A DNA stretch of 64,000 nucleotides, from positions 1 through 64,000 of the forward strand of contig NZ_JACYXK010000022.1 in assembly GCF_014842975.1 (NCBI RefSeq). Reading direction: 5' to 3'. Numbering within the stretch: position 1 is the first letter of the stretch; the number at the start of each line of letters is the position of its first letter. This document shows positions 1-64,000 of this stretch, in pieces. The notes under the pieces are model-generated. The model was not told where the DNA came from and did no database searches. It saw only the letters and a list, made by a program, of their open reading frames with translations. A program made the position numbers and the translations under genes. This DNA comes from Rhodanobacter sp. DHB23 (lineage in GTDB: Bacteria > Pseudomonadota > Gammaproteobacteria > Xanthomonadales > Rhodanobacteraceae).

Positions 1-490
1 GGCCGCCAGCGAGGCCATCAATACCGTCCATCATATTGAAGGCATTAACCAAGCCGATTACGGCGACCACGGTAAGAGGAATGCCAAGCCAGCCCAAGGC
101 CAAATCATGGTTGAACAGTCGCCCTAGGCTATGGATATAGACACCCGTGGCGCCGATCATGATGAGGATGGCCGTGGTTTGTGCCACTAGGCGCGCGCGA
201 ACACTGAGATCATGCCTATCGTCGAGTGCCCCGACCAGAACCAGTATGGCAGACGTGGCAAGCAAAACCTTTGTGAAGAAGTGGAGTTGGTGGGCGACAA
301 GTGCACCCGCCAAGACGCCTGCGAAGATAGCTAGGCCGCCGACCAACGGTACGGCGCCTGCATGCAACTTACGGTGGCCAGGGTGGTCGAGCAGCCCCAG
401 CGGCTCCGCGTATCTACGCAACACGAGGATAGCTACGAGCGAAGCAACGGTCGCCGCCAGAGAAGCGACAAGCATTCCGGTGTCCAACAT
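1..490 (-). CDS. wecA: WecA/MraY-family glycosyl-1-phosphate transferase, 5' part
   Basis: N-terminal ~163 codons of an integral membrane enzyme that transfers a sugar-1-phosphate to undecaprenyl phosphate, starting O-antigen or other surface polysaccharide synthesis. Reading the minus strand from ATG at 490 gives a hydrophobic N-terminus, a DHPGHRKLHAG motif followed by VPLVGG (about residues 36-54), an aspartate pair in LDDRHDL, and AFNMMDGIDGLAG at the window edge; these are signature motifs of the WecA/TagO family. AAGGAG lies 9 nt before the start. Base composition is less GC-rich than the genes after it, as is common in surface-polysaccharide loci. The 3' part is outside the window. Which sugar it uses cannot be told from this fragment. 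Confidence 0.88.
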   Translation of the reverse strand, partial: MLDTGMLVASLAATVASLVAILVLRRYAEPLGLLDHPGHRKLHAGAVPLVGGLAIFAGVLAGALVAHQLHFFTKVLLATSAILVLVGALDDRHDLSVRARLVAQTTAILIMIGATGVYIHSLGRLFNHDLALGWLGIPLTVVAVIGLVNAFNMMDGIDGLAGG

Positions 491-786
491 GGTGCGTGAC
501 TCCTTGTGACCCGTGCGCGCTCGCCCCTTAAGTAATTGGCGCGAATTGGTCCCCTGAACCCTTAGCATTGTCACATGAACCGTGCATCCGTCACCAGCGG
601 TGGAGATGGACATTCAGGGCGAGTGCGGCAGGACAGTTTTTCTTGATTTAACTACTGATTTGTGTCGGATTCTGCTCATTTCCCTGTACCTATCCAAAAC
701 AGCAGAGCCTTGAAGAATCGCGTGCGCAGCCTGAGCCGCAGTGCGGTTGCCTGCCCTCATGCCAGACCATTGTTGCTGGATGGCGT
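491..786. other. Intergenic region upstream of the wecA-like gene
   Basis: This 296-base stretch separates the stop of the transporter gene from the start of the wecA-like gene, both on the minus strand, so it should hold the wecA promoter. The middle is less GC-rich than the flanking genes. I see no convincing terminator hairpin, no JUMPstart-like element and no credible small gene. Confidence 0.5.
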
Positions 787-2628
787 TCAGCGGAACAACA
801 GGTTGATCGACACCAGGGTGACGATCAGCATCACCAGTGTCAGCGGCGCGCCCACGCGCAGGAAGTCCTTGCCACGGTAGCCGCCGGGGCCGGTGACCAT
901 CATCAGCGCAGGGTGGCCGGAGCTGAGCAGGAAGGTGTTGGACGAGGACACGGCCACGATCAGCGCGTAGGCCGACGGGTTGCCGCCGGTGGCCACCGCC
1001 ACCGAGATCGCGATGGGCACCATCATCACCGTGGCGCCCACGTTGGACATCACCTGCGAGAACAGCAGGGTCAGCACGGCGAGGGTGAGCTGCAGCACCC
1101 ATGGCGAGGCATGGCCGAGGTAGTGCAGCACGTACTGCGCCAGCCACGCGGCGGTGCCGGTGGCGTCCATCGACCAGCCCAGCGGGATCAGGCAGGCGGT
1201 GACGAAGATCGTCTTCCAGTTGATCGCCTTGTACGCCTCGTCCATGTTCAGCACGCCCGACAGCAGCATGCCGATGGCGCCGCACATCATCGCCACCGAG
1301 AGGTCGAGGTTGGTGAACAGGGCGAGGCACTTGGCGAGCACGAAGAAGCCCACCGCCTGCCAGATCTTGCCGGGGCGCTGTTCTTCCTTCGGGATGTCGG
1401 TGACCACCACCAGGTCGCGGTCTTCCGCCGCCAGCGAGAGGTCGCGCCAGGTGCTGTGCACCACCACGGTGTCGCCCGCGCGCAGGGTCACCGCGCGCAC
1501 GTCGTCGCTCAGCACCTGGTCGCCGCGGTTCACCGCCAGCACCGAGATGCCGAAGCGCTTGCGCAGGCGCAGGTCGCCCACGGTCTGCTTGATGAAGCGC
1601 GACACCGGCGGGATCACCACCTCGGAAATGCCCGCGCGCGTCGGGTTGAACAGCTCGCCCAGCTGGCGCATGCGCGTGGACAGCTTGCACAGCTGGTTGT
1701 TGGCGAAGCGGTTGAGCTGTTCGCGCGGGCCCAGCACGCCCAGCACCGAGCCCACCCAGATCACCAGGTCGGCCGGAGGGGCCATGCGCGATTCGTTGCC
1801 GCTCTTGATGGCGAGGATCAATGGCGCGTCGTGCAGCTGTTCGGCCTCGCCGATACTCATGCCCACCAGCGGGCTTTCGGCGGTGACGGTGAGCTCGGCG
1901 GTTTCGCCGGCGATGCCGTAGGTGTCGGCGAAGTAGCTCTCGGTGCGGCCGGGGGTCACCTTGAGGCGTTCGTCCTCGTGGCCGGGCAGCAGCTTGCGGC
2001 CGAAGAAGTAGAAGTAGCCGATGCCCACCGCCGCCAGCGCGAGGCCGGCCGGGGTCACGCTGAACAGGCCGAACTTGGGAATGGTGTGCGCGCCGGGCAG
2101 CAGGTTCGCGTTCGCGCTGGCGATCAGGTCGTTCAGCACGATCAGCGGCGAGTTGGCGATCAGCGTGGTGTTGGTGGCGGTGAGGATGCAGAACGCCATC
2201 GGCAGCAGCAGCTTCGACAGCGGTACGCCGGTGCGCGCGGACAGGCGGCTGGATACCGGGATCATCAGCGCGGCCAGCGCCTGGCTGGGGATCACCGCGC
2301 TGAACAGGCTGGCCATGATGTTGATGACCAGGCCGAGGCGCGACTCCATGCCCTTGGCCAGCTTCATCACCATGTGCGCGGTGAGGTTGAGCACGCCGGC
2401 GCGGTCCAGCCCTTCGCCCATGATCATGATCGCGATGATCGCGATCACCGCGTTGCCGGCGAAGCCGTTGAACACGCGGTCGGAAGGGATCACGCCGGTG
2501 AGGCCGATCACCACCACCACCAGCAGGGCCACCATGTCGGCCCGGATCCATTCCAGCACCAGCATCAGCATGGTGAAGCCCACCAGCCCGAGCACCAGGA
2601 TCATTTCGGGGGTGAGCGCGAGCGGCAT
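787..2628 (-). CDS. SLC13/DASS-type anion permease with two TrkA-C domains
   Basis: 613-residue inner-membrane transporter of the ArsB/NhaD/SLC13 (divalent anion:sodium symporter) superfamily. Membrane helices fill residues 1-210 and 420-613. Between them are two soluble RCK_C/TrkA-C-like domains, about residues 231-315 and 332-410, which in relatives bind small ligands and gate transport. The conserved helix-hairpin sequences TATNTTLIANSP (about 150-161) and SNVGATVMM fit the family. Substrates in the family include sulfate, dicarboxylates and citrate; the sequence does not decide which. I chose ATG 2628 over GTG 2634 because GGGGAG sits 7 nt before the ATG but only 1 nt before the GTG. Confidence 0.85.
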   Translation of the reverse strand: MPLALTPEMILVLGLVGFTMLMLVLEWIRADMVALLVVVVIGLTGVIPSDRVFNGFAGNAVIAIIAIMIMGEGLDRAGVLNLTAHMVMKLAKGMESRLGLVINIMASLFSAVIPSQALAALMIPVSSRLSARTGVPLSKLLLPMAFCILTATNTTLIANSPLIVLNDLIASANANLLPGAHTIPKFGLFSVTPAGLALAAVGIGYFYFFGRKLLPGHEDERLKVTPGRTESYFADTYGIAGETAELTVTAESPLVGMSIGEAEQLHDAPLILAIKSGNESRMAPPADLVIWVGSVLGVLGPREQLNRFANNQLCKLSTRMRQLGELFNPTRAGISEVVIPPVSRFIKQTVGDLRLRKRFGISVLAVNRGDQVLSDDVRAVTLRAGDTVVVHSTWRDLSLAAEDRDLVVVTDIPKEEQRPGKIWQAVGFFVLAKCLALFTNLDLSVAMMCGAIGMLLSGVLNMDEAYKAINWKTIFVTACLIPLGWSMDATGTAAWLAQYVLHYLGHASPWVLQLTLAVLTLLFSQVMSNVGATVMMVPIAISVAVATGGNPSAYALIVAVSSSNTFLLSSGHPALMMVTGPGGYRGKDFLRVGAPLTLVMLIVTLVSINLLFR

Positions 2629-2773
2629 CAGCACGCTCCCCGGCGGGGCGTCGAATCGTGGGGTGGCAGTGGCGAATTCACGCTGCGGCGCTCGTCCCTG
2701 GCTGGGTCGGGCAAGTATAGGTGGCGAGGTGCAAGGGCTGGTGAATTGCGGCCCATGCGCGGCGCGTTTTTTG

Positions 2774-2848
2774 TAGGAGCGCCTTGTGCGCGATGGCTCT
2801 GGATGTGCGGTCAGAGCCGAAAGCCATCGCGCACAGGGTGCGCTCCTA
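2774..2848. repeat. Family 1 palindromic repeat (TAGGAGCGC...), copy 1
   Basis: Long imperfect inverted repeat. The arms read TAGGAGCGCC...GATGGCTCTG and its complement, with a short loop near 2806-2813. It is the same family as the elements at 11175-11253 and 14259-14333. It overlaps the trmB stop codon: the TAG at 2846-2848 is the first three bases of the element on the minus strand. It may act as a 3'-end hairpin for trmB. The layout resembles REP/REPIN elements. Confidence 0.85.
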
Positions 2849-3553
2849 TGGGTGGCTCGCGTTGCGGCGGTAGAGCAGGTCCCACACGCCGTGCCCCAGT
2901 TTCAGGCCGCGCCGCTCGAAGTGGGTCTCGATGCGCCATGCCGGCTTCTCGGCGTATTGCCCGGGCGCGATGGCATTGCGCCAGTCGGGCGAGGCCTCCA
3001 TCACCTCGAGCATGTGCTCGGCGTAGGGCTGCCAGTCGGTGGCCAGGTGCAGCAGGCCGTCGGGCGCCATGCGCGAGGCGAGCAGGGCGACGAAGCCGGG
3101 CTGGATGATGCGGCGCTTGTTGTGGCGCTTCTTGTGCCAGGGGTCGGGGAACCAGATGCGCGCCTCGGCCAAGGTGCCGGGGGGGATCTCGTTCTCCAGC
3201 ACCTCCACCGCGTCGTGCTTGTACAGGCGCACGTTGCGCGCATCGCGTGCGGCCAGCGCGTTCATCAGCCGGCCCACGCCGGGGCCGTGGACCTCGATGC
3301 CGAGATAGTCGCGCGCGGGGTCGTGCTCGCTGGCCCACGCCAGGGCCTCGCCGTTGCCGAAGCCGATCTCCATCACCAGCGGTGCCTTGCGGGCGAAGCG
3401 CGTGGCGTAGTCCTGCGCGTTGCCACCGTAGTCGATGCCGAAGCGAGCCCAGTGTTCGTCGAAGGCGCGCTGCTGCGCCGGCGTCATGCGGCCTTCGCGC
3501 AGCACGAAGCTGCGGATGCGGCGGAGGTGGTCGGGGGGCGTGGCGTTGGTCAT
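2846..3553 (-). CDS. trmB: tRNA (guanine-N7-)-methyltransferase
   Basis: 235-residue cytoplasmic Rossmann-fold enzyme that methylates G46 in the variable loop of tRNAs using S-adenosylmethionine. The SAM-binding loop EIGFGNGE is at about residues 62-69, and the TrmB signature [14 protein letters not shown] at about 135-148 is intact. The frame is open further upstream into repeat sequence, so I start at ATG 3553 ([10 protein letters not shown]), which gives the usual family length. It lies downstream of thiS-thiG on the same strand, an order common in xanthomonads, with a dispersed repeat in between. Its stop codon is supplied by the family 1 repeat. Confidence 0.95.
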
Positions 3554-3575
3554 GGCTGGCGTAACACTGTCGAGT

Positions 3576-3768
3576 GAATCCCTCTCCCTCCGGGAGAGGG
3601 TGCCCGAAGGGCGGGAGAGGGTTCGGGCGGAGCGAATCGTTGGTGACTTGCGCAAGACTTCAGCAGCGCGCTCCGGCCGAACCCTCTCCCCCAGCCCCCT
3701 CTTCCTCGCTCCTCAAAGCAGGGCCATCCATGGCCCTTCTCCGCGTCCGGAGGGAGAGGGGAGTCTTG
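3576..3768. repeat. Family 2 CCCTCTCCC-type palindromic repeat, copy 1
   Basis: Large imperfect palindrome bounded by CCCTCTCCC and GGGAGAGGG arms, with internal blocks GTTCGGGCGGAGCGAA and TTGGTGACTTGCGCA and then the mirrored GGCCGAACCCTCTCCC. The internal blocks match those of the copy at 30247-30380 closely. It fills the space between thiG and trmB. Confidence 0.8.
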
Positions 3769-3775
3769 TTGCGGA

Positions 3776-4576
3776 TCAGGCTATGGTGCCGTCGATCGGG
3801 CTGGAGGCCGAGGCGTAGCGCTTGCGCGGGATGCGGCCGGCCTTGAATGCAGCGCGGCCGGCCTGGATCGCCAGCTTCATCGCATGCGCCATCAGCACCG
3901 GGTCCTTCGCGCCGGCGATGGCGGTGTTCATCAACACGCCGTCGCAGCCCAGTTCCATCGCCACGGCTGCGTCGGAGGCGGTGCCCACGCCGGCATCGAC
4001 GATGATCGGCACCTTGGCGTTCTCGACGATTTCCAGCAGGTTGTAGCGGTTCTGGATGCCCAGGCCCGAGCCGATCGGCGCGGCCAGCGGCATCACCGCC
4101 ACGCAACCGATCTCCTCCAGCTTCTTCGCCAGGATCGGGTCGTCGCTGGTGTAGACCATCACGTCGAAACCGTCGGCGACGAGGATCTCGGCGGCCTTCA
4201 GCGTTTCCACCACGTCGGGGAACAGGGTCTTCTGGTCGCCCAGCACTTCCAGCTTCACCAGCTTGTGGCCGTCCAGCAGCTCGCGCGCCAGCTTGCAGGT
4301 GCGCACCGCGTCCACCGCGTTGTAGCAGCCGGCGGTGTTCGGCAGCAGGGTGAATTCGTCGGGCGGCAGCGCGTCGAGCAGGCTGGGCGCGTTGGCGTCC
4401 TGGCCGATGTTCACGCGGCGGATCGCCACCGTGACGATTTCCGCGCCGGCGGCCTGCGAGGCCGCGCGTGTCTCGTCGAAATCCCTGTACTTGCCGGTGC
4501 CGGTGAGCAGGCGCGAAGCGTAGCTGGTGCCGGCGATGACCAGCGGATCGGTGACGTCTAGGGTCTTGAGGTTCAT
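3776..4576 (-). CDS. thiG: Thiazole synthase
   Basis: 266-residue TIM-barrel enzyme that forms the thiazole phosphate ring of thiamine from 1-deoxy-D-xylulose 5-phosphate, dehydroglycine and the ThiS thiocarboxylate. Lys108 in the VKLEVLGD segment is the expected Schiff-base lysine. The [16 protein letters not shown] and [12 protein letters not shown] segments are also typical. The frame runs open past thiS, so I start at ATG 4576 ([10 protein letters not shown]). It lies 67 bases after thiS on the same strand, presumably one operon. Confidence 0.96.
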
Positions 4577-4643
4577 GGGGATGCCTTGCAGGGGCGACGC
4601 CAGGCGGGTACGTCGCGGGGATGCGGGAAACGGACGCGCGCGA

Positions 4644-4844
4644 TCACCCGCCGCCAATGGCGTGGACGATCTCGACCTGGTCGCCTTCGGCGAGCGCATG
4701 GCTGGCGTGCTGGCTGCGCGGCACGATTTCGCGGTTCAGCTCCACCGCCACGCGCCGGCCGCCGTAGCCGGCGGCCTCCAGCAACTGGGCGACGGTGGTG
4801 GAAGGGGCGCAATCGCGCGGTTGGCCGTTGAGCGTGATCTGCAT
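4644..4844 (-). CDS. thiS: Sulfur carrier protein ThiS
   Basis: 66-residue ubiquitin-fold protein with the required Gly-Gly C-terminus (HAIGGG), which is adenylated and converted to a thiocarboxylate that delivers sulfur to ThiG. The length and the MQITLNGQ start fit the family. The 66-base gap upstream holds a hairpin and no TPP riboswitch that I can recognise. Confidence 0.95.
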
Positions 4845-4874
4845 GCGGCCATTGTAGCCGCTGGCGGCGACCTG

Positions 4875-4900
4875 CTCCCGCCCTGCATGCAGGGCGGGAG
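4875..4900 (-). terminator. Perfect palindromic hairpin after the DUF6600-like gene
   Basis: CTCCCGCCCTG, loop CATG, then CAGGGCGGGAG: an 11-bp perfect stem 10 bases after the stop of the upstream minus-strand gene. There is no T tract, so this is a stem-loop with a probable 3'-end role, not a clear intrinsic terminator. Confidence 0.5.
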
Positions 4901-4910
4901 CCTTCGAGCC

Positions 4911-7052
4911 TCAGTGCTGTTGCTCGTAGTTGCGCGGCGGCGCCTTGTCCGACGACTCGACGTGCTTTTGCGAATGCTGCGGCTGCGCGGCGGGACGCGG
5001 GGCTTCATAGCGCTGCTGTTGCTGCGGCTGGTACGGCCGGACGAGTTCGCTTGGCGGCTGGTAGGCCGGCCGCGGCTGTTCGAAACGCTGCGGGGCCTGG
5101 TTCTGCGGCTGGTAGGCCGGTTGGCGCGACTGCATGCTGGCCGGCGCGTTGTTGTTCCCGGCGGGCACGTAGCGTTGCGGCGCGGGTTCGAGCCGCGGTG
5201 GCTGCGGCAGGGTGTTGGCCGGTCGCTGGTCGCGATAGTCGGGCTGCGGGCGCGGCGCCTGTTCCGGGCCGGAGATGTAGCTCACGCCCGGGCGCGGCTG
5301 GGTCTCGGCGGGCGAGGCGCGGCGGATCGGCTCGACGCTGGGCAGGCTGCGCCCGCCCGCGTTCGTGTCCGGACGCACGAAGCGGGACGAGGGCAGGGCA
5401 TTGGCCGGCGGCGCCGCAGGTTCCATGCCGCGTGCGTTCGGCAGGTTGGCGTTCGGGCCGGGCACTGGGCGTGGCTGCATGGACGCGCGGTTTGCACCGG
5501 CTTGCGTGCCCAGCACGCGCACGTTGCCGAACGCGGGCGCCGGGTTCGCCCGTGCCGACGGCAGCGAGGCCGGCGGCGGCGTGCGCGCCACCACGTTGCG
5601 GCGGAAGTCGGCGGTGGGCAGCGGGCGCATCCGCGGGTTGAGCGGTTGCGCCACGCCGCGCGGGGTCGGGCGCAACGCGGTCACGCCGGCGGCCATCACC
5701 GGTGCGGCGGCGAGCTGGCGTGGATCGACGCGCAGCATGTCGCGCTGCACGCGCTGGCCGCCCGCGAAGGCCGCGCCGGGCATCGCGGTGAAGCCACGCG
5801 GCGCGCCGCGGTTCGCGTAGTTGATGCCCTGCGGCGCGCGGCCTGCGCGGTAGGCGTTGTACTGGTTGTCGATGTTGCCGATCACCGTGTTGCGGTACAT
5901 GCCGTTGTGCACGTAGATGTTGGCGGTGTTGACGCGCTGGTAGTACGCGCGGTCGCAGCGGTACCAGGGGTTGTAGACCTCGCCCGGGCCCAGCGGGAAC
6001 CAGCCCACCGGCGCGCCGCCGCCGATGCCGGCGGACACGCTCCAGCCGCCACCGCCCACGAAGGCCACCAGCGCAGGCGCGTACACCGGGCGGGTCGCCC
6101 GGGGGCCGGGGATCCAGCCCCAGGCGCCGCGGATATAGGCCCAGCGCCCGTAGTGGTACGGCGCGAAGCCCCACGGCGAATCGTCCACCCAGGTCCAGCC
6201 CCACGGCGCGATCCAGGTCCAGTGGCCGTTGCGGTACGGCGCCCAGCCCGCGGGCACCTGGCTGGGGTACCAGACCGCGCCGTAATCGGGCGAGTCCTGC
6301 CAGTTGCCGTACTGGTCCAAATCCTGGTAGCCCACCACGTCGGCGGACACGTAGCGCGTGGCGTCGGACTGCGCATAGCGCTGGTCGCGCTGGCTGCACC
6401 AGGCGTCGAAGTCGTCGCCGCCGCCGTAGTCGCCGATCGAGAGCGTCGCCAGCGTGGGGTCGTCGAACTGGTAGCTGCGGCCCGCGAACACGTCGCGCTG
6501 CGCGTTGTTCTCGCCGTACACCGTGGCCTGGCCGTCGAACACGACGACACGCGTGCCGTTGCCGCCGTTGTCCACGTCGATGCGGTAGGTGCCGGGCTGG
6601 TTCACCACCAGCGCCAGCGTGGGCGTGTCGATCTCGTAGCTCTGGCCCTGGTCGAGGTTGCGCACGCTGAGGTTCAACGTGCCCTGGGTGAGCTCCACCT
6701 GCGCGAGGTTGTCGTTGAGGTTGAGCATGCCGAAGTCGGTGCCGCCGTCCATGCGCAGGCTGGCGCCGCCCAGTTCCAGTTCCGCGCGCGCGCCGTCGCC
6801 GGTGGCGAGGCGGTCGCCGGTGGCCAGCGGCCGGTTGAGGTCGGCGGCGGCCCAGTCCTGGCTGCCCGCCGGCAGGAAGCCGAGGTCGCCGGCGCTGTAG
6901 GACAGGCGCGCCACGCGGTCCGGCGGCGCGGTGCCGTCGCCATCGTCGGCGGATTGCGCCTGGGCCAGCGTGGCCGCGGCGCACAGGAGCAGTACGGCCA
7001 GCGGCCGCCAGCCGGGGCGCCATGAAGCAAGCAGAGGGGCAAGCACACGCAT
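4911..7052 (-). CDS. Secreted FecR/DUF6600-like protein with Pro/Gln-rich tail
   Basis: 713-residue exported protein of unknown role. A signal peptide (about residues 1-32, ending LAQAQS) is followed by a FecR-like beta-rich domain (about 40-220), then a Trp/Tyr/Gly-rich section full of WxxxxxGxW motifs such as NGHWTWIAPWGWTW (about 265-430) that matches what is known as DUF6600. The last ~230 residues are low-complexity Pro/Gln/Arg. ATG 7052 is preceded by CAGGAG at 6 nt and starts the signal peptide, so I reject the upstream start in the same frame. Proteins of this type are often next to FecI/ECF systems, but none is visible here. Localisation is periplasmic or outer-surface by inference. 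Confidence 0.75.
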   Translation of the reverse strand: MRVLAPLLASWRPGWRPLAVLLLCAAATLAQAQSADDGDGTAPPDRVARLSYSAGDLGFLPAGSQDWAAADLNRPLATGDRLATGDGARAELELGGASLRMDGGTDFGMLNLNDNLAQVELTQGTLNLSVRNLDQGQSYEIDTPTLALVVNQPGTYRIDVDNGGNGTRVVVFDGQATVYGENNAQRDVFAGRSYQFDDPTLATLSIGDYGGGDDFDAWCSQRDQRYAQSDATRYVSADVVGYQDLDQYGNWQDSPDYGAVWYPSQVPAGWAPYRNGHWTWIAPWGWTWVDDSPWGFAPYHYGRWAYIRGAWGWIPGPRATRPVYAPALVAFVGGGGWSVSAGIGGGAPVGWFPLGPGEVYNPWYRCDRAYYQRVNTANIYVHNGMYRNTVIGNIDNQYNAYRAGRAPQGINYANRGAPRGFTAMPGAAFAGGQRVQRDMLRVDPRQLAAAPVMAAGVTALRPTPRGVAQPLNPRMRPLPTADFRRNVVARTPPPASLPSARANPAPAFGNVRVLGTQAGANRASMQPRPVPGPNANLPNARGMEPAAPPANALPSSRFVRPDTNAGGRSLPSVEPIRRASPAETQPRPGVSYISGPEQAPRPQPDYRDQRPANTLPQPPRLEPAPQRYVPAGNNNAPASMQSRQPAYQPQNQAPQRFEQPRPAYQPPSELVRPYQPQQQQRYEAPRPAAQPQHSQKHVESSDKAPPRNYEQQH

Positions 7053-7294
7053 TGGATTCTCCTGTTTCCTGTGTAGCGCGGACCAGCATGGCACGGATGC
7101 CAGGCACGCCGCGCGGCGTGCATCGGTGGCGCGATTATGCCTACGGCAGGGATTAGGGCCGGCTTAGTTTCCGCGACTGCAACGGTGGCGATTCAGCGGA
7201 CGGATACCGATCGTCGGGCGACGGTTCATGCGCGGGCCGCGGCTCGGCGATTCCCACCGCGGCGTTTCCCGGGTTACCATCCGCGGACCGATGC

Positions 7295-7368
7295 GCGGGT
7301 GTAGCTCAATGGTAGAGCTGTAGCTTCCCAAGCTACTGACGAGGGTTCGATTCCCTTCACCCGCTCCA
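7295..7368 (+). tRNA. tRNA-Gly (anticodon CCC)
   Basis: 74-base cloverleaf with encoded CCA. Acceptor GCGGGTG (7295-7301) pairs with CACCCGC (7358-7364); the discriminator is T, then CCA. The D arm holds AGCTCAATGGTAGAGCT, the anticodon stem is GTAGC/GCTAC with loop TTCCCAA, and the T loop is GGTTCGATTCC. The anticodon CCC reads GGG. Confidence 0.97.
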
Positions 7369-7427
7369 GCCATCCAGGCGCGGCATCGGTCCGACCCATC
7401 GCCACCCCAGCGAGCGCGACCACACCG

Positions 7428-7895
7428 ATGACCGATCCGGCTACCTCGAGTCCGATCGTGCTGGGCTGGCGTGAACGACTGGCGTTGCCGCAACTGGGCA
7501 TCGCCCAGCTCAAGGCCAAGCTCGATACCGGCGCGCGCAGCAGCGCATTGCACGTGGAGACGCTGGACAGCTTCCTGCGCGATGGCGCGGTGTGGCTGCG
7601 TTTCACCGTGCGTGCCGGCCGGCAGGCGTCGCCCGCGGTGAGCTGCGAGGCGCAGGCGCTGGACCGGCGCATGGTGACCGACACCGGCGGCCACCGCACC
7701 GAGCGCTGGTTCATCCGCAGCGAGATCCTGCTGGCGGGGCGCCGCTTCGAGGCCGACATCAACCTGACCGATCGGCGGCACATGCTGTTTCCCATGCTGC
7801 TCGGCCGCAGCGCCCTGCACGGGCGCTTCGTGGTCGATCCCGCGAACGCCTACACCCAGCCAAGATGGCCGCCAGCGGCCACGGACCGCCCATGA
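7428..7895 (+). CDS. Retropepsin-like ATP-dependent zinc protease family protein (RimB-type)
   Basis: 155-residue protein of the family formerly called DUF785, with a single pepsin-like fold half. The active-site-like motif [10 protein letters not shown] is at residues 33-42, and an [19 protein letters not shown] block follows near the C-terminus. The family is commonly found beside rimK and is thought to process or trim poly-glutamate tails; that role is taken from the family, not from this sequence. Its stop overlaps the rimK start (ATGA at 7892-7895), implying translational coupling. Confidence 0.85.
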
Positions 7896-8821
7896 AGATC
7901 GCCATCCTCTCGCGCAACGCGCGCCTGTACTCGACCCAGCGGCTGGTGGAGGCGGCGCGCGCGCGCGGCCACGTGGTGCGCGTGCTCGATCCGCTGCGCT
8001 GCTACGTGCGCATCGCGCCCGGCGACGTGGCGATCCGCTACAAGGGCAAGCCGGTGCGCGAGCTCGACGCGGCGATCCCGCGCATAGGCACGCAAAGCAC
8101 GTTCTACGGCACCGCGGTGCTGCGCCAGTTGGAGATGATGGGCGTGTACACGCCCAACGGCTCCGACGCCGTGCTGCGCGCGCGCGACAAGCTGCGCAGC
8201 CTGCAGATCCTCGCGGCGCAGGGCATCGCCATGCCGGTCACCGTGTTCGGCGACAACCCCGACGACACCGAGGACCTGCTCGCGATGCTGGGCGAGCCAC
8301 CGCACGTCATCAAGCTCAACGAGGGCAGCCAGGGCACCGGCGTGGTGCTGGCGGAAAAGCGCAGCGCCTCGCGCAGCGTGATCGAGGCCTTCCGCGGCCT
8401 GTACGCGAACTTCCTGGTGCAGGAGTTCATCGCCGAGGCGAAGGGCTGCGACCTGCGCTGCTTCGTGGTCGGCGGCAAGGTGGTGGCGGCGATGCAGCGC
8501 GAGGCCAACGCGGGTGACTTCCGCGCCAACCTGCATCGCGGCGGCAGCGCGGTGGCGGTGAAGCTGAGCGCAGCGGAGCAACGCATCGCCGTGCAGGCCG
8601 CCGATGCGCTGGGGCTGGGCGTCGCCGGCGTCGACCTGCTGCGCTCCGACCGCGGTCCGCTGGTGCTGGAGGTGAACGCCTCGCCCGGGCTGGAAGGCAT
8701 CGAGGCCGCCACCGGCGTGGACGTGGCCGGCGCGATCGTCGAGCTGCTCGAGGCGCAGGTGGGCAGCGCGAAGCGTGCGACGGCAGGGCGAACGCGGCAT
8801 GAACGCCGCATGCGTGGTTAA
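7892..8821 (+). CDS. rimK: Ribosomal protein S6--L-glutamate ligase
   Basis: 309-residue ATP-grasp enzyme that adds glutamates to the C-terminus of ribosomal protein S6. The N-terminus MKIAILSRN is followed by a preATP-grasp domain, then the ATP-grasp region from about residue 104 with [20 protein letters not shown] and [12 protein letters not shown]. The last motif provides Mg-ATP ligands Glu and Asn. Length is close to the ~301 residues of E. coli RimK, with a slightly longer basic tail. The start is fixed by the 4-base overlap with the preceding gene. Confidence 0.93.
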
Positions 8822-9181
8822 CCGGGTCCTAACCCCCGGACCTCTATAACGACGGTGCTGTCGCTGCCCGATGCGTGCCGCAAGGTCTGCAGCGGTGCAT
8901 GGCGGTAATACGGGACGAGCCCTGAATCCGGATGTGGCGCCAGGCGCCACATCCGTTTTTTTATGGGGTTCAAGGAAGCCCTGATTTTATTCATCATTCC
9001 GGCGAAGGCCGGACAAACGCATGGCGCGCGGAACGCCCGCAGGGGCGCGTGCAGCGAGTCATCCGGAACAAGGGAAAGCCGTGACATTCAGGCTGTGGCG
9101 GGTTTCCCACGGGTTTCGTTCGGCGCGAATGTTAAGCTTGCCGCTCGGGCCGGCCACGCCGGCGGCATGGCGGAGTGACGC
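8822..9181. other. Intergenic region with a lone strong terminator
   Basis: 360 bases between rimK and the response regulator gene. It holds a TATAAC hexamer at 8845-8850, a strong intrinsic terminator at 8929-8962, and a TCATTCCGGCGAAGGCCGGA segment near 8993 that resembles a dispersed repeat arm. No convincing protein gene is visible. Confidence 0.5.
8929..8962 (+). terminator. Intrinsic terminator
   Basis: CGGATGTGGCGC, loop CAG, GCGCCACATCCG: a perfect 12-bp stem followed at once by seven T. It is 107 bases beyond the rimK stop, so it ends either rimK or a short separate transcript. Confidence 0.92.
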
Positions 9182-9868
9182 ATGCGCGTACTGGTGATCG
9201 AAGACAACAGCGATATCGCGACCAACATCGGCGATTATCTGGAAGACCGCGGCCACGTGGTGGACTTCGCCGGCGACGGCGTCACCGGCCTGCACCTGGC
9301 GGTGGTGCACGATTTCGACGTGATCGTGCTGGACCTCACGCTGCCTGGCCTCGACGGCCTGGAGGTGGCGAAGAAGCTGCGCCACGAGGCGCACAAGCAG
9401 ACGCCGATCCTGATGCTCACCGCGCGCGATGCGCTGGAGCAGAAACTCACCGGCTTCGAGTCCGGCGCCGACGACTACATGACCAAGCCGTTCGCGCTGC
9501 AGGAGCTTTCCGCGCGCCTCGAAGTGCTGGCGCGCCGCGGCAAGGGCCCGCAGAGCCGCGTACTCAAGGTGGCCGACCTTACCTTCAACCTCGACACGCT
9601 CACCGTGAGCCGCGCGGGCAAGGCGATCCAGCTCAACCCGATCGGCCTCAAGCTGCTGCAGGCGCTGATGGAAGCCAGCCCCTCGGTGGTGACGCGGCAG
9701 GACCTGGAGCAGAAGGTGTGGGGCGAGGAGCTGCCCGACTCCGATTCGCTGCGCGTGCACATCCACGGCCTGCGCGCGGCGATCGACAAGCCCTTCGACA
9801 AGCCGCTGATCCACACGCGGCACGGCATCGGCTACCGCATGGTCGAGCCGGATGCAGTGCAGGCTTGA
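9182..9868 (+). CDS. OmpR/PhoB-family response regulator
   Basis: 228-residue transcription factor. The receiver domain (1-120) has the acidic pair Glu7/Asp8, phosphoacceptor Asp51 and Lys102 in the MTKPF motif. The C-terminal winged helix (about 128-222) carries the usual GYRM end. GGAG lies 6 nt before ATG 9182. The partner sensor kinase begins 15 bases downstream. I cannot assign the stimulus; the target genes are not evident here. Confidence 0.93.
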   Translation: MRVLVIEDNSDIATNIGDYLEDRGHVVDFAGDGVTGLHLAVVHDFDVIVLDLTLPGLDGLEVAKKLRHEAHKQTPILMLTARDALEQKLTGFESGADDYMTKPFALQELSARLEVLARRGKGPQSRVLKVADLTFNLDTLTVSRAGKAIQLNPIGLKLLQALMEASPSVVTRQDLEQKVWGEELPDSDSLRVHIHGLRAAIDKPFDKPLIHTRHGIGYRMVEPDAVQA

Positions 9869-9883
9869 CGCAGTCCCAGCCTG

Positions 9884-11167
9884 ATGCAATCACGCCGCAA
9901 GCTCCGTTTCCGCCTCGTCCTCTCCTTCGCGCTGTTCGGCTTCGGCCTCAGCGCGTTGTTCGCCGTGGCTTCGTTGTACGTGCGTGCCAAGGTGGAGGAC
10001 CAACTGGTCAACGCCAGTCTGCAGAACGACGTGGACCAGGCGGTGGACAACGCGATCTACCATCCCGACCAGGACTTCCATTCCGAGTTGATCGAGGGGT
10101 GGGTGAAGAGCGATCGCACGCTCTACAAGATGCCCCTGGCCTGGCAGAACCTCGGCAGCGGCGTGCATGACATCTATGAGACCGACACCAAGGGCCGGGC
10201 CAGGCACTACAAGCTGGCGGTGCGGCGCAAGGACGGAATCATCGGCTTCACCCGCTACGACATCAGCCGCGAGGACCTTGGCAAACGCCAGCTGATCACC
10301 GCGCTGATCGCCGTGGTGGTGATGTTCAGCCTGCTCTCGCTGGCCATCGGCCTGTGGCTATCGCGCAAGGTGCTGAAGCCGGTGACCCAGCTCGCGCAGC
10401 GCATCCGCGATTTCCGCAAGGCCGGCAAGGCCGAGCCGCTGTCGCAGCATTTCGCCGACGACGAGGTGGGCGAGTTGGCGCGGGCGCTGGACGATTATTC
10501 GGCCCGCCTCACCGCGATGGTGGAGCGCGACCGCGAGTTCAACTCCGACGTCAGCCACGAGCTGCGCACGCCGCTGGCGGTGATCGCCAGCACCACCGAA
10601 CTGCTGCAGGGTTCGCCCGACCTCACGCCCAAGCTGGCCGAACGCCTGAAGCGCATCGAGCGCGCCTCGCGCCAGGCCACCGAGCTGATCGAGGCGCTGC
10701 TGCTGCTGTCGCGCGCCGAGCGCCGCGGCCCCACGCGCGGCGAAACCACCGAGGTGGCCAAGGTCGCCGCCGACGTGATCGAGAGCCAGCGCCCGCAGGT
10801 GCGCGGCAAGCCGATCGAGATCGAGCTGGCAGCGCGCGAGCCGCTCAGCGTCAATGCGCCGGCCTCGGTGTTGTCGGTGGCGCTCACCAACCTGATCGGC
10901 AACGCGATCAAGTACACGCTGGAAGGCACGGTGCGCGTCGAAGTGGGCGCGGGCCGCATCGAGGTGATCGACACCGGCCCCGGCATCAAGCCCGAGGACG
11001 CCGAGAAGCTGTTCCAGCGCGGCGTGCGCGGCGAGGGTGCGGGCGGCAGCGGCGCGGGCCTCGGTCTCGCCATCGTGCGCCGGCTGTGCGAGCTCTACGG
11101 CTGGCAGGTGGCCATGCGCCCGCGCAGCGACGCCAACGGTGCGATCGCCAGCATCGTGTTCGGCTGA
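9884..11167 (+). CDS. Sensor histidine kinase
   Basis: 427-residue inner-membrane kinase pairing with the response regulator just upstream. Transmembrane helices lie at about residues 10-33 and 137-159, with a ~100-residue periplasmic sensor between them. HAMP follows to about 215. The HisKA box SDVSHELRTP has phosphorylated His225. The ATPase region has N box NLIGNAIKYT, G1 DTGPGIK and G2 GAGLGLAI. The periplasmic part is unlike any sensor fold I can name. The start follows the regulator's stop by 15 bases. Confidence 0.92.
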   Translation: MQSRRKLRFRLVLSFALFGFGLSALFAVASLYVRAKVEDQLVNASLQNDVDQAVDNAIYHPDQDFHSELIEGWVKSDRTLYKMPLAWQNLGSGVHDIYETDTKGRARHYKLAVRRKDGIIGFTRYDISREDLGKRQLITALIAVVVMFSLLSLAIGLWLSRKVLKPVTQLAQRIRDFRKAGKAEPLSQHFADDEVGELARALDDYSARLTAMVERDREFNSDVSHELRTPLAVIASTTELLQGSPDLTPKLAERLKRIERASRQATELIEALLLLSRAERRGPTRGETTEVAKVAADVIESQRPQVRGKPIEIELAAREPLSVNAPASVLSVALTNLIGNAIKYTLEGTVRVEVGAGRIEVIDTGPGIKPEDAEKLFQRGVRGEGAGGSGAGLGLAIVRRLCELYGWQVAMRPRSDANGAIASIVFG

Positions 11168-11174
11168 GGCTTCC

Positions 11175-11253
11175 GCAGGAGCGCACCCTGTGCGCGAATG
11201 CTCCTGGCTCTGATCGAAGTATCAGAGCATTCGCGCACAGGGTGTGCTCCTGC
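11175..11253. repeat. Family 1 palindromic repeat, copy 2
   Basis: GCAGGAGCGCACCCTGTGCG...ATGCTC and its mirrored arm ending GTGTGCTCCTGC. It lies between the convergent kinase gene and the small membrane-protein gene, 7 bases from each stop, a likely bidirectional 3'-end structure. Confidence 0.85.
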
Positions 11254-11259
11254 ACGTGG

Positions 11260-11694
11260 TCAGCGCAGCTTCAAGACCAGCCACGAGAGCAGCGCGAGCA
11301 GGTTGATGCCGATGTGCGAGGCCGCGGGCCCGCCGACGGCGAGCACGAAGCCCTGGCTGGCGAAATGCGAAGCCAGTCCAAGATGCGGGGGCAGGTGCAG
11401 CGTGGCGAACACGTTGACGTAGCCGCCGCAATGCAGCGCATAGGTGAAGACCGGCGTGGCGACCAGCGGCAACTGCAGCAGCTGCGCCCAGCCCGACCAG
11501 CGCACGCCGCGCTCGCTGTTCTCCAGCAGCGACACGCCCGCTACCAGCACGAAGGCGTACAGCGCCAGCCCGATCAATGCGACCACGCTGTCGCCGGCGC
11601 GGAATGGCAGCAGGCGGTACAGCATCAGGATCATGCCGTAGCAACCACCGGCCACTTCGAGGATGCCGATCAGGCGGAACAGGATGGGGCGCAC
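11260..11694 (-). CDS. Small four-helix membrane protein of unknown function
   Basis: 144 residues with four predicted membrane helices (about 5-27, 37-58, 70-90, 115-141). The start is a GTG at 11694 without a strong ribosome site. I do not recognise a family. It lies 74 bases downstream of srkA on the same strand and may be co-transcribed with it. Confidence 0.65.
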   Translation of the reverse strand: MRPILFRLIGILEVAGGCYGMILMLYRLLPFRAGDSVVALIGLALYAFVLVAGVSLLENSERGVRWSGWAQLLQLPLVATPVFTYALHCGGYVNVFATLHLPPHLGLASHFASQGFVLAVGGPAASHIGINLLALLSWLVLKLR

Positions 11695-11768
11695 GCGTTT
11701 GTCTCGCTCGAAAAAAGGGGGAGCTTAGGCCATCGGCGCGAAACGCGCGCTGTCTTGCGCGATGCCGG

Positions 11769-12713
11769 TCATTCCAGCGCGTCGGCAAGCTCGTGCAGGT
11801 CGGCGATGTGCTCGTCCCACCAGCGTGCCTCGGCCGCGAACGGGAACGCCGCCGGGAAGGCGGGGTCGTGCCAGCGCTGGGCGATCCATCCCGCGTAGTG
11901 CAGCTGGCGCATCGCGCGCAGCGCGGGCACCAGCGCGAGCTCCGCAGGATCGAAGTCGCGCAGCTGGGCGTAGCCGTCCAGCAGCGCGTGCATCGCCGCG
12001 TCGTCGCTGGCGAGCATCCACAGGTCCTGCACCGCGGGGCCCGTGCGCGCGTCGTCGAGGTCGACGAAATGCGGACCGGCGTCGGTCCACAGGATGTTGC
12101 CGGGGTGGCAGTCGCCGTGCAGGCGCAGGCTGCGCACCGGGCCGACGGCGGCCAGGCGCGCGGCAACGGCGTCGTCCAGTCGTTGCGCCGCGTTGCGGTA
12201 GGCGCCCTGCAGGTGCACGGGCAGCAGCGACGAGGCCAGCACGGCCTGCATCGGCTGCGCGACCATCGCGGCGCGGTCCAGCGTGCCGCGATGCGCGAAC
12301 GGGCGGCGCGCGCCCACTGCATGCAGGCGCGCGAGCAGGCGGCCCAGCCATTCCAGCTGCTCGCGCGACTCCAGCGCCGGCGCGCGGCCGCCATGGCGCG
12401 GCGCCAGCGCGTAACGGAAGCCGCCGTGGTGCAGCAGGCTGCGGCCGTCGAACAGCAGCGGCGCCACCATCGGCACCTCGTCGCCGGCCAGCTCCTGCGC
12501 AAACGCGTGCTCCTCGAGGATGGCCGCGTCGCTCCAGCGGCCGGGGCGGTAGAACTTCGCGATCACCGGCGGCGCATCCTCGATGCCCACCTGCCACACG
12601 CGGTTCTCGTAGCTGTTGAGCGCGAGCAGGCGGCCGTCCGGCCACAGGCCGCAGGCGCTGGCGGCGTCCAGCACGAGGTCGGGCGTGAGCCGGGCGTAAG
12701 GGGCGGTGTTCAA
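11769..12713 (-). CDS. srkA: Stress response kinase A (SrkA/YihE-like)
   Basis: 314-residue aminoglycoside-phosphotransferase-fold Ser/Thr kinase. E. coli SrkA protects against stress-induced, MazF-linked cell death. Visible features are the invariant Lys53 in VIAKFYRPGRW, the catalytic loop HGDCHPGNIL (199-208) and the metal-binding FVDLDDA. The frame is open far upstream, so the start is inferred: TTG 12713 overlaps the upstream stop as TTGA, implying translational coupling, and gives a length near E. coli's 328. The start is the least certain part. Confidence 0.85.
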   Translation of the reverse strand: MNTAPYARLTPDLVLDAASACGLWPDGRLLALNSYENRVWQVGIEDAPPVIAKFYRPGRWSDAAILEEHAFAQELAGDEVPMVAPLLFDGRSLLHHGGFRYALAPRHGGRAPALESREQLEWLGRLLARLHAVGARRPFAHRGTLDRAAMVAQPMQAVLASSLLPVHLQGAYRNAAQRLDDAVAARLAAVGPVRSLRLHGDCHPGNILWTDAGPHFVDLDDARTGPAVQDLWMLASDDAAMHALLDGYAQLRDFDPAELALVPALRAMRQLHYAGWIAQRWHDPAFPAAFPFAAEARWWDEHIADLHELADALE

Positions 12714-13150
12714 CGCGATGCCACTGCCCCGGCCGGCACCACCGCCATGGTGATGCGCGACATGCACACCAGCTTCCCGCGTTCGTCCTCGATGCGGATT
12801 TCCCACACCTGGGTGCTGCGGCCGAGGTGCAGGGCCTTCGCGGTGCCGGTGACGAGGCCTTCGCGCACGCCGCGCACGTGGTTGGCGTTGATCTCCAGCC
12901 CCACCGCGCGGAACTGCGCCGGGTCCAGCGTGAGCATGGCGGCGGTGCTGCCCAGCGTTTCGGCCAGTGCCACCGAGGCGCCGCCGTGCAGCAGGCCGTA
13001 GGGCTGGTGGGTGCGGGCGTCCACCGGCATGGTGCCGCGCAGCCAGTCCTCGCCGATGTCGGTGATGCGGATGCCCAGCACCTGCATCAGCGTGTCGGCG
13101 CTCCATGCGTTGATGCGCGAAAGGTCGGTTTCCTGCTGCCAGATGGCCAT
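12710..13150 (-). CDS. Hotdog-fold thioesterase (EntH/MenI-like)
   Basis: 146-residue PaaI/YdiI-type acyl-CoA thioesterase. The signature LLHGGASVALAETLGS carries the catalytic glutamate and the HGG turn. The ATRN-like NANHVRGV and GTAKALHLGRST strands follow. Homologues cleave 1,4-dihydroxy-2-naphthoyl-CoA or aryl thioesters; the substrate here is unknown. I chose ATG 13150 because GAGGA lies 6 nt upstream; the ATG six bases earlier abuts the ribosome site. It is divergent from the flavoreductase gene. Confidence 0.88.
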   Translation of the reverse strand: MAIWQQETDLSRINAWSADTLMQVLGIRITDIGEDWLRGTMPVDARTHQPYGLLHGGASVALAETLGSTAAMLTLDPAQFRAVGLEINANHVRGVREGLVTGTAKALHLGRSTQVWEIRIEDERGKLVCMSRITMAVVPAGAVASR

Positions 13151-13206
13151 GGTCATTCCTCGTGGACAGGCATGCATTGTCGGCCGGGGAGCATCGCGGC
13201 GACAAT

Positions 13207-14262
13207 GTGCGCGTGTTCACCGTCACCCTGCAAAGCAGCGGCCGTCGCTTCGACGTGGCCGCGGGCGAAACCGTGCTGGAGGCCGCGCAGCGCGCCGGCA
13301 TCGCCTTGCCGTATTCGTGCCGCGCGGGCGTCTGCGGCAGCTGCAAGGCCACCCTGCTGGCCGGCCGCTGCGAGTACCCGCGCAACCCGCCGCTGGCGCT
13401 GGATGCGGACGAGCGCGCCCATCGCGCCGTGCTGCTGTGCCAGGCGGTGCCGGCCAGTGACCTGCTGCTGGAGGCGCGCGAGGTGGCCTCGGTGGAGGAC
13501 GTCGCGCGCCGCCGGCTCACCGTGCAGGTGGCCAGCAAGCGGCTGCTGGCGCCCGACGTCACCGGCCTCTACCTGCAACCCGCGGACGGCGAGCCGCGCC
13601 TGCAGTGGCTGCCGGGGCAATACCTCGACGTGCTGCTGGAGGATGGCCGGCGCCGCTCGTTTTCCATCGCCGGCGGGCCGCAGGCGGACGGCAGCATCGA
13701 GCTGCACGTGCGCCATGTCGCGGGCGGTGGCTTCACCTCGCAGGTGGCCGGTGCGCTGGCCGTGGGTGACGCGCTGCGCATCGAGGCGCCGCTGGGCACC
13801 TTCGTGGCGCGCGAGGATTCGGAGCGGCCGATGGTCTTCGTGGCCGGCGGCACCGGCATCGCGCCGGTGAAGGCCATCGTCGAGCACTTCATCGAGCTCG
13901 GCACGCGCCGCGCGATGGACGTGTACTGGGGCGTGCGCCGCGCGGCGGACCTGTACCTGCTGCCGCAGATCGAGCAATGGCAGCGGCGCGCGCGGCAGTT
14001 GCGCTTCCACGCGGTGCTGTCGGAGGAAGGGCTGGCGTCGGGCCTGCGCGTGGGGCTGGCGCACGAGGCGGTGCTGGCCGACCATGCCGACCTCTCGGCG
14101 CACGATGTCTACATGAGCGGGCCGCCCGCAATGATCGACGTGGCGCGCCATCGCTTCGTGGCGGCGGGCCTGCCGGAAGAGCGGCTGTACTACGACTCGT
14201 TCGAGTACGCGCCGGACGTGCTGGCGCAGATCATCGCCGCGCGGGCGGGTTTCCACCCGTAG
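13207..14262 (+). CDS. 2Fe-2S/FAD/NAD(P)H oxidoreductase (CDP-6-deoxy-delta-3,4-glucoseen reductase-like)
   Basis: 351-residue electron-transfer protein. An N-terminal plant-type ferredoxin domain has cluster cysteines 38, 43, 46 and 78. It is followed by an FNR-type FAD domain (motif RSFSIAGG near 153) and an NAD(P)-binding domain (VAGGTGIAPVKA near 215, MSGPPAMID near the end). The architecture matches AscD/RfbI reductases and oxygenase reductase components. No partner oxygenase or dehydratase is visible here, so the physiological partner is unknown. The frame allows GTG 13162, but homologous architecture favours GTG 13207. Its TAG stop is part of a family 1 repeat. Confidence 0.85.
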   Translation: MRVFTVTLQSSGRRFDVAAGETVLEAAQRAGIALPYSCRAGVCGSCKATLLAGRCEYPRNPPLALDADERAHRAVLLCQAVPASDLLLEAREVASVEDVARRRLTVQVASKRLLAPDVTGLYLQPADGEPRLQWLPGQYLDVLLEDGRRRSFSIAGGPQADGSIELHVRHVAGGGFTSQVAGALAVGDALRIEAPLGTFVAREDSERPMVFVAGGTGIAPVKAIVEHFIELGTRRAMDVYWGVRRAADLYLLPQIEQWQRRARQLRFHAVLSEEGLASGLRVGLAHEAVLADHADLSAHDVYMSGPPAMIDVARHRFVAAGLPEERLYYDSFEYAPDVLAQIIAARAGFHP

Positions 14263-14333
14263 GAGCACCCTGTGCGCGATGGCTCTGATGCCCGATCAGA
14301 GCCAAAGCCATCGCGCACAGGGTGCGCTCCTAC
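14259..14333. repeat. Family 1 palindromic repeat, copy 3
   Basis: GTAGGAGCACCCTGTGCGCG...GGCTCTGATG and the mirrored arm ending GTGCGCTCCTAC. The element supplies the TAG stop of the upstream gene (14260-14262) and lies between two convergent genes. Confidence 0.87.
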
Positions 14334-14341
14334 CGCATTCC

Positions 14342-14788
14342 TCATTTGTTGCCCTTGGCCACCGGCAGTTGCGCCTGCTGCCAGGACAGCACGCCGCCGC
14401 CCAGGGTATAGACCTTCTGGAAGCCGGCCTTGACCAGCCGCTGCGCGGCCTTGGCCGAGTTGCCGTTGCCGTCCTTGTCCATCACCACCACCGGCAGTTC
14501 CCTGGCCTTGGCCAGGTCCTTGTTCTCGGGGTCGAACTGGCTCATCGACACGTGGCGCGCGCCGGGCACATGCATCTTCTCGAAGTCGGTGATGGCCGAG
14601 AGGTCGATCAGCAGCGGGTTGTCGCGGTTGATGATCTGGGTGAGGCCGGCCGGCGTCAGCACCTTGGTCTTGCTGAACAGCTCGCCGAGCTGCACCACGA
14701 TCAGGGCGGCCAGCAGGACCGCGAACAGCGCGGCCAGCGCCACGTGGTTGCCGATGAACTGGGGCAGCTTGTGCAGGAAATCTTGCAT
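14342..14788 (-). CDS. Membrane-anchored rhodanese-like protein lacking the active-site cysteine
   Basis: 148 residues: an N-terminal membrane helix (about 16-36) and a rhodanese domain, similar in layout to E. coli YibN. Structural motifs are clear: LLIDLSAITDFEKMHVPGARHV, then VVVMDKDGNGNSA, then VYTLGGGVLSW. Where active rhodaneses have a Cys at the start of the active-site loop (VVVYCxxGxRS), this protein has Asp/Lys. It therefore probably cannot carry a persulfide and may bind instead of catalyse. It converges on the flavoreductase gene across the family 1 repeat. Confidence 0.85.
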   Translation of the reverse strand: MQDFLHKLPQFIGNHVALAALFAVLLAALIVVQLGELFSKTKVLTPAGLTQIINRDNPLLIDLSAITDFEKMHVPGARHVSMSQFDPENKDLAKARELPVVVMDKDGNGNSAKAAQRLVKAGFQKVYTLGGGVLSWQQAQLPVAKGNK

Positions 14789-14874
14789 GTCGGTTCCACG
14801 GGCGCGACAGCCGCGCCGTTGCGTTCAAACCGGCGATTATAGGCGATCCGGGCGCCTGTCCCGCCCCGGCAGGC

Positions 14875-15285
14875 TCAGTCCTGGTCCAGGTCCGGCGGCC
14901 CGCTCTCCAGCCACCAGTGCTTGGCCTTCTCGTCGTAGCGCCAGAGCTGGTGCACGACGATGCTGCGCTCGGCCTGGGTGTGGTTGTTGATGAAGCTGAT
15001 GCGCACCGTCTGCTTCACCTCGTGGTCGTTCAGCGCCACCGGGCCGGAGCCGTCGTCGTAGTCGCTCACGCGCACCTGCTGGTAGCGCTGCAGGTCGAAG
15101 TCGGTGGGCGGGTGCGCCTTGAGCACGTCGGGGTCGACGAACTGCAGCGCGCTCTGCAGGCCGCTCCAGCGCACCGCGCCGGCGTAGCCGTTGAGCGTGG
15201 TGACCAGGCTGTCGTTGCGGACGTTCTGCGTGCAGCCGGCGAGCAGCACGACGGCGATGGCGAGTGTAGGCAGGATGCGGCGCAT
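14875..15285 (-). CDS. Small lipoprotein of unknown function
   Basis: 136 residues beginning with a lipoprotein signal (MRRILPTLAI...) ending in the lipobox LLAGC, so it should be lipid-anchored in the periplasm or outer membrane. The mature part is mixed alpha/beta with an IVVHQLWRYDEKAKHWWLESG end. I do not recognise the family. ATG 15285 is supported by GGGGAGA 6 nt upstream. Confidence 0.75.
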   Translation of the reverse strand: MRRILPTLAIAVVLLAGCTQNVRNDSLVTTLNGYAGAVRWSGLQSALQFVDPDVLKAHPPTDFDLQRYQQVRVSDYDDGSGPVALNDHEVKQTVRISFINNHTQAERSIVVHQLWRYDEKAKHWWLESGPPDLDQD

Positions 15286-15364
15286 GGACGTTCTCCCCGG
15301 AGACCCGTGCATTCTGCGGTGGCGGGAGCGCCGCTTCAATCGCGGTATCCGGAGTCCGGGGCTG

Positions 15365-15826
15365 CTATCGCCCGGGTTCCTTGGCCACGAAGCGCGCGGA
15401 CAGCGTGGCGGCGGGCTTGCCGTCCGCGCCGGGCACGCTGCATGCCACCTCGATGCGCGCCTTGCCGCGGGCTTGCAGGGTGTCGAAGAAGCTGGCCCAG
15501 TCCGCGCCCGCGGCGAGCCGCGCCTCGGCGTGGAAGTCCGCCCACACCGGTTGCAGGTAGCGCACGGTGGACTCGCCCACGAAGACGTCGCAGTGGTGGC
15601 CGCGCGCGCGCAGCGCGAGTTCCGCCAGGCCCCAGCCGGTCAGCGTCATCAGGCTCACCAGGCTGCCGCCGAAGGCGCAGCCCTTGTCGTTGACGTTTGG
15701 CGCCAGCGGCGCGCGCAGGGCCAGCCGGTCCTCGTCGTGGGCCAGCAGTTCGAGCTCCATCGCCCGTGCCAGCGGGATCTTGTCGCGGATGAAGCGGATC
15801 AGGTCGGAAGCGTCGTGGTCGGTCAT
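15365..15826 (-). CDS. YiiD C-terminal-type hotdog thioesterase
   Basis: 153-residue single hotdog domain resembling the putative thioesterase C-terminal half of YiiD. LAPNVNDKGCAFGGSLVSL carries the hotdog helix with NDKGxAFGGS, typical of that group, and GESTVRYLQPV forms a later strand. The substrate is unknown. It starts at ATG 15826 (MTDHDASDLI); an earlier in-frame ATG adds eight basic residues. Confidence 0.82.
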   Translation of the reverse strand: MTDHDASDLIRFIRDKIPLARAMELELLAHDEDRLALRAPLAPNVNDKGCAFGGSLVSLMTLTGWGLAELALRARGHHCDVFVGESTVRYLQPVWADFHAEARLAAGADWASFFDTLQARGKARIEVACSVPGADGKPAATLSARFVAKEPGR

Positions 15827-15867
15827 GCGCCGGATTGTAGTGCGGTGCATGCCGCGGCCAGGTCGTT

Positions 15868-17571
15868 TCAGCGCGTCGCCGGCCAGGGCGAGCGTCCGCC
15901 GCCGGCGACGAAGCGTTCGGTCACGAGCCCCAGCACCGGCAGTGGCACGGGACCGGGCGCGAGCACGGCGTCATGGAAGGCGCGGATGTCGAAGCGCCCG
16001 CCCAGCGCGCGTTCGGCCTGCGCGCGCGCGTCGAGGAAGGCCAGTTGGCCGAGGTAGTAGGACAGCGCCTGCCCGGGCCACGCGATGTAGCGGTCCACCT
16101 CGGTGCCGATCTCGTGTTCGGCCAGCGTGGTGTGCTCGCGCAGGTACGCGCAGGCTTCGTCGCGGCTCCAGCCGCCGTGGTGCAGGCCGGTGTCCACCAC
16201 CAGCCGGCAGGCGCGCCACATCTGGAAGCCGAGGTAGCCGAAATGGTCCCACGGCGTTTCGTACAGGCCCATCTCCACGCCGAGGCGCTCCGAGTACAGC
16301 GCCCAGCCTTCGGTGTAGGCGGAGTTCTGCGCCTGGCGGCGGAACGGCGGCAGGTCCTCGCGTTCGGCGGCCAGCGGCATCTGCAGCGCGTGGCCGGGCG
16401 CGGCTTCGTGCAGGGTCAAGGCAGTGAGTGCGTAGAGCGGTCGCGCCGGCAGGTTCCAGGTGTTGACGAGGTAGTAGCCCGCGCCGCCGCGGCCGAAGGT
16501 GCTGCTGGGCGCCAGTTCGTCCGGCACCGGCATGATCTCGAAGCGCCGGCGCGGCAGCCGGCCGATCCATTGCCCGAGCACGCCGTTGACGCGGTTGGCG
16601 ATCCACGCGGCCTGCTTGAGCAGTTCGTCGGCGCTCTTGGCGTAGAAGCGCGGATCGCTGCGCAGGTAGTGCTGGAACGCGGCGAAGTCGCCCTTGAAGC
16701 CGGTGTCGCGGATGCAGCGGTCCATCTCCGCGTGGAGCTTCGCCACCTCGTCGCGGCCCAGCGCGTGGATCGCCTCGGGGCCGAGGTCCAGCGTGGTGAA
16801 CTTGCGGATCTGCGCGCGGTAGTAGTCCGCGCCATCGGGCAGCGCGCCCGCGGCAAAACTGGAACGGGCCTGCGGGATGTATTCCCCGCGCATGAAGTCG
16901 AGCAGGCGCGCATGCGCCGGAATCACCGCGTCGCGGATCGTGCGCAGGGCCGCTTCGCGCAGGCGTGCCTGCGCGGCGGGCGCGATGTTCGACGGCAACC
17001 GGCGCAGCGGCGTGAACAGCAGGTTGCTCTCGTCGCCCGCGTGGACGATCGCAGCGATTGAGGTCTCGTGGCCGCCCAGCGAAGTGCGCGGCAAGCTGAA
17101 GCCGCGCGCGAGGCCGGCGCGCATGTTGGCGATGTTCCCGGCGAACCAGCGCGGGATGTCGTCGAGCAGGCCGAGGTAGCGCTCCGCGTCGGCGAGGTCG
17201 TGCAGTGGCCTGCGCGCGGTGTAGCCGAGGTTGCTCCAGAACGCGCTGTCGCTGGTCAGCGGCATCTGCCAGCTGCGGAAGCGCTGGTCGTCGTGCAGGC
17301 TTTCGACCTGGTGGCGATGGACGGCGAGGTTGATCTTGTCCTCGGCCTCCAGCGCGTCGGCGTCGAGGCGATCCAGCGCGTGCAGCGTGTCGGCCCAGCG
17401 CCGTTCGCGCGTCGCCTGCGCATCCGGATCGACGCGTGGCAGGTGGTCGGCGGGCAGGGCGTCGTTGTCTTCCTCGTCGGCGCCGGCGAACTCGCGCCGG
17501 CGCCACGCCCATTCGCGCGCGCAGATCGCGCGCAGGCGGCGGGCGCTTTCGTCGTGGCGGGCGTGTGGCAT
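15868..17571 (-). CDS. DUF885 family metallopeptidase-like protein
   Basis: 567 residues of the DUF885 family, which has a gluzincin-like all-helical fold. The zinc-binding HEAAPGH motif lies at about residues 388-394, with TEGWALYSERLG as the downstream glutamate helix. No signal peptide is seen, so a cytoplasmic peptidase acting on imported peptides is likely. ATG 17571 starts 1 base after the upstream M24 gene stops, so the two are almost certainly translated from one message. The substrate is not known; the neighbouring Xaa-Pro peptidase suggests proline-containing peptides. Confidence 0.85.
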   Translation of the reverse strand: MPHARHDESARRLRAICAREWAWRRREFAGADEEDNDALPADHLPRVDPDAQATRERRWADTLHALDRLDADALEAEDKINLAVHRHQVESLHDDQRFRSWQMPLTSDSAFWSNLGYTARRPLHDLADAERYLGLLDDIPRWFAGNIANMRAGLARGFSLPRTSLGGHETSIAAIVHAGDESNLLFTPLRRLPSNIAPAAQARLREAALRTIRDAVIPAHARLLDFMRGEYIPQARSSFAAGALPDGADYYRAQIRKFTTLDLGPEAIHALGRDEVAKLHAEMDRCIRDTGFKGDFAAFQHYLRSDPRFYAKSADELLKQAAWIANRVNGVLGQWIGRLPRRRFEIMPVPDELAPSSTFGRGGAGYYLVNTWNLPARPLYALTALTLHEAAPGHALQMPLAAEREDLPPFRRQAQNSAYTEGWALYSERLGVEMGLYETPWDHFGYLGFQMWRACRLVVDTGLHHGGWSRDEACAYLREHTTLAEHEIGTEVDRYIAWPGQALSYYLGQLAFLDARAQAERALGGRFDIRAFHDAVLAPGPVPLPVLGLVTERFVAGGGRSPWPATR

Positions 17572-17572
17572 G

Positions 17573-18787
17573 TCAGGCGAACGGCTGGTCGATGGCGGGC
17601 GAGGGCTCGGTGAACCATCGTGCGCCATCTTCGGTGACGTGGAAATGGTCTTCCAGCCGCACGCCGAAGCGTTCCGGCACCACGATCATCGGCTCGTCGC
17701 TGGCGCACATGCCGGGCGCCAGCGGCGTGGCGTTGCCGCGCACTAGGTAGGGCGTCTCGTGGATGGCGAGGCCGCAGCCGTGGCCGGTGCGGTGCGGGAT
17801 GCCGGGCAGGCGGTAGCCCGGGCCCAGGCCGGCGCGTTCCACCACCGCGCGGGCGGCGGCGTCCACGGTTTCGCAGCGCACGCCGGGGCGTACGGCCTCG
17901 AAGGCAGCGCGTTGCGCGGCCTGCTCCAGCTCCCAGATGCGCTCCACCTCGCCGTCCACGCGGCCGAAGGCGTAGCAGCGGGTGATGTCGGAGTGGTAGC
18001 CCTGCACGGTGCAGCCGGTGTCGATCAGCACCAGCTGGTCCTCGTCCAGGTGCTGCTCGCCGGGCAGGCCGTGCGGATAGGCGGTGGCGTGGCCGAACTG
18101 CACGATGCAGAAGGTGGAGCCGTTGTCCGCGCCCAGTGCGCGATGTGCCTCGTCGATGAAGCGCACCAGTTCGCGGTTGCCGATGCCGGCATGCAGGATG
18201 CGTGCGGCCAGCCTGTGCACGTGCAGGGTCATCGCGGTGGCCTGCCGCATCAGCGCCAATTCGGCCGGTGACTTGCACATGCGGCAGCCGTCGATGATGG
18301 CGCTGGCATCAGCCGGCGATTGGCCGGCCATCGCGTCGCGCAATTTCGTCGTCACCGTGTAGGGTGCGGCGGGGTCGAGCGCCAGGCTGTGCGCCCGGCG
18401 TTCGCGCAGCGCGGCGGCCACCAGCGCTTGCGGATCCTCGTGCTCCTCCCATGTGCGCACGTCGGCCGGGATGCGCAGCACGGCGGCCAGCGAGCCGGTT
18501 TCGAACGCGGGGCACACCACGATGGGCTGGCCGTGCGCGGTGAGCAGCAGGGCCACCAGCCGCTCGCTGGCGCCCCAGGGCACGCCGGTGAAGTAGCGCA
18601 GCGAGGCGCCGGCGGTGACCAGCAGCGCGTCGATGCCGGCGGCGCGCAGCAGCGCACGGGCGCGTTCGATGCGGGCCTGGTGTTCGTCGGCGCCGATCGG
18701 CGCGGCGCGACCGGGCCATGGCGCGAACATCGCACGCGCGGCGGCGCGGTCGAGGCCGCCGACCTGTCGGGAAGAGGGAGTGTCCAT
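17573..18787 (-). CDS. M24 family Xaa-Pro peptidase
   Basis: 404-residue cytoplasmic creatinase/prolidase-fold enzyme that cleaves peptide bonds next to proline. An N-terminal creatinase domain spans about 35-165 and the pita-bread domain about 175-395. Metal ligands are visible as Asp256 (LIDTGC), Asp267 (HSDITR), His336 (HRTGHG), Glu365 (SDEPMIV) and Glu379 (VRLEDHF). It leads the operon with the DUF885 gene and is divergent from the PAS-AraC regulator, which is the likely controller. It could be an aminopeptidase P or a prolidase; the sequence does not separate them. Confidence 0.88.
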   Translation of the reverse strand: MDTPSSRQVGGLDRAAARAMFAPWPGRAAPIGADEHQARIERARALLRAAGIDALLVTAGASLRYFTGVPWGASERLVALLLTAHGQPIVVCPAFETGSLAAVLRIPADVRTWEEHEDPQALVAAALRERRAHSLALDPAAPYTVTTKLRDAMAGQSPADASAIIDGCRMCKSPAELALMRQATAMTLHVHRLAARILHAGIGNRELVRFIDEAHRALGADNGSTFCIVQFGHATAYPHGLPGEQHLDEDQLVLIDTGCTVQGYHSDITRCYAFGRVDGEVERIWELEQAAQRAAFEAVRPGVRCETVDAAARAVVERAGLGPGYRLPGIPHRTGHGCGLAIHETPYLVRGNATPLAPGMCASDEPMIVVPERFGVRLEDHFHVTEDGARWFTEPSPAIDQPFA

Positions 18788-18923
18788 GCCGACATGATCG
18801 GTGCCTCGACGCGTCGGCCGCTAGGTCGGCCTGCCGCCGGAAGATGCGGAATTCGGCATAATGGCCGCCGCCGCCGCGAGCCTTTGCTAGCGTGCCTCCC
18901 CACTTCCATTCGCCGGATTTGCC

Positions 18924-19625
18924 ATGGACGTGAAGCTTTCGGCCGAGGACATGCAGACGCTGTTCGACGCGTTGCCCGACGTCGTGTTCTTCGTGAAGGA
19001 CCGCGCCGGCCGCTACACGCACGCCAACCTCACCCTGGTGCGCCGGTTGCGGCTGAAGCGGCGCGAGGAGGTGATCGGCCGCAGCGTCGCCGAGCTGTTT
19101 CCCAGCACGCTGGGCAGTTCCTATGCCGCGCAGGACCGGCGCGTGCTGGCGGGCGAGACCATCGCCAACCAGCTCGAAGTGCATTTGCTGCCCAATCGCG
19201 CGCCGGGCTGGTGCATCACCTGCAAATACCCGCAGCGCCAGCGCGGCGAAGTGTGCGGCGTGCTCGGCATCTCGCGCGACCTGCGCCATCCCGACGGACG
19301 CCACCCGACCTACCCGCGCCTGGTGCGCGCGATGGAATACCTGCAGTCGCACTACGCCGAAGGCGTGCGCGTGGCCCAGCTGGCGGCGCTGGCCGAGGTG
19401 TCGGTGGCGCAGCTGGAACGCCATTTTCGCAACGTCTTCCAGCTCACCCCGCAGCAGGCGCTGACCAAGCTGCGCATCGACGCCGGGATGCGCCTGCTGC
19501 GCGGCGCGGGCAGCGTGGCCGACATCGGCCTGGCCTGCGGCTTCACCGACCAGAGCGCGTTCGCGCGCCAGTTCAAGGCCACCGTGGGCATGACGCCGCG
19601 CGAGTTCCGCAGCTTGCATGGGTGA
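18924..19625 (+). CDS. PAS-AraC transcriptional regulator
   Basis: 233 residues: an N-terminal PAS domain (about 8-125; ALPDVVFFVKDRAGRYTHAN) and a C-terminal AraC/XylS DNA-binding domain (about 130-233) with two helix-turn-helix units, the second being SVADIGLACGFTDQSAFARQFK. PAS replaces the usual sugar-binding cupin, so the signal is probably a small ligand, cofactor or redox state. It is divergent from the M24-DUF885 operon with 136 bases between starts, which suggests local control of that operon. Confidence 0.9.
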   Translation: MDVKLSAEDMQTLFDALPDVVFFVKDRAGRYTHANLTLVRRLRLKRREEVIGRSVAELFPSTLGSSYAAQDRRVLAGETIANQLEVHLLPNRAPGWCITCKYPQRQRGEVCGVLGISRDLRHPDGRHPTYPRLVRAMEYLQSHYAEGVRVAQLAALAEVSVAQLERHFRNVFQLTPQQALTKLRIDAGMRLLRGAGSVADIGLACGFTDQSAFARQFKATVGMTPREFRSLHG

Positions 19626-19633
19626 GCAGGTTT

Positions 19634-19756
19634 GCTCCTCCCCCTGCTTGCAGGGGGAGGTTGGGAGGGGGTGAAACCTTGCGAAAGACGCTCATGGATT
19701 GCTTTCGCAAGCGCCTGACCCCACCCCCAGCCCTCCCCTGCACGCAGGGGAGGGAG
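19634..19756. repeat. Family 2-like CTCCCCCTG palindromic repeat, copy 2
   Basis: Begins CTCCTCCCCCTGCTTGCAGG and ends GCACGCAGGGGAGGGAGA, with inner arms CTTGCGAAAG and CTTTCGCAAG. It is a nested palindrome related in its outer arms to the CCCTCTCCC elements but different in its core. Confidence 0.7.
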
Positions 19757-19812
19757 ACAGCACATGGCACGACTGGGACTCGACGCTAAGGAAGATCTGA
19801 ATAACCGGTTTT

Positions 19813-19933
19813 CTGCTCGTCATTCTGGCGAGGAGCTTCACAACAGCCGAAGGCTGGTCAAGCCGGAATCCAGTGCCTCTGCTTTCAAGGAGATACAGGC
19901 ACTGGATCCCAGCTTTCGCTGGGATGACGAGCA
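19813..19933. repeat. Imperfect palindrome with CAGTGCCTCTG and CAGGCACTGGATCC arms
   Basis: Outer arms TGCTCGTCATTCTGGCG and CGCTGGGATGACGAGCA are inverted; inner arms GGAATCCAGTGCCT and AGGCACTGGATCCC are inverted around a short loop. A TCATTCCGGCG segment near 8993 looks like a partial arm of the same type. Confidence 0.65.
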
Positions 19934-20011
19934 AAATCGACGAGCAAAATCAGAGCTTCCGGAGCTGCTCTGCGCACCATGCACTTGTCCGGCCTGGCCG
20001 GGATGGCGGGC

Positions 20012-20038
20012 AAAAAAGGCCGCCCACGAAGGGCGGCC
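20012..20038 (-). terminator. Intrinsic terminator of the DPP4 gene
   Basis: On the minus strand GGCCGCCC, loop TTCGT, GGGCGGCC, then six T. It lies 34 bases beyond the DPP4 stop. Confidence 0.92.
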
Positions 20039-20072
20039 GGAAGGGAACCCTGGCACGCACCTGCATCAACCA

Positions 20073-22364
20073 TCAATCGAACGGCCGCATCCGGTAATCC
20101 TCCGGCGGCTGCTCGCGCAGCAGGTTTTCCACCAGGAAGTCCCAGCGGCGGCGCTGGTAGTAGGGCACGTTGTCCAGGAAGTGGTCGGCGTTGGGCACGG
20201 TCAGCATCTGGAAATCCTTGTTCGCCTTCATCAAGGCGTCCACCAGCCGCAGCGATTCGGACGGCGGCACGTTGTTGTCCACTTCGCCGAACGCGACCAT
20301 CAGCCTGCCGCGGATCCTGTCCACCTGGCGGATGTTGGAATTGGCCGCGTAGCTGGCGTCCAGCGTGCTGCCCAGCCACTGTTCGTTCCAGTCCGCCTTG
20401 TCGATGCGGTTGTCGTGGTTGCCGGAGGCGGCGACGCCGACCGTGTAGAAATCAGGGTAGTCCTCCAGCGCGCGCACCACGTCGTAACCGCCTGCGGAGA
20501 AGCCGTAGATGCCGACGCGACCGGCATCGATCCACGGATGGCTGGCCGCCATTTCGCGGATGCCGGCGACGTGGTCGTCCAGGCCCACGGCGTGCAGGTT
20601 GCGGTAGGCCGGTTGCTGGAAGGCGCGCGAGCGCCCGGCGGTGCCGCGCCCGTCGATCATCAGCGCGACGGCACCGAGCTGCGCCATCGCCTCGTCGTTG
20701 CGCGCGGCCAGCGCCGCCTCGAAGGACTTGGGCGTCATCACGTAATGCGGGCCGGTGTACACGTCCTCGATCACCGGATAGCGCTTCGCCGGATCGAAAT
20801 CCGCCGGCAGGTAGTACGCGCCGTAGATGCGCGTCTTGCCGTCCGCCGCGGTCGCCTCGAACGGCTGCGGGAAACGGTAGCCGGCGGCGAGGAAGGCGCT
20901 GGCATCGGCGTGGTCCAGTTGCATCACGATGCGGCCGTCGCGGGTGCTGCGCAGCACGGAGCGCGTGGGCCGGTTGACCAGCGACATGTTGTCCACGAAG
21001 TAGCGGCCGTCCGGCGATACCGAGACGTCGTGGTTCAGCGGCTCGGGCGTGAGCAGCCGCAGGTGGCTGCCGTCCATCGCCGTCGAATACAGCGCGCACA
21101 GGTAGGGGTCGAGGCCCGGCTCGCGGCCACTGCCGGCGATCAGCAGGCGGCCATCCGCATGGTCGATGCCTTCCACGCCCCACGCGCGCCATTGGCCCGA
21201 GGTGATGGCGCGTCGATGCGAATCGCCGTTGCCGTCGATGGCGTACAGCTGCTTCCAGCCGGTGGCGTCGTCGCTCCAGTAGTTCGTGCCGGTCTTGTCG
21301 TCGTAGTACCAGGAATGGGCGTAGGTATCGACGTAGGTATCCGAACGGTTTTCCGCGATGGAACTTGCCGCGCCCGTGGCGGCGTCGATGCGGTACAGGT
21401 CCATGGCCTTGTCGCCGCGCATGGGCACGCGCTCGAACAGCGTCGTGCCGTCGCGGCTCCATGCGAAGCCGGGGCCGCCGTAATACAGCACGGGTTCGGG
21501 CGGCAGCTGCATGGCGATGCGCTTGCCGGAAGCCACGTCGAAGACCATGCCCTGCGCGCGCGGCACGATCGTGTCGCCGGCCATCGGGTACACGTAATCG
21601 AATACGCGCGGCTTGCCGTCGCCGGGCGGCGTGGATTGCACCAGCGCCATCCGGCGCGCGCCCTGAGTGTCGAGCCGGTAGGTGGCGATGCGCCTGGAAT
21701 CGGGCGACCACGCGATGTCCGCCGGCAGCGCGGGATGCTCGCTGTCCGCGGCGATCATCAGGCTGGGGTCGATCACCGGCGTGGCATACGGCGCATCGGG
21801 CGTGCCGTCGGCGGTCAGCGCCCTGGTGCTGCCGTCCTTGCCGTCGATCACGAACAGGTTGCCGTCGCGTACGACGGCGCGCCATCGGCCATCGGGCGAT
21901 GCCACGCCGTCTTCCTCCGTGACGCTGGCCAGTGCGTTGGTCGTCGGCGCGTAGCGCCAGTGCCTGCCGCCGGCATCGAAGCGCAGTTCGCCCGTGTGCT
22001 CGTCCACCTGCAAACCGCCCAGGCGGAAATCCTTGCGCGAAACGGCCTTCACCCTGGCCTTGCCCAGCGCATCGGACAACTTCGCCTGATCGAACAGCGG
22101 ACGCATGACGCCACGCGCTGGATCGACATAGACGTATTCGCGCCCATGGCGCGTGTGCTTCACGAACCAGAAGCGTGCGCCGTCGCCTATCCATGTCGGA
22201 CGCACGCTCAGGTCGAAAACCAGCTCGCCGATGTGCTGCGGCAACACGGCCTCGGCCCTGGCGTAAACGGACGCGGGCATCGCGTTCGTCGTGGTTCCGG
22301 TAGCCGCCGATGCGGCGCCCGCCGCCAGCATCGCCAGGAAAAGTGCCGTGGAAATCTTGCGCAT
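20073..22364 (-). CDS. S9 family dipeptidyl peptidase IV
   Basis: 763-residue exported serine peptidase that removes X-Pro or X-Ala dipeptides from peptide N-termini. A signal peptide ends near GAASAA (about residue 20). The N-terminal beta-propeller runs to about 510, then an alpha/beta-hydrolase domain follows. The nucleophile is Ser623 in YGFSAGGYD, with the acid in FGEVDNNVPP and the histidine in NADHFL near the C-terminus. It has its own terminator, and the preceding TonB receptor gene has one too, so it is probably transcribed separately from the region 22365-22405. It fits a peptide-utilisation role with its neighbours. Confidence 0.9.
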   Translation of the reverse strand: MRKISTALFLAMLAAGAASAATGTTTNAMPASVYARAEAVLPQHIGELVFDLSVRPTWIGDGARFWFVKHTRHGREYVYVDPARGVMRPLFDQAKLSDALGKARVKAVSRKDFRLGGLQVDEHTGELRFDAGGRHWRYAPTTNALASVTEEDGVASPDGRWRAVVRDGNLFVIDGKDGSTRALTADGTPDAPYATPVIDPSLMIAADSEHPALPADIAWSPDSRRIATYRLDTQGARRMALVQSTPPGDGKPRVFDYVYPMAGDTIVPRAQGMVFDVASGKRIAMQLPPEPVLYYGGPGFAWSRDGTTLFERVPMRGDKAMDLYRIDAATGAASSIAENRSDTYVDTYAHSWYYDDKTGTNYWSDDATGWKQLYAIDGNGDSHRRAITSGQWRAWGVEGIDHADGRLLIAGSGREPGLDPYLCALYSTAMDGSHLRLLTPEPLNHDVSVSPDGRYFVDNMSLVNRPTRSVLRSTRDGRIVMQLDHADASAFLAAGYRFPQPFEATAADGKTRIYGAYYLPADFDPAKRYPVIEDVYTGPHYVMTPKSFEAALAARNDEAMAQLGAVALMIDGRGTAGRSRAFQQPAYRNLHAVGLDDHVAGIREMAASHPWIDAGRVGIYGFSAGGYDVVRALEDYPDFYTVGVAASGNHDNRIDKADWNEQWLGSTLDASYAANSNIRQVDRIRGRLMVAFGEVDNNVPPSESLRLVDALMKANKDFQMLTVPNADHFLDNVPYYQRRRWDFLVENLLREQPPEDYRMRPFD

Positions 22365-22405
22365 CGTCGTTTCCCGTATCGAAAAGCAGACGCAGGGTTG
22401 CGTGT

Positions 22406-22431
22406 AAAAAAAGCCACCCGGGACGGGTGGC
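22406..22431 (-). terminator. Intrinsic terminator of the TonB-dependent receptor gene
   Basis: On the minus strand GCCACCCG, loop TCC, CGGGTGGC, then seven T, 57 bases after the receptor's stop. It separates the receptor from the DPP4 gene. Confidence 0.92.
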
Positions 22432-22488
22432 GGATGGGGAAAGTGGTGTGTGCGGCGGAAGTTCCGTTTCCGCCTGCACGGGTCTGCA

Positions 22489-25400
22489 TCAGTAGTCGTA
22501 GGTCACGCCCAGTTGCACCCAGCGCGGAGCTTCCAGCCGGTAAGGCATCAGGTACCACGGGTTGGGTACGCCTGGTCCCCAGTTGACTGCGGACTGGTCC
22601 ATGACGGACTTCTGTTCGTTGAACACGTTGTGTACCTGGAACTGGAAATCCAGCTTGTGGGCGGCGAAGGCCGGGCGGTAGTCCAGTTGCAGGTTCAACT
22701 GGTGCGTCCACGGCGTGCTGCCGTTGGCGCCCGGCGGCGAGGGGACGCCGTTGCACCAGTGGTAGCTGCTGCCGTAGCCACCCGGGTCGTCGGCGGCCGT
22801 GCCGTAGCCGGAGAGCGGTCCGTAGTAGCCGAGGCAGGTCAGTGGCGTGCCGGAGGCGATGTCGTAGGTGCCGCCCACGCTCCATTCCGGCGTGATCTGG
22901 TACGAGCCGTAGATGCGCAGGTGGTGGCGCTGGCTGTTGGCCTGGTCGCCGTTGGCGTACTGCATGATCTGCGGGAAGTCCCATGCGGCGGTGCCGGATT
23001 GCGACTGGCCGCCCCGGAACGTCGTGGTCGATGTCGGGCCCTCGTAGTTGCCGTAGCTGCGCGCAAAGATGTAGTCGATCTTGCCCCACCACTTGCCGTC
23101 GAACGGATGCTCCAGGTACATGTCCAGCGCGTAATAGCGGCGCTTGAGCTGCGGCATCAGGAAATCGGCCCACGGAATCTTCACCTGGCTGTAGCCGCCG
23201 CTGCCGTTCGGCACGGTGATCGTGTTGGCAACGCCCGGATTGATCAGGACGGTGCCGACGTAGTCGTTCGGGTTGCTGCTGACGGTAACGCCTTGCGCCG
23301 CAGCCGCCTGCAGCAGGATGGGCATGTCCTGCACGTTCTGGCCGCTGTCCCAGTCGTCGATGGCGCGGCCCATGCGGTTCACGGTGCCGCTCACGCCGTA
23401 CACCCAGCTCTGGTCGAGCATGTGGAACTGCTGCTGCAGGCCCAGCACGAACTGATCCACGTACTCGGCCTTGAGGCTCTGCGCATCGGCCGTCTTGGGG
23501 TTGGCCATCTGGCCGTTCCAGCCGTTGGGGTAATAGATGCCGCCCGGCAAGGTATTGGGGGTGATCTGCTGGGTGGTCGGCGAGCCGTTCCACAGCGGGA
23601 TGCCGGTGGGCCCGATGCCGTTGTAGAGGTAGTACTGCTGCGTATCCAGCGGGGCGCCGCCCATCGTCAGGGCCACCGATGTGGGCATGGCGAGGTAGTA
23701 GCGGCCGGCATTGCCGTACACCTTCATGCTGGAGTCGCCGAACACGTCCCAGCTGACGCCGAGGCGAGGTGCCCACTGCGGCTTGGTCAGGCGCAGGAAC
23801 GCCGCGCCAGCGGGGTTGTAGTTGGTGAACTGGTCGTTGCGCAGGCCGAGGTTCAGCAACAGGTTGGGCGTGACCTGCCAGTTGTCCTGGATGTACTGCG
23901 CACGCTGCTTCACGGATACGGTGGAATCCTGCGAATACGATCCCTTGACCGCGAAGCAGCTGAAGGCCACGCCCGAGATGGTGCAAGGCGTGCCCGGCCC
24001 CACGTAGTAGCCGTTGGCGTTCAGGGCATTCGCGCCGGGCTGGTAGGCCTGGTAGTCCCACGTGTAGCCGGGGCCGCCCGTGATGGAGCCGTCCTGCCGG
24101 TCGACGTCGTTGTCGTTGTCGATGCCGAACAGGAGGTCGTGGTCGCCCAGCTTCCAGTCGAGGTCGATGCGCAGGTTGCGCACTTCGGAGCTGTGCTGGG
24201 GGTTGCTCAGGCTGCCGGTGCCGTAAAGGTTCTCGTAGGGCGTGCCGCTGGCCGGCAGGTAGGCCGGGTTTTCGTTGTTGATGTCGTAGATCGACGGCAA
24301 GGTCATGCCTTGCGCCGCCGCCGGCGAAGCCGCCGGAATCTGGTAGTAGTACTCGCCAGTCATCTTGCCGAACATGGCGTTCAACGTCAGGTTGTCGGTG
24401 ATGTACGAGGTGTACTTCAGGATGTCGATGTCGAACGTGGTCTTGTAGCGCCAGCCCTGGTACAGGAAGTCGCCATTGGTGTGCGTGCCGTAGTCGTAGA
24501 CGTAGGTCTGCGACGGATCGTTGGAGGTCTGGTTGCGCACGCCCGTGAACGACAGGATGTTGCTGTCGTTGATGTTCCAGTCCAGCTTGGCGTAGAGCTT
24601 CGGGTCGCTGTCCTTGTTGTAGGACACGGTGCTCGGGGTACCCGGATAGCTGAGGGCGCCGACGCCGTGGCTTTGCGACTTGTTCGCCTCGTACGACACG
24701 AACATGAAGAGCGTGTCCTTGATCAGCGGGCCGCTGATGTAGGCGTCATACACCGTGTTCCAGCTGCTGTTGCGGCGGTAGTACCCGTAGATCTGCCCCG
24801 GCTTCTGGTAGGGGTAGATGTTGGCCGGGTTGGCGTAATAGAGGTTGTCCTTGGAGCCTTCAAGGAACGATGGTTCCCACAGCGCCTGACCGCCGAAGTG
24901 CCAGTCGTTGGTGCCGCTCTTGCCGATCTGGCTGATCACGCCGCCGGCCGAGCGGCCGTACATCGCGCCGTAGCCGCTGGTCAGCGTCTGTTGCTGGTCG
25001 ATGGATCCATACGGCAGCGTGATGCCGCCGGTGTTGCTGAGCGGGTCGGAGGTGTTGAAGCCGTTGATGTAGTACGCGTTCTCGACGATGGATGCGCCGT
25101 TGACCGAGATCACCGGCTCACCCGTGGGGCCGCTCCAATACTCCGAGCCGGCGATGGTGCCCGGCGCCAGCAGGGCGATGGCCGCGGAGTTGCGCGCCAC
25201 CGGCAGCTGGGTCAGCTGCTTGGCCGTGATGGTGGTGTTCTGCGTGGTGGAGGTCACGTCGATCGGGGGCAAGGCGTTCGCCGTCACCGTGACCGTGCTC
25301 AGCGACTTGGCGTCACCGTGCTGCACGAAGTCCGCTTCGGACGCGCCGCCGGCGGCGGGGCTGACGTGGTCGTGCGATTCCACTACCGCACCGCCCTGGA

Positions 25401-25659
25401 TCAGGCTGACCGTGTAGTCGCCGACCGGAACGGTGATCGAGTAGTGGCCGGTGTTGTCCACCGGCACGGTGCGGTTGAAGCCCGAGCCGCCGGTGACCTG
25501 CACGGTGGCGCCGGACGCGGGCGCGTTGCCGAAGATGGTGCCGGTGGTGGCCTGTGCGAATGCCTGGCCGGTCACGCCGGTGGCGGCGACGATGGCCATG
25601 GCCAAGGCCGTGCGGCGCAATGCCGAGGCGCGTACGCGATCGGATTTCATGACGTTCAT
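22489..25659 (-). CDS. Oar-like TonB-dependent outer-membrane receptor
   Basis: 1056-residue outer-membrane protein. A signal peptide ends about residue 35 (GQAFAQ). Next is a carboxypeptidase-regulatory-like domain (about 40-115; GTIFGNAPASGATV), then a plug domain beginning around VTVTANALPPIDV with the NGASIVENAYYINGFN plug loop, then a large beta-barrel ending in the aromatic LGVTYDY. This architecture is that of the Oar/SusC-like receptors that xanthomonads carry in large numbers for polymer breakdown products. Neighbouring S53 and DPP4 peptidases suggest peptides as cargo, an inference. I start at ATG 25659; ATG 25650 is also possible. Confidence 0.9.
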   Translation of the reverse strand: MNVMKSDRVRASALRRTALAMAIVAATGVTGQAFAQATTGTIFGNAPASGATVQVTGGSGFNRTVPVDNTGHYSITVPVGDYTVSLIQGGAVVESHDHVSPAAGGASEADFVQHGDAKSLSTVTVTANALPPIDVTSTTQNTTITAKQLTQLPVARNSAAIALLAPGTIAGSEYWSGPTGEPVISVNGASIVENAYYINGFNTSDPLSNTGGITLPYGSIDQQQTLTSGYGAMYGRSAGGVISQIGKSGTNDWHFGGQALWEPSFLEGSKDNLYYANPANIYPYQKPGQIYGYYRRNSSWNTVYDAYISGPLIKDTLFMFVSYEANKSQSHGVGALSYPGTPSTVSYNKDSDPKLYAKLDWNINDSNILSFTGVRNQTSNDPSQTYVYDYGTHTNGDFLYQGWRYKTTFDIDILKYTSYITDNLTLNAMFGKMTGEYYYQIPAASPAAAQGMTLPSIYDINNENPAYLPASGTPYENLYGTGSLSNPQHSSEVRNLRIDLDWKLGDHDLLFGIDNDNDVDRQDGSITGGPGYTWDYQAYQPGANALNANGYYVGPGTPCTISGVAFSCFAVKGSYSQDSTVSVKQRAQYIQDNWQVTPNLLLNLGLRNDQFTNYNPAGAAFLRLTKPQWAPRLGVSWDVFGDSSMKVYGNAGRYYLAMPTSVALTMGGAPLDTQQYYLYNGIGPTGIPLWNGSPTTQQITPNTLPGGIYYPNGWNGQMANPKTADAQSLKAEYVDQFVLGLQQQFHMLDQSWVYGVSGTVNRMGRAIDDWDSGQNVQDMPILLQAAAAQGVTVSSNPNDYVGTVLINPGVANTITVPNGSGGYSQVKIPWADFLMPQLKRRYYALDMYLEHPFDGKWWGKIDYIFARSYGNYEGPTSTTTFRGGQSQSGTAAWDFPQIMQYANGDQANSQRHHLRIYGSYQITPEWSVGGTYDIASGTPLTCLGYYGPLSGYGTAADDPGGYGSSYHWCNGVPSPPGANGSTPWTHQLNLQLDYRPAFAAHKLDFQFQVHNVFNEQKSVMDQSAVNWGPGVPNPWYLMPYRLEAPRWVQLGVTYDY

Positions 25660-26101
25660 GAGCTGTGAGAACTCCCCGTGAAAGACTGGTTTTCCCCGAA
25701 TGCACGAAACGTGGCATCCCCATGCCAGCGCGACGTCGGTCGCGGCATTCGGAAGAAAAAGGATTGTTTCGAACCAAAGCAAGGCGGACTTCCAGCCGCC
25801 GTGGCGAATGCAACCGTTTCAGCCGAATCAGGCCGAAAGCCTGCGAATTCCGTTTCGCATGTCAGGCATGGTGGATCACGATTCGTGGATCTGTCGCGGC
25901 GCGATGCTGCGTCGGGAATGCGGAAGATGGCATAAAGGATTTAATACGACATTTTCCCGTCGAAGTCGGCATAAACATGGTTTCGCGGCGGCTGGCCGGA
26001 CTCGTCGTTCCGACGAATGGTCTGCTTCGATGCCAGCGGTTCCACGGATGCGGAATCGCCACTGCGGCACCGGCATGCGCCGGTGCCGCAGTGGCGACGG
26101 G
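25660..26101. other. Intergenic region upstream of the TonB receptor gene
   Basis: 442 bases between the S53 protease stop and the receptor start, both on the minus strand. It is less GC-rich than its surroundings and should contain the receptor promoter and leader. I note a near-palindrome TGCAACCGTTTCA at 25809-25821, weakly like a repressor operator, and the long hairpin at 26057-26098. No gene is seen. Confidence 0.5.
26057..26098 (-). terminator. Long perfect hairpin after the S53 protease gene
   Basis: A 19-bp perfect stem (TCGCCACTGCGGCACCGGC and its complement) around loop ATGC, 3 bases beyond the stop of the S53 gene. It has no T tract. It probably stabilises or ends the transcript. 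Confidence 0.7.
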
Positions 26102-27889
26102 TTAGCGCTGGTACAACATGCCGTTCGCCACCGCGGCGGCATTCCACGAACCCCAGCCGGATGCCTGGTTGTACCGGCCCGGCACCACCGAGTACGCCCC
26201 GTTGCTGCCGCCGGTGAGGAAGTTGTAGCAGTCGAGGCAATCGCCCCTGGTCTTTTTCACTTGCGCCGTGCCGATGTCGTAGAAGGTCTGCGGCCAGAAA
26301 TACGGCGGGATGCCGCTCTGCAGGATCCGCGCATACGTGCCGGCCAGCAGCGGCGCCGCAAGGCTGGTGCCGCCATAGACGGCCCATTCCTGCTGCAGCG
26401 TGCCGGTGCTGTCGACGTAGCCGGTGACCACCCACAGGCCGGTGTTGGGGTCGCCGTCCATCACGAAGTCCGGCGTGCCGCGCATGCTGCCGACGACGTT
26501 CGCCACGGCGTCCTGGTACCAGGGACGCGGTTCGGTCGCGGCCGGGCCGCTTTCGCTGTCCACCCACAGCGTCTCGTGGTCGTAGGTGCTGTACGAGTCG
26601 GCCGTGTTGACGAGGGTGGACGCGCCCACCGAGACGACGTAGGGCGAACTGGCCGGGAAGCCGGTGGAGCTGGCGTTGTCGGAGCAGCCCGGATAGCCGC
26701 CGTCGTCCTGGGTGACGGCGAACACGGTGAGGCCCTTGGCGATCGCCGCGTACAGTTCCTGGTCCCAGCTGTCGCGCAGGTCCTGCGGGATGTCCGAGTC
26801 GCACGAGGCCGCGAACGACAGCGAGATGGTGGTGTGGTCGTCGTTGACGGCGGCGGCAACCGCGGTCAGCTCGTCGCCCAGGTCGGTCGACGGTGCCGAG
26901 TAGAACGCGATCTGCTGCAGGCCGCCGCTCATGGCCGTGACGGCATCGATGTCGAGTACTGCCTCGGTCTGTGCCTCGTAATCGCCAGTGGTGTATCCGG
27001 TGGGATAGGTGATGTCGAGCGGAATCGGCGTGATGCCATAGGCGTTGGCCCAGGTCTGGTACAGCGTGGGGGTCTGGCCCTGGTCGCCCACGCCGATGAT
27101 CGCCACTGACTGGTTCGATGCGGGCGCCAGGCTGCTGGCGCTGTAGAGCTGCGGAAAGTCCGTGGGCGCATGCACGCATTCGCGGCAGGCCACGGTGGTG
27201 TCGCCGGAGGCCGCCTGCGTGGCCGGCGCCTTCTTGCCCTTCGCGGGAACCTTGGCCGTGAGCTTCGGCCCGTTCTTGCCCACCGTGGCCGCCTTCGCGG
27301 CCGACAGGCCACGCTCGCTGTACGAGCGCAAGCCCAGCACTGCGCCGACTACCCCGCCCAACGAAGCCGGGATCCGCACCGTATCGGCATTGGCTATGCC
27401 CGAGCCATTGGCATTGGTCACCTTGTACAGGCGCGTGCCGAAAGCCGACTGCACGCTGGCCGCCGTGCCCGTGGCGGTGACCATGGTGTTGTCCTTCGAC
27501 ACCTGAATCTTGTTGAAGCCATTGGCGCGCAGGAAGTCGACGACGCGCGTCACATCGTCGCCGTGCGGCAGGTAGCGCGCCGCGAGGTCGCTGTTGGTCA
27601 GTGGCGTGTGCGCATGCGTGCGCACGAGGTCGGCCATCTGCTTGAGATCGTCCGTGTCGTGCATCTTCAGCACCACGTTGACGCGCACCGGCTCGAACGC
27701 GCCCATCAGGCTCGCCTTGTCGGTGGATTGCAGCGCGACGCCCTGCGCAAGGGCCACGTTCGTGCCGCCTGTCGCGGCACTGCCTGCCGGCGGACTGCCG
27801 GTCGCCAGCGCGCCCCCCGTCGCGCTGGTGCATGCCAAACCGCACACGGCAATCCTCATTGCCGCGGACAACTTCGTTTTCCGGATCAT
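26102..27889 (-). CDS. S53 (sedolisin/kumamolisin-like) serine-carboxyl protease
   Basis: 595-residue secreted endopeptidase that works at acid pH in known relatives, some of which degrade collagen. A signal sequence (1-30) is followed by a Pro-kumamolisin activation domain (about 45-195), a basic Lys/Ala-rich linker (about 196-230) and the catalytic domain. Catalytic Glu309 and Asp313 lie in QTEAVLDID and Ser509 in YGGTSLAAP. The ISLSFA segment and the C-terminal GDCLDCYN calcium-site region are present. ATG 27889 has GGGGAGAGA just upstream. It is divergent from the hydroxyproline genes. Confidence 0.9.
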   Translation of the reverse strand: MIRKTKLSAAMRIAVCGLACTSATGGALATGSPPAGSAATGGTNVALAQGVALQSTDKASLMGAFEPVRVNVVLKMHDTDDLKQMADLVRTHAHTPLTNSDLAARYLPHGDDVTRVVDFLRANGFNKIQVSKDNTMVTATGTAASVQSAFGTRLYKVTNANGSGIANADTVRIPASLGGVVGAVLGLRSYSERGLSAAKAATVGKNGPKLTAKVPAKGKKAPATQAASGDTTVACRECVHAPTDFPQLYSASSLAPASNQSVAIIGVGDQGQTPTLYQTWANAYGITPIPLDITYPTGYTTGDYEAQTEAVLDIDAVTAMSGGLQQIAFYSAPSTDLGDELTAVAAAVNDDHTTISLSFAASCDSDIPQDLRDSWDQELYAAIAKGLTVFAVTQDDGGYPGCSDNASSTGFPASSPYVVSVGASTLVNTADSYSTYDHETLWVDSESGPAATEPRPWYQDAVANVVGSMRGTPDFVMDGDPNTGLWVVTGYVDSTGTLQQEWAVYGGTSLAAPLLAGTYARILQSGIPPYFWPQTFYDIGTAQVKKTRGDCLDCYNFLTGGSNGAYSVVPGRYNQASGWGSWNAAAVANGMLYQR

Positions 27890-28123
27890 TGGTTCTCTCC
27901 CCGCATTGGTCATGGGCCAGTCCATCGGACGATGGCTGGATACGTCGGGCCGAACATCAGCCAGAGCCCCTCATGCGCTGACGGGTCGCAGTATTGAAAC
28001 CATCGCCGGTGGCGTCTTGATCGGATTCGTCCGGGAGGCGTGCGGAATTTGCACGGGAACGACGCAAGGCGGCCGCGCGCTGCCATGCTTGGCGCCAGTG
28101 CCTTTGCCGGAACGATCACGCAG

Positions 28124-29137
28124 ATGGGCGACTACATCCGCCAACTCCACACCGTCGACCTGCACACCGGCGGCGAGCCGCTGCGCGTCGTGCTTTCCGG
28201 ATTGCCGCCATTGCCGGCGGGCACCATGCTGGAAAAGCGCGCCTGGCTGCGCGAACGCCACGACGACGTCCGCCGCTTCCTGATGCTGGAGCCGCGCGGC
28301 CATGCCGACATGTACGGCGCCTACCTGTTCCCGCCGGTCACGCCCGGCGCGGACTTCGGCGTGGTCTTCCTGCACAACGAGGGCTACAGCGACATGTGCG
28401 GGCACGGCATCATCGCGCTCGGCAAGCTGCTGGTGGAGCTGGGCATGGTCGAGCGGCAAGCGCCGCGCACGCGCATCGCGTTCGACGCGCCCGCCGGCTT
28501 CATCGAGGCGTGGGTGGAATGGGACGGCCGGCGCGCCGGGCGCACCACGTTCCGCAACGTGCCCGGCTTCATCTACCGGCGCGATGTCGCCGTGCAGACA
28601 CGCGACTTCGGCGCGATCACCGGCGACATCGTGTTCGGCGGGGCGTTCTACTACTACTTCAGCGCGCCGGACGGGCTGGCCATCGAGCCCGAGAACGTGC
28701 GCCCGCTGATCGAACTCGGTGCGCAGGCGAAGGCCGCCGTGGTCGCGCAGGTGAAAATCCGGCACCCGCTGGAGCCCGGCTTGAACACGCTCTACGGCAG
28801 CATCATCGACGGCCCATCGAACGCGGCGGGCGCCGGCGCCGACCAGAGCAACGTCTGCATCTTCGCCGACCGCGAAGTGGATCGTTCGCCCACCGGCACC
28901 GGCAGCTCGGGCCGCGCCGCGCAACTGTTCCTGCGCGACCGGCTTGGCCTGGGCCAGCCCTACGTCAATGCCAGCATCGTCGGCAGCCGCTTCGAAGCGC
29001 GCGTGGTGGAAACCGTGCCGGTCGGTCCATTCGATGGTGCCATCACCGAAGTGACCGGCGACGCGCACATCATGGGCTTCAACCAGTGGGTGCTGGAACG
29101 CGACGACCCATTCCCGCAAGGGTTCTTCCTGCGATGA
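28124..29137 (+). CDS. trans-3-hydroxy-L-proline dehydratase
   Basis: 337-residue member of the proline racemase family. Racemases and 4-hydroxyproline epimerases use two cysteines. Here the first is Cys92 (SDMCGHG), but the second position is Thr257 (DRSPTGTGSS), the known mark of trans-3-hydroxy-L-proline dehydratases. The product is delta-1-pyrroline-2-carboxylate, the substrate of the next gene's enzyme. I start at ATG 28124 (MGDYIRQLHT), which matches the family's N-terminus; a longer frame starting at 28040 adds nonconserved residues. The stop overlaps the next start as ATGA. Confidence 0.9.
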   Translation: MGDYIRQLHTVDLHTGGEPLRVVLSGLPPLPAGTMLEKRAWLRERHDDVRRFLMLEPRGHADMYGAYLFPPVTPGADFGVVFLHNEGYSDMCGHGIIALGKLLVELGMVERQAPRTRIAFDAPAGFIEAWVEWDGRRAGRTTFRNVPGFIYRRDVAVQTRDFGAITGDIVFGGAFYYYFSAPDGLAIEPENVRPLIELGAQAKAAVVAQVKIRHPLEPGLNTLYGSIIDGPSNAAGAGADQSNVCIFADREVDRSPTGTGSSGRAAQLFLRDRLGLGQPYVNASIVGSRFEARVVETVPVGPFDGAITEVTGDAHIMGFNQWVLERDDPFPQGFFLR

Positions 29138-30168
29138 GCGCCACGACTGCCGGCGCCCTGCGCGTGCCGCTGGACGAACTCGCCGGGCGGATTCGCGCGG
29201 CCCTGCGCGGCTTGGGCCTGGCCGAAGCGCACGTGCAGGCGATGGCGCGCGTGATCGCCGCCGGCCAGCGCGACGCCTGCCAGTCGCACGGCATCTACCG
29301 CGTGCTGACCTGCGCGCGGACCGTGCGTGCCGGCAAGGTCGATCTGCACGCCGAGCCCGTGGTCGAGGCCGACGGCAGTGCCGTGGTGCGCGTGGATGCG
29401 CGCCATGCGTTCTCGCCGCTGGCCTTCGAGCGCGGCCTGCCGATGCTGGCCGAGGTGACACGCAGGCACGGCGTTGGCGCGCTGGCGATACGCCACTGCT
29501 TCCACTTCTCCGCGTTGTGGCCGGAGATCGAGATGATCACCGCGCACGGCCTCGCCGCACTGGCGATGACGCCCAGCCATGCCTGGGTTGCGCCTGCCGG
29601 CGGCCACAAGCCGGTGTTCGGCACCAACCCGATCGCCTTCGGCTGGCCGCGCCCCGGCCCGACTCCGCTGGTGTTCGACTTCGCCACCAGCGCGATCGCG
29701 CGTGGCGACCTGGAGTTGCACCGCCGCACCGGCACGCCGCTGCCGCCCGATTGCGGCGTGGATGCGGCAGGCCATCCGTCCACCGACCCTGTCGCGGTCG
29801 CGAGCGGCGCGATGCGCGCCTTCGGCGGCCACAAGGGTTCGGCGTTGGCGATGATGGTGGAGCTGATGGCGGGCGCGCTGATCGGCGACTGGACCAGCCG
29901 CGAGTCGCTGGACTTCGATGCCGGTGCGGGTGCCGCGCCCTGCCACGGCGAACTGATCCTCGCCTTCGATCCCGTGCGTCTCGGTGGGGCGGACTCTGTC
30001 GATGGCCAGCGGCGCGCGGAGGACATGTTCGATGCGATCACCGCGCAAGGCGCACGGCTGCCTTCGCAACGCCGCTTCGAGGCGCGCGAGCGCAGCCTGC
30101 GCGAAGGCGTGACGGTGCCGGCGGGGCTTTATCGCGAGATGCTGGCGATGGCCGGGGGCGTCGCGTAA
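29134..30168 (+). CDS. Ldh-family delta-1-pyrroline-2-carboxylate reductase
   Basis: 344-residue NAD(P)H-dependent oxidoreductase of the malate/L-lactate dehydrogenase (Ldh2) family, which includes delta-1-piperideine/pyrroline-2-carboxylate reductases. The family segments SHGIYRV, HCFHFSALWP, VFGTNPIAFGWP, FDFATSAIARG and FGGHKGSALAMMVE are visible. It overlaps the dehydratase gene by 4 bases, so the pair should convert trans-3-hydroxy-L-proline to L-proline in the cytoplasm. The specific substrate is inferred from this pairing. Confidence 0.88.
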   Translation: MSATTAGALRVPLDELAGRIRAALRGLGLAEAHVQAMARVIAAGQRDACQSHGIYRVLTCARTVRAGKVDLHAEPVVEADGSAVVRVDARHAFSPLAFERGLPMLAEVTRRHGVGALAIRHCFHFSALWPEIEMITAHGLAALAMTPSHAWVAPAGGHKPVFGTNPIAFGWPRPGPTPLVFDFATSAIARGDLELHRRTGTPLPPDCGVDAAGHPSTDPVAVASGAMRAFGGHKGSALAMMVELMAGALIGDWTSRESLDFDAGAGAAPCHGELILAFDPVRLGGADSVDGQRRAEDMFDAITAQGARLPSQRRFEARERSLREGVTVPAGLYREMLAMAGGVA

Positions 30169-30246
30169 CGCGATAAGGCTGCAAGCCTTGCAGGTTTCCG
30201 TGTTGGCCAATGGAACAGGTAAGTGGATTTCTCGAGAACCTTGCCA

Positions 30247-30380
30247 GTGAGTCCCTCTCCCTTCGGGAGAGGGTTCCCGAAGGGCGGGTGGGGGTTCGGG
30301 CGGAGCGAAATGTTGGTGACTTGCGCAGGGCGCCGGTAACGCGCTTCGGCCGAACCCTCCCGAAGGGAGAGGGGAGCAGG
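30247..30380. repeat. Family 2 CCCTCTCCC-type palindromic repeat, copy 3
   Basis: Outer arms GTCCCTCTCCCTTCGGGAG and CCCGAAGGGAGAGGGGAG; the inside shares GGGTTCGGGCGGAGCGAA and TTGGTGACTTGCGCA with the copy at 3576-3768. It separates the convergent reductase and alpha-galactosidase genes, ending 7 bases from the latter's stop. Confidence 0.82.
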
Positions 30381-30386
30381 GCGCAC

Positions 30387-31574
30387 TCACTCCATCCGCA
30401 GCATCACCACGCCATGCGAAGCCACGTTCGCAGTGAAGCTGCCATGTGCGTCCGGCAGGTTCCTGTGCGTCCACAGGTCGCGCACCTTCAGGCGCAGCGA
30501 TGCTGGCAGGTCCAGGTCAGCCCAATTCACAGTGATCGCGTGGGCGCTGGCGCCGCGGTTGAGCAGCAGCACGGCGCGGCCACCGCCCTTGAGCGGGCGC
30601 GCCCAGACTTCGTAATCGTCGTGCTTGGCGACACGCCTGGCCTCGATGCCCAGCGGGTCCTGGTCCACCGCGATCACCTCGCGGTTGGTGAGGATGGCCT
30701 TGGTCTCGGCGCTCATGCTGGCGAGGTCGTTGCCGGCCATCAGCGGTGCGGCCAGCATCGCCCACAGGCTGAAGTGGGACTGGTATTCCGTGTTGCTCAT
30801 GCCGCCGTTGCCCACTTCCAGCATGTCCGGATCGTTCCAGTGGCCGGGCCCGGCAAAGCCGTCCAGCCCCACCTGCAGGTCGAGGATGGCCAGCACGCTG
30901 TGCTGGTAGCCGTCCTGGCCCGACCAGTGGTCGTAGATGTCGTCGGTGGTGCGCCAGAGGTTGCCGACGTTCTTCGCCCACAGCCACGGCTTGTTGACAC
31001 CCCATTCGCAGATGCTGAACACGATGGGGCGGCCGGTGGCGCGCAAGGCGTCGCTCATCGTGGTGTAGGTGGACTGTGCGTCCTGCGTATAGGTGGAGCA
31101 CCAGTCGTATTTCAGGTAATCGACGCCCCACGAGGCGTAGGTGCGCGCGTCCTGGTACTCGTGGCCCCAGCTGCCGGGGCGGCCGCCGCAGGTCTTCGCG
31201 CCGGCGTCGGAGTAGATGCCGAACTTCAGCCCCCTGGCGTGGATGTAGTCGCCCAGCGCCTTCATGCCGGAGGGGAAGCGCTGCGGGTCGGCCTGGATGT
31301 TGCCCTGCGCATCGCGCTGCACCTGCCAGCAATCGTCGATGACGATGTAGGTATAGCCGGCATCGCGCATGCCGGAACTGACCATGGTGTCCGCGGCCTG
31401 CCTGATCAGCTTCTCGCTGACGTTGCAGCCGAACTTGTTCCAGGTGTTCCAGCCCATCGGCGGCGTCGGCGCCAGCCCGTTCGGCGTGCGCGGTGGTGTG
31501 GTTTCCGCGGCGTGCAACGTGCCCGCCATCAACACGCAGGCAAGCACCATCAACAGCGTATGCAGTCGTTTCAC
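30387..31574 (-). CDS. GH27 alpha-galactosidase, downstream paralogue
   Basis: 395-residue exported glycoside hydrolase that removes alpha-1,6-linked galactose from oligosaccharides or galactomannan. A signal peptide (about 1-23, ending LHAAE) precedes a TIM barrel. The nucleophile is Asp157 in YLKYDWC and the acid/base is Asp212 in the RTTDD motif; PPMGWNTWN and WNDPDMLE are typical. A C-terminal beta domain follows. The frame opens with TTG 31592 overlapping the upstream stop, but GTG 31574 has GAGGG 7 nt upstream and starts the signal peptide, so I chose it. It is a close paralogue of the gene before it. Confidence 0.92.
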   Translation of the reverse strand: MKRLHTLLMVLACVLMAGTLHAAETTPPRTPNGLAPTPPMGWNTWNKFGCNVSEKLIRQAADTMVSSGMRDAGYTYIVIDDCWQVQRDAQGNIQADPQRFPSGMKALGDYIHARGLKFGIYSDAGAKTCGGRPGSWGHEYQDARTYASWGVDYLKYDWCSTYTQDAQSTYTTMSDALRATGRPIVFSICEWGVNKPWLWAKNVGNLWRTTDDIYDHWSGQDGYQHSVLAILDLQVGLDGFAGPGHWNDPDMLEVGNGGMSNTEYQSHFSLWAMLAAPLMAGNDLASMSAETKAILTNREVIAVDQDPLGIEARRVAKHDDYEVWARPLKGGGRAVLLLNRGASAHAITVNWADLDLPASLRLKVRDLWTHRNLPDAHGSFTANVASHGVVMLRME

Positions 31575-31588
31575 CAGTCGTCCCTCAA

Positions 31589-32791
31589 TCAATTGTCGAT
31601 GCGAACCATCACCACGCCGTGCGAGGGAACCTCGGCGGCGAAGCTGTCACGCGCTGGCGGAAGATCCTTGTGTTGCCACAGGTCGCGCACGTGCATGGGC
31701 GTGCCCCTGGGATAGCCGAGCATGTCCCAGTCCGCGGTGATGCGGCTGGCCTGTGCGCCCCGGTTGAACAGCACCACGGCGCGGCCACCGCCCTTGAGCG
31801 GCCTGGACCACACCTCGCGGTCGCCGTCCTTGAACACGCGTTGCCCCTGCACGCCCAGCGCGTCCTGGTCCACCGCGATCACTTCACGGTTGGTGAGGAT
31901 GGCCTTCGTGGCCGCATCCATGTGGGCGAGGTCGTTGCCGGCGATCAGCGGCGCGGCCATCTCGGCCCACAGGCTGAACTGCGACTTGTATTCCTCGTTG
32001 CTCATGCCGCCGTTGCCGATTTCCAGCATGTCGGGGTCGTTCCAGTGGCCGGGGCCGGCGTAGTGCGCGAGGTCGGCCTGCATGTCCACGATGTTGGTCA
32101 TGCCGTTGTAGTGGCCGTCGCGGCTTTCCCAGCCGTCGTAGATGTCGCCGGTGGTGCGCCACAGGTTGCCGACGCTCTGCGCCCACAACCAGTCCTTGTT
32201 GCTGCCCCAGTCGCACAGGCTGAACACGATGGGACGGCCGCTGGCGCGCAGCGCGTCGCTCATCAGCGTGTAGACGGACTGGCCGTTTTCCGTGCTGGTG
32301 TGGCACCAGTCGTATTTCAGATAATCGACGCCCCAGGAGGCGTAGGTGCGTGCGTCCTGGTATTCGTGCCCGCGGCTGCCGGGGCGGCCGGCGCAGGTCT
32401 GCGTGCCCGCGTCGGAGTAGATGCCGAACTTCAGTCCCTTGGCGTGGATGTAGTCGGCCAGCGCCTTGATGCCGGACAGGAAGCGCTTGGCATCGGCGGT
32501 GATGTTGCCTTCGGCGTCGCGCGGGCCGTGCCAGCAATCGTCGATCACCACGTACTGGTAGCCGGCATCCTTCATGCCGGAACTGACCATCGCATCGGCG
32601 GCGGCGCGGATGGTCTGCTCGTCGATGTTGCAGCCGAAATGGTTCCACGAGTTCCAGCCCATCGGCGGAGTGAGCGCCAACCCGTTCGGTTGCCGTGGTG
32701 GCAGCGGCGGTTGCCCCCCGGCGTAAGCGGGTGATGTGGCGCAGGCGAGCCACGACAACAGCATGAAACCCGACAGGACCATCCAGCGCAT
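31589..32791 (-). CDS. GH27 alpha-galactosidase, upstream paralogue
   Basis: 400-residue exported alpha-galactosidase with a signal peptide ending near PAYAGG (about residue 25). The nucleophile is Asp161 (YLKYDWC), the acid/base Asp215 (RTTGD), and PPMGWNSWN and WNDPDMLE are conserved. ATG 32791 has GGGGAGA 5 nt upstream. It is the first gene of a two-gene unit and is highly similar along its length to the next gene, so the pair arose by tandem duplication. A dyad at 32863-32880 upstream could be its operator. Confidence 0.92.
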   Translation of the reverse strand: MRWMVLSGFMLLSWLACATSPAYAGGQPPLPPRQPNGLALTPPMGWNSWNHFGCNIDEQTIRAAADAMVSSGMKDAGYQYVVIDDCWHGPRDAEGNITADAKRFLSGIKALADYIHAKGLKFGIYSDAGTQTCAGRPGSRGHEYQDARTYASWGVDYLKYDWCHTSTENGQSVYTLMSDALRASGRPIVFSLCDWGSNKDWLWAQSVGNLWRTTGDIYDGWESRDGHYNGMTNIVDMQADLAHYAGPGHWNDPDMLEIGNGGMSNEEYKSQFSLWAEMAAPLIAGNDLAHMDAATKAILTNREVIAVDQDALGVQGQRVFKDGDREVWSRPLKGGGRAVVLFNRGAQASRITADWDMLGYPRGTPMHVRDLWQHKDLPPARDSFAAEVPSHGVVMVRIDN

Positions 32792-32862
32792 CGACTTCTC
32801 CCCGGCATGTGGAAACGTGCGGAACAACGCATCCGGCGGATTTCGCGGCGTGCGCAGCCGAA

Positions 32863-32880
32863 GTCGGAATAATGTCCGAC
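32863..32880. promoter_or_regulatory. Putative operator upstream of the alpha-galactosidase genes
   Basis: Perfect inverted repeat GTCGGA-ATAATG-TCCGAC. On the minus strand, just upstream of it, is a TTGACA hexamer at 32890-32885. A regulator bound here could control the galactosidase pair. The regulator is not identified. Confidence 0.4.
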
Positions 32881-32977
32881 AATTTGTCAATTCTGCGATG
32901 ATCTGGCCGTCCATACAACATTGCTTTGCAGCACGAAGGGGTGCGGCGACGCCGGCGGTGGCGGCGATGGGCATGGC

Positions 32978-32983
32978 TATACT
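32978..32983 (+). promoter_or_regulatory. Possible -10 element of hemD
   Basis: TATACT hexamer 47 bases before the hemD start in otherwise GC-rich sequence. The -35 region is weak. It lies downstream of an in-frame ATG at 32736 that could otherwise be read as the start, which supports the shorter hemD. Confidence 0.35.
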
Positions 32984-33029
32984 CGTGCTCCGTTGCCCGC
33001 GCGATGCGGGCTGGCCAGCCGGGCGCCGC

Positions 33030-33785
33030 ATGGGTCGCAAGCCGCACATTCCGTCGTTGCATGGCCGCGTGGTGGTGATCACCCGGCCGGCCGGCACTGC
33101 CGCCGCGCTGGCGCGGCGTGTGCGTGCCGGCGCTGGCGTGCCGCTGCTGTTGCCGGGCCTGTCGTTGCGCGCGATCGACGATCCGCAACTGCCTGCGCAG
33201 ATGCGCGCCGCGTTGAAGGACGACTGCCTGCTGTTCACCAGCCCTGCCGCCGTGCGCTTCGCTGCCGCGCTGTCGTCCTTGCGCAGCAGGGCCACGGTGT
33301 TCGCGGTGGGACAGGGCACGGCACAGGCGCTGCGCCGCCATGGCGTGCCGGCGCAAGCCCCGTCGCGGCAGGACAGCGAGGGCCTGCTCGACCTGCCTGC
33401 GCTGCAGGAGCTGCACGGCAAGCGCGTGACCTTGATCGGTGCGCCTGGTGGTCGCGGCCTGTTGCGCGAGCAACTGGTTGTGCGAGGGGCGCAGTTGCGC
33501 GAGCTGCATGTGTACCAGCGCGTGCCGCCGCGATTGGACCGGCGGCATGTCGAGGCGGTGCAGGCGCTGCCGCGTTCGGCGCGCGTGCTGGTTTCCAGCG
33601 CCGAGGCCTTGCACAACCTGTCGCAGCGGTTGCCGGCATCGGCATGGACGCGTTTGCGCACGGCGGTGGCCGTGGTCAGCAGCGGGCGACTGGCGCAGGC
33701 GACGCATGCAGCGGGTTTCGCGCGCATCGTGCAGGCGGAGTCCGCACTCGCCGCCGATCTGCTCGATGCCGCGGCACGGCGCTGA
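33030..33785 (+). CDS. hemD: Uroporphyrinogen-III synthase
   Basis: 251-residue cytoplasmic enzyme that closes and inverts ring D of hydroxymethylbilane in tetrapyrrole synthesis. The family is poorly conserved. The recognisable parts are VVVITRPAG at the start, LLFTSPAAVRFA, FAVGQGTAQAL, VTLIGAPGGRGLLREQL, VYQRVPP and VLVSSAEALHNL. It heads a hemD-hemX-hemY run on the plus strand, the order known from Xanthomonas and other proteobacteria, which strengthens the call. ATG 33030 is chosen from family length. Confidence 0.9.
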   Translation: MGRKPHIPSLHGRVVVITRPAGTAAALARRVRAGAGVPLLLPGLSLRAIDDPQLPAQMRAALKDDCLLFTSPAAVRFAAALSSLRSRATVFAVGQGTAQALRRHGVPAQAPSRQDSEGLLDLPALQELHGKRVTLIGAPGGRGLLREQLVVRGAQLRELHVYQRVPPRLDRRHVEAVQALPRSARVLVSSAEALHNLSQRLPASAWTRLRTAVAVVSSGRLAQATHAAGFARIVQAESALAADLLDAAARR

Positions 33786-33838
33786 CCGTTTCACGAGCTT
33801 GCAACGAACGCCCGCAGCCTGCCTGTTAGCATGCGGGC

Positions 33839-34954
33839 ATGAACGAAAACGACTCCACGCAGTCCTCCGCGCCGCTCACTGCGCAGCGCCCCGGCAAATC
33901 CGCGCCGCGTGATGCCGCGCCGCGCGGCGGCAGCATCGCGCTGGCCTTGTTGCTGGCCTTGCTCGCCCTGCTGGCTTCCGGCTACGTGGGCTGGCGGCAG
34001 TGGCAGCAGCGCCAGTCCCGCGTCGCCGATGCGCATGCGCTGGATGCCATGCAGCAGCGGGTGGCCGCGCTGGAATCCGCGCTGGCCAGCGGCAGCGGCG
34101 GTCGCGCCAACCTTGCGCAACGACTGGATGCCTCCGACCAGCTCGACCGCGCCCTGCAGGCCGCGCAGCAGGCGCAGGGCGATCGCCTGCGCGAGCTGGA
34201 AGCGGCGGTGGGCAAGCTCTCCGAAAGCACGCTCTCCGCGCACGACGGCACCCTGCTCGACGAAACCGAATCGCTGTTGCGCATGGCCAGGGAGCGCTAC
34301 GAGCTGTTCCACGACGCGCAAGGCGCGGCCGCCGCCTATGCGCTGGCCGCGCAGACCCTGGCGGCGGTGAATGACGGTGCGTTCGCCGGCCTGCGCCAGA
34401 ACGTCGATGCCGAACGGCTGGCCTTGCTCGCCAGCCAGCCGACCGCCCAGGCCGATGCATCGGCAAAGCTCACCGCCTTGCGCGATGCCGTTCCCGGCCT
34501 GCCGCTGAAACCGCTGGACACGCCGGCGAGCGCGGCGTCGACCGGCGCGTGGACGCGCGTGGCCAACGCGCTGACCGGCGTGCTCAGCGTGCAGCGCGAC
34601 GACGGCGCGCCGCTGGCGGTGGCCGATGCGCGCTTCGCGCGCGAGCTGGTGGCGCTGGATCTCGCGCAGGCGCAGGCCGCGCTGCTGGCGCACGATCCCA
34701 GGGCCTACGCGTCCGCGCTGCAGCGTGCCGACGCCGGGCTTGCCGGCCAGTTCGATGGCAGCGCCGATGCCGTGCGGCAGGCACGCGGCACGCTGAAGCA
34801 ACTCGCCGCGGCCGTGCCGAACGACACGAGCGTGCAGCTTGGCGCGGCGCTGGCCGAACTGCGCAACCTGCGCGCGGTGCACGCGTTGTCGAACAGCCCC
34901 GCACCTGCGGCCAGCACGTCCGCGCCGGCGCACGCTGCGGGGGCCGTGCGATGA
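33839..34954 (+). CDS. hemX: HemX-like membrane protein
   Basis: 371 residues. A short basic cytoplasmic N-terminus and one membrane helix (about 32-54) are followed by a long coiled-coil-rich periplasmic part (about 60-130) and a helical domain. This is the HemX family, often labelled as a uroporphyrinogen C-methyltransferase although it lacks a methyltransferase fold. Its role in heme synthesis is unclear. Its stop overlaps hemY as ATGA. Confidence 0.88.
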   Translation: MNENDSTQSSAPLTAQRPGKSAPRDAAPRGGSIALALLLALLALLASGYVGWRQWQQRQSRVADAHALDAMQQRVAALESALASGSGGRANLAQRLDASDQLDRALQAAQQAQGDRLRELEAAVGKLSESTLSAHDGTLLDETESLLRMARERYELFHDAQGAAAAYALAAQTLAAVNDGAFAGLRQNVDAERLALLASQPTAQADASAKLTALRDAVPGLPLKPLDTPASAASTGAWTRVANALTGVLSVQRDDGAPLAVADARFARELVALDLAQAQAALLAHDPRAYASALQRADAGLAGQFDGSADAVRQARGTLKQLAAAVPNDTSVQLGAALAELRNLRAVHALSNSPAPAASTSAPAHAAGAVR

Positions 34955-36204
34955 ACCTGTGGCGCTGGATCCTGCTGCTGGTGGTCGTCGCCGCGCTGGC
35001 CGCGTTCGGCTGGCACTGGGTGGCGGTCGATCCCGGCTACGTGCTGGTGCGCCTGCGCGGCTGGCGCGTGCAGACCACGGTGGTCGCCGCCGTGCTCATC
35101 CTGCTGCTGGCCTGGGCCGTGCTCGTCGCGGCATGGCGGCTGCTGCGCTGGCCGTTCGGCGCGCTGTCGCGGCGGCATCGCCGGCTGAGCCGCAAGCGGC
35201 TGGGCGAGGGCCTGATCGCGCTGATGGAGGGCCGCCATGGCGATGCCGAGCGCGACTTGAACCGTGCCTCGCGACTGGGCTCGCTGCGCGGCGTGGCCTT
35301 GCTCGCCTCGGCCGAGGCGGCGTCGCGACGCGGCGAGCATGCGCGCGGGCTGGAAATCCTGGCCGAAGCCTCGCAGGCCGCGCCGCAGGCCGCGCGCGTG
35401 CTGCGTGCACGCATGCTGCGTCGCGACGGCAAGGCGGGCGAGGCCGTGGCCCTGCTCGCACCGGATGCCGACAAGGCCGCGCTGCCGCCCGGCGGCTGGC
35501 GCGAACTCGCGCTCTCCGCGCTGGCCGCGGGCGATGTGCGCCGCGCCCTGGCGGCACTCGATCCCCTGCAGAAAAGCGGCGCACTGGGCACCCGCGGCTA
35601 CGCCATGCTGGAAGCCAGGGTGCTCGCCGCCGCCATCGACGCCGCGCCCGACGGCGCCGCGCTCAACACGCTGTGGTCGCAATTGCCCAAGACCCAGCGC
35701 CGCGCCACCGCCGCGGTCGATGCCTACGCGCGCCGCGCCGCCGGCTTCGGCCTGGTGCTGCCGGCGATGGACGAACTCGAATCCGCGCTGCGCCGCGAAT
35801 GGTCGCCGGAACTGGTGGAAGCCTATGGCGTGCTCGCCGGCGGCGACCTGGCCGCGCGCCTCGGTCGCGTCGAAGGCTGGCTGTCCGACCATCCCAACGA
35901 TCCCGTCCTGCTGCTCGCCGCCGGCCGCATCTGCGTGCGCTCCAGGCTCTGGGGCAAGGCGCGCCAATACCTCGGGCGTTCGCTGGCGCTGGAGCCGGGC
36001 AGCGGCGCATGGGAGGCGCTGGGCGATGCGCATGCCGGCCAGGGCGACGCCGGGGAGGCGCAGCGCTGCTACCGCAACGCGCTGGCGATGGCCCGCGGCG
36101 AGCGCGTGCAGTTCACGTCTCCGGCCAGGGCCGGCGTGATCGACACCAGCGCCATCGCGGTCGAGGAACGCGATGAGCATGGCGTGCCCAGGCTGCGCAG
36201 CTAG
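34951..36204 (+). CDS. hemY: HemY-like TPR membrane protein
   Basis: 417-residue inner-membrane protein with two N-terminal helices (about 3-24 and 38-62) enclosing the GYVLVRLRGWRVQTT segment typical of the family, then a TPR-like helical repeat region to the end. It is the proteobacterial HemY, not the Bacillus protoporphyrinogen oxidase of the same name. It is thought to assist late tetrapyrrole steps. It overlaps hemX by 4 bases. Confidence 0.9.
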   Translation: MNLWRWILLLVVVAALAAFGWHWVAVDPGYVLVRLRGWRVQTTVVAAVLILLLAWAVLVAAWRLLRWPFGALSRRHRRLSRKRLGEGLIALMEGRHGDAERDLNRASRLGSLRGVALLASAEAASRRGEHARGLEILAEASQAAPQAARVLRARMLRRDGKAGEAVALLAPDADKAALPPGGWRELALSALAAGDVRRALAALDPLQKSGALGTRGYAMLEARVLAAAIDAAPDGAALNTLWSQLPKTQRRATAAVDAYARRAAGFGLVLPAMDELESALRREWSPELVEAYGVLAGGDLAARLGRVEGWLSDHPNDPVLLLAAGRICVRSRLWGKARQYLGRSLALEPGSGAWEALGDAHAGQGDAGEAQRCYRNALAMARGERVQFTSPARAGVIDTSAIAVEERDEHGVPRLRS

Positions 36205-36330
36205 GCCTTCCTGACGCCGTCCCGCGGTACGCCGGCGCCGGGTGGCGGAGGATCGCCCGGGTGGTCGCGCCGCCGGATTTGCGGCTTTCCCGCCATTCGC
36301 GGCAGGCAGCTCGAGGTGCGGGGCTTTTCC

Positions 36331-36359
36331 TTGCACTTCCGGTCGTTTGGGTGCATAGA
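36331..36359 (+). promoter_or_regulatory. Putative rpfF promoter
   Basis: TTGCAC, 17-base spacer, CATAGA, about 80 bases before the rpfF start. A hairpin AGAGGCCC-TC-GGGCCTCT follows directly and overlaps the -10 region, so it would lie at the start of the leader. Confidence 0.4.
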
Positions 36360-36437
36360 GGCCCTCGGGCCTCTCCGATGTACCTTCCGTGCCCCGCCGG
36401 TCACGGCCCGGGCTGGCATCAACTGTCTGGAGCGACC

Positions 36438-37334
36438 ATGGCTACCGCGATCCTCGAGAAGCTTGCTTCTGCCCCCCGTTATCCCACCCTGCGCGTCACC
36501 GAGAGCGCGGATGCCGCCGTGCACTGGTGCCACATGCATGCCGACCTGGCCGCCTCGCCCGGCCGCGCCTGCTTCAAGCCGGCCCTGGTCGCCGACATCC
36601 TGCAATACCAGAACGTCCTGGGCGACCGCCTGCGCCGCGAACGCATGTTCGGCGAAGCCGGGTTGCGCCATGTGGTGCTCGCCTCCGACTGCGATGCGTT
36701 CAACCTCGGCGGCGACCTGGAGTACTTCTGTGAGGCGATCCGCCAGCAGAACCGTCCCGCCCTGCTGACCTACGCGCGGCAGTGCGTGCGTGGCGTGCAC
36801 GCCTTCCATGCCGGGCTCGATGCCGACGTGCACAGCATCGCGCTGGTGCAGGGCGATGCCCTGGGCGGCGGCTTCGAAGCCGCGTTGAGCTGCCACACCA
36901 TCGTGGCGGAAGAAGGCGTCGGCATGGGATTGCCGGAGGTGCTGTTCGACCTGTTCCCGGGGATGGGCGCCTACTCCTTCCTGTGCAAGCGCATCCCGCC
37001 GCTGCAGGCCGAGCGGCTGATGCTGGGCGGCGACATCCTGTCCAGCGAAGAGCTCTACAAGATGGGGCTGGTGGACGTGCTGGCCCCGCGCGGGCAGGGC
37101 GTGCAGGCGGTCGAGGAAGTCATCCGCGGCAACCGCCGCATCCCGCATGCGCGCATGGCCATGCATCGGGTACGGGCGCTGGCGCAACCGGTGACGCTGG
37201 AGGAGATGATGGCGATCACCGAGATCTGGGTGGATACCGCGCTGCAGCTCGGCGAGAAGTCGCTGCGGACCATGGAGCGGCTGGTGCGCGCGCAGTACCG
37301 CCGGCACGGTGAACCGTCCGCCGCGCAGGCCTGA
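36438..37334 (+). CDS. rpfF: DSF synthase (crotonase family)
   Basis: 298-residue crotonase-fold enzyme that makes the diffusible signal factor, a cis-2-unsaturated fatty acid, by acting as both dehydratase and thioesterase on 3-hydroxyacyl-ACP. The catalytic glutamates correspond to Glu147 (GGGFEAALSCHT) and Glu167 (GLPEVLFDLFPGMGAYS), spaced 20 apart as in Xanthomonas RpfF. GGAG lies 5 nt before ATG 36438. It converges on rpfC, with no base between the two stop codons. rpfB is not upstream; hemY is. Confidence 0.95.
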   Translation: MATAILEKLASAPRYPTLRVTESADAAVHWCHMHADLAASPGRACFKPALVADILQYQNVLGDRLRRERMFGEAGLRHVVLASDCDAFNLGGDLEYFCEAIRQQNRPALLTYARQCVRGVHAFHAGLDADVHSIALVQGDALGGGFEAALSCHTIVAEEGVGMGLPEVLFDLFPGMGAYSFLCKRIPPLQAERLMLGGDILSSEELYKMGLVDVLAPRGQGVQAVEEVIRGNRRIPHARMAMHRVRALAQPVTLEEMMAITEIWVDTALQLGEKSLRTMERLVRAQYRRHGEPSAAQA

Positions 37335-39518
37335 TCATGGCGCCAATGGACTGTCCTCGCGCGCGGGTATCCAGCTCCCGCGCGTCTGCAGCACCTGCTC
37401 GCCGTCGTGCAGGCGCTGCGCCAGGCTTTCGCAGTGGCGCTGCCAGTCGCGTTCGAGCTCGAAGACGGTCATCCGCATCAGGCCGCCGCTCAACTCGGCG
37501 CACTGCACCAGGCCAAGATTGCCGGCGATCCCCTTCATGGCATGGGCGTGATCGCGGAAGCGTTCCCAGTCGGCTTCCGCTCCGGCCTGGCGCATCTTTG
37601 CCAGCGCCACCCGCGCATCGGCGATGCACTGGCCGATGAAGTCGGCTTCGAACGCCTTGCCCATGCCGAGCGCCGCGAATTCGTCCAGCACGGAGGTGTC
37701 CAGCACCTGCCCGGCGGAGGCGTGCACGACGGGGTGGGGGCTTTCCGGCTCCTCGCTGCCTGCGCCCGTGAGGATCGCCGCGATGGCATCGAGCAGCCTG
37801 ACGGCGACGAACGGCTTGGTGATGAACGCGCGTGCGCCGGCCTCGCGGCACACCCGCGCCGATTCGGGGGTGGCGTCGGCGCTGATGATCACCACCGGGG
37901 TACGGCCGCGCGTGCCGGCTTCCATCACGCGCAGCTGACGCAGCAGGTCGATGCCGCTCAACGAGGGCATGTGCAGGTCCAGCAGCGCCAGGTCGAATCC
38001 GCCGCCGGCCAGCGCGTCCAGCGCGGCTTCGCCGTCCCCCACCGTCATCACCCGGTGCCCGGCCTTCTGCAGCACGCCCTGCAGGAGCAGGCGGTTGGCG
38101 GCATGGTCGTCGGCGACCAGGACGCGCGCCGACTTGATCCGCGCACGATGGCGCGAGAACGGATCGGCGAACGCGATGATGTTGTGCGCGGTCGGCGCTG
38201 GCGGTATGCGCGCGTCCGCGGCTTGCGGCTTGCCGGCGGCGCGCGCGCGCGCGGGTTCGACGGCGGACTCGAACGGCAGCTCGACCCAGAAGCGGCTGCC
38301 GACGTTCTCGCTGCTTTCGAACCCGATCGAGCCGCCCATGGCCTCGGTCAGGCCCTTGGCGATGGTGGTGCCCAGCCCGCTGCCCTGGTGCTTGCGGGCA
38401 AGGCTGCTGTCGACCTGTTCGAAGGCCTCGAACAGCTTCGCGCGCGCCGACGCGGGGATGCCGATGCCCGTATCCGAAACCGTGAAGCGCAGGCGCACCT
38501 GGCCCGCACCGCCTTCGGCCGATTTCGCCACCGTCATGCGGACTTCGCCCGATGCGGTGAACTTGATCGCGTTGCTCAGCAGGTTCACCAGCACCTGCTG
38601 CAGGTGGTGCGGATCGCCGCGCAGTTGCTCCGGCACTTCCGGCAATACCGTCACCGCGTAGTCCAGCCGCTTCGAACGCGCCTCGGGGCGCAGCATCAGG
38701 TTGATCTGCTCCAGCAGGGCATTGAGGTTGAAGGTCTCCTGCTTCAGCCGCAGCTTGCCGGCCTCGATCGCCGAGATGTCCAGCACGTCCTCCACCAGCG
38801 CCAGCAGCGAGCGGCTGGCGGCCTGGATGGTTTCCAGGTAGCCGCGCTGCTCGGTATCCAGCCGGGTGCTCGCCAGCAGCTCCGACATGCCCGACAGCCC
38901 GTTCAGCGGCGTGCGGAACTCGTGGCTCATGTTGGCGAGGAAGCGGCTCTTGGCCAGGTTGGCGCGGCGGGCCTCCTCGATCGCGGCGGTCAGCGCCCTG
39001 AGCAGGGAGGCGAAGTACAGGGGGACCGCGATCAGGCCCAGCAGCAGGCCCCAGGACAGGTAGCGGTTCTGCAGCCAGTAGGGCGTGAACGTCATCATCG
39101 CCGCGAACGACAGCGCGGCCAGTGCGGTGGAGGCGTACAGGTAGCGCGGTCCGTAGCGCATGCCGTTGCCGATCGTGACCCACAGGTAGGCCGCGTACAG
39201 CGGGGACGCCGGTTCGCCCTGCAGCAGCATGACCCCGCCGATCGCCGCGTAGTCGGCCAGCATCCCCAGCCAGCGCCGTGCCCGCGAGGGCTGCGGCGCA
39301 ACGAGGATGGCGGCCAGCAGGCCGATCGACAGCGCCAGCTCGCCGAGCAGGATCAGCCAGGTCGAGAACAGCGCCGGGCTGCGGTCGCCCCAGTCGACCT
39401 TCCAGCCGAGGTAGAGGGAGAACAGCAGGGTGATCGCGATGCGCACGAACACCTGCGCATGCTCGCTGTCCGCGCGGCCATGCAGCCGCCGGCGCATCCA
39501 GGCCAGCGCCGGATGCAT
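37335..39518 (-). CDS. rpfC: Hybrid sensor kinase of the DSF system
   Basis: 727-residue inner-membrane hybrid kinase that senses DSF and, in relatives, also restrains RpfF. Five to six membrane helices fill about residues 27-175. HisKA has His199 ([10 protein letters not shown]), the ATPase domain has [10 protein letters not shown] and DTGIGIP, a receiver domain has Asp514 (LLDLHMPSL), and the C-terminal HPt domain has His659 (HAMKG). The frame also allows starts at 39551 and 39575, inside rpfG. I prefer ATG 39518, 4 bases after the rpfG stop. Confidence 0.94.
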
Positions 39519-39522
39519 GCGT

Positions 39523-40581
39523 TCAACGCCAGTCGCGACGGAGCGGAACATGGGAGTAGCGCTCGCAGATGCCATGCAGCCGCGGCAGGTTGTCCATCAG
39601 GGCGCGCACGCAGGCCGGGTCCAGCATGGCGCCGCTCTGCGTGTCGACGAATTCGAGCGAACGCTCGATGCTCCAGGCTTCCTTGTACGGGCGTGGCGAG
39701 AGCAGGGCGTCCAGCACGTCGGCCGTGGTCGTCACCCGCGCCTCGATCGGGATCTCCTCGCCCGCCAGCCCGTCGGGATAGCCCTTGCCGTTCCAGTGCT
39801 CGTGGTGGCGCAGCGCGATCTGCGCCCCGGTCTGGATGAAGCGGTTCTGGCTGTCCTGCAGCAGCTCGTAGCCGATGCGCGGGTGCTGCTGCATGTGCAG
39901 GCGCTCCTCCGCGTTCAACGGGCCCGGCTTCATCAGGATCGCGTCGGGGATGGCGATCTTGCCGATGTCGTGCAGCGGCGCAGCCAGCTCGATCGTGCGG
40001 GCCTGCTCCTCCGGCAGCCCCATGCCCTCGGCGATCAGCCCGGCGATGTGGGACATGCGCTCGAGGTAGGCGCTGGTGCCGGCGTCGCGGAGTTCGATGG
40101 CGCGCGCAAGCCGCGACAGCGTCTCGCGCTCGCGCTCCTCGACCTCGTGCATGCTGGCCAGCAGCCGCTGCTCCAGCGACAGCGAGCGTTGCTTGATCGA
40201 CTCCGACTGCTGGCGCAACTGCAGCAGGTTGCGGCAACGCGCGCGCAGTTCGCGCGGGTGGACCGGCTTGACCAGGAAATCGATCACGCCGGCATCCAGT
40301 GCCGCCTGCCGTATCGGCTCGTCGCCCACCACGGTGACCAGCACGATGGGCACGTCCCGGTTGCGCAGCGGCTTGCGGAAGGCCTTGGCCAGTTCCAGGC
40401 CGTCCATGCCCGGCATGCGGTAGTCCAGCAGCAGCAGGTCCGGCCGGTTGCCCTCGCACCAGTCCAGCGCCTCCTGGGGTACGCCGAAATCATGCACGAC
40501 GAGCTGCGGCCCGATGCCCTGCACGATATGCCGGAGCATCGTGCGTGCCGAAGCCTGATCGTCGACGATCACGACATCCAT
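39523..40581 (-). CDS. rpfG: HD-GYP cyclic-di-GMP phosphodiesterase response regulator
   Basis: 352-residue cytoplasmic regulator that receives phosphate from RpfC and hydrolyses cyclic di-GMP. The receiver domain has Asp53 ([10 protein letters not shown]) and LVKPVHP; a coiled linker spans about 125-155. The HD-GYP domain has HDIGK at 204-208 and [11 protein letters not shown] at 259-269, so both catalytic motifs are intact. GGAGG lies just upstream of ATG 40581. It leads the rpfGC operon; there is no rpfH-like gene between the two. Confidence 0.95.
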
Positions 40582-40765
40582 GCAATCCTCCTCTCAGCCA
40601 GAACGCAGGAATGCGCGATTTTCCGCATCCTCCCCGCAATCCGGCGCCTTGGCAAGGGGCGGTCCATGAGTCTGGACGCCCATGAAAGCGGTGGCGATCC
40701 GGCCATGGCGCTGCCTCCGTTCGGGGTGAGGCGCGCCGCCGGCCGGGTTCCCGGGCATCGGCAAC

Positions 40766-41203
40766 TCAGGCGGCCGGTTGCAGGTCCTTGGTGAGGAAGA
40801 TGCGGCTGGTTCCCGGCGGGTCGCAGGGAATCGCCCCGAACTCGCGCCAGCCTTGTTTCCGGTAGAACTCCGGGGCCTGGAAGCTGATCGTGTAGAGCAC
40901 GGCGCTGCGGCAGCCGCGCCGCCGGCCTTCCTGCTCGGCCAGCCGGAGCATCCGGCTGCCGAGGCCGGATCCGCGCAGCGCTTCCGGCAGGAAGAACACG
41001 TCGAGGAAGAGCAGGCCCAGGGAAGTGCGGCCGGTGATCCCGCCCAGGGTCCGGCCGGTCAGGGGATCCCTGGCCAGCACGGCGAGCGGGCGCCGGTCGG
41101 CGATGCCGCAGGCCTCGGCATTGAACTGGTCAAGGCCATTCGAGACCACGGCGAGATCCGTGGCATCCGGTGCATCGGTGACGATGATGTCGGGCAGGTT
41201 CAT
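40766..41203 (-). CDS. GNAT family N-acetyltransferase
   Basis: 145-residue acetyl-CoA-dependent acetyltransferase fold. The acetyl-CoA loop region reads LPEALRGSGLGSRMLRLAEQEGRRRG, followed by VLYTISFQAPEFYRKQGWREFG, the usual beta-4/alpha-3 and C-terminal segments. The substrate is unknown. ATG 41203 gives a normal domain length; the ribosome site is weak. It lies between rpfG and uvrD with no obvious functional tie. Confidence 0.85.
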   Translation of the reverse strand: MNLPDIIVTDAPDATDLAVVSNGLDQFNAEACGIADRRPLAVLARDPLTGRTLGGITGRTSLGLLFLDVFFLPEALRGSGLGSRMLRLAEQEGRRRGCRSAVLYTISFQAPEFYRKQGWREFGAIPCDPPGTSRIFLTKDLQPAA

Positions 41204-41256
41204 GGGGTCTGGCAGTCGACCGGTCGGGTGATGGTGTTCGGCATGGCCGAGGCGAT

Positions 41257-43668
41257 TTACAGCGGCGTGAGGTTGGCGTAGGCCGCCACCAGCCATTTGC
41301 TGCCCGCGTCTTCGAAGTTCACCTGCAGCCGCGTGTGCGCACCGCTGCCTTCGGCACTGACCACCACGCCTTCGCCGAAGCTGGGATGGCTGACGCGCTG
41401 GCCGAGTTTCACGGGCGGCTCTTCCTGCAGGGGCGGGTGGTCGACGTGGCGGCCGGCGCCGGCGTAGAGCGGGCGCGTGACCTGCACGCGGGGGCGCACC
41501 TCGTCCACCAGCGCGGCCGGAATCTCCGCGAGGAAGCGCGAGGGGCGCGCCAGCATCTCGGTGCCGTGCATGCGGCGCGATTCGGCGTAGCTGATGACCA
41601 GGCGCTCGCGGGCGCGGGTGATGCCCACGTAGGCGAGGCGGCGCTCCTCCTCCAGCCGGCCCTCGTCCTCGGTGGAACGCTGGCTGGGGAACAGGCCTTC
41701 CTCCAGCCCCACCAGGAACACCAGCGGGAACTCCAGGCCCTTGGCGGAGTGCAGCGTCATCAGCTGCACGCAGTCGTCCCAGGCCTCGCCCTGGCCTTCG
41801 CCTGCCTCCAGCGCGGCGTGCGAGAGGAAGGCGGACAACTCGTCCAGGCCGGCGTCGATGTCTTCCTGAGTGCGCTCGAAGCGGCTGGCCACGTTGACCA
41901 GTTCGTCGAGGTTCTCGATGCGCGCCTCGCCGTTGCCGCGGCTGTCCTTTTCGTAGTGGTCGCGCAGGCCGGTGTGGACGAGCACGTGGTCGATCCGTTC
42001 GGCGAGGGGCAGCGCATCGCTGCTCCCCACTCCCTCCGGGAGAGGGAGTGGGGGTGAGGGTTCGGGCGAAGTGGAGGCGTTCGGCAAGTCCGAACCCTCA
42101 CCCCAACCCCTCTCCCGGGGGGAGGGGGGCTTGAAGTCACGGCTCATCCCGTCGATCAGCGCGAGAAAGTTCTTCACGGCGTTCTTCGCGCGCCCCGCCA
42201 GTTCGCTGCCCGCGAGCTCGGCGAGGGCAGCCTCCCACAGCGAGTTGCCGTCGTGGCGGGCGCGGCGGCGCAGCACGTCCAGCGTGCGGTCGCCGATGCC
42301 GCGCGGGGGCGTGTTCACGGCGCGCTCGAACGAGGCGTCGTCGTGGCGGCTGGCGGTGAGGCGCAGGTAGGCCAGCGCGTCCTTGATCTCGGCGCGCTCG
42401 AAGAAGCGCTGGCCGCCGTAGACGCGGTAGGGGATGCTGCGCTGGGTGAGCTGTTCCTCGAAGTTGCGCGACTGCGCGTTGGAGCGGTAGAGGATGGCGC
42501 AGTCGCGCGCGTTGCCGTGTTCGGCGACGTATTCGCGGATGCGCTCGATCACGAAGCGCGCCTCGTCCTGCTCGTTGTACGCGGCGTACAGCGCGATGCG
42601 CTCGCCTTCGCCGCCCGCCGTCCACAGCTCCTTGCCGAGGCGGCCGCCGTTGCGCGCGATCACGCTGTTGGCGGCCTTGAGGATGGTGGCGGTGGAGCGG
42701 TAGTTCTGTTCCAGCTTGATCGTGCGCGCACCGGGGAAGTCGCGCAGGAACTGCTGCATGTTCTCCACCCTGGCGCCGCGCCAGCCGTAGATGCTCTGGT
42801 CGTCGTCGCCCACGGCGAAAACGGCGGCGGGATTCGGGATGACCAGACATTCGTCTGTTGAGAGCCGGGATTCGGGATTGGGCAGGGCGCCGGGTAACTC
42901 GGCGTGGCCAGCTTTTCCGAATCCCGAATCCCGAATCCCGAATCCCGTGCTCGCGCCGGCAAGCACGCGGATCCACGCGTACTGCAGTGCATTGGTGTCC
43001 TGGAACTCGTCGACCAGCAGGTGGCGCCAACGGTTCTGGTAATGCTCCAGCACGGCGGGGTTCTTCAGCCACAGCTCGTGCGCGCGCAGCAGCAGTTCGG
43101 CGAAGTCCACCAGGCCGGCGCGGCGGCAGGCATCCTCGTAGGCCTGGTAGATGCGCACCAGCGTCGCGGTGACCGGATGGTCGCGATGCTCGATGGCGTC
43201 GGGGCGCTTGCCCTCGTCCTTCCAGCCGTTGATCGTCCAGGTGGCCTGGCGTGGCGGGAAGCGCGCCTCGTCCAGGCCCAGGCCGGCGACCACGCGCTTC
43301 ACCAGCCGTTGCTGGTCGTCGGCGTCGAGGATCTGGAAACCTTCCGGCAGCCCGGCCTCGCGCCAATGGCGGCGCAGCAGGCGGTGGGCGATGCCGTGGA
43401 AGGTGCCCACGGTGAGCCCTTGCGTGCCGCCGGGGATCAGCGATTCCAGGCGCGAGCGCATCTCGCCCGCGGCCTTGTTGGTGAAGGTGACGGCGAGGAT
43501 CGCCCACGGCGGCACGCGCTCCACCTGGGTGAGCCAGCCGATGCGGCGGGTGAGCACGCTGGTCTTGCCGGAGCCGGCGCCAGCGAGGACGAGGTAGGGG
43601 CCGGGCGGTGCGCAAACGGCTTCGCGTTGCGCGTCGTTGAGCGAATCGATCAGGTGCGAGACATCCAT
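41257..43668 (-). CDS. uvrD: DNA helicase II with two in-frame repeat insertions
   Basis: 803-residue superfamily 1A 3'-5' helicase of nucleotide-excision and mismatch repair; E. coli UvrD has 720. Motif I AGAGSGKT is at 29-36, motif II VDEFQDTN near 218, motif III VGDDDQSIYGWRGA, motif IV QNYRST, and motifs V and VI are near LHSAKGLEFP and VGITRARERL; the C-terminal KLGQRVSHPSFGEG Tudor-like segment is kept. The extra length comes from two dispersed repeats read in frame: residues about 240-280, between motifs II and III, and about 513-549, in the 2B domain. Both fall where E. coli has short loops. No stop or frameshift results. Confidence 0.95.
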   Translation of the reverse strand: MDVSHLIDSLNDAQREAVCAPPGPYLVLAGAGSGKTSVLTRRIGWLTQVERVPPWAILAVTFTNKAAGEMRSRLESLIPGGTQGLTVGTFHGIAHRLLRRHWREAGLPEGFQILDADDQQRLVKRVVAGLGLDEARFPPRQATWTINGWKDEGKRPDAIEHRDHPVTATLVRIYQAYEDACRRAGLVDFAELLLRAHELWLKNPAVLEHYQNRWRHLLVDEFQDTNALQYAWIRVLAGASTGFGIRDSGFGKAGHAELPGALPNPESRLSTDECLVIPNPAAVFAVGDDDQSIYGWRGARVENMQQFLRDFPGARTIKLEQNYRSTATILKAANSVIARNGGRLGKELWTAGGEGERIALYAAYNEQDEARFVIERIREYVAEHGNARDCAILYRSNAQSRNFEEQLTQRSIPYRVYGGQRFFERAEIKDALAYLRLTASRHDDASFERAVNTPPRGIGDRTLDVLRRRARHDGNSLWEAALAELAGSELAGRAKNAVKNFLALIDGMSRDFKPPSPRERGWGEGSDLPNASTSPEPSPPLPLPEGVGSSDALPLAERIDHVLVHTGLRDHYEKDSRGNGEARIENLDELVNVASRFERTQEDIDAGLDELSAFLSHAALEAGEGQGEAWDDCVQLMTLHSAKGLEFPLVFLVGLEEGLFPSQRSTEDEGRLEEERRLAYVGITRARERLVISYAESRRMHGTEMLARPSRFLAEIPAALVDEVRPRVQVTRPLYAGAGRHVDHPPLQEEPPVKLGQRVSHPSFGEGVVVSAEGSGAHTRLQVNFEDAGSKWLVAAYANLTPL
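42022..42129. repeat. Family 2 palindromic repeat inside uvrD
   Basis: Arms CTCCCTCCGGGAGAGGGAG and CCTCTCCCGGGGGGAGG, with inner GGTGAGGGTTCGGGCG and CCGAACCCTCACCCC. It is read in frame in uvrD as a Pro/Ser/Gly-rich stretch of ~36 residues. Confidence 0.88.
42829..42949. repeat. Family 3 ATTCGGG repeat inside uvrD
   Basis: About 120 bases bounded by inverted blocks: GGGATTCGGGAT at the left and four ATCCCGA units at the right, with further GGGATTCGGGATT units inside. It is read in frame in uvrD. The inner part next to the right-hand units resembles that of the unit between accB and accC. Confidence 0.88.
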
Positions 43669-43694
43669 CGCGCCGATTGTAACGGTTGCGGCGC

Positions 43695-43913
43695 TCAGCC
43701 CTTGCGGAGGATGCCGCCGAGTACCAGCAATGCGCCTACCGCAATGCCGGTGATGCCCAGCCATTGCGGAAAGGCCTTGTCGTGCGTGGCGGTGAGCTTG
43801 GCCGAGCCGAGCTGGAACAGGGTGTCGGTGGTCTGGTAGCTGCCGTGGCCGAACACCACCCACACGCCCGCCACGAGCAAGACGAGGCCGACGACGATTA
43901 GTGCGAAGCGCAT
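43695..43913 (-). CDS. Small membrane protein of unknown function
   Basis: 72 residues with two membrane helices (about 3-22 and 47-68) linked by a short polar loop, starting at ATG 43913 (MRFALIVVGL). The family is not recognised. It sits 26 bases upstream of uvrD on the same strand. Confidence 0.6.
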   Translation of the reverse strand: MRFALIVVGLVLLVAGVWVVFGHGSYQTTDTLFQLGSAKLTATHDKAFPQWLGITGIAVGALLVLGGILRKG

Positions 43914-44074
43914 GGGTTCTTCCGGTGCGGTGGGTGGTGGTGAGTATGCCGGTGATGGGCATGTGGATGAAGTGCAGGGCGACAGTCCTTCCATTGTTCG
44001 CGCTGAGCGCGAGCGGAGTCTTTGAGACTTCCGTCCGGAGCGGCTCTGAAGTCAATCCGGAGCATCGCTTCTCT

Positions 44075-44116
44075 GAAAAGTGCGGCCATGGATGGCCGCC
44101 CGTTTGATCTTCGTGT
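44075..44116 (-). repeat. Family 4 repeat, single inverted copy
   Basis: On the minus strand CGAAGATCAAACGGGCGGCC followed by ATCCATGGCCGCACTTTTC. This is the core of the 66-base unit repeated three times at 54995-55190. Confidence 0.8.
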
Positions 44117-44132
44117 TCATGGAGGAACACAT

Positions 44133-44173
44133 AAAAAAAATGGCCCCGAAGGCCAGGGGGTGCCTTCGGGGCC
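44133..44173 (-). terminator. Intrinsic terminator of polA
   Basis: On the minus strand GGCCCCGAAGGC, an 8-base loop, GCCTTCGGGGCC, then A and eight T. It is about 180 bases past the polA stop. Confidence 0.88.
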
Positions 44174-44355
44174 GGTGGAGGCGGAAGCCCAGGGGAGAGG
44201 CTCCGCGTCCGGGTGGCTGTCCAGGGAGGTGACCAGCCATGGGTGCCGTTGCGTACACCCGATGATTGAGAACGCGCCGCGGGGGAAAAGTTCTACGGCG
44301 CACGCGAAGAAAAGTCAGGATCCGTTCATTTCACGGGAAAACAACAAATGGACGT

Positions 44356-47121
44356 CTAATGCGCCTCGTCCCAGTTTGCGCCTGTCCCCACTTCGACCAG
44401 CAGCGGCACGGCCAGCTGCGCGGCGCCCTGCATGCGTTCGCGCACCGCTTCGCGTACCTCGTCGACCGCGTCGGCACGCACCTCGAATACCAGTTCGTCG
44501 TGCACCTGCATCAGCATGTGGGCGTCGTCGCGCTCCTTGAGCCATGTGGCCACGGCGATCATCGCCCGCTTGATGATGTCGGCCGCGCTGCCCTGCATCG
44601 GCGCGTTCACCGCGGCGCGTTCGGCGCCGGCACGGTGGGCCTGGTTGCGGGACTGCAGGTTCTCCAGGTACAGGCGGCGGCCGAAGATGGTCTCCACGTA
44701 GCCGTCGCGGTGCGCCTGCGCGCGGGTGGCTTCCATGAAGGCATGCACGCCGGGATAGCGCGCGAAGTAGCGCGCCATGTAGTCGCTGGCCTCGCCGCGG
44801 TCGATGCCGAGCTGGCGGGCGAGGCCGAACGCGCTCATGCCGTACATCAGGCCGAAATTGATCGCCTTGGCGGCGCGGCGCTGTTCCTTGCTCACTTCGT
44901 CCAGGGCGACGCCGAACACCTCGGCGGCGGTGGCGCGATGCACGTCGCCGCCTTCGTGGAAGGCCTTGAGCAGGCCTTCGTCGCCGGACAGGTGGGCCAT
45001 GATGCGCAGTTCGATCTGCGAGTAGTCGGCCGCCATCACCTTCCAGCCCGGCGGCGCGATGAAGGCTTGGCGGATGCGCCGGCCTTCCTCGGTGCGCACC
45101 GGGATGTTCTGCAGATTCGGGTCGGTGGAGGAAATGCGTCCGGTGGCTACCGCGCCCTGATGGTAGCTGGTGTGCACGCGGCCGGTGCGCGGGTTCACCG
45201 TGCCGGCCAGCTTGTCGGTATACGTGGAGCGCAGCTTGGCCAGTCCGCGGTAGTCGAGGATCAGCCTGGGCAAGGCGTGTGCATCGGCGATCGCCTCGAG
45301 CGCCTCCTCATTGGTCGAGGGCTGACCGGTGGGCGTCTTGAGTTTCGCGGGCAGGCCCAGCTCGTCGAACAGGATCGCCTGCAGTTGCTTGGGCGAGTCG
45401 AGGTTGAATTCGCGTCCGGCTTCGCGGTACGCCAGTTGCTGCAGTTCCAGCATGCGCTTGCCCAGCTGCTGGCTTTGCTTGCGCAGTTCGTCCACGTCGA
45501 TCAGCACGCCGCGCTGCTCCATGCCTGCCAGCACGGGTATCAGCGGGATCTCGATGTCCTCGTACACCGAACGCAGGCTGGGTACTCTCTCCAGCTGCGG
45601 CCACAGCGCGTGGTGCAGGCGCAGGGTGACGTCGGCGTCCTCGGCGGCGTAGCGGCAGGCGGTGTCCAGGTCCACCTGCGAGAACGAGATCTGCTTCGCG
45701 CCCTTGCCGGCCACTTCCTCGTACTTCACGGTGTCGTAGCCGAGGTAGCGTTTCGCCAGCGAATCCATGTCGTGGCGCGTGGCGGTCGCGTTCCACACGT
45801 AGGATTCCAGCATGGTGTCGTGGCGCACGCCCTGCACGGCGATGCCGTAGTGCGACAGGATGTTGATGTCGTACTTCGCGTGCTGGCCAAGCTTGGGGCG
45901 GCTCGCGTCCTCGAACACGGGCTTGAGCGCGGACAGCACCGCATCGCGGGGAAGCTGCGCGGGCGCGCCGGGGTAATCGTGCGCCAGCGGGATGTAGCAG
46001 GCCTTGCCCGGTTCCACCGCGAGGCTGAGGCCGACGATGTCGGCCAGCATCGGATCCAGTGCCGTGGTCTCGGTGTCGAAGGCGATCAGCGGGGCGTCGC
46101 GCAGCTTTTCCAGCCATGCGTCGAGCTGCGGTTGCGTGGTGACGAGTTCGTATTCGCCTGACGCCGCGAGGTCGAAGCCCCTCTCCCCCCGGGAGAGGGG
46201 GTGGGGTGAGGGTTCGGTGTCGCCTCGCGCTTCGGTCGCACCCTCACCCCCGGCCCCTCTCCCGGGGGGAGGGGGGAGCGGATTTTCGAGATCCTTCAGC
46301 GCTGCCTTGAATTCGTAGCGCGCGTACAGCTCACGCAGTGCATCGGTATCGGCATCGCGCATCGCGAGGTCAGCAGGCTTCTGATCCAGCGCCACATCGG
46401 TCTTGATCGTCACCAGCGCACGCGACAGCGGCAGCTGCGGCAGGGCTTCGCGCAGGCTCTCGCCGATCTTGCCGCCGACCTTGTCCGCATTCGTGATCAC
46501 GCCGTCCAGCGAGCCATATTCGGCGATCCATTTCGCGGCGGTCTTGGGGCCGCACTTGGGCACGCCGGGCACGTTGTCCACGCTGTCGCCGACCAGGGTG
46601 AGGTAGTCGACGATGCGTTCCGGCGGCACGCCGAATTTTTCCTCGACGCCGGCGCGGTCCATCGTGGTGTTGGTCATGGTGTTGACCAGGGTGACGCCGG
46701 GGCCGACCAGTTGCGCCATGTCCTTGTCGCCGGTGGAGATCTCCACCTCGATGCCGGCCTGCTGCGCCTGCACGGCGAGCGTGCCGATCACGTCGTCGGC
46801 TTCCACGCCGCCCACGCGCAGGATCGGGAAGCCCAGCGCGCCCACGATCGCCAGCATCGGCTCGACCTGCGCGCGCAGGTCGGCCGGCATCGGCGGACGG
46901 TTCGCCTTGTAGTGCTCGTACATCTCGTCGCGGAAGGTGGGGCCGGAGGCGTCGCTGACGAAGGCGACGTAGTCGGGCCTGGCCTTCAGCGTGGAGCGCA
47001 GCATGTTGACCACGCCGAACAGCGCGCCGGTGGGTTCGCCCTGCGCGTTGGTCAGCGGCGGCAGCGCGTGGAAGGCGCGGTAGAGATACGAGGATCCGTC
47101 GATCAGGATGAGCTTGGGCAT
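44356..47121 (-). CDS. polA: DNA polymerase I with an in-frame repeat insertion
   Basis: 921-residue repair and Okazaki-processing polymerase. The 5' nuclease domain spans 1 to ~275 (LILIDGSSYLYRAFHA; GGVEADDVIGTLA). The 3'-5' exonuclease begins FDTETTALDP near 345. Polymerase motifs A (VMAADYSQIELRIMAHLSGD), B (RRAAKAINFGLMYG) and C (QVHDELVFEV) are intact. Residues ~279-314 come from a family 2 repeat (46180-46283) read in frame, in the linker between the nuclease and exonuclease domains. That insertion is the only oddity. Confidence 0.96.
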   Translation of the reverse strand: MPKLILIDGSSYLYRAFHALPPLTNAQGEPTGALFGVVNMLRSTLKARPDYVAFVSDASGPTFRDEMYEHYKANRPPMPADLRAQVEPMLAIVGALGFPILRVGGVEADDVIGTLAVQAQQAGIEVEISTGDKDMAQLVGPGVTLVNTMTNTTMDRAGVEEKFGVPPERIVDYLTLVGDSVDNVPGVPKCGPKTAAKWIAEYGSLDGVITNADKVGGKIGESLREALPQLPLSRALVTIKTDVALDQKPADLAMRDADTDALRELYARYEFKAALKDLENPLPPPPGRGAGGEGATEARGDTEPSPHPLSRGERGFDLAASGEYELVTTQPQLDAWLEKLRDAPLIAFDTETTALDPMLADIVGLSLAVEPGKACYIPLAHDYPGAPAQLPRDAVLSALKPVFEDASRPKLGQHAKYDINILSHYGIAVQGVRHDTMLESYVWNATATRHDMDSLAKRYLGYDTVKYEEVAGKGAKQISFSQVDLDTACRYAAEDADVTLRLHHALWPQLERVPSLRSVYEDIEIPLIPVLAGMEQRGVLIDVDELRKQSQQLGKRMLELQQLAYREAGREFNLDSPKQLQAILFDELGLPAKLKTPTGQPSTNEEALEAIADAHALPRLILDYRGLAKLRSTYTDKLAGTVNPRTGRVHTSYHQGAVATGRISSTDPNLQNIPVRTEEGRRIRQAFIAPPGWKVMAADYSQIELRIMAHLSGDEGLLKAFHEGGDVHRATAAEVFGVALDEVSKEQRRAAKAINFGLMYGMSAFGLARQLGIDRGEASDYMARYFARYPGVHAFMEATRAQAHRDGYVETIFGRRLYLENLQSRNQAHRAGAERAAVNAPMQGSAADIIKRAMIAVATWLKERDDAHMLMQVHDELVFEVRADAVDEVREAVRERMQGAAQLAVPLLVEVGTGANWDEAH
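46180..46283. repeat. Family 2 palindromic repeat inside polA
   Basis: Arms CCCTCTCCCCCCGGGAGAGG and CCCCTCTCCCGGGGGGAGG, with inner GGTGAGGGTTCGG and CGCACCCTCACCCC. It is read in frame in polA as a Pro/Gly/Glu-rich stretch. It resembles the copy in uvrD. Confidence 0.88.
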
Positions 47122-47214
47122 GCGCGCATTCTTGCATGTGGCGCGTGCGGGCGCGGTTCACGGGAAGGCAGTGGTCGCGCTGTTATGCTTCGTGCCTCTT
47201 TCGAGGTTGCTGCC

Positions 47215-47766
47215 ATGAAAACCGCCACCTGCCTGCTTGCTATCTCTGCCTTCGTCGCGCTGCCGGTCTGGGCGCAATCCACCAGCAGCCAGTCGCCGCA
47301 GTTCGCCCCGGTACCGCCGCCGCCGGGCATGAACGATCCGGGCGTGAAGGCGGTGGCGCCGCCTGCCCAGCCCGCGCCGTCGAGTACCAGCGGCAGCACG
47401 CCGGCCGAAGTCACCGCCACCCCGGTTCCCGGCAAGCCGATTCCCCTGCCTGCGATGCCGGGCGACAAGGGCGCGCCGAAGATGGCCAGGGGCGATTCGC
47501 CGGCGGACGATGTCAGCGTGCGCACCGAGGGCGATGCGGTGTACCAGGAATACCGCCGGGGTGGCCGCGTCTACATGGTGGTGGTCACGCAGAAGAGCGG
47601 TCTGTCCTATACCTACATGGTGGACAGCGACGGCACGATGCGCGCCACCGATGGCGCGCCGCCGGTGCGGCCGGTGATGTACAAGATCCTGGAGTGGGGC
47701 AAGAGCAAGCCGGCCGAGTCCGGGGACGAGTCCCAGGACAGCGGCTCGCAGGACGGCGCGCATTGA
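47215..47766 (+). CDS. DUF2782-like exported protein
   Basis: 183 residues. A signal peptide (1-21, ending PVWAQS) is followed by a long Pro/Ala-rich section (to ~100), then a compact domain with VYQEYRRGGRVYMVVVTQKSG and a YMVDSDGTM hairpin, typical of DUF2782 proteins that sit divergently beside polA in many gammaproteobacteria. The function is unknown. The C-terminus is acidic and low-complexity. Its start is 94 bases from that of polA. Confidence 0.82.
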   Translation: MKTATCLLAISAFVALPVWAQSTSSQSPQFAPVPPPPGMNDPGVKAVAPPAQPAPSSTSGSTPAEVTATPVPGKPIPLPAMPGDKGAPKMARGDSPADDVSVRTEGDAVYQEYRRGGRVYMVVVTQKSGLSYTYMVDSDGTMRATDGAPPVRPVMYKILEWGKSKPAESGDESQDSGSQDGAH

Positions 47767-47844
47767 TGCGTCGTGCGGGTGAGCGGAATGGCTCTCCCGC
47801 GTCCTCCTTTCCTGCTGGGAAGAGGGGCTGGCGATAGGGGGTTT

Positions 47845-47865
47845 GAAGGCGGCTTCGCCGCCTTC
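47845..47865. terminator. Hairpin after the DUF2782 gene
   Basis: GAAGGCGGC, loop TTC, GCCGCCTTC: a perfect 9-bp stem between convergent genes, without a T tract. Confidence 0.5.
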
Positions 47866-47886
47866 AGTGATGGAGTGCCAAATTTG

Positions 47887-47911
47887 TTTCAGGCACTTTC
47901 AGTGCCTGAAA
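47887..47911 (-). terminator. Hairpin spanning the purH stop
   Basis: TTTCAGGCAC, loop, GTGCCTGAAA: a 10-bp stem. The purH TGA (47899-47901) lies in the loop, so the last codons of purH form one arm. It is followed on the minus strand by CAAATTTGG, not a clean T run. Confidence 0.6.
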
Positions 47912-49509
47912 TGCCGCATCCCGGTGAACACCATCGCCATGCCGTGTTCGTCGGCGGCGGCGATCACCTCGGCGTCGCGCATCGAGCCGCCGGGCTGGAT
48001 CACCGCGGCGATGCCCGCCGCCGCCGCGGCATCGATGCCGTCGCGGAACGGGAAGAAGGCGTCGCTCGCCATCACCGAGCCGCGCACCTCCAGTTTTTCG
48101 TCGGCGGCCTTGATGCCGGCGATCTTCGCGCTGTACACGCGGCTCATCTGCCCGGCGCCGATGCCGATGGTCTGGCGGTCCTTCGCATAGACGATGGCAT
48201 TGGACTTCACGAACTTCGCCACCTTCCACGCGAAGATCAGGTCGTCGATCTGCGCGGGCGTGGGCGCCACCCTGGTCACGACCTTCAGGTCCTCGGCCTT
48301 CACCATGCCGGTGTCGGCGCCCTGGATCAGCAGGCCGGAGCCCACGCGCTTGACGTTGTTGCCGGGGTGCGCGGCGACCAGGTCGGTGCCCGGCGGCACC
48401 GGGATTTCCAGCACGCGCACATTGCCTTTCCTGGCGAACGCCTTCAGCGCATCGTCGCTGTACGCGGGCGCCAGCACCACCTCGACGAACTGCCGCGACA
48501 CGATGGCCTGCGCGGTGGCGCCGTCGAGCTCGCGGTTGAACGCGATGATGCCGCCGAAGGCCGAGGTGGGGTCGGTCTGGTAGGCGAGGTCGTAGGCCTT
48601 GCCGATGCCGTCCAGGCTCACCGCCACGCCGCAGGGGTTGGCGTGCTTGACGATCACGCAGGCGGGCTTGGTGAAGCTGCGCACGCACTCCCACGCGGCG
48701 TCGGCATCGGCGATGTTGTTGAACGAGAGCTCCTTGCCCTGCAATTGCACGAAGGTGGCCAGCGTGCCCGGCGCGGGGTACAGGTCGCGATAGAAAGCGG
48801 CGGCCTGGTGCGGGTTCTCGCCGTAGCGCAGGTCCATCACCTTGACGAAGCGACCGTTGGCCTGTGCGGGGAAGGCCTCGTGGCCGGCGATGGCCTCCTG
48901 CGCTTCGTCCAGCTTGAGGCCCGAGAGGTAGTCGCTGATCGCGCCGTCGTAGTTGGCCACGTTGTTGAACGCGGCGACCGACAGCTGGAAGCGCGTGGCG
49001 CGCGAAAGCCCGCCGTGCTGCTCGATCTCGGCGAGCGCGGCCGCGTACTGGTCCGGGGAGGTGAGCACGCCCACGTCGTTCCAGTTCTTTGCCGCCGAGC
49101 GCAGCATCGCCGGGCCACCGATGTCGATGTTCTCGATGGCGTCCTCCAGCGTGCAGCCCGGCCTGGCGACGGTGGCCTCGAACGGGTAGAGGTTGAGCAC
49201 CAGCAGGTCGATGGGCTGGATGCCCAGCTCCGCCATCACCGCGTCGTCGGTGCCACGCCGGCCGAGCAGGCCGCCGTGCACCTTGGGGTGCAGGGTCTTC
49301 ACGCGGCCGTCCATGATCTCGGGGAAGCCGGTGACGTCGCTGACGTCCTTCACCGCGATGCCGGCGTCGCGCAGCGCCTTTGCACTGCCGCCGGTGGAGA
49401 GCAGCTCCACGCCCCGGGCGGCGAGGCGTTGGCCCAGCTCGATCAGGCCGGTCTTGTCGGAAACGCTGAGCAGGGCGCGGCGGACGGGGACGACGGCGGG
49501 GGCGGGCAT
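47899..49509 (-). CDS. purH: Bifunctional AICAR formyltransferase/IMP cyclohydrolase
   Basis: 536-residue enzyme of the last two steps of IMP synthesis. The N-terminal MGS-like cyclohydrolase domain has [20 protein letters not shown] and [13 protein letters not shown]. The C-terminal transformylase has the catalytic Lys-His pair in VKHANPCG and ends TGMRHFRH, the usual terminus. It is followed upstream by fis on the same strand, as in other xanthomonads. Confidence 0.97.
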
Positions 49510-49589
49510 GGCGGCTTCCTGACGGGAAAGCCGCGAATTATAGCCCAGTCGGCGGCGCGGCCGTCTTTTGGACGGCCAAACGCGGCGGA

Positions 49590-49877
49590 TTACAGCAGGC
49601 CGTGCGCGGCCAGCTTCTTGCGCAGGGTGGCGCGGTTGATGCCCAGCGCCACGGCGGCGCGGCTCTGGTTGCCGTCATGGAACGCCAGGACCTCGCGCAG
49701 CAGCGGGCCTTCCACCTCGTGGATCACCAGCGCGTGCAGGCCTTCGCCGCAGTCCGCGTCGCCGAGGTCGGCGAGGTAGCGGCGCACGGTGCGGCTGACG
49801 CATTCGCCAAGCGCACTCTGCGACGCGACCGGGCGGTTGGCCTCGGCGGTTGGCAATCTCACGGCGTTCACTGACAT
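49590..49877 (-). CDS. fis: Fis-family DNA-binding protein
   Basis: 95-residue nucleoid-associated factor, near the 98 residues of E. coli Fis. The C-terminal helix-turn-helix reads [20 protein letters not shown], and [16 protein letters not shown] gives the preceding dimer helices. The frame is open upstream, so ATG 49877 ([10 protein letters not shown]) is chosen from family length. It lies between DUF3426 and purH genes, a conserved order. Confidence 0.92.
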
Positions 49878-50058
49878 TTCCCTCGGCGCGTCTCGTGCGG
49901 CTGCGTGGGCCGCTGTTCTGATGGTCCTGCGCGACCGCATCGGCGATCGTCCCGTGCATGCTGCTGGCGGTGCGCGGGACGGGTGAGTCTACCCGTGTGG
50001 GTCGCGGATTTTAAGTGCCGCGTCTGTCCGGCGCGTATCGCAGGCAGCCTGCGGCGCG

Positions 50059-50907
50059 CTATTCGAAATCGAACTGGTAGGCAACCGCCGCCTCGCCGGG
50101 ATCCTGCACTTCCAGCAGCAATGCCGTGGTGGCGCCGGGCGCGAGCCCGTGGCTCAGCACGACGGGATCGTCGAGATAGTCGGTGGGCAGCAGGCGGCGC
50201 ATCGACAGCCGATGGCCCTGTGCATCCGACAGGGTGACCACCACCACCGGCCAGGGCTGGGCGAACGCCGCGTCGTTGCGCAGACTGAGGCTGATCATCA
50301 GCGCATTCGCGGCGTTCGGATGCGTTTCGACGTTGCTGGCGAGCAGGCGCAACTGCTTCGGCGCGGCGACCAGCGGCAGGCGGCAGCCCAGCGCGTCGCA
50401 GGCGCCGCGCAGCAAGCCGCCGGCGAGCGGGGTACGGACCAGGTCGTCGCGATCGATCCACGCCACTTCGCCGGCGAGTGCGATGGCCAGCGCGACGCAG
50501 ACCAGTACCCAGGGCCAACGCCGTTGCCGGTCGGCATCGCGTGCCGCACGGGGCCTGCGTCCGGTTCGCGGCGGCTTGTGCTTGCGCGATTTCATCGCGA
50601 AGCGTGGCGCGAATACCAGTTGCGAGAAGTCTTCCGCCGCCGCGGCAGGCGCCGCTTCCGCCACCACGACAGGTTCGGGTGCGGGGCGTTGCGGGCGATA
50701 CACCACCAGCTCGATGCGCGGCGGCGCCAGCGCCTGCTCGTTCAGCGGCATTTCCCGGAACGGCTCCGGCGGCAACTGTTCGCTGAGCGTGGCGAGGCTG
50801 TCGAAGCCGGCGCCGCAATGCCCGCACAACACGTAGCCGTGCGCCTGCACCAGCGCTTGCGCGCCGAGCGAGAATACGGACAGGCACTCAGGACATTGCG
50901 CGTACAT
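50059..50907 (-). CDS. Zinc-ribbon DUF3426 membrane protein
   Basis: 282 residues. An N-terminal MJ0042-type zinc ribbon has Cys5, Cys8, Cys28 and Cys31 (CPEC, CGHC). A proline-rich, basic cytoplasmic linker comes next, then one membrane helix (about 130-150, PWVLVCVALAIALAGEV) and a C-terminal DUF3426 beta domain. The function is unknown; the family is linked to prmA and fis in many proteobacteria. Confidence 0.88.
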   Translation of the reverse strand: MYAQCPECLSVFSLGAQALVQAHGYVLCGHCGAGFDSLATLSEQLPPEPFREMPLNEQALAPPRIELVVYRPQRPAPEPVVVAEAAPAAAAEDFSQLVFAPRFAMKSRKHKPPRTGRRPRAARDADRQRRWPWVLVCVALAIALAGEVAWIDRDDLVRTPLAGGLLRGACDALGCRLPLVAAPKQLRLLASNVETHPNAANALMISLSLRNDAAFAQPWPVVVVTLSDAQGHRLSMRRLLPTDYLDDPVVLSHGLAPGATTALLLEVQDPGEAAVAYQFDFE

Positions 50908-51007
50908 GCGGTGCGTCGCGTTGAACGAGCCGCAAGCTTAGCAGGGGATGTGCGGGAGCCAGTTCACTCTCCCTGCGGGCCGCATGGATATGGCGGTGAA
51001 CCGGCGT

Positions 51008-51907
51008 TTAGCCGTGGCGATGCCCGCTGATGCGCACCCAGCCGTCGTGGATGTCCACGCGCAATGCGTCGAACCATTCGGCGTAGCGCGCCAGCAGTTC
51101 GTCCTGCTGGCCGTCGAGGATGCCGGAGATCGCGAACGGTGCGCCGGGCTTCGCCGCCGCCGCGAACACCGGCGCGAGTTCGCCCAGCGGGCCGGCGAGG
51201 ATGTTCGCCACGAACACGTCGGCGGCGGCCCTGGGTTCGTCACCCGGCAGGTGGACGTCGAGGCGTTCCGCCACGCCGTTGCGCCCGGCGTTGTCGCGCG
51301 AGGCGAGCAGCGCCTGCGGATCGTTGTCCACGCCGACGGCATGCGCGGCGCCGAGCTTGAGTGCGGCGATGGCGAGGATGCCCGAACCGCAGCCGTAGTC
51401 GATCACCGACTTGCCGGCGAGCTCGAGCCCGTCCAGCCATTCCAGGCACAGCGCGGTGGTGGGGTGCGTGCCACTGCCGAAGGCGAGGCCGGGATCGAGG
51501 CGCACTACCACGCATGTGTCGTCCATGGGTGGCTCGATGTTCCACGGGTAGATCCACAGCCGCCGTCCGAACGACATCGGCTGGTACTGATCCATCCACA
51601 CGCGCTCCCAGTCCTGGTCTTCCACTTCGCGGAAGCCCAGCTGATCGGGCTCCAGCCACGGCAGCAGTTCGCCCAGCGCGGCGGCGAGGCCGCGTCGATC
51701 CGCGTGTTCGTCGAACAGCGCGTTCAAGGTGATCGTGGGCCACAGCGGCAGCTCGCCCACGCCCGGCTCGAAGATCGCCTGCTCGTCCGGCGTCTCCGCA
51801 TCGGCGTCGCGCAGCGTGATCGACAGCGCGCCGAGATCCTCCAATGCCTCCTCGGCGCGAGGCTGCTGTTCGAGGCGGGTGGTGAGGGAGAGTTCGAGGA
51901 AGGGCAT
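51008..51907 (-). CDS. prmA: Ribosomal protein L11 methyltransferase
   Basis: 299-residue SAM-dependent enzyme that trimethylates ribosomal protein L11. The N-terminal substrate domain starts MPFLELSLTT. The methyltransferase domain has FGSGTHPTTALCLEWLDG, VIDYGCGSGILAIAALKLGA and FVANILAGPL, the family's N-P/I-L motif. The frame stays open upstream through a repeat, so ATG 51907 is chosen by homology. Confidence 0.96.
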   Translation of the reverse strand: MPFLELSLTTRLEQQPRAEEALEDLGALSITLRDADAETPDEQAIFEPGVGELPLWPTITLNALFDEHADRRGLAAALGELLPWLEPDQLGFREVEDQDWERVWMDQYQPMSFGRRLWIYPWNIEPPMDDTCVVVRLDPGLAFGSGTHPTTALCLEWLDGLELAGKSVIDYGCGSGILAIAALKLGAAHAVGVDNDPQALLASRDNAGRNGVAERLDVHLPGDEPRAAADVFVANILAGPLGELAPVFAAAAKPGAPFAISGILDGQQDELLARYAEWFDALRVDIHDGWVRISGHRHG

Positions 51908-51921
51908 GGCGTCGGCTTCAC

Positions 51922-52052
51922 TCCCTCTCCCCTGCGGGGAGAGGGTTGGGGTGAGGGGTGTTCTGGCGATGGAGTTTGAATGAGCGGGCTTTGTTCTGGG
52001 CCTGTCGCAAGCCCCGTCCCCTCTCCTCAATCCTCCCCCCAGAGGGGAGAGG
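51922..52052. repeat. Family 2-like CCCTCTCCCC palindromic repeat, copy 6
   Basis: Starts CTCCCTCTCCCCTGCGGGG and ends CCCCCCAGAGGGGAGAGGAGG, with a diverged middle. It fills most of the prmA-accC gap. Confidence 0.75.
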
Positions 52053-52076
52053 AGGCGAACGCGAACAGCGCGGTAC

Positions 52077-53447
<1,371 letters not shown>

Positions 53448-53476
53448 GGGATTCGGGATTCGGGATTCGGGATTCG
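53448..53476. repeat. Family 3 ATTCGGG repeat, left end of the accB-accC unit
   Basis: Four tandem GGGATTC units that touch the accC start codon. They are the inverted counterpart of the block at 53863-53894. Confidence 0.88.
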
Positions 53477-53503
53477 AAAAAGCGGGCACTGGCGTGGCAT
53501 CGG

Positions 53504-53881
53504 TCATTCCTCGCGGGATTGAACGGAGCGGATGAGTGCGTTCAACTTGGCGAAGACGCGATCCAGCAGATCCGCTGTTTCAGGCGGAACCTTGGCGTAG
53601 TCGAGGCGCTCGGCGATATGCAATTGCGTGTCCAGTTCGGAAAGCGAGCCACGGGCAATGGAAAGGAAGCGCAGGTACTCCGGCGTCGATTTTCGCGCGA
53701 CACCCTCGGCGATGTTCGAGGGTACGCTGATTGCGGCGCGACGCAGTTGGGCGGTGAGGGCGAAGCGTTCATCGTCCGGGAAGCCATGACTCAGCCGGTA
53801 AATCGCTTCGACGAGATCCATCGCATCGCGCCACACCTCAAGCTGCTGGTGTGGCCGCTTTGCCGAATCCCGAATCCCCAT
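53504..53881 (-). CDS. Four-helix-bundle protein (S23/IVP family) inside a repeat unit
   Basis: 125 residues of the 23S rRNA intervening-sequence / four-helix-bundle family (TIGR02436-type, related in fold to DGR Avd proteins). The family core is clear: [56 protein letters not shown]. Members in rRNA inserts and as lone genes have no settled function. ATG 53881 lies inside the flanking ATTCGGG repeat, so the first ~6 residues (MGIRDS) come from it. A TTG at 53905 would extend it into accB. It interrupts the accB-accC operon on the same strand and so may be co-transcribed. Confidence 0.85.
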
Positions 53882-53894
53882 TCCCGAATCCCGG
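53863..53894. repeat. Family 3 ATTCGGG repeat, right end of the accB-accC unit
   Basis: CCGAATCCCGAATCCCC then ATTCCCGAATCCCGG: inverted copies of the left-end units. It ends 3 bases from the accB stop and carries the start codon of the four-helix-bundle gene. Confidence 0.88.
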
Positions 53895-53897
53895 CTC

Positions 53898-54359
53898 TCA
53901 GGCAATCACGAACATCGGCTGGTCGAATTCGACCGACTGGCTGTTGTCGACCAGGATCGCCTGGATCGTGCCGGACACGTCGGCCTCGATCTGGTTGAAC
54001 ATCTTCATCGCCTCGATGATGCCCAGCGTGTCGCCGGCCTTCACCTGCTGGCCCACCTTGGCCAGCGCAGGGGCGCCAGGCGTGGCGGAGGCATAGAAAG
54101 TGCCGACCATCGGCGCCTTCACCACGTGGCCGGCGGGCAGGCCGCTGACGGCAGGGGCGGCTTCGACAGCGGCGACCGGTGCGGGTGCTGCCGCCACCGG
54201 CGCGGGGACCACGGCGACCGGTGCGGGCGCGGCGACGGCCACGCCGCCCTTGGGTACGCGTGACAGGCGCACCACTTCCTCGCCTTCCTTGATTTCCAGT
54301 TCGGCGAGGTTGGATTCCTCGAGCAGGTCGATCAGCTTCTTGATCTTGCGCAGATCCAT
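53898..54359 (-). CDS. accB: Biotin carboxyl carrier protein of acetyl-CoA carboxylase
   Basis: 153 residues. An N-terminal helix ([16 protein letters not shown]) is followed by an Ala/Pro/Val-rich flexible linker (about 40-72) and a biotinyl domain. Biotin attaches at Lys119 in [13 protein letters not shown], where E. coli has EAMKMMNQIEA. The domain starts [12 protein letters not shown], which includes the thumb. It is followed by the inserted four-helix-bundle gene, then accC. Confidence 0.97.
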
Positions 54360-54415
54360 GGGATGGCCTTCATGTCATGGGCCGCCTTGGGCGGCCGGAA
54401 AGGAAAAGGGGTGGT

Positions 54416-54859
54416 TCAGCGTGGCGCCAGCCGGGCGACGGCGGCGTCCAATGCCAGGCGGTAGCTGTCGGCGCCGAAACCGCAGATCACGCCGACCGCG
54501 ATGTCGGCCAGATACGAGTGGTGCCGGAACGGTTCGCGGGCGTGCACGTTGGACAGGTGCACCTCGATCAACGGAATCGCCACCGCCGAGAACGCGTCGC
54601 GCAGCGCGATGCTGGTGTGGGTGAGTGCGCCGGCGTTGCACAGGATCATCGCCACCTGTTCGTCGCGTGCCTGGTGCACGCGGCCGATCAGCTCGTGCTC
54701 GGCATTGGACTGGAACCATGCCAGTTCATGCCCGGCGGCTTGCGCTTGCGCGGCCAGCCGGCCGTTGATGTCGGCCAGTGTGTCGCTGCCGTAGATGGTC
54801 GGCTCGCGTGCGCCCAGCAGGTTGAGATTGGGTCCGTGCAGAACCAGGATCTTGGCCAC
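54416..54859 (-). CDS. aroQ: Type II 3-dehydroquinate dehydratase
   Basis: 147-residue flavodoxin-like enzyme that forms 3-dehydroshikimate in the shikimate pathway. [20 protein letters not shown] carries the catalytic tyrosine (Tyr23); [32 protein letters not shown] with the catalytic histidine, and [11 protein letters not shown] are typical. The start is GTG 54859, with AAGG 7 nt before. It lies 56 bases upstream of accB, as in many gammaproteobacteria. Confidence 0.96.
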
Positions 54860-55184
54860 GCCATGCCTTCGACGACGTCCGGACGACCCGGAACGGGGCG
54901 CAGTGTGCGCGCTGTTGCCGATGTTGTCCAGTTCGGCGCAGATCGGCGATGTTCGATGGAGAAGCCGTGCGTCGGCGTATGTGTGGGTGTGACTCTTGCG
55001 ATCATCCCAGATCGCGGAGATCAAGCGGGTGACTGTTCATGACCGCACTTTTCATTAGTCCTTGCGATCATCCGTGATCGCGAAGATCACACGGGCGGCC
55101 ATCCGTGGCCGCACTTTTCACTTGGCTCTTGCGATCATCCCTGATCGCGAAGATCACATGGGCGGCCATCCATGGCCGCACTTT
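54860..55184. other. Intergenic region filled by tandem family 4 repeats
   Basis: 325 bases between the tlpA-like gene and aroQ on the minus strand. More than half is the three-unit tandem repeat. The remainder should contain the aroQ-accBC promoter. No gene is seen. Confidence 0.6.
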
Positions 55185-55190
55185 TTACAT
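54995..55190 (+). repeat. Family 4 tandem repeat, three units of 66-67 bases
   Basis: Units start at 54995, 55061 and 55128 with CTTGCGATCATCC. Each holds two small palindromes, GATCATCCxxGATC and GCGGCCATCCxTGGCCGC, and ends CACTTTTCA. Unit 1 is the most diverged. The third unit overlaps the TAA stop of the tlpA-like gene. The second palindrome followed by ACTTTTT looks like a weak terminator on the plus strand. Confidence 0.9.
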
Positions 55191-55712
55191 AAGCCATCGA
55201 TCGAGCGTGGTGGCGTCCAGCGGGCCGCGGTGCGTGGCGATCACGCGCCCATCGGTGTCGATCAGCACGCTGTACGGGAGTATCTCGTCGCCATCACCCC
55301 ACAACAGCGACGTGCTTGGAGACGCCATGCGGCCGAGCAGGATGGGGTAATGCACGGGATGATCGGCCAGAAAGGTACGAACACGTGCGGGATCATCCAT
55401 CGCGATTCCGAGCACGATACTGCCGTTTTCGCCGAACTTGGCTTGGGCGCGATCCAGCGCGGGCAGTTCGTCCAGACAGGGTCCGCACCAGCTTGCCCAG
55501 AAATTCAGCAGCACGCGACGGCCGCGGTAATCCGCCAGGCCATGCGTGCGGCCTTGCAGGTCCGGCAATTCAAGGAGGGGTGCTGGCTCACCAACCTGTG
55601 CCACCGTCACCCCGGCCGGCACATGCGCCAGCCGGCTCTCGTGTTGCAACCAGCCGCCCAGTGTCGCGGCCAGCACCGCCGCGACCAGGATGACGAGGTT
55701 GTCGCGGCTCAA
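55185..55712 (-). CDS. TlpA/ResA-like thiol-disulfide protein
   Basis: 175-residue periplasmic thioredoxin-fold protein with an N-terminal membrane anchor (about 5-21). The active site is Cys76-Gly-Pro-Cys79 in FWASWCGPC; the central insert and YSVLIDTDGRV with the cis-Pro loop are those of the AhpC/TSA-TlpA group. The start is TTG 55712, which overlaps the dsbD stop as TTGA, so it is probably coupled to dsbD, which would keep it reduced. It probably takes part in cytochrome maturation or periplasmic disulfide reduction. Confidence 0.88.
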   Translation of the reverse strand: MSRDNLVILVAAVLAATLGGWLQHESRLAHVPAGVTVAQVGEPAPLLELPDLQGRTHGLADYRGRRVLLNFWASWCGPCLDELPALDRAQAKFGENGSIVLGIAMDDPARVRTFLADHPVHYPILLGRMASPSTSLLWGDGDEILPYSVLIDTDGRVIATHRGPLDATTLDRWLM

Positions 55713-57898
55713 TGCGCCGCCTCATCCAGCGCCCGCTCCACCAGTGCCGTGGTCAGTACCGTGGGCAGTTGGCGGCCCTCGCCACCGCCCTTCGGGAACA
55801 CCACGTACAGCGGCACGCCCGGCGAGTGGTAGTGCTGCAGGAAGGCGGTGATCGCCGGATCCTCGTTGGTCCAGTCGCCCTTCATGTAGACCGCGCCGTC
55901 GCGCTTGAGCGCGTCATGGAAGGCGGCGCCATCCAGCACGGCGTGCTCGTTGGCCTTGCAGGTGATGCACCAGTCGGCGGTCATGTCCACGAACACGGGC
56001 GTGTTGGCGGCGCGCAGTTCGGCGAGCTTCGCCGGGCTGTACGGCACGGTGCCTTCTTGCGCCGTCGCGGTGTTCACCGTGGCCGGCAACTGTGCCAGCA
56101 GGTACAGCGGCGCCAGCGTGGCCAGTGCCAGCAGCGCGGTCAGTACGTGGTGCAGCGGGCTGCGGCCACGGCTGCGCTCGAACCACCACAGCGCCAGCGC
56201 CAGCAGCACCAGTGCTACCAGCAGCAGGCCCACCGCATCGGCGCCGCGCTGGTTGGCCAGCACCCAGGCCAGCCAGGCCGCCGTGAGATACATCGGGAAC
56301 GCCAGCACCTGCTTCAGCGTTTCCATCCAGCGCCCGGGTTTCGGCAGCCAGCGCGCCAGCGCGGGGACATAGGCGATGGCGAGGAAGGGCAAGGCCAGGC
56401 CCACGCCCAGCATGATGAAGACCAGCAACGCGTGCACGGCCGGCGCGGCGAAGGCATAGGCCAGCGCGCCGCCCATGAAGGGGGCGGTGCAGGGGCTGGC
56501 CACCACGACGGCGAGCACGCCGGTGAAGAAGTCGCCGGCCACGCCGCCGCGATTGGCCAGCGAGCTGCCGGCGTTGCCCAGCGAGGCGCCGAACTGCACC
56601 ACGCCAGACATCGACAGGCCCAGCGCGAAGATCACGCAGGCCAGCACCGCCACCAGCAGCGGCTGCTGCAACTGCGTGCCCCAGCCCAGCGCATGGCCGG
56701 CCGAACGCAACGCGAGGATACCGATACCCAGCGCCAGGAAGCTCGCCAGCACGCCGGCGGTATAGGCCAGCGCATGGAGGCGCCGGCGCGCGGGGTTCTC
56801 GCCGCTTTCCAGCAGGCTAACCGCCTTCAGCGAGAGCACCGGCAGCACGCAGGGCATCAGGTTGAGGATCAGCCCGCCGCCCAGCGCCAGCAGCAACGCG
56901 GCGAGCAGGCTGGTCTGCAGCGGGCCGGTGGGCGTGGCCGCGCCCGTGCCCGATGCGACAACGCCTTGGGCCGCCGCGCCGCCGGCGAGATCGATGATGG
57001 CGTCGCGCGTCATCGGCGGGTAGCACACGCCGCCGTCCTTGCAGCCGAGGAAGCTTGCTTCCAGCGTCACTTGCCGGCGGCCCGCGGTGTTGCCTTCGAT
57101 CGCGACGGGCAGTTCGAGATCGCCGAAGTACACCGTCACCGTGCCGAACTGCGCATCCGGATGCTGCACGCCACCCGCCGGCCACGCGGGTGCGCCGAGC
57201 TTCAGGCCATCGGCATCCTTCAGCTTGAGCGTGATGTGGTTGCGATAGACGTAGTAGTCCTTCGGCATCGTCCAGCGCAGCAGCAGGTGCTGTGCGTCCT
57301 GTGCGAGCGCGGAGAACTGGAAGGCCTGCTCCTGCGGCAACGGCTCGGACGATGCGCTGTTTCCGCTACCGCCCAACTGCTGCAACGCATTGCCCAGGTT
57401 GTTGCCTGCAGCGGGCGTTGCGGCGGCGGCAGGCAGCGGCAGGTCGAGCTGTTCGGTATGCGGCGGATAGCAGATCTTCGGCTCCACCTCGTGGCAGCCC
57501 TGGTACTGCACGCTGAGCACGGGATGCGTGGTGCCGGGCGCCACGGTGTAGGGAATGCTGGCGTCGACGGAGTGGTGGTAGGTCTCGACCGGGCCGAGGT
57601 AGGGATCGACGTGTTTCTCGCCGGCCGGCAGTTGCGCCTCGCCCAGCGTGACGCCGGGGCCGGCGGTGAACTTCATGCGGCCACGGTAGAGGTAGTAGTC
57701 CTGCGCGATCACCCAGTGCAGCTTGAGCGTGCCTGGCGTGCCGGCATCGGCACTGAGCTTGTAGGCCTCGGTCACCGGCAGGATGTTGTCGTCCTGCGTC
57801 TGGGCGAACGCGGCGGGTGCCAGCAGGCAGCACAGGCCAAGCAGCAGGAAGGCCAGTCCGGGCAGGCGGGCGGCCACACGGCCGGTGATGAGGCGCAT
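55709..57898 (-). CDS. dsbD: Thiol:disulfide interchange protein DsbD
   Basis: 729-residue inner-membrane electron carrier that moves reducing power from thioredoxin to the periplasm. A signal peptide is followed by two N-terminal alpha-type beta domains (the single domain appears duplicated, about 30-165 and 180-310, each with a CxxxxxxxCYPP motif). The eight-helix beta domain has LNLMPCVLPVLSLK and SPCTAPFMGGAL cysteines. The C-terminal thioredoxin domain has DMTADWCITCK. It is longer than E. coli DsbD (565) because of the extra N-terminal domain. Confidence 0.92.
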   Translation of the reverse strand: MRLITGRVAARLPGLAFLLLGLCCLLAPAAFAQTQDDNILPVTEAYKLSADAGTPGTLKLHWVIAQDYYLYRGRMKFTAGPGVTLGEAQLPAGEKHVDPYLGPVETYHHSVDASIPYTVAPGTTHPVLSVQYQGCHEVEPKICYPPHTEQLDLPLPAAAATPAAGNNLGNALQQLGGSGNSASSEPLPQEQAFQFSALAQDAQHLLLRWTMPKDYYVYRNHITLKLKDADGLKLGAPAWPAGGVQHPDAQFGTVTVYFGDLELPVAIEGNTAGRRQVTLEASFLGCKDGGVCYPPMTRDAIIDLAGGAAAQGVVASGTGAATPTGPLQTSLLAALLLALGGGLILNLMPCVLPVLSLKAVSLLESGENPARRRLHALAYTAGVLASFLALGIGILALRSAGHALGWGTQLQQPLLVAVLACVIFALGLSMSGVVQFGASLGNAGSSLANRGGVAGDFFTGVLAVVVASPCTAPFMGGALAYAFAAPAVHALLVFIMLGVGLALPFLAIAYVPALARWLPKPGRWMETLKQVLAFPMYLTAAWLAWVLANQRGADAVGLLLVALVLLALALWWFERSRGRSPLHHVLTALLALATLAPLYLLAQLPATVNTATAQEGTVPYSPAKLAELRAANTPVFVDMTADWCITCKANEHAVLDGAAFHDALKRDGAVYMKGDWTNEDPAITAFLQHYHSPGVPLYVVFPKGGGEGRQLPTVLTTALVERALDEAAH

Positions 57899-57968
57899 CG
57901 CGGTTCCAGTGGTGCAGCGGGGAAAGCCATTATGGATCATGCTGCACTGGCTTCCGTGTGCTGCGGCT

Positions 57969-58865
57969 TCATGTTTCTCCGGTCGCCAGCGACGGTGCCT
58001 TGCGGCGCGCGTGGATCAGGCCGGTGGTGAGCGCCGTGCCCAGCAGGATCACCGCGCAACCGCCGAGCATGCGCGCACTCACCGGCTCGCCCAACAGCAA
58101 TGCCCCCCAAAGCACGCCGAAGGCCGGTATCAGGTAGGGGATCACCATGATCCGAGCCGCGCCGACCCGCGCCAGCACCTGGAAGAACAGTACGTAGGCC
58201 AGCGCCGTGCACAGCACGGCCAGCCCCGCTGCCGCCAGCCAGGCCTGCGGCGGCGGGGTCTGCGCCGGCCAGAACAGCAGGGTCGGCGGCAACAGCAGCA
58301 GCGCGGCGACCATATGGCTGCCGACCGTCACCACCAGCGGCGTCACGTGGGCCAGGCGCAGGTGCGTGTAGTGCACCACGTAGCCGTACAGCGCGGTGGC
58401 GGTCACGCCGGCGAGCAGTGCCAAACCGGCGCCCGGCCCCAGTGCGAGACTGCCTTCGGCCAGCCAGACCACACCGGCAAAGCCGACCACCAAGCCGGCA
58501 CTGCGCCAGGCATCCAGCCGCTGGCCCAGCCAGAGCCAGCCGACCAGGGCGGCGAACATCGGCGTTATGCCGTCGATGATCGAAGCCAGTCCGGCTGGCA
58601 GGCTGCGCGAGGCAAAGGTGAACAGCGCGAAGGGCAGCGCCGAATTGGTCAATCCGACCACGGCGATCGGCCACCAGTGCGCGCGCCATTCGGCCCGGCG
58701 CTGGCGCGAGGCCAGCAGCGGCAGGAAGCAGAGTGCCGCGCCGATCGCGCGCAGGCCGGCCAGCGGCAGCGCGCCGAAGGCACCGGCGCCCATCCGCATG
58801 AACAGGAACGAGCCGCCCCACAGGGCGCCCAGCGACAGCAGCACGGCGTAGTCGGTCTTCTTCAT
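57969..58865 (-). CDS. EamA/DMT family transporter
   Basis: 298-residue inner-membrane protein with about ten helices in two EamA repeats (first SLGALWGGSFLFMRMGAGAF, second from about residue 150). The family exports metabolites such as amino acids or purines; the substrate is unknown. It starts at ATG 58865, and its stop is 70 bases from the dsbD start on the same strand. Confidence 0.88.
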   Translation of the reverse strand: MKKTDYAVLLSLGALWGGSFLFMRMGAGAFGALPLAGLRAIGAALCFLPLLASRQRRAEWRAHWWPIAVVGLTNSALPFALFTFASRSLPAGLASIIDGITPMFAALVGWLWLGQRLDAWRSAGLVVGFAGVVWLAEGSLALGPGAGLALLAGVTATALYGYVVHYTHLRLAHVTPLVVTVGSHMVAALLLLPPTLLFWPAQTPPPQAWLAAAGLAVLCTALAYVLFFQVLARVGAARIMVIPYLIPAFGVLWGALLLGEPVSARMLGGCAVILLGTALTTGLIHARRKAPSLATGET

Positions 58866-58950
58866 CTTGATTGGGGCGGCAACGGGAGCACACAGTTTGC
58901 CGCGGTGCCACTGACAAGGGCTGTCAGCAGTCTTCGGCCGCGCCGCGCAC

Positions 58951-59253
58951 TCAGTCCAGATAGGCCGCATGCCCATGCTCGATCGGCAGCGCGATCAGCT
59001 CGGGCAGTTCATAGGGGTGCAGTTCCAGCAGGCGCGCCTTGAGCACCTCGAAGCGTGGGGTCGTGGTCTTGATCAGCAGCAGCTCCTCGCCCTCGGCATG
59101 CACTTCCCCCTGCCAGCGATAGGTGGAAAGCACGCCCGGCAGGCGGTTGACGCAGGCAGCGAGTCGTTCTCCTACCAACGTTTCGGCCAGCTTTTGCGCG
59201 CTGGCGGCGTCAGGGCAGGTGCACAGGCACAGCAGGATGGCGGGGGTGGACAT
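58951..59253 (-). CDS. cutA: Divalent-cation tolerance protein CutA
   Basis: 100-residue trimeric CutA1-type protein. LLCLCTCPD, GERLAACVNRLPGVLSTYRWQGEV and ELPELIALPIEHGHAAYLD are the core segments. It ends directly after AAYLD, where most family members carry another ~10 residues (YLDWI...), so the C-terminus looks clipped. Its position between dsbD and groES is common. Confidence 0.9.
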   Translation of the reverse strand: MSTPAILLCLCTCPDAASAQKLAETLVGERLAACVNRLPGVLSTYRWQGEVHAEGEELLLIKTTTPRFEVLKARLLELHPYELPELIALPIEHGHAAYLD

Positions 59254-59386
59254 GGCGGCGACGACCGGATTGGGCGATCCACGGTAGCAGAGGCCTCTTG
59301 AAAGCCTCTCCCGCCGGATCCATCCGCCGCTCCGGGCTGGCCCCGAACCCGCCGGACCGGGCTCGTCGTCACTTGCAGTCGGGGGC

Positions 59387-59414
59387 CTTGAATCGCCAGA
59401 ATTGGCACTCATCT
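59387..59414 (+). promoter_or_regulatory. Putative heat-shock promoter of groES
   Basis: CTTGAA, 14 bases, ACTCATCT: a fair match to the sigma-32 pattern, overlapping the CIRCE element on its right. Its position about 80 bases before groES is suitable. Confidence 0.5.
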
Positions 59415-59428
59415 TTGCCGAGTGCTAA
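59402..59428. promoter_or_regulatory. CIRCE operator for HrcA
   Basis: TTGGCACTC, nine bases, GAGTGCTAA: the classic inverted repeat with a single mismatch, 65 bases before the groES start. HrcA repression of groESL is the expected control. Confidence 0.93.
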
Positions 59429-59493
59429 CAGCGGCCCGCGCGCCGGCCTGTCAGCCCTCGACCTTTTTCATCACCGAAGCTTGGGAGCCACCC

Positions 59494-59787
59494 ATGAGCA
59501 AACTGCGTCCGCTGCACGACCGCGTCATCGTCAAGCGCCTGGAAGAGGAGCGCGTCTCCGCCGGCGGCATCGTCATCCCCGACAGCGCCACCGAGAAGCC
59601 CACCCGCGGCAAGGTGATCGCCGCCGGTACCGGCCGCATCCTGGAAGACGGCAACGTCCGCCCGATGTCGCTGAAGGAAGGCGACGTGGTGCTGTTCGGC
59701 AAGTACGCCGGCCAGGAAATCAAGATCGACGGCGAAGAGCTGGTCTTCCTGAAGGAAGACGACATCGTGGCGGTGATCGAGGGCTGA
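59494..59787 (+). CDS. groES: Co-chaperonin GroES
   Basis: 97-residue lid of the GroEL chamber. [19 protein letters not shown], the mobile loop (about 16-32), and [22 protein letters not shown] and [24 protein letters not shown] are diagnostic. It begins at ATG 59494. It is 102 bases before groEL, under one CIRCE-controlled promoter. Confidence 0.98.
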
Positions 59788-59877
59788 GCGCGCCACCCGC
59801 GCCCGCCCGTCGCCGGAAGCTTGCTCCGGCAATGCTTTCGAAACGACAGACCCCTTTCCTTATTTCAAAATTTTTGA

Positions 59878-61533
<1,656 letters not shown>

Positions 61534-61560
61534 TCCGGCCCACCGCTGCACGCAAGTCGA

Positions 61561-61585
61561 AAAACCCCGCCATGGCGGGGTTTTT
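61561..61585 (+). terminator. Intrinsic terminator of groESL
   Basis: AAAACCCCGC, loop CATG, GCGGGGTTTTT, 28 bases after the groEL stop. The flanking A and T runs allow use in both directions. Confidence 0.93.
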
Positions 61586-61628
61586 CTTTGGCTGCGTTGT
61601 CGTTATCTCAGTGCAGACGTCTGCAGCA

Positions 61629-62105
61629 TCACTGCCACTTTTCCATCTCGTCTACGATGATGTATTCGAGTTGCTCTTCAGGGCTCACGCCGGTTCCGTT
61701 CAAGAGTTCTTCTGCCCATTCGCGACCAAACCTTTCGGTGATGTCGTAGAGCCAAACACCACTGAATTCCTCCGCATCCATGCGGCGCCAACGCTCGGAT
61801 AGCATCGGTGCGTGACGGATCACTTCGTCGATGAAGCCCATGTAGCCATCGTATGCATCAAGGGACTCGCCATGATGCTCCTTGAGAGTATCGGCGGCTC
61901 CCAATGCGAGGAAGGCGATTTCCTCGGCAAGGGATTCATCGAACTTGGCGGAGCTTGCTGCCTCGCGCTTTTCCAGCTTCGCTAGTGCGTCGGCAGGTGT
62001 CGTTCCGAAGGCGTATTCCTCGCCATCACCTCTTTCAGCGTAGTAGTGGGCGCTCGCCGCAGCACGCCAGTTTGGGCCGACAGGGCCAATGGTGATGTTC
62101 TTCAT
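61629..62105 (-). CDS. Acidic protein of unknown function, partner of the HNH gene
   Basis: 158 residues, acidic, with no signal peptide or membrane helix. The first ~55 residues (MKNITIGPVGPNW...FGTTPADALAKLEKRE) are weakly like a HicB-type small fold; the rest is mostly helical and Trp/Glu-rich. I recognise no family. ATG 62105 overlaps the stop of the HNH gene (TCAT on the plus strand), so the two are coupled, the HNH gene first. An immunity or accessory role is inferred from that layout only. The gene is less GC-rich than the flanking ones. Confidence 0.65.
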   Translation of the reverse strand: MKNITIGPVGPNWRAAASAHYYAERGDGEEYAFGTTPADALAKLEKREAASSAKFDESLAEEIAFLALGAADTLKEHHGESLDAYDGYMGFIDEVIRHAPMLSERWRRMDAEEFSGVWLYDITERFGREWAEELLNGTGVSPEEQLEYIIVDEMEKWQ

Positions 62106-62923
62106 GTCTGGCCTCCCAGCATGGTTGCTCGGTGACTGTGGGTGAAAGCAGGGTCTGGCCTGAACCGTTCCGGCAATTCGATCGGACGGCCATCGAGTGG
62201 CCAGAACACTTCCTGTAGGAACGCATCCTTGCTTGCCTTCAGTTGGTCGGACAGCACGATTCGGTTTTCGTCGGTTAGCGAGAACAGGTGTTGGTCGAAC
62301 GCCTTGTCGTGGATCGCCGAGAGGCATAGCCCGTTGCTGGGATTCAAGCGATTCGCCTTGTCCTCGCGCCACGGCACGATGTGGCTGGCGACGAGCAGGC
62401 GCGTGTTGCTGACACCCGAGATGCAGCATCGTCCGCGATAGCTGGCGAGCACGGCGCGGCGGAAGAAGTTTTGCTTGATGCGCTGCTGCACGAGGGCTTG
62501 TCGAGTAGCGCCGGTGTAGTCGTCGAGCGCGAAAGCGTCGTCGGCTTCGCGAGGAGCCTCGCTGTGCAAGCCATGTTCGCGCAACAGGTGCTGGCGGAGT
62601 TGTTCGCACTCGATGGCGAGGCGTTCCCAATCGGCGTGGAACTCATCCCAGATCTCGCGATCCAGCGTGGATGCGCCGCTCAGTCCCTTGCGTCCCGTGC
62701 CGGTGATCGATGGGTCGAGGCTGGCGAAGTTGACCAGCTTCATCGCCAGCGCACTCGGCGTGCGACCGATCAGCTTGGCCAGTTCGATGATCTGCGGGTT
62801 CTTGCTGTGCAGCTTGCCGAATGGCGTCTGGCAGTAGTAGACGAACGCGAGCTTGAGTTGCTCGGGCGTCCAATTGCCCTTGTTGGAAAACGCGCCGGGC
62901 GAAAACTTGATGGTGTCAGGCAT
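62102..62923 (-). CDS. HNH endonuclease
   Basis: 273 residues. An N-terminal helical domain, probably DNA-binding (about 1-110), is followed by a helical linker and an HNH nuclease domain near the C-terminus: CCISGVSNTRLLVASHIVPW, then NPSNGLCLSAIHDKAFD. His, Asn and His are all present. This form occurs alone or beside restriction-modification genes; no methylase is visible here. ATG 62923 has AAGGA 7 nt upstream. Base composition is less GC-rich than the core genes, suggesting acquisition. Confidence 0.85.
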   Translation of the reverse strand: MPDTIKFSPGAFSNKGNWTPEQLKLAFVYYCQTPFGKLHSKNPQIIELAKLIGRTPSALAMKLVNFASLDPSITGTGRKGLSGASTLDREIWDEFHADWERLAIECEQLRQHLLREHGLHSEAPREADDAFALDDYTGATRQALVQQRIKQNFFRRAVLASYRGRCCISGVSNTRLLVASHIVPWREDKANRLNPSNGLCLSAIHDKAFDQHLFSLTDENRIVLSDQLKASKDAFLQEVFWPLDGRPIELPERFRPDPAFTHSHRATMLGGQT

Positions 62924-63064
62924 GGCGACTTCCTTGGCAGCAAGCCTGCATCCTGGCACTTCGTGGTGTCGCCGACTACCTGGCGTGCGATGCGCCGGGT
63001 GTCGCCTGAATTCGCCGTGGATGGCCCCGGAACCCGTTCAATGCCGCCGCATCGCCGATGTGGC

Positions 63065-64000
63065 TCAGGGGCGTGCGGTCACCGGCGTGGAAGCGGGGGC
63101 GTGCACCATGCTGGATGGTGTTGTCGCCACGGATGCCGCGCTGGTCGTCGCGGCCGGCGTTGGCGCGGCGGGTTTTCCCAGCACCTTCGCCAGCAGCGGT
63201 TGCAGCTTCCGGTTCATGCGCAACTGCTCGACACTGGCCATGGACTGGTCGAGTTGGCGGGTGGCGTCGCTTTCGTCGGGTTGCGGTGCGCCGGGGGCTC
63301 GGGTGAGCGCGGCGAGCTTCGGGCCGAGCTGCTGGGTGAGTGCGTAATAGGCGTCGTCGTGGATGCCCGCGGCGGCGAGCAGCTCGCCGGGCATCAGCCA
63401 TGCGGCGGTGTCCTCGTGCACCGGTTGCGCGGTGCTGCGCGGATCGACCAGCAACCACGTGCCGGGCTGGGCGAGCATGTCGCCGCCGTCGACGAAGCCG
63501 TTGCTGCGATAGAACTCGGTGAGCGCGGGCAGGTGGTCGCCGTAGAACAGCAGCAGGGTGGGGCGCTGGCGCCTGGCGAGCGCATCGGCGAGGCGGCCCA
63601 GTTCCTGGTCGGCGTGCTGCATGTGGTAGAGGTAGTTCTGCACCTCCACCTTGTCCTTGCCGTCGATGCCCGCGGGCACCGCGATGGCGTCTCGCGCGGC
63701 GGTGTCCTTCGGCTCCACGTCATAGGGGCCGTGCGCCTCGATGCTGATGGCGAAGATGAATTGCGGCGGCCCGTTGTCCTTGAGCTGGCTCAGGATCTCG
63801 TCGGTCATCGCGCTGTCGGCCATGTACTTGCCGTCGTTCGGCGCGTCGCGCGGGAAATCCGCCTGCGACACGAAGCGCTGGAAGCCCAGCGCCTTGAACG
63901 CGGTGTTGCGGTTCCAGAACGTGGGGTCGTTGCCGTGCACCGCCACCGTTGCGTAGCCGTGCGCGTCCAGCACGTGGACGAGGCTGGGTACTTCCTTGCG
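63065..64000 (-). CDS. LTA synthase/sulfatase-family protein, 3' part
   Basis: Last ~311 residues of an alkaline-phosphatase-superfamily enzyme like those that transfer phosphoglycerol or phosphoethanolamine to cell-envelope glycans. The segments HGNDPTFWNRNTAFKALGF, FIFAISIEAHGPYD and LLLFYGDHLPAL (metal-ligand Asp and His) match the group. Frame from the window edge is RKEVPSLVHVLDAHGY. The start is outside the window. The C-terminal ~90 residues are a Thr/Ala/Pro-rich tail of low complexity. Confidence 0.85.
   Translation of the reverse strand, partial: RKEVPSLVHVLDAHGYATVAVHGNDPTFWNRNTAFKALGFQRFVSQADFPRDAPNDGKYMADSAMTDEILSQLKDNGPPQFIFAISIEAHGPYDVEPKDTAARDAIAVPAGIDGKDKVEVQNYLYHMQHADQELGRLADALARRQRPTLLLFYGDHLPALTEFYRSNGFVDGGDMLAQPGTWLLVDPRSTAQPVHEDTAAWLMPGELLAAAGIHDDAYYALTQQLGPKLAALTRAPGAPQPDESDATRQLDQSMASVEQLRMNRKLQPLLAKVLGKPAAPTPAATTSAASVATTPSSMVHAPASTPVTARP

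Follow-up and report, generated by a model that had tools for sequence, protein, structure and literature searches.

In the 64,000-nt stretch of Rhodanobacter sp. DHB23 DNA analysed here, referred to as the window, the genes accB (BCCP, TIGR00531; 53898-54359) and accC (biotin carboxylase, TIGR00514; 52077-53447, start ATG 53447-53445) lie on the minus strand and are separated by a gap that contains a single S23 gene (PF05635) between inverted ATTCGGG arrays, and nothing else. Read on the minus strand, the order is a 5′ array of four GGGATTC-type units (53864-53892; GGGATTC GGGAATG GGGATTC GGGATTC G), the subterminal motif GCAAAGCG (53856-53863), the S23, or 23S_rRNA_IVP, four-helix-bundle gene of 125 aa (53504-53881), then CGCTTTTT, with the 3′ subterminal motif CCCGCTTTTT at 53477-53486 as the inner stem common to the dispersed hairpins discussed below, and finally four GAATCCC units as the 3′ array (53448-53476), seen on the forward strand as four GGGATTC units beginning at 53448. 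These coordinates bear out the sequence-only reading, according to which one repeat-bounded S23 unit fills the whole gap. The left array adjoins the ATG of accC, as had been noticed, and the right array provides the S23 start codon, the ATG at 53881-53879 falling within the variant heptamer GGGAATG. The right array is also close to the accB stop codon (53898-53900, minus strand), its outer end lying five bases away and not three as claimed.

The S23 reading frame reaches further upstream, to a TTG at 53905, and its stop codon overlaps an ATG (ATGA; 53505-53507, minus strand) from which a frame runs without a stop across the 3′ array and on into AccC, giving an ORF of 476 aa; by its arrangement, this overlap could possibly permit translational coupling. 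The arms of the element, of 42 nt, are 88% complementary, and its RNA folds into one stem enclosing the entire gene (−197.5 kcal/mol, z −6.1, 0/100 shuffles). Single ATTCGGG heptamers are no rarity in the window (13 observed vs. 7 expected). No Rfam match was found at positions 41000-56000, and a known RNA was thus discarded as a candidate. Two CTCTCCCC-GCGGGGAGAGGG palindromes, at 51920-51960 and 52010-52055, flank the accC-prmA junction, so the ends of accC carry repeat elements of two different families.

The S23 protein matches PF05635 with an E value of 5.9e-34 (116.9 bits, cut-off 33.8) and TIGR02436 with 114.1 bits (cut-off 24), and it is the product of the only PF05635 gene in its genome. 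It is closely similar to XCC0516 of Xanthomonas campestris (PDB 2gsc; E 6.5e-45), on which its AlphaFold model, a helical bundle with a pLDDT of 92.1, superposes with TM scores of 0.83/0.94. PDB 2gsc contains five chains, and S23 is stated to be a homopentamer (PMC4990558, citing Lin 2006). After S23 itself, the nearest fold is that of an accessory subunit of a DGR RNP (PDB 8ub7), with TM scores of 0.61/0.72 but an E value of 0.06. As judged from dN/dS, S23 is under selection: the ratio is 0.16 between the accB-accC gene and its counterpart in a congener, G001, and 0.09-0.16 for most of the pairs examined; a value of 0.87 comes from a single pair that is very closely related and has undergone few changes. 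No catalytic motif is known in S23, nor was any known function for it found in the cited literature. It is absent from 50,697 phage records, on the basis of which a phage origin was rejected.

The accBC operon had been described as usually uninterrupted, and indeed in 10 of 14 congeners (L181-L190) the accB-accC gap is at most 27 nt long and has neither a heptamer nor S23. The S23 element is present at this site in G001 (L192) and G005 (L067). The same gap in G014 (L191) is occupied by a gene-less hairpin made of ACTCGGG, the dominant heptamer of that genome (261 dimers), and the S23 gene of G014 is located between carA and carB, flanked by ACTCGGG arrays. The relatives do not all carry S23, let alone the same gene without repeats, which had been named as a possible refutation. 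S23 is the only gene inside the accB-accC element, which holds no transposase. No target-site duplication was seen at the empty sites, where the flanks are diverged, nor was any excision.

The phylogenetic tree of S23 sorts by insertion site, 12 sites (accBC, carAB, nrdAB, metF, dnaKJ, and others) requiring 11 changes, which is the minimum, against a mean of 34 after shuffling; S23 genes therefore remain in place and are passed down. The accBC clade covers Rhodanobacteraceae and Lysobacteraceae, including X. vasicola, whose S23 gene is flanked by GGGAATC-type units, and in many species S23 has been lost or was never gained. The suspicion that a mobile element is present in the operon needs qualifying: it is the small hairpins that are dispersed, and the S23 gene descends vertically, keeping one fixed site in different genera and in two families. 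It is also worth mentioning that the nrdA-nrdB clade (L041, L044, L050, L079, L083, and L094) reads against its neighbours, and the accBC and carAB clades do not.

The proposed genome search for the repeat unit without the gene showed that DHB23, besides its one PF05635 gene, has 42 tandem ATTCGGG dimers spread over some 20 sites; the reversed pattern, used as a control, does not occur. Most of these sites are hairpins of 70-125 nt built like the S23 element, namely (GGGATTC)n GG-AAAAGC - loop - GCTTTTSC (GAATCCC)n; solo arrays without a partner arm also exist. The subterminal RAAAGC/GCTTTY stem is common to the hairpins of four heptamer families and to the S23 element, which argues for common descent of these elements over independent slippage. 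Between close relatives it is the hairpins that vary: a lepA-lepB site and a nuo-type site are filled in DHB23 and empty in G001 and G002. A further gene-less ATTCGGG hairpin (42826-42949) lies in frame inside a UvrD-type helicase gene (41257-44130, minus strand) and adds about 40 aa between the conserved helicase motifs DEFQDT and VFAVGDDDQSIYG; this site is empty in G001, G002, G008, and G013, and in G014 contains a different version, composed of ACTCGGG and encoding 56 aa.

There is another in-frame insert in this helicase gene, KPPSPRERGWGEG...PLPLPEGVGSS (42019-42132); the palindrome that encodes it is of another type, CCCTCTCCC/GGGAGAG. Two gene-less ACTCGGG hairpins, L241 in G081 and L245 in G037, share a loop of about 110 nt, which is oriented oppositely in the two, and some hairpins thus hold conserved cargo other than S23. 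At another locus of G081 (L243, G081:C19:34160-34470), heptamer arrays flank an apparent E3-binding domain of a 2-oxoacid dehydrogenase E2 gene, and they read as sitting in interdomain linkers.

The association of arrays with S23 is not confined to this locus. Among 72 S23 genes of the order, a period of 7 (or 14) is the best on both sides in 49 and on at least one side in 60; among 84 S23 genes from about 20 phyla, including one archaeal MAG, which are the closest relatives of the window protein and not a random S23 sample, the respective numbers are 32 and 53, about one third of the S23 genes from other phyla having no period-7 array at the threshold applied. Control segment pairs have such arrays on both sides in 3 of 832 cases and on at least one side in 61 of 832; the pooled S23 genes have them on both sides in 81 of 156. 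Likewise, a period-7 array is located downstream of 93 of 154 S23 genes vs. 21 of 232 other long ORFs at the same loci. In 67 of 77 loci both arms contain one and the same heptamer in inverted orientation, compared with 6.4% for arms paired across loci. The S23 genes found on plasmids are mostly cyanobacterial, and all 16 cyanobacterial plasmid loci fetched have arrays, one octameric and the others heptameric.

Thus, the link of S23 with inverted repeats elsewhere, put forward as a check, is found, each lineage having its own heptamer (ACTCGGG, AAGTGTG, TTGCTAT, CAGACCA, GTCACGC, AAAAGCT, and others). The choice of ATTCGGG as the S23-flanking repeat holds here and is too narrow in general, because the sequence changes with the lineage and only the length of 7 (sometimes 8) is shared. 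The unit length remains constant at 7 across S23 lineages, some loci having a period of 8 or 9 instead. A general model of stop-free heptamers was dropped, as stops are present in AGCGGTG and AAGTGTG.

The cognacy of S23 and the repeats was assessed by counting tandem dimers of five heptamers, chosen from S23 flanks, in 149 genomes and comparing the counts with the heptamer flanking each S23. All 19 cognate genome-heptamer pairs have at least 14 dimers, the median in other S23 genomes being 0, with shared descent contributing to the match since the genomes of the cognate pairs are related (same genus or family). For ATTCGGG and ACTCGGG this applies to 13 of 13 cognate genomes. GCGAATG dimers number 85 and 14 in the two genomes with a GCGAATG-bearing S23 and at most 2 elsewhere, AAGTGTG dimers 153 and 66 in the cognate genomes and at most 1 elsewhere, and AGCGGTG dimers 80 and 102 vs. 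at most 20. For these three heptamers the cognate genomes exceed all 147 others, the sole runner-up with more than 7 dimers being G134, with 20, mostly in one array. Dimer counts do not equal site counts, and some stem from one long array, as in G026 (84 dimers, 83 on one strand). At least one of the five heptamers reaches 8 or more dimers in 32 of 60 genomes with S23 and in 10 of 89 without it (p 3e-8). No degenerate S23 or S23 remnant was found in these ten of the 42 heptamer-rich genomes, whose hairpin populations may outlive S23 or stem from another source.

Heptamer arrays, S23 in rRNA IVS, and the REPIN-RAYT system are each already known. GGGAATC/GGGGATT repeats of Xanthomonas and Nostoc (PMC4692102) and TAACTGA repeats of Beggiatoaceae (PMC4679880) resemble the hairpins described here in forming dispersed intergenic arrays, often inverted pairs in Xanthomonas, but S23 is mentioned in neither paper and the origin of the repeats is left open in both; no general association with mobile elements was reported (PMC4692102). 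In Coxiella, the S23 ORF of the 23S rRNA IVS likewise lies within a hairpin with inverted ends, and the tandem GACAGAT heptamers ahead of it were treated as a local feature (PMC4990558). In contrast, the present element is located between accB and accC, i.e., in a protein operon and not inside a 23S rRNA gene, and is accompanied by dispersed gene-less copies. In REPIN-RAYT (PMC3116915), too, a single-copy, vertically inherited gene that does not itself move is flanked by the repeat of a dispersed hairpin population, and the repeat types are genome-specific. Dispersed inverted-pair hairpins matching the gene-flank repeat are present here as well; an adjacent Y1 transposase is not. The gene product is an S23 four-helix bundle instead of the Y1 transposase (PF01797), and the repeat is a tandem 7-mer array of fixed length and free sequence. 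No general link between S23 and heptamer arrays was found in the open-access literature, to which our search applies.

S23 and the hairpins appear to form a single type of genetic element that had gone unrecognised. In our opinion the accB-accC insert probably serves as master copy for a selfish element in two parts, similar to REPIN-RAYT, with the S23 pentamer replacing the transposase. The first part would be a hairpin that has inverted arrays of a 7-nt unit as its arms and one S23 gene in its loop; the second, gene-less hairpins with the same heptamer and the subterminal stem RAAAGC...GCTTTY, inserted between genes and sometimes in frame within them. The association across phyla, the inverted arms, the genome-specific cognacy, the empty sites, and the vertical inheritance at fixed sites are observed; that S23 acts in trans, binds the hairpin, and drives its copying by host enzymes is what we infer. 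The pentamer would most likely recognise the hairpin of its own heptamer in the form of folded RNA or single-stranded DNA, gauging the length of the unit more than its sequence, and would aid host enzymes in copying or maintaining hairpins at new sites, so filling the role that RAYT has for REPINs without being a transposase. The closest fold outside S23, the DGR accessory subunit, belongs to a nucleic-acid machine and agrees with such a role, albeit at the E value of 0.06 given above. That the unit is fixed in length and free in sequence points to a measurement of spacing by the protein or by the copying reaction. Copying templated by the opposite arm within a hairpin is unsupported, since variant units are mirrored no better than in shifted registers.

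Alternatively, S23 could be a passenger that survives only inside hairpins, perhaps because they are tolerated operon gaps, with the hairpins spreading by slippage or another mobiliser. The ten heptamer-rich genomes without S23, the solo arrays, and the description of heptamer repeats with no linked gene (PMC4692102, PMC4679880) agree with this explanation, which we nevertheless regard as unlikely, as each S23 lineage has its own heptamer, matched by the genome, and a passenger has no need for one unit length across phyla and plasmids. Slightly less likely still is a domesticated regulator, in which case S23 would bind heptamer hairpins in mRNA and control the stability, RNase III processing, or translation of a regulon including its own operon. 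The proximity of the arrays to start and stop codons, the preserved operon frame with its ATGA overlap, the translational regulation proposed by MacGregor for TAACTGA heptamers (PMC4679880), and the location of rRNA IVS S23 genes in RNase III hairpins (PMC4990558) fit such a role; the patchy presence within one genus, with ten congeners empty, the unrelated target genes, the translation of the uvrD-internal hairpin into protein, and the orientation of the nrdAB S23 genes do not.

We give very little credence to MITE- or REPIN-like hairpins being moved by a known enzyme with S23 as an accessory, although DHB23 has two Y1_Tnp genes and S23 resembles the Avd-type accessory protein of DGRs, which belongs to a nucleic-acid RNP. 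A DGR requires a reverse transcriptase together with template and variable repeats, and RVT_1 genes are absent from DHB23, G001, and G005; as heptamer abundance also shows no association with reverse transcriptase presence in the 149 genomes (p 0.23), this enzyme was rejected as a partner, and so was a RAYT/Y1 transposase as the mover, Y1_Tnp being absent from the heptamer-rich S23 genomes G005 and G056. Chance proximity of slippage-prone or G-quadruplex tracts to S23 is the least credible explanation, for even if in some genomes heptamers outnumber all other long simple repeats (PMC4692102), it is contradicted by the cognacy counts and the control pairs (3 of 832 vs. 81 of 156), and many heptamers, e.g., TTGCTAT, AAAAGCT, and AAGTGTG, are not G-rich.

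Returning to the two-part selfish element, through the cognate, heritable match S23 gains a candidate substrate and the heptamer repeats a candidate maker. With such elements in essential operons and coding regions, operon structure and proteins are shaped too. A repeat system with a conserved unit length and free sequence is, to our knowledge, unlike known sequence-specific mobile elements. More tentatively, at slightly less than an even chance, S23 may represent a bacteria-wide class of elements in which a non-enzymatic four-helix-bundle pentamer propagates hairpins whose tandem units are free in sequence and fixed in length (7, rarely 8-9); the heptamer arrays seen in Xanthomonas, heterocystous cyanobacteria, and other bacteria, as well as the rRNA IVS, would then all derive from such elements. 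The S23 loci with a period of 8 (L049, L077, L086, L096, L120, L137, and L162) may belong to separate S23 lineages with a different unit length. On cyanobacterial plasmids, S23 and its arrays are also located within CRISPR operons, between cas6 and cas4 (L223, L235) or between cas10 and cmr3 (L233).
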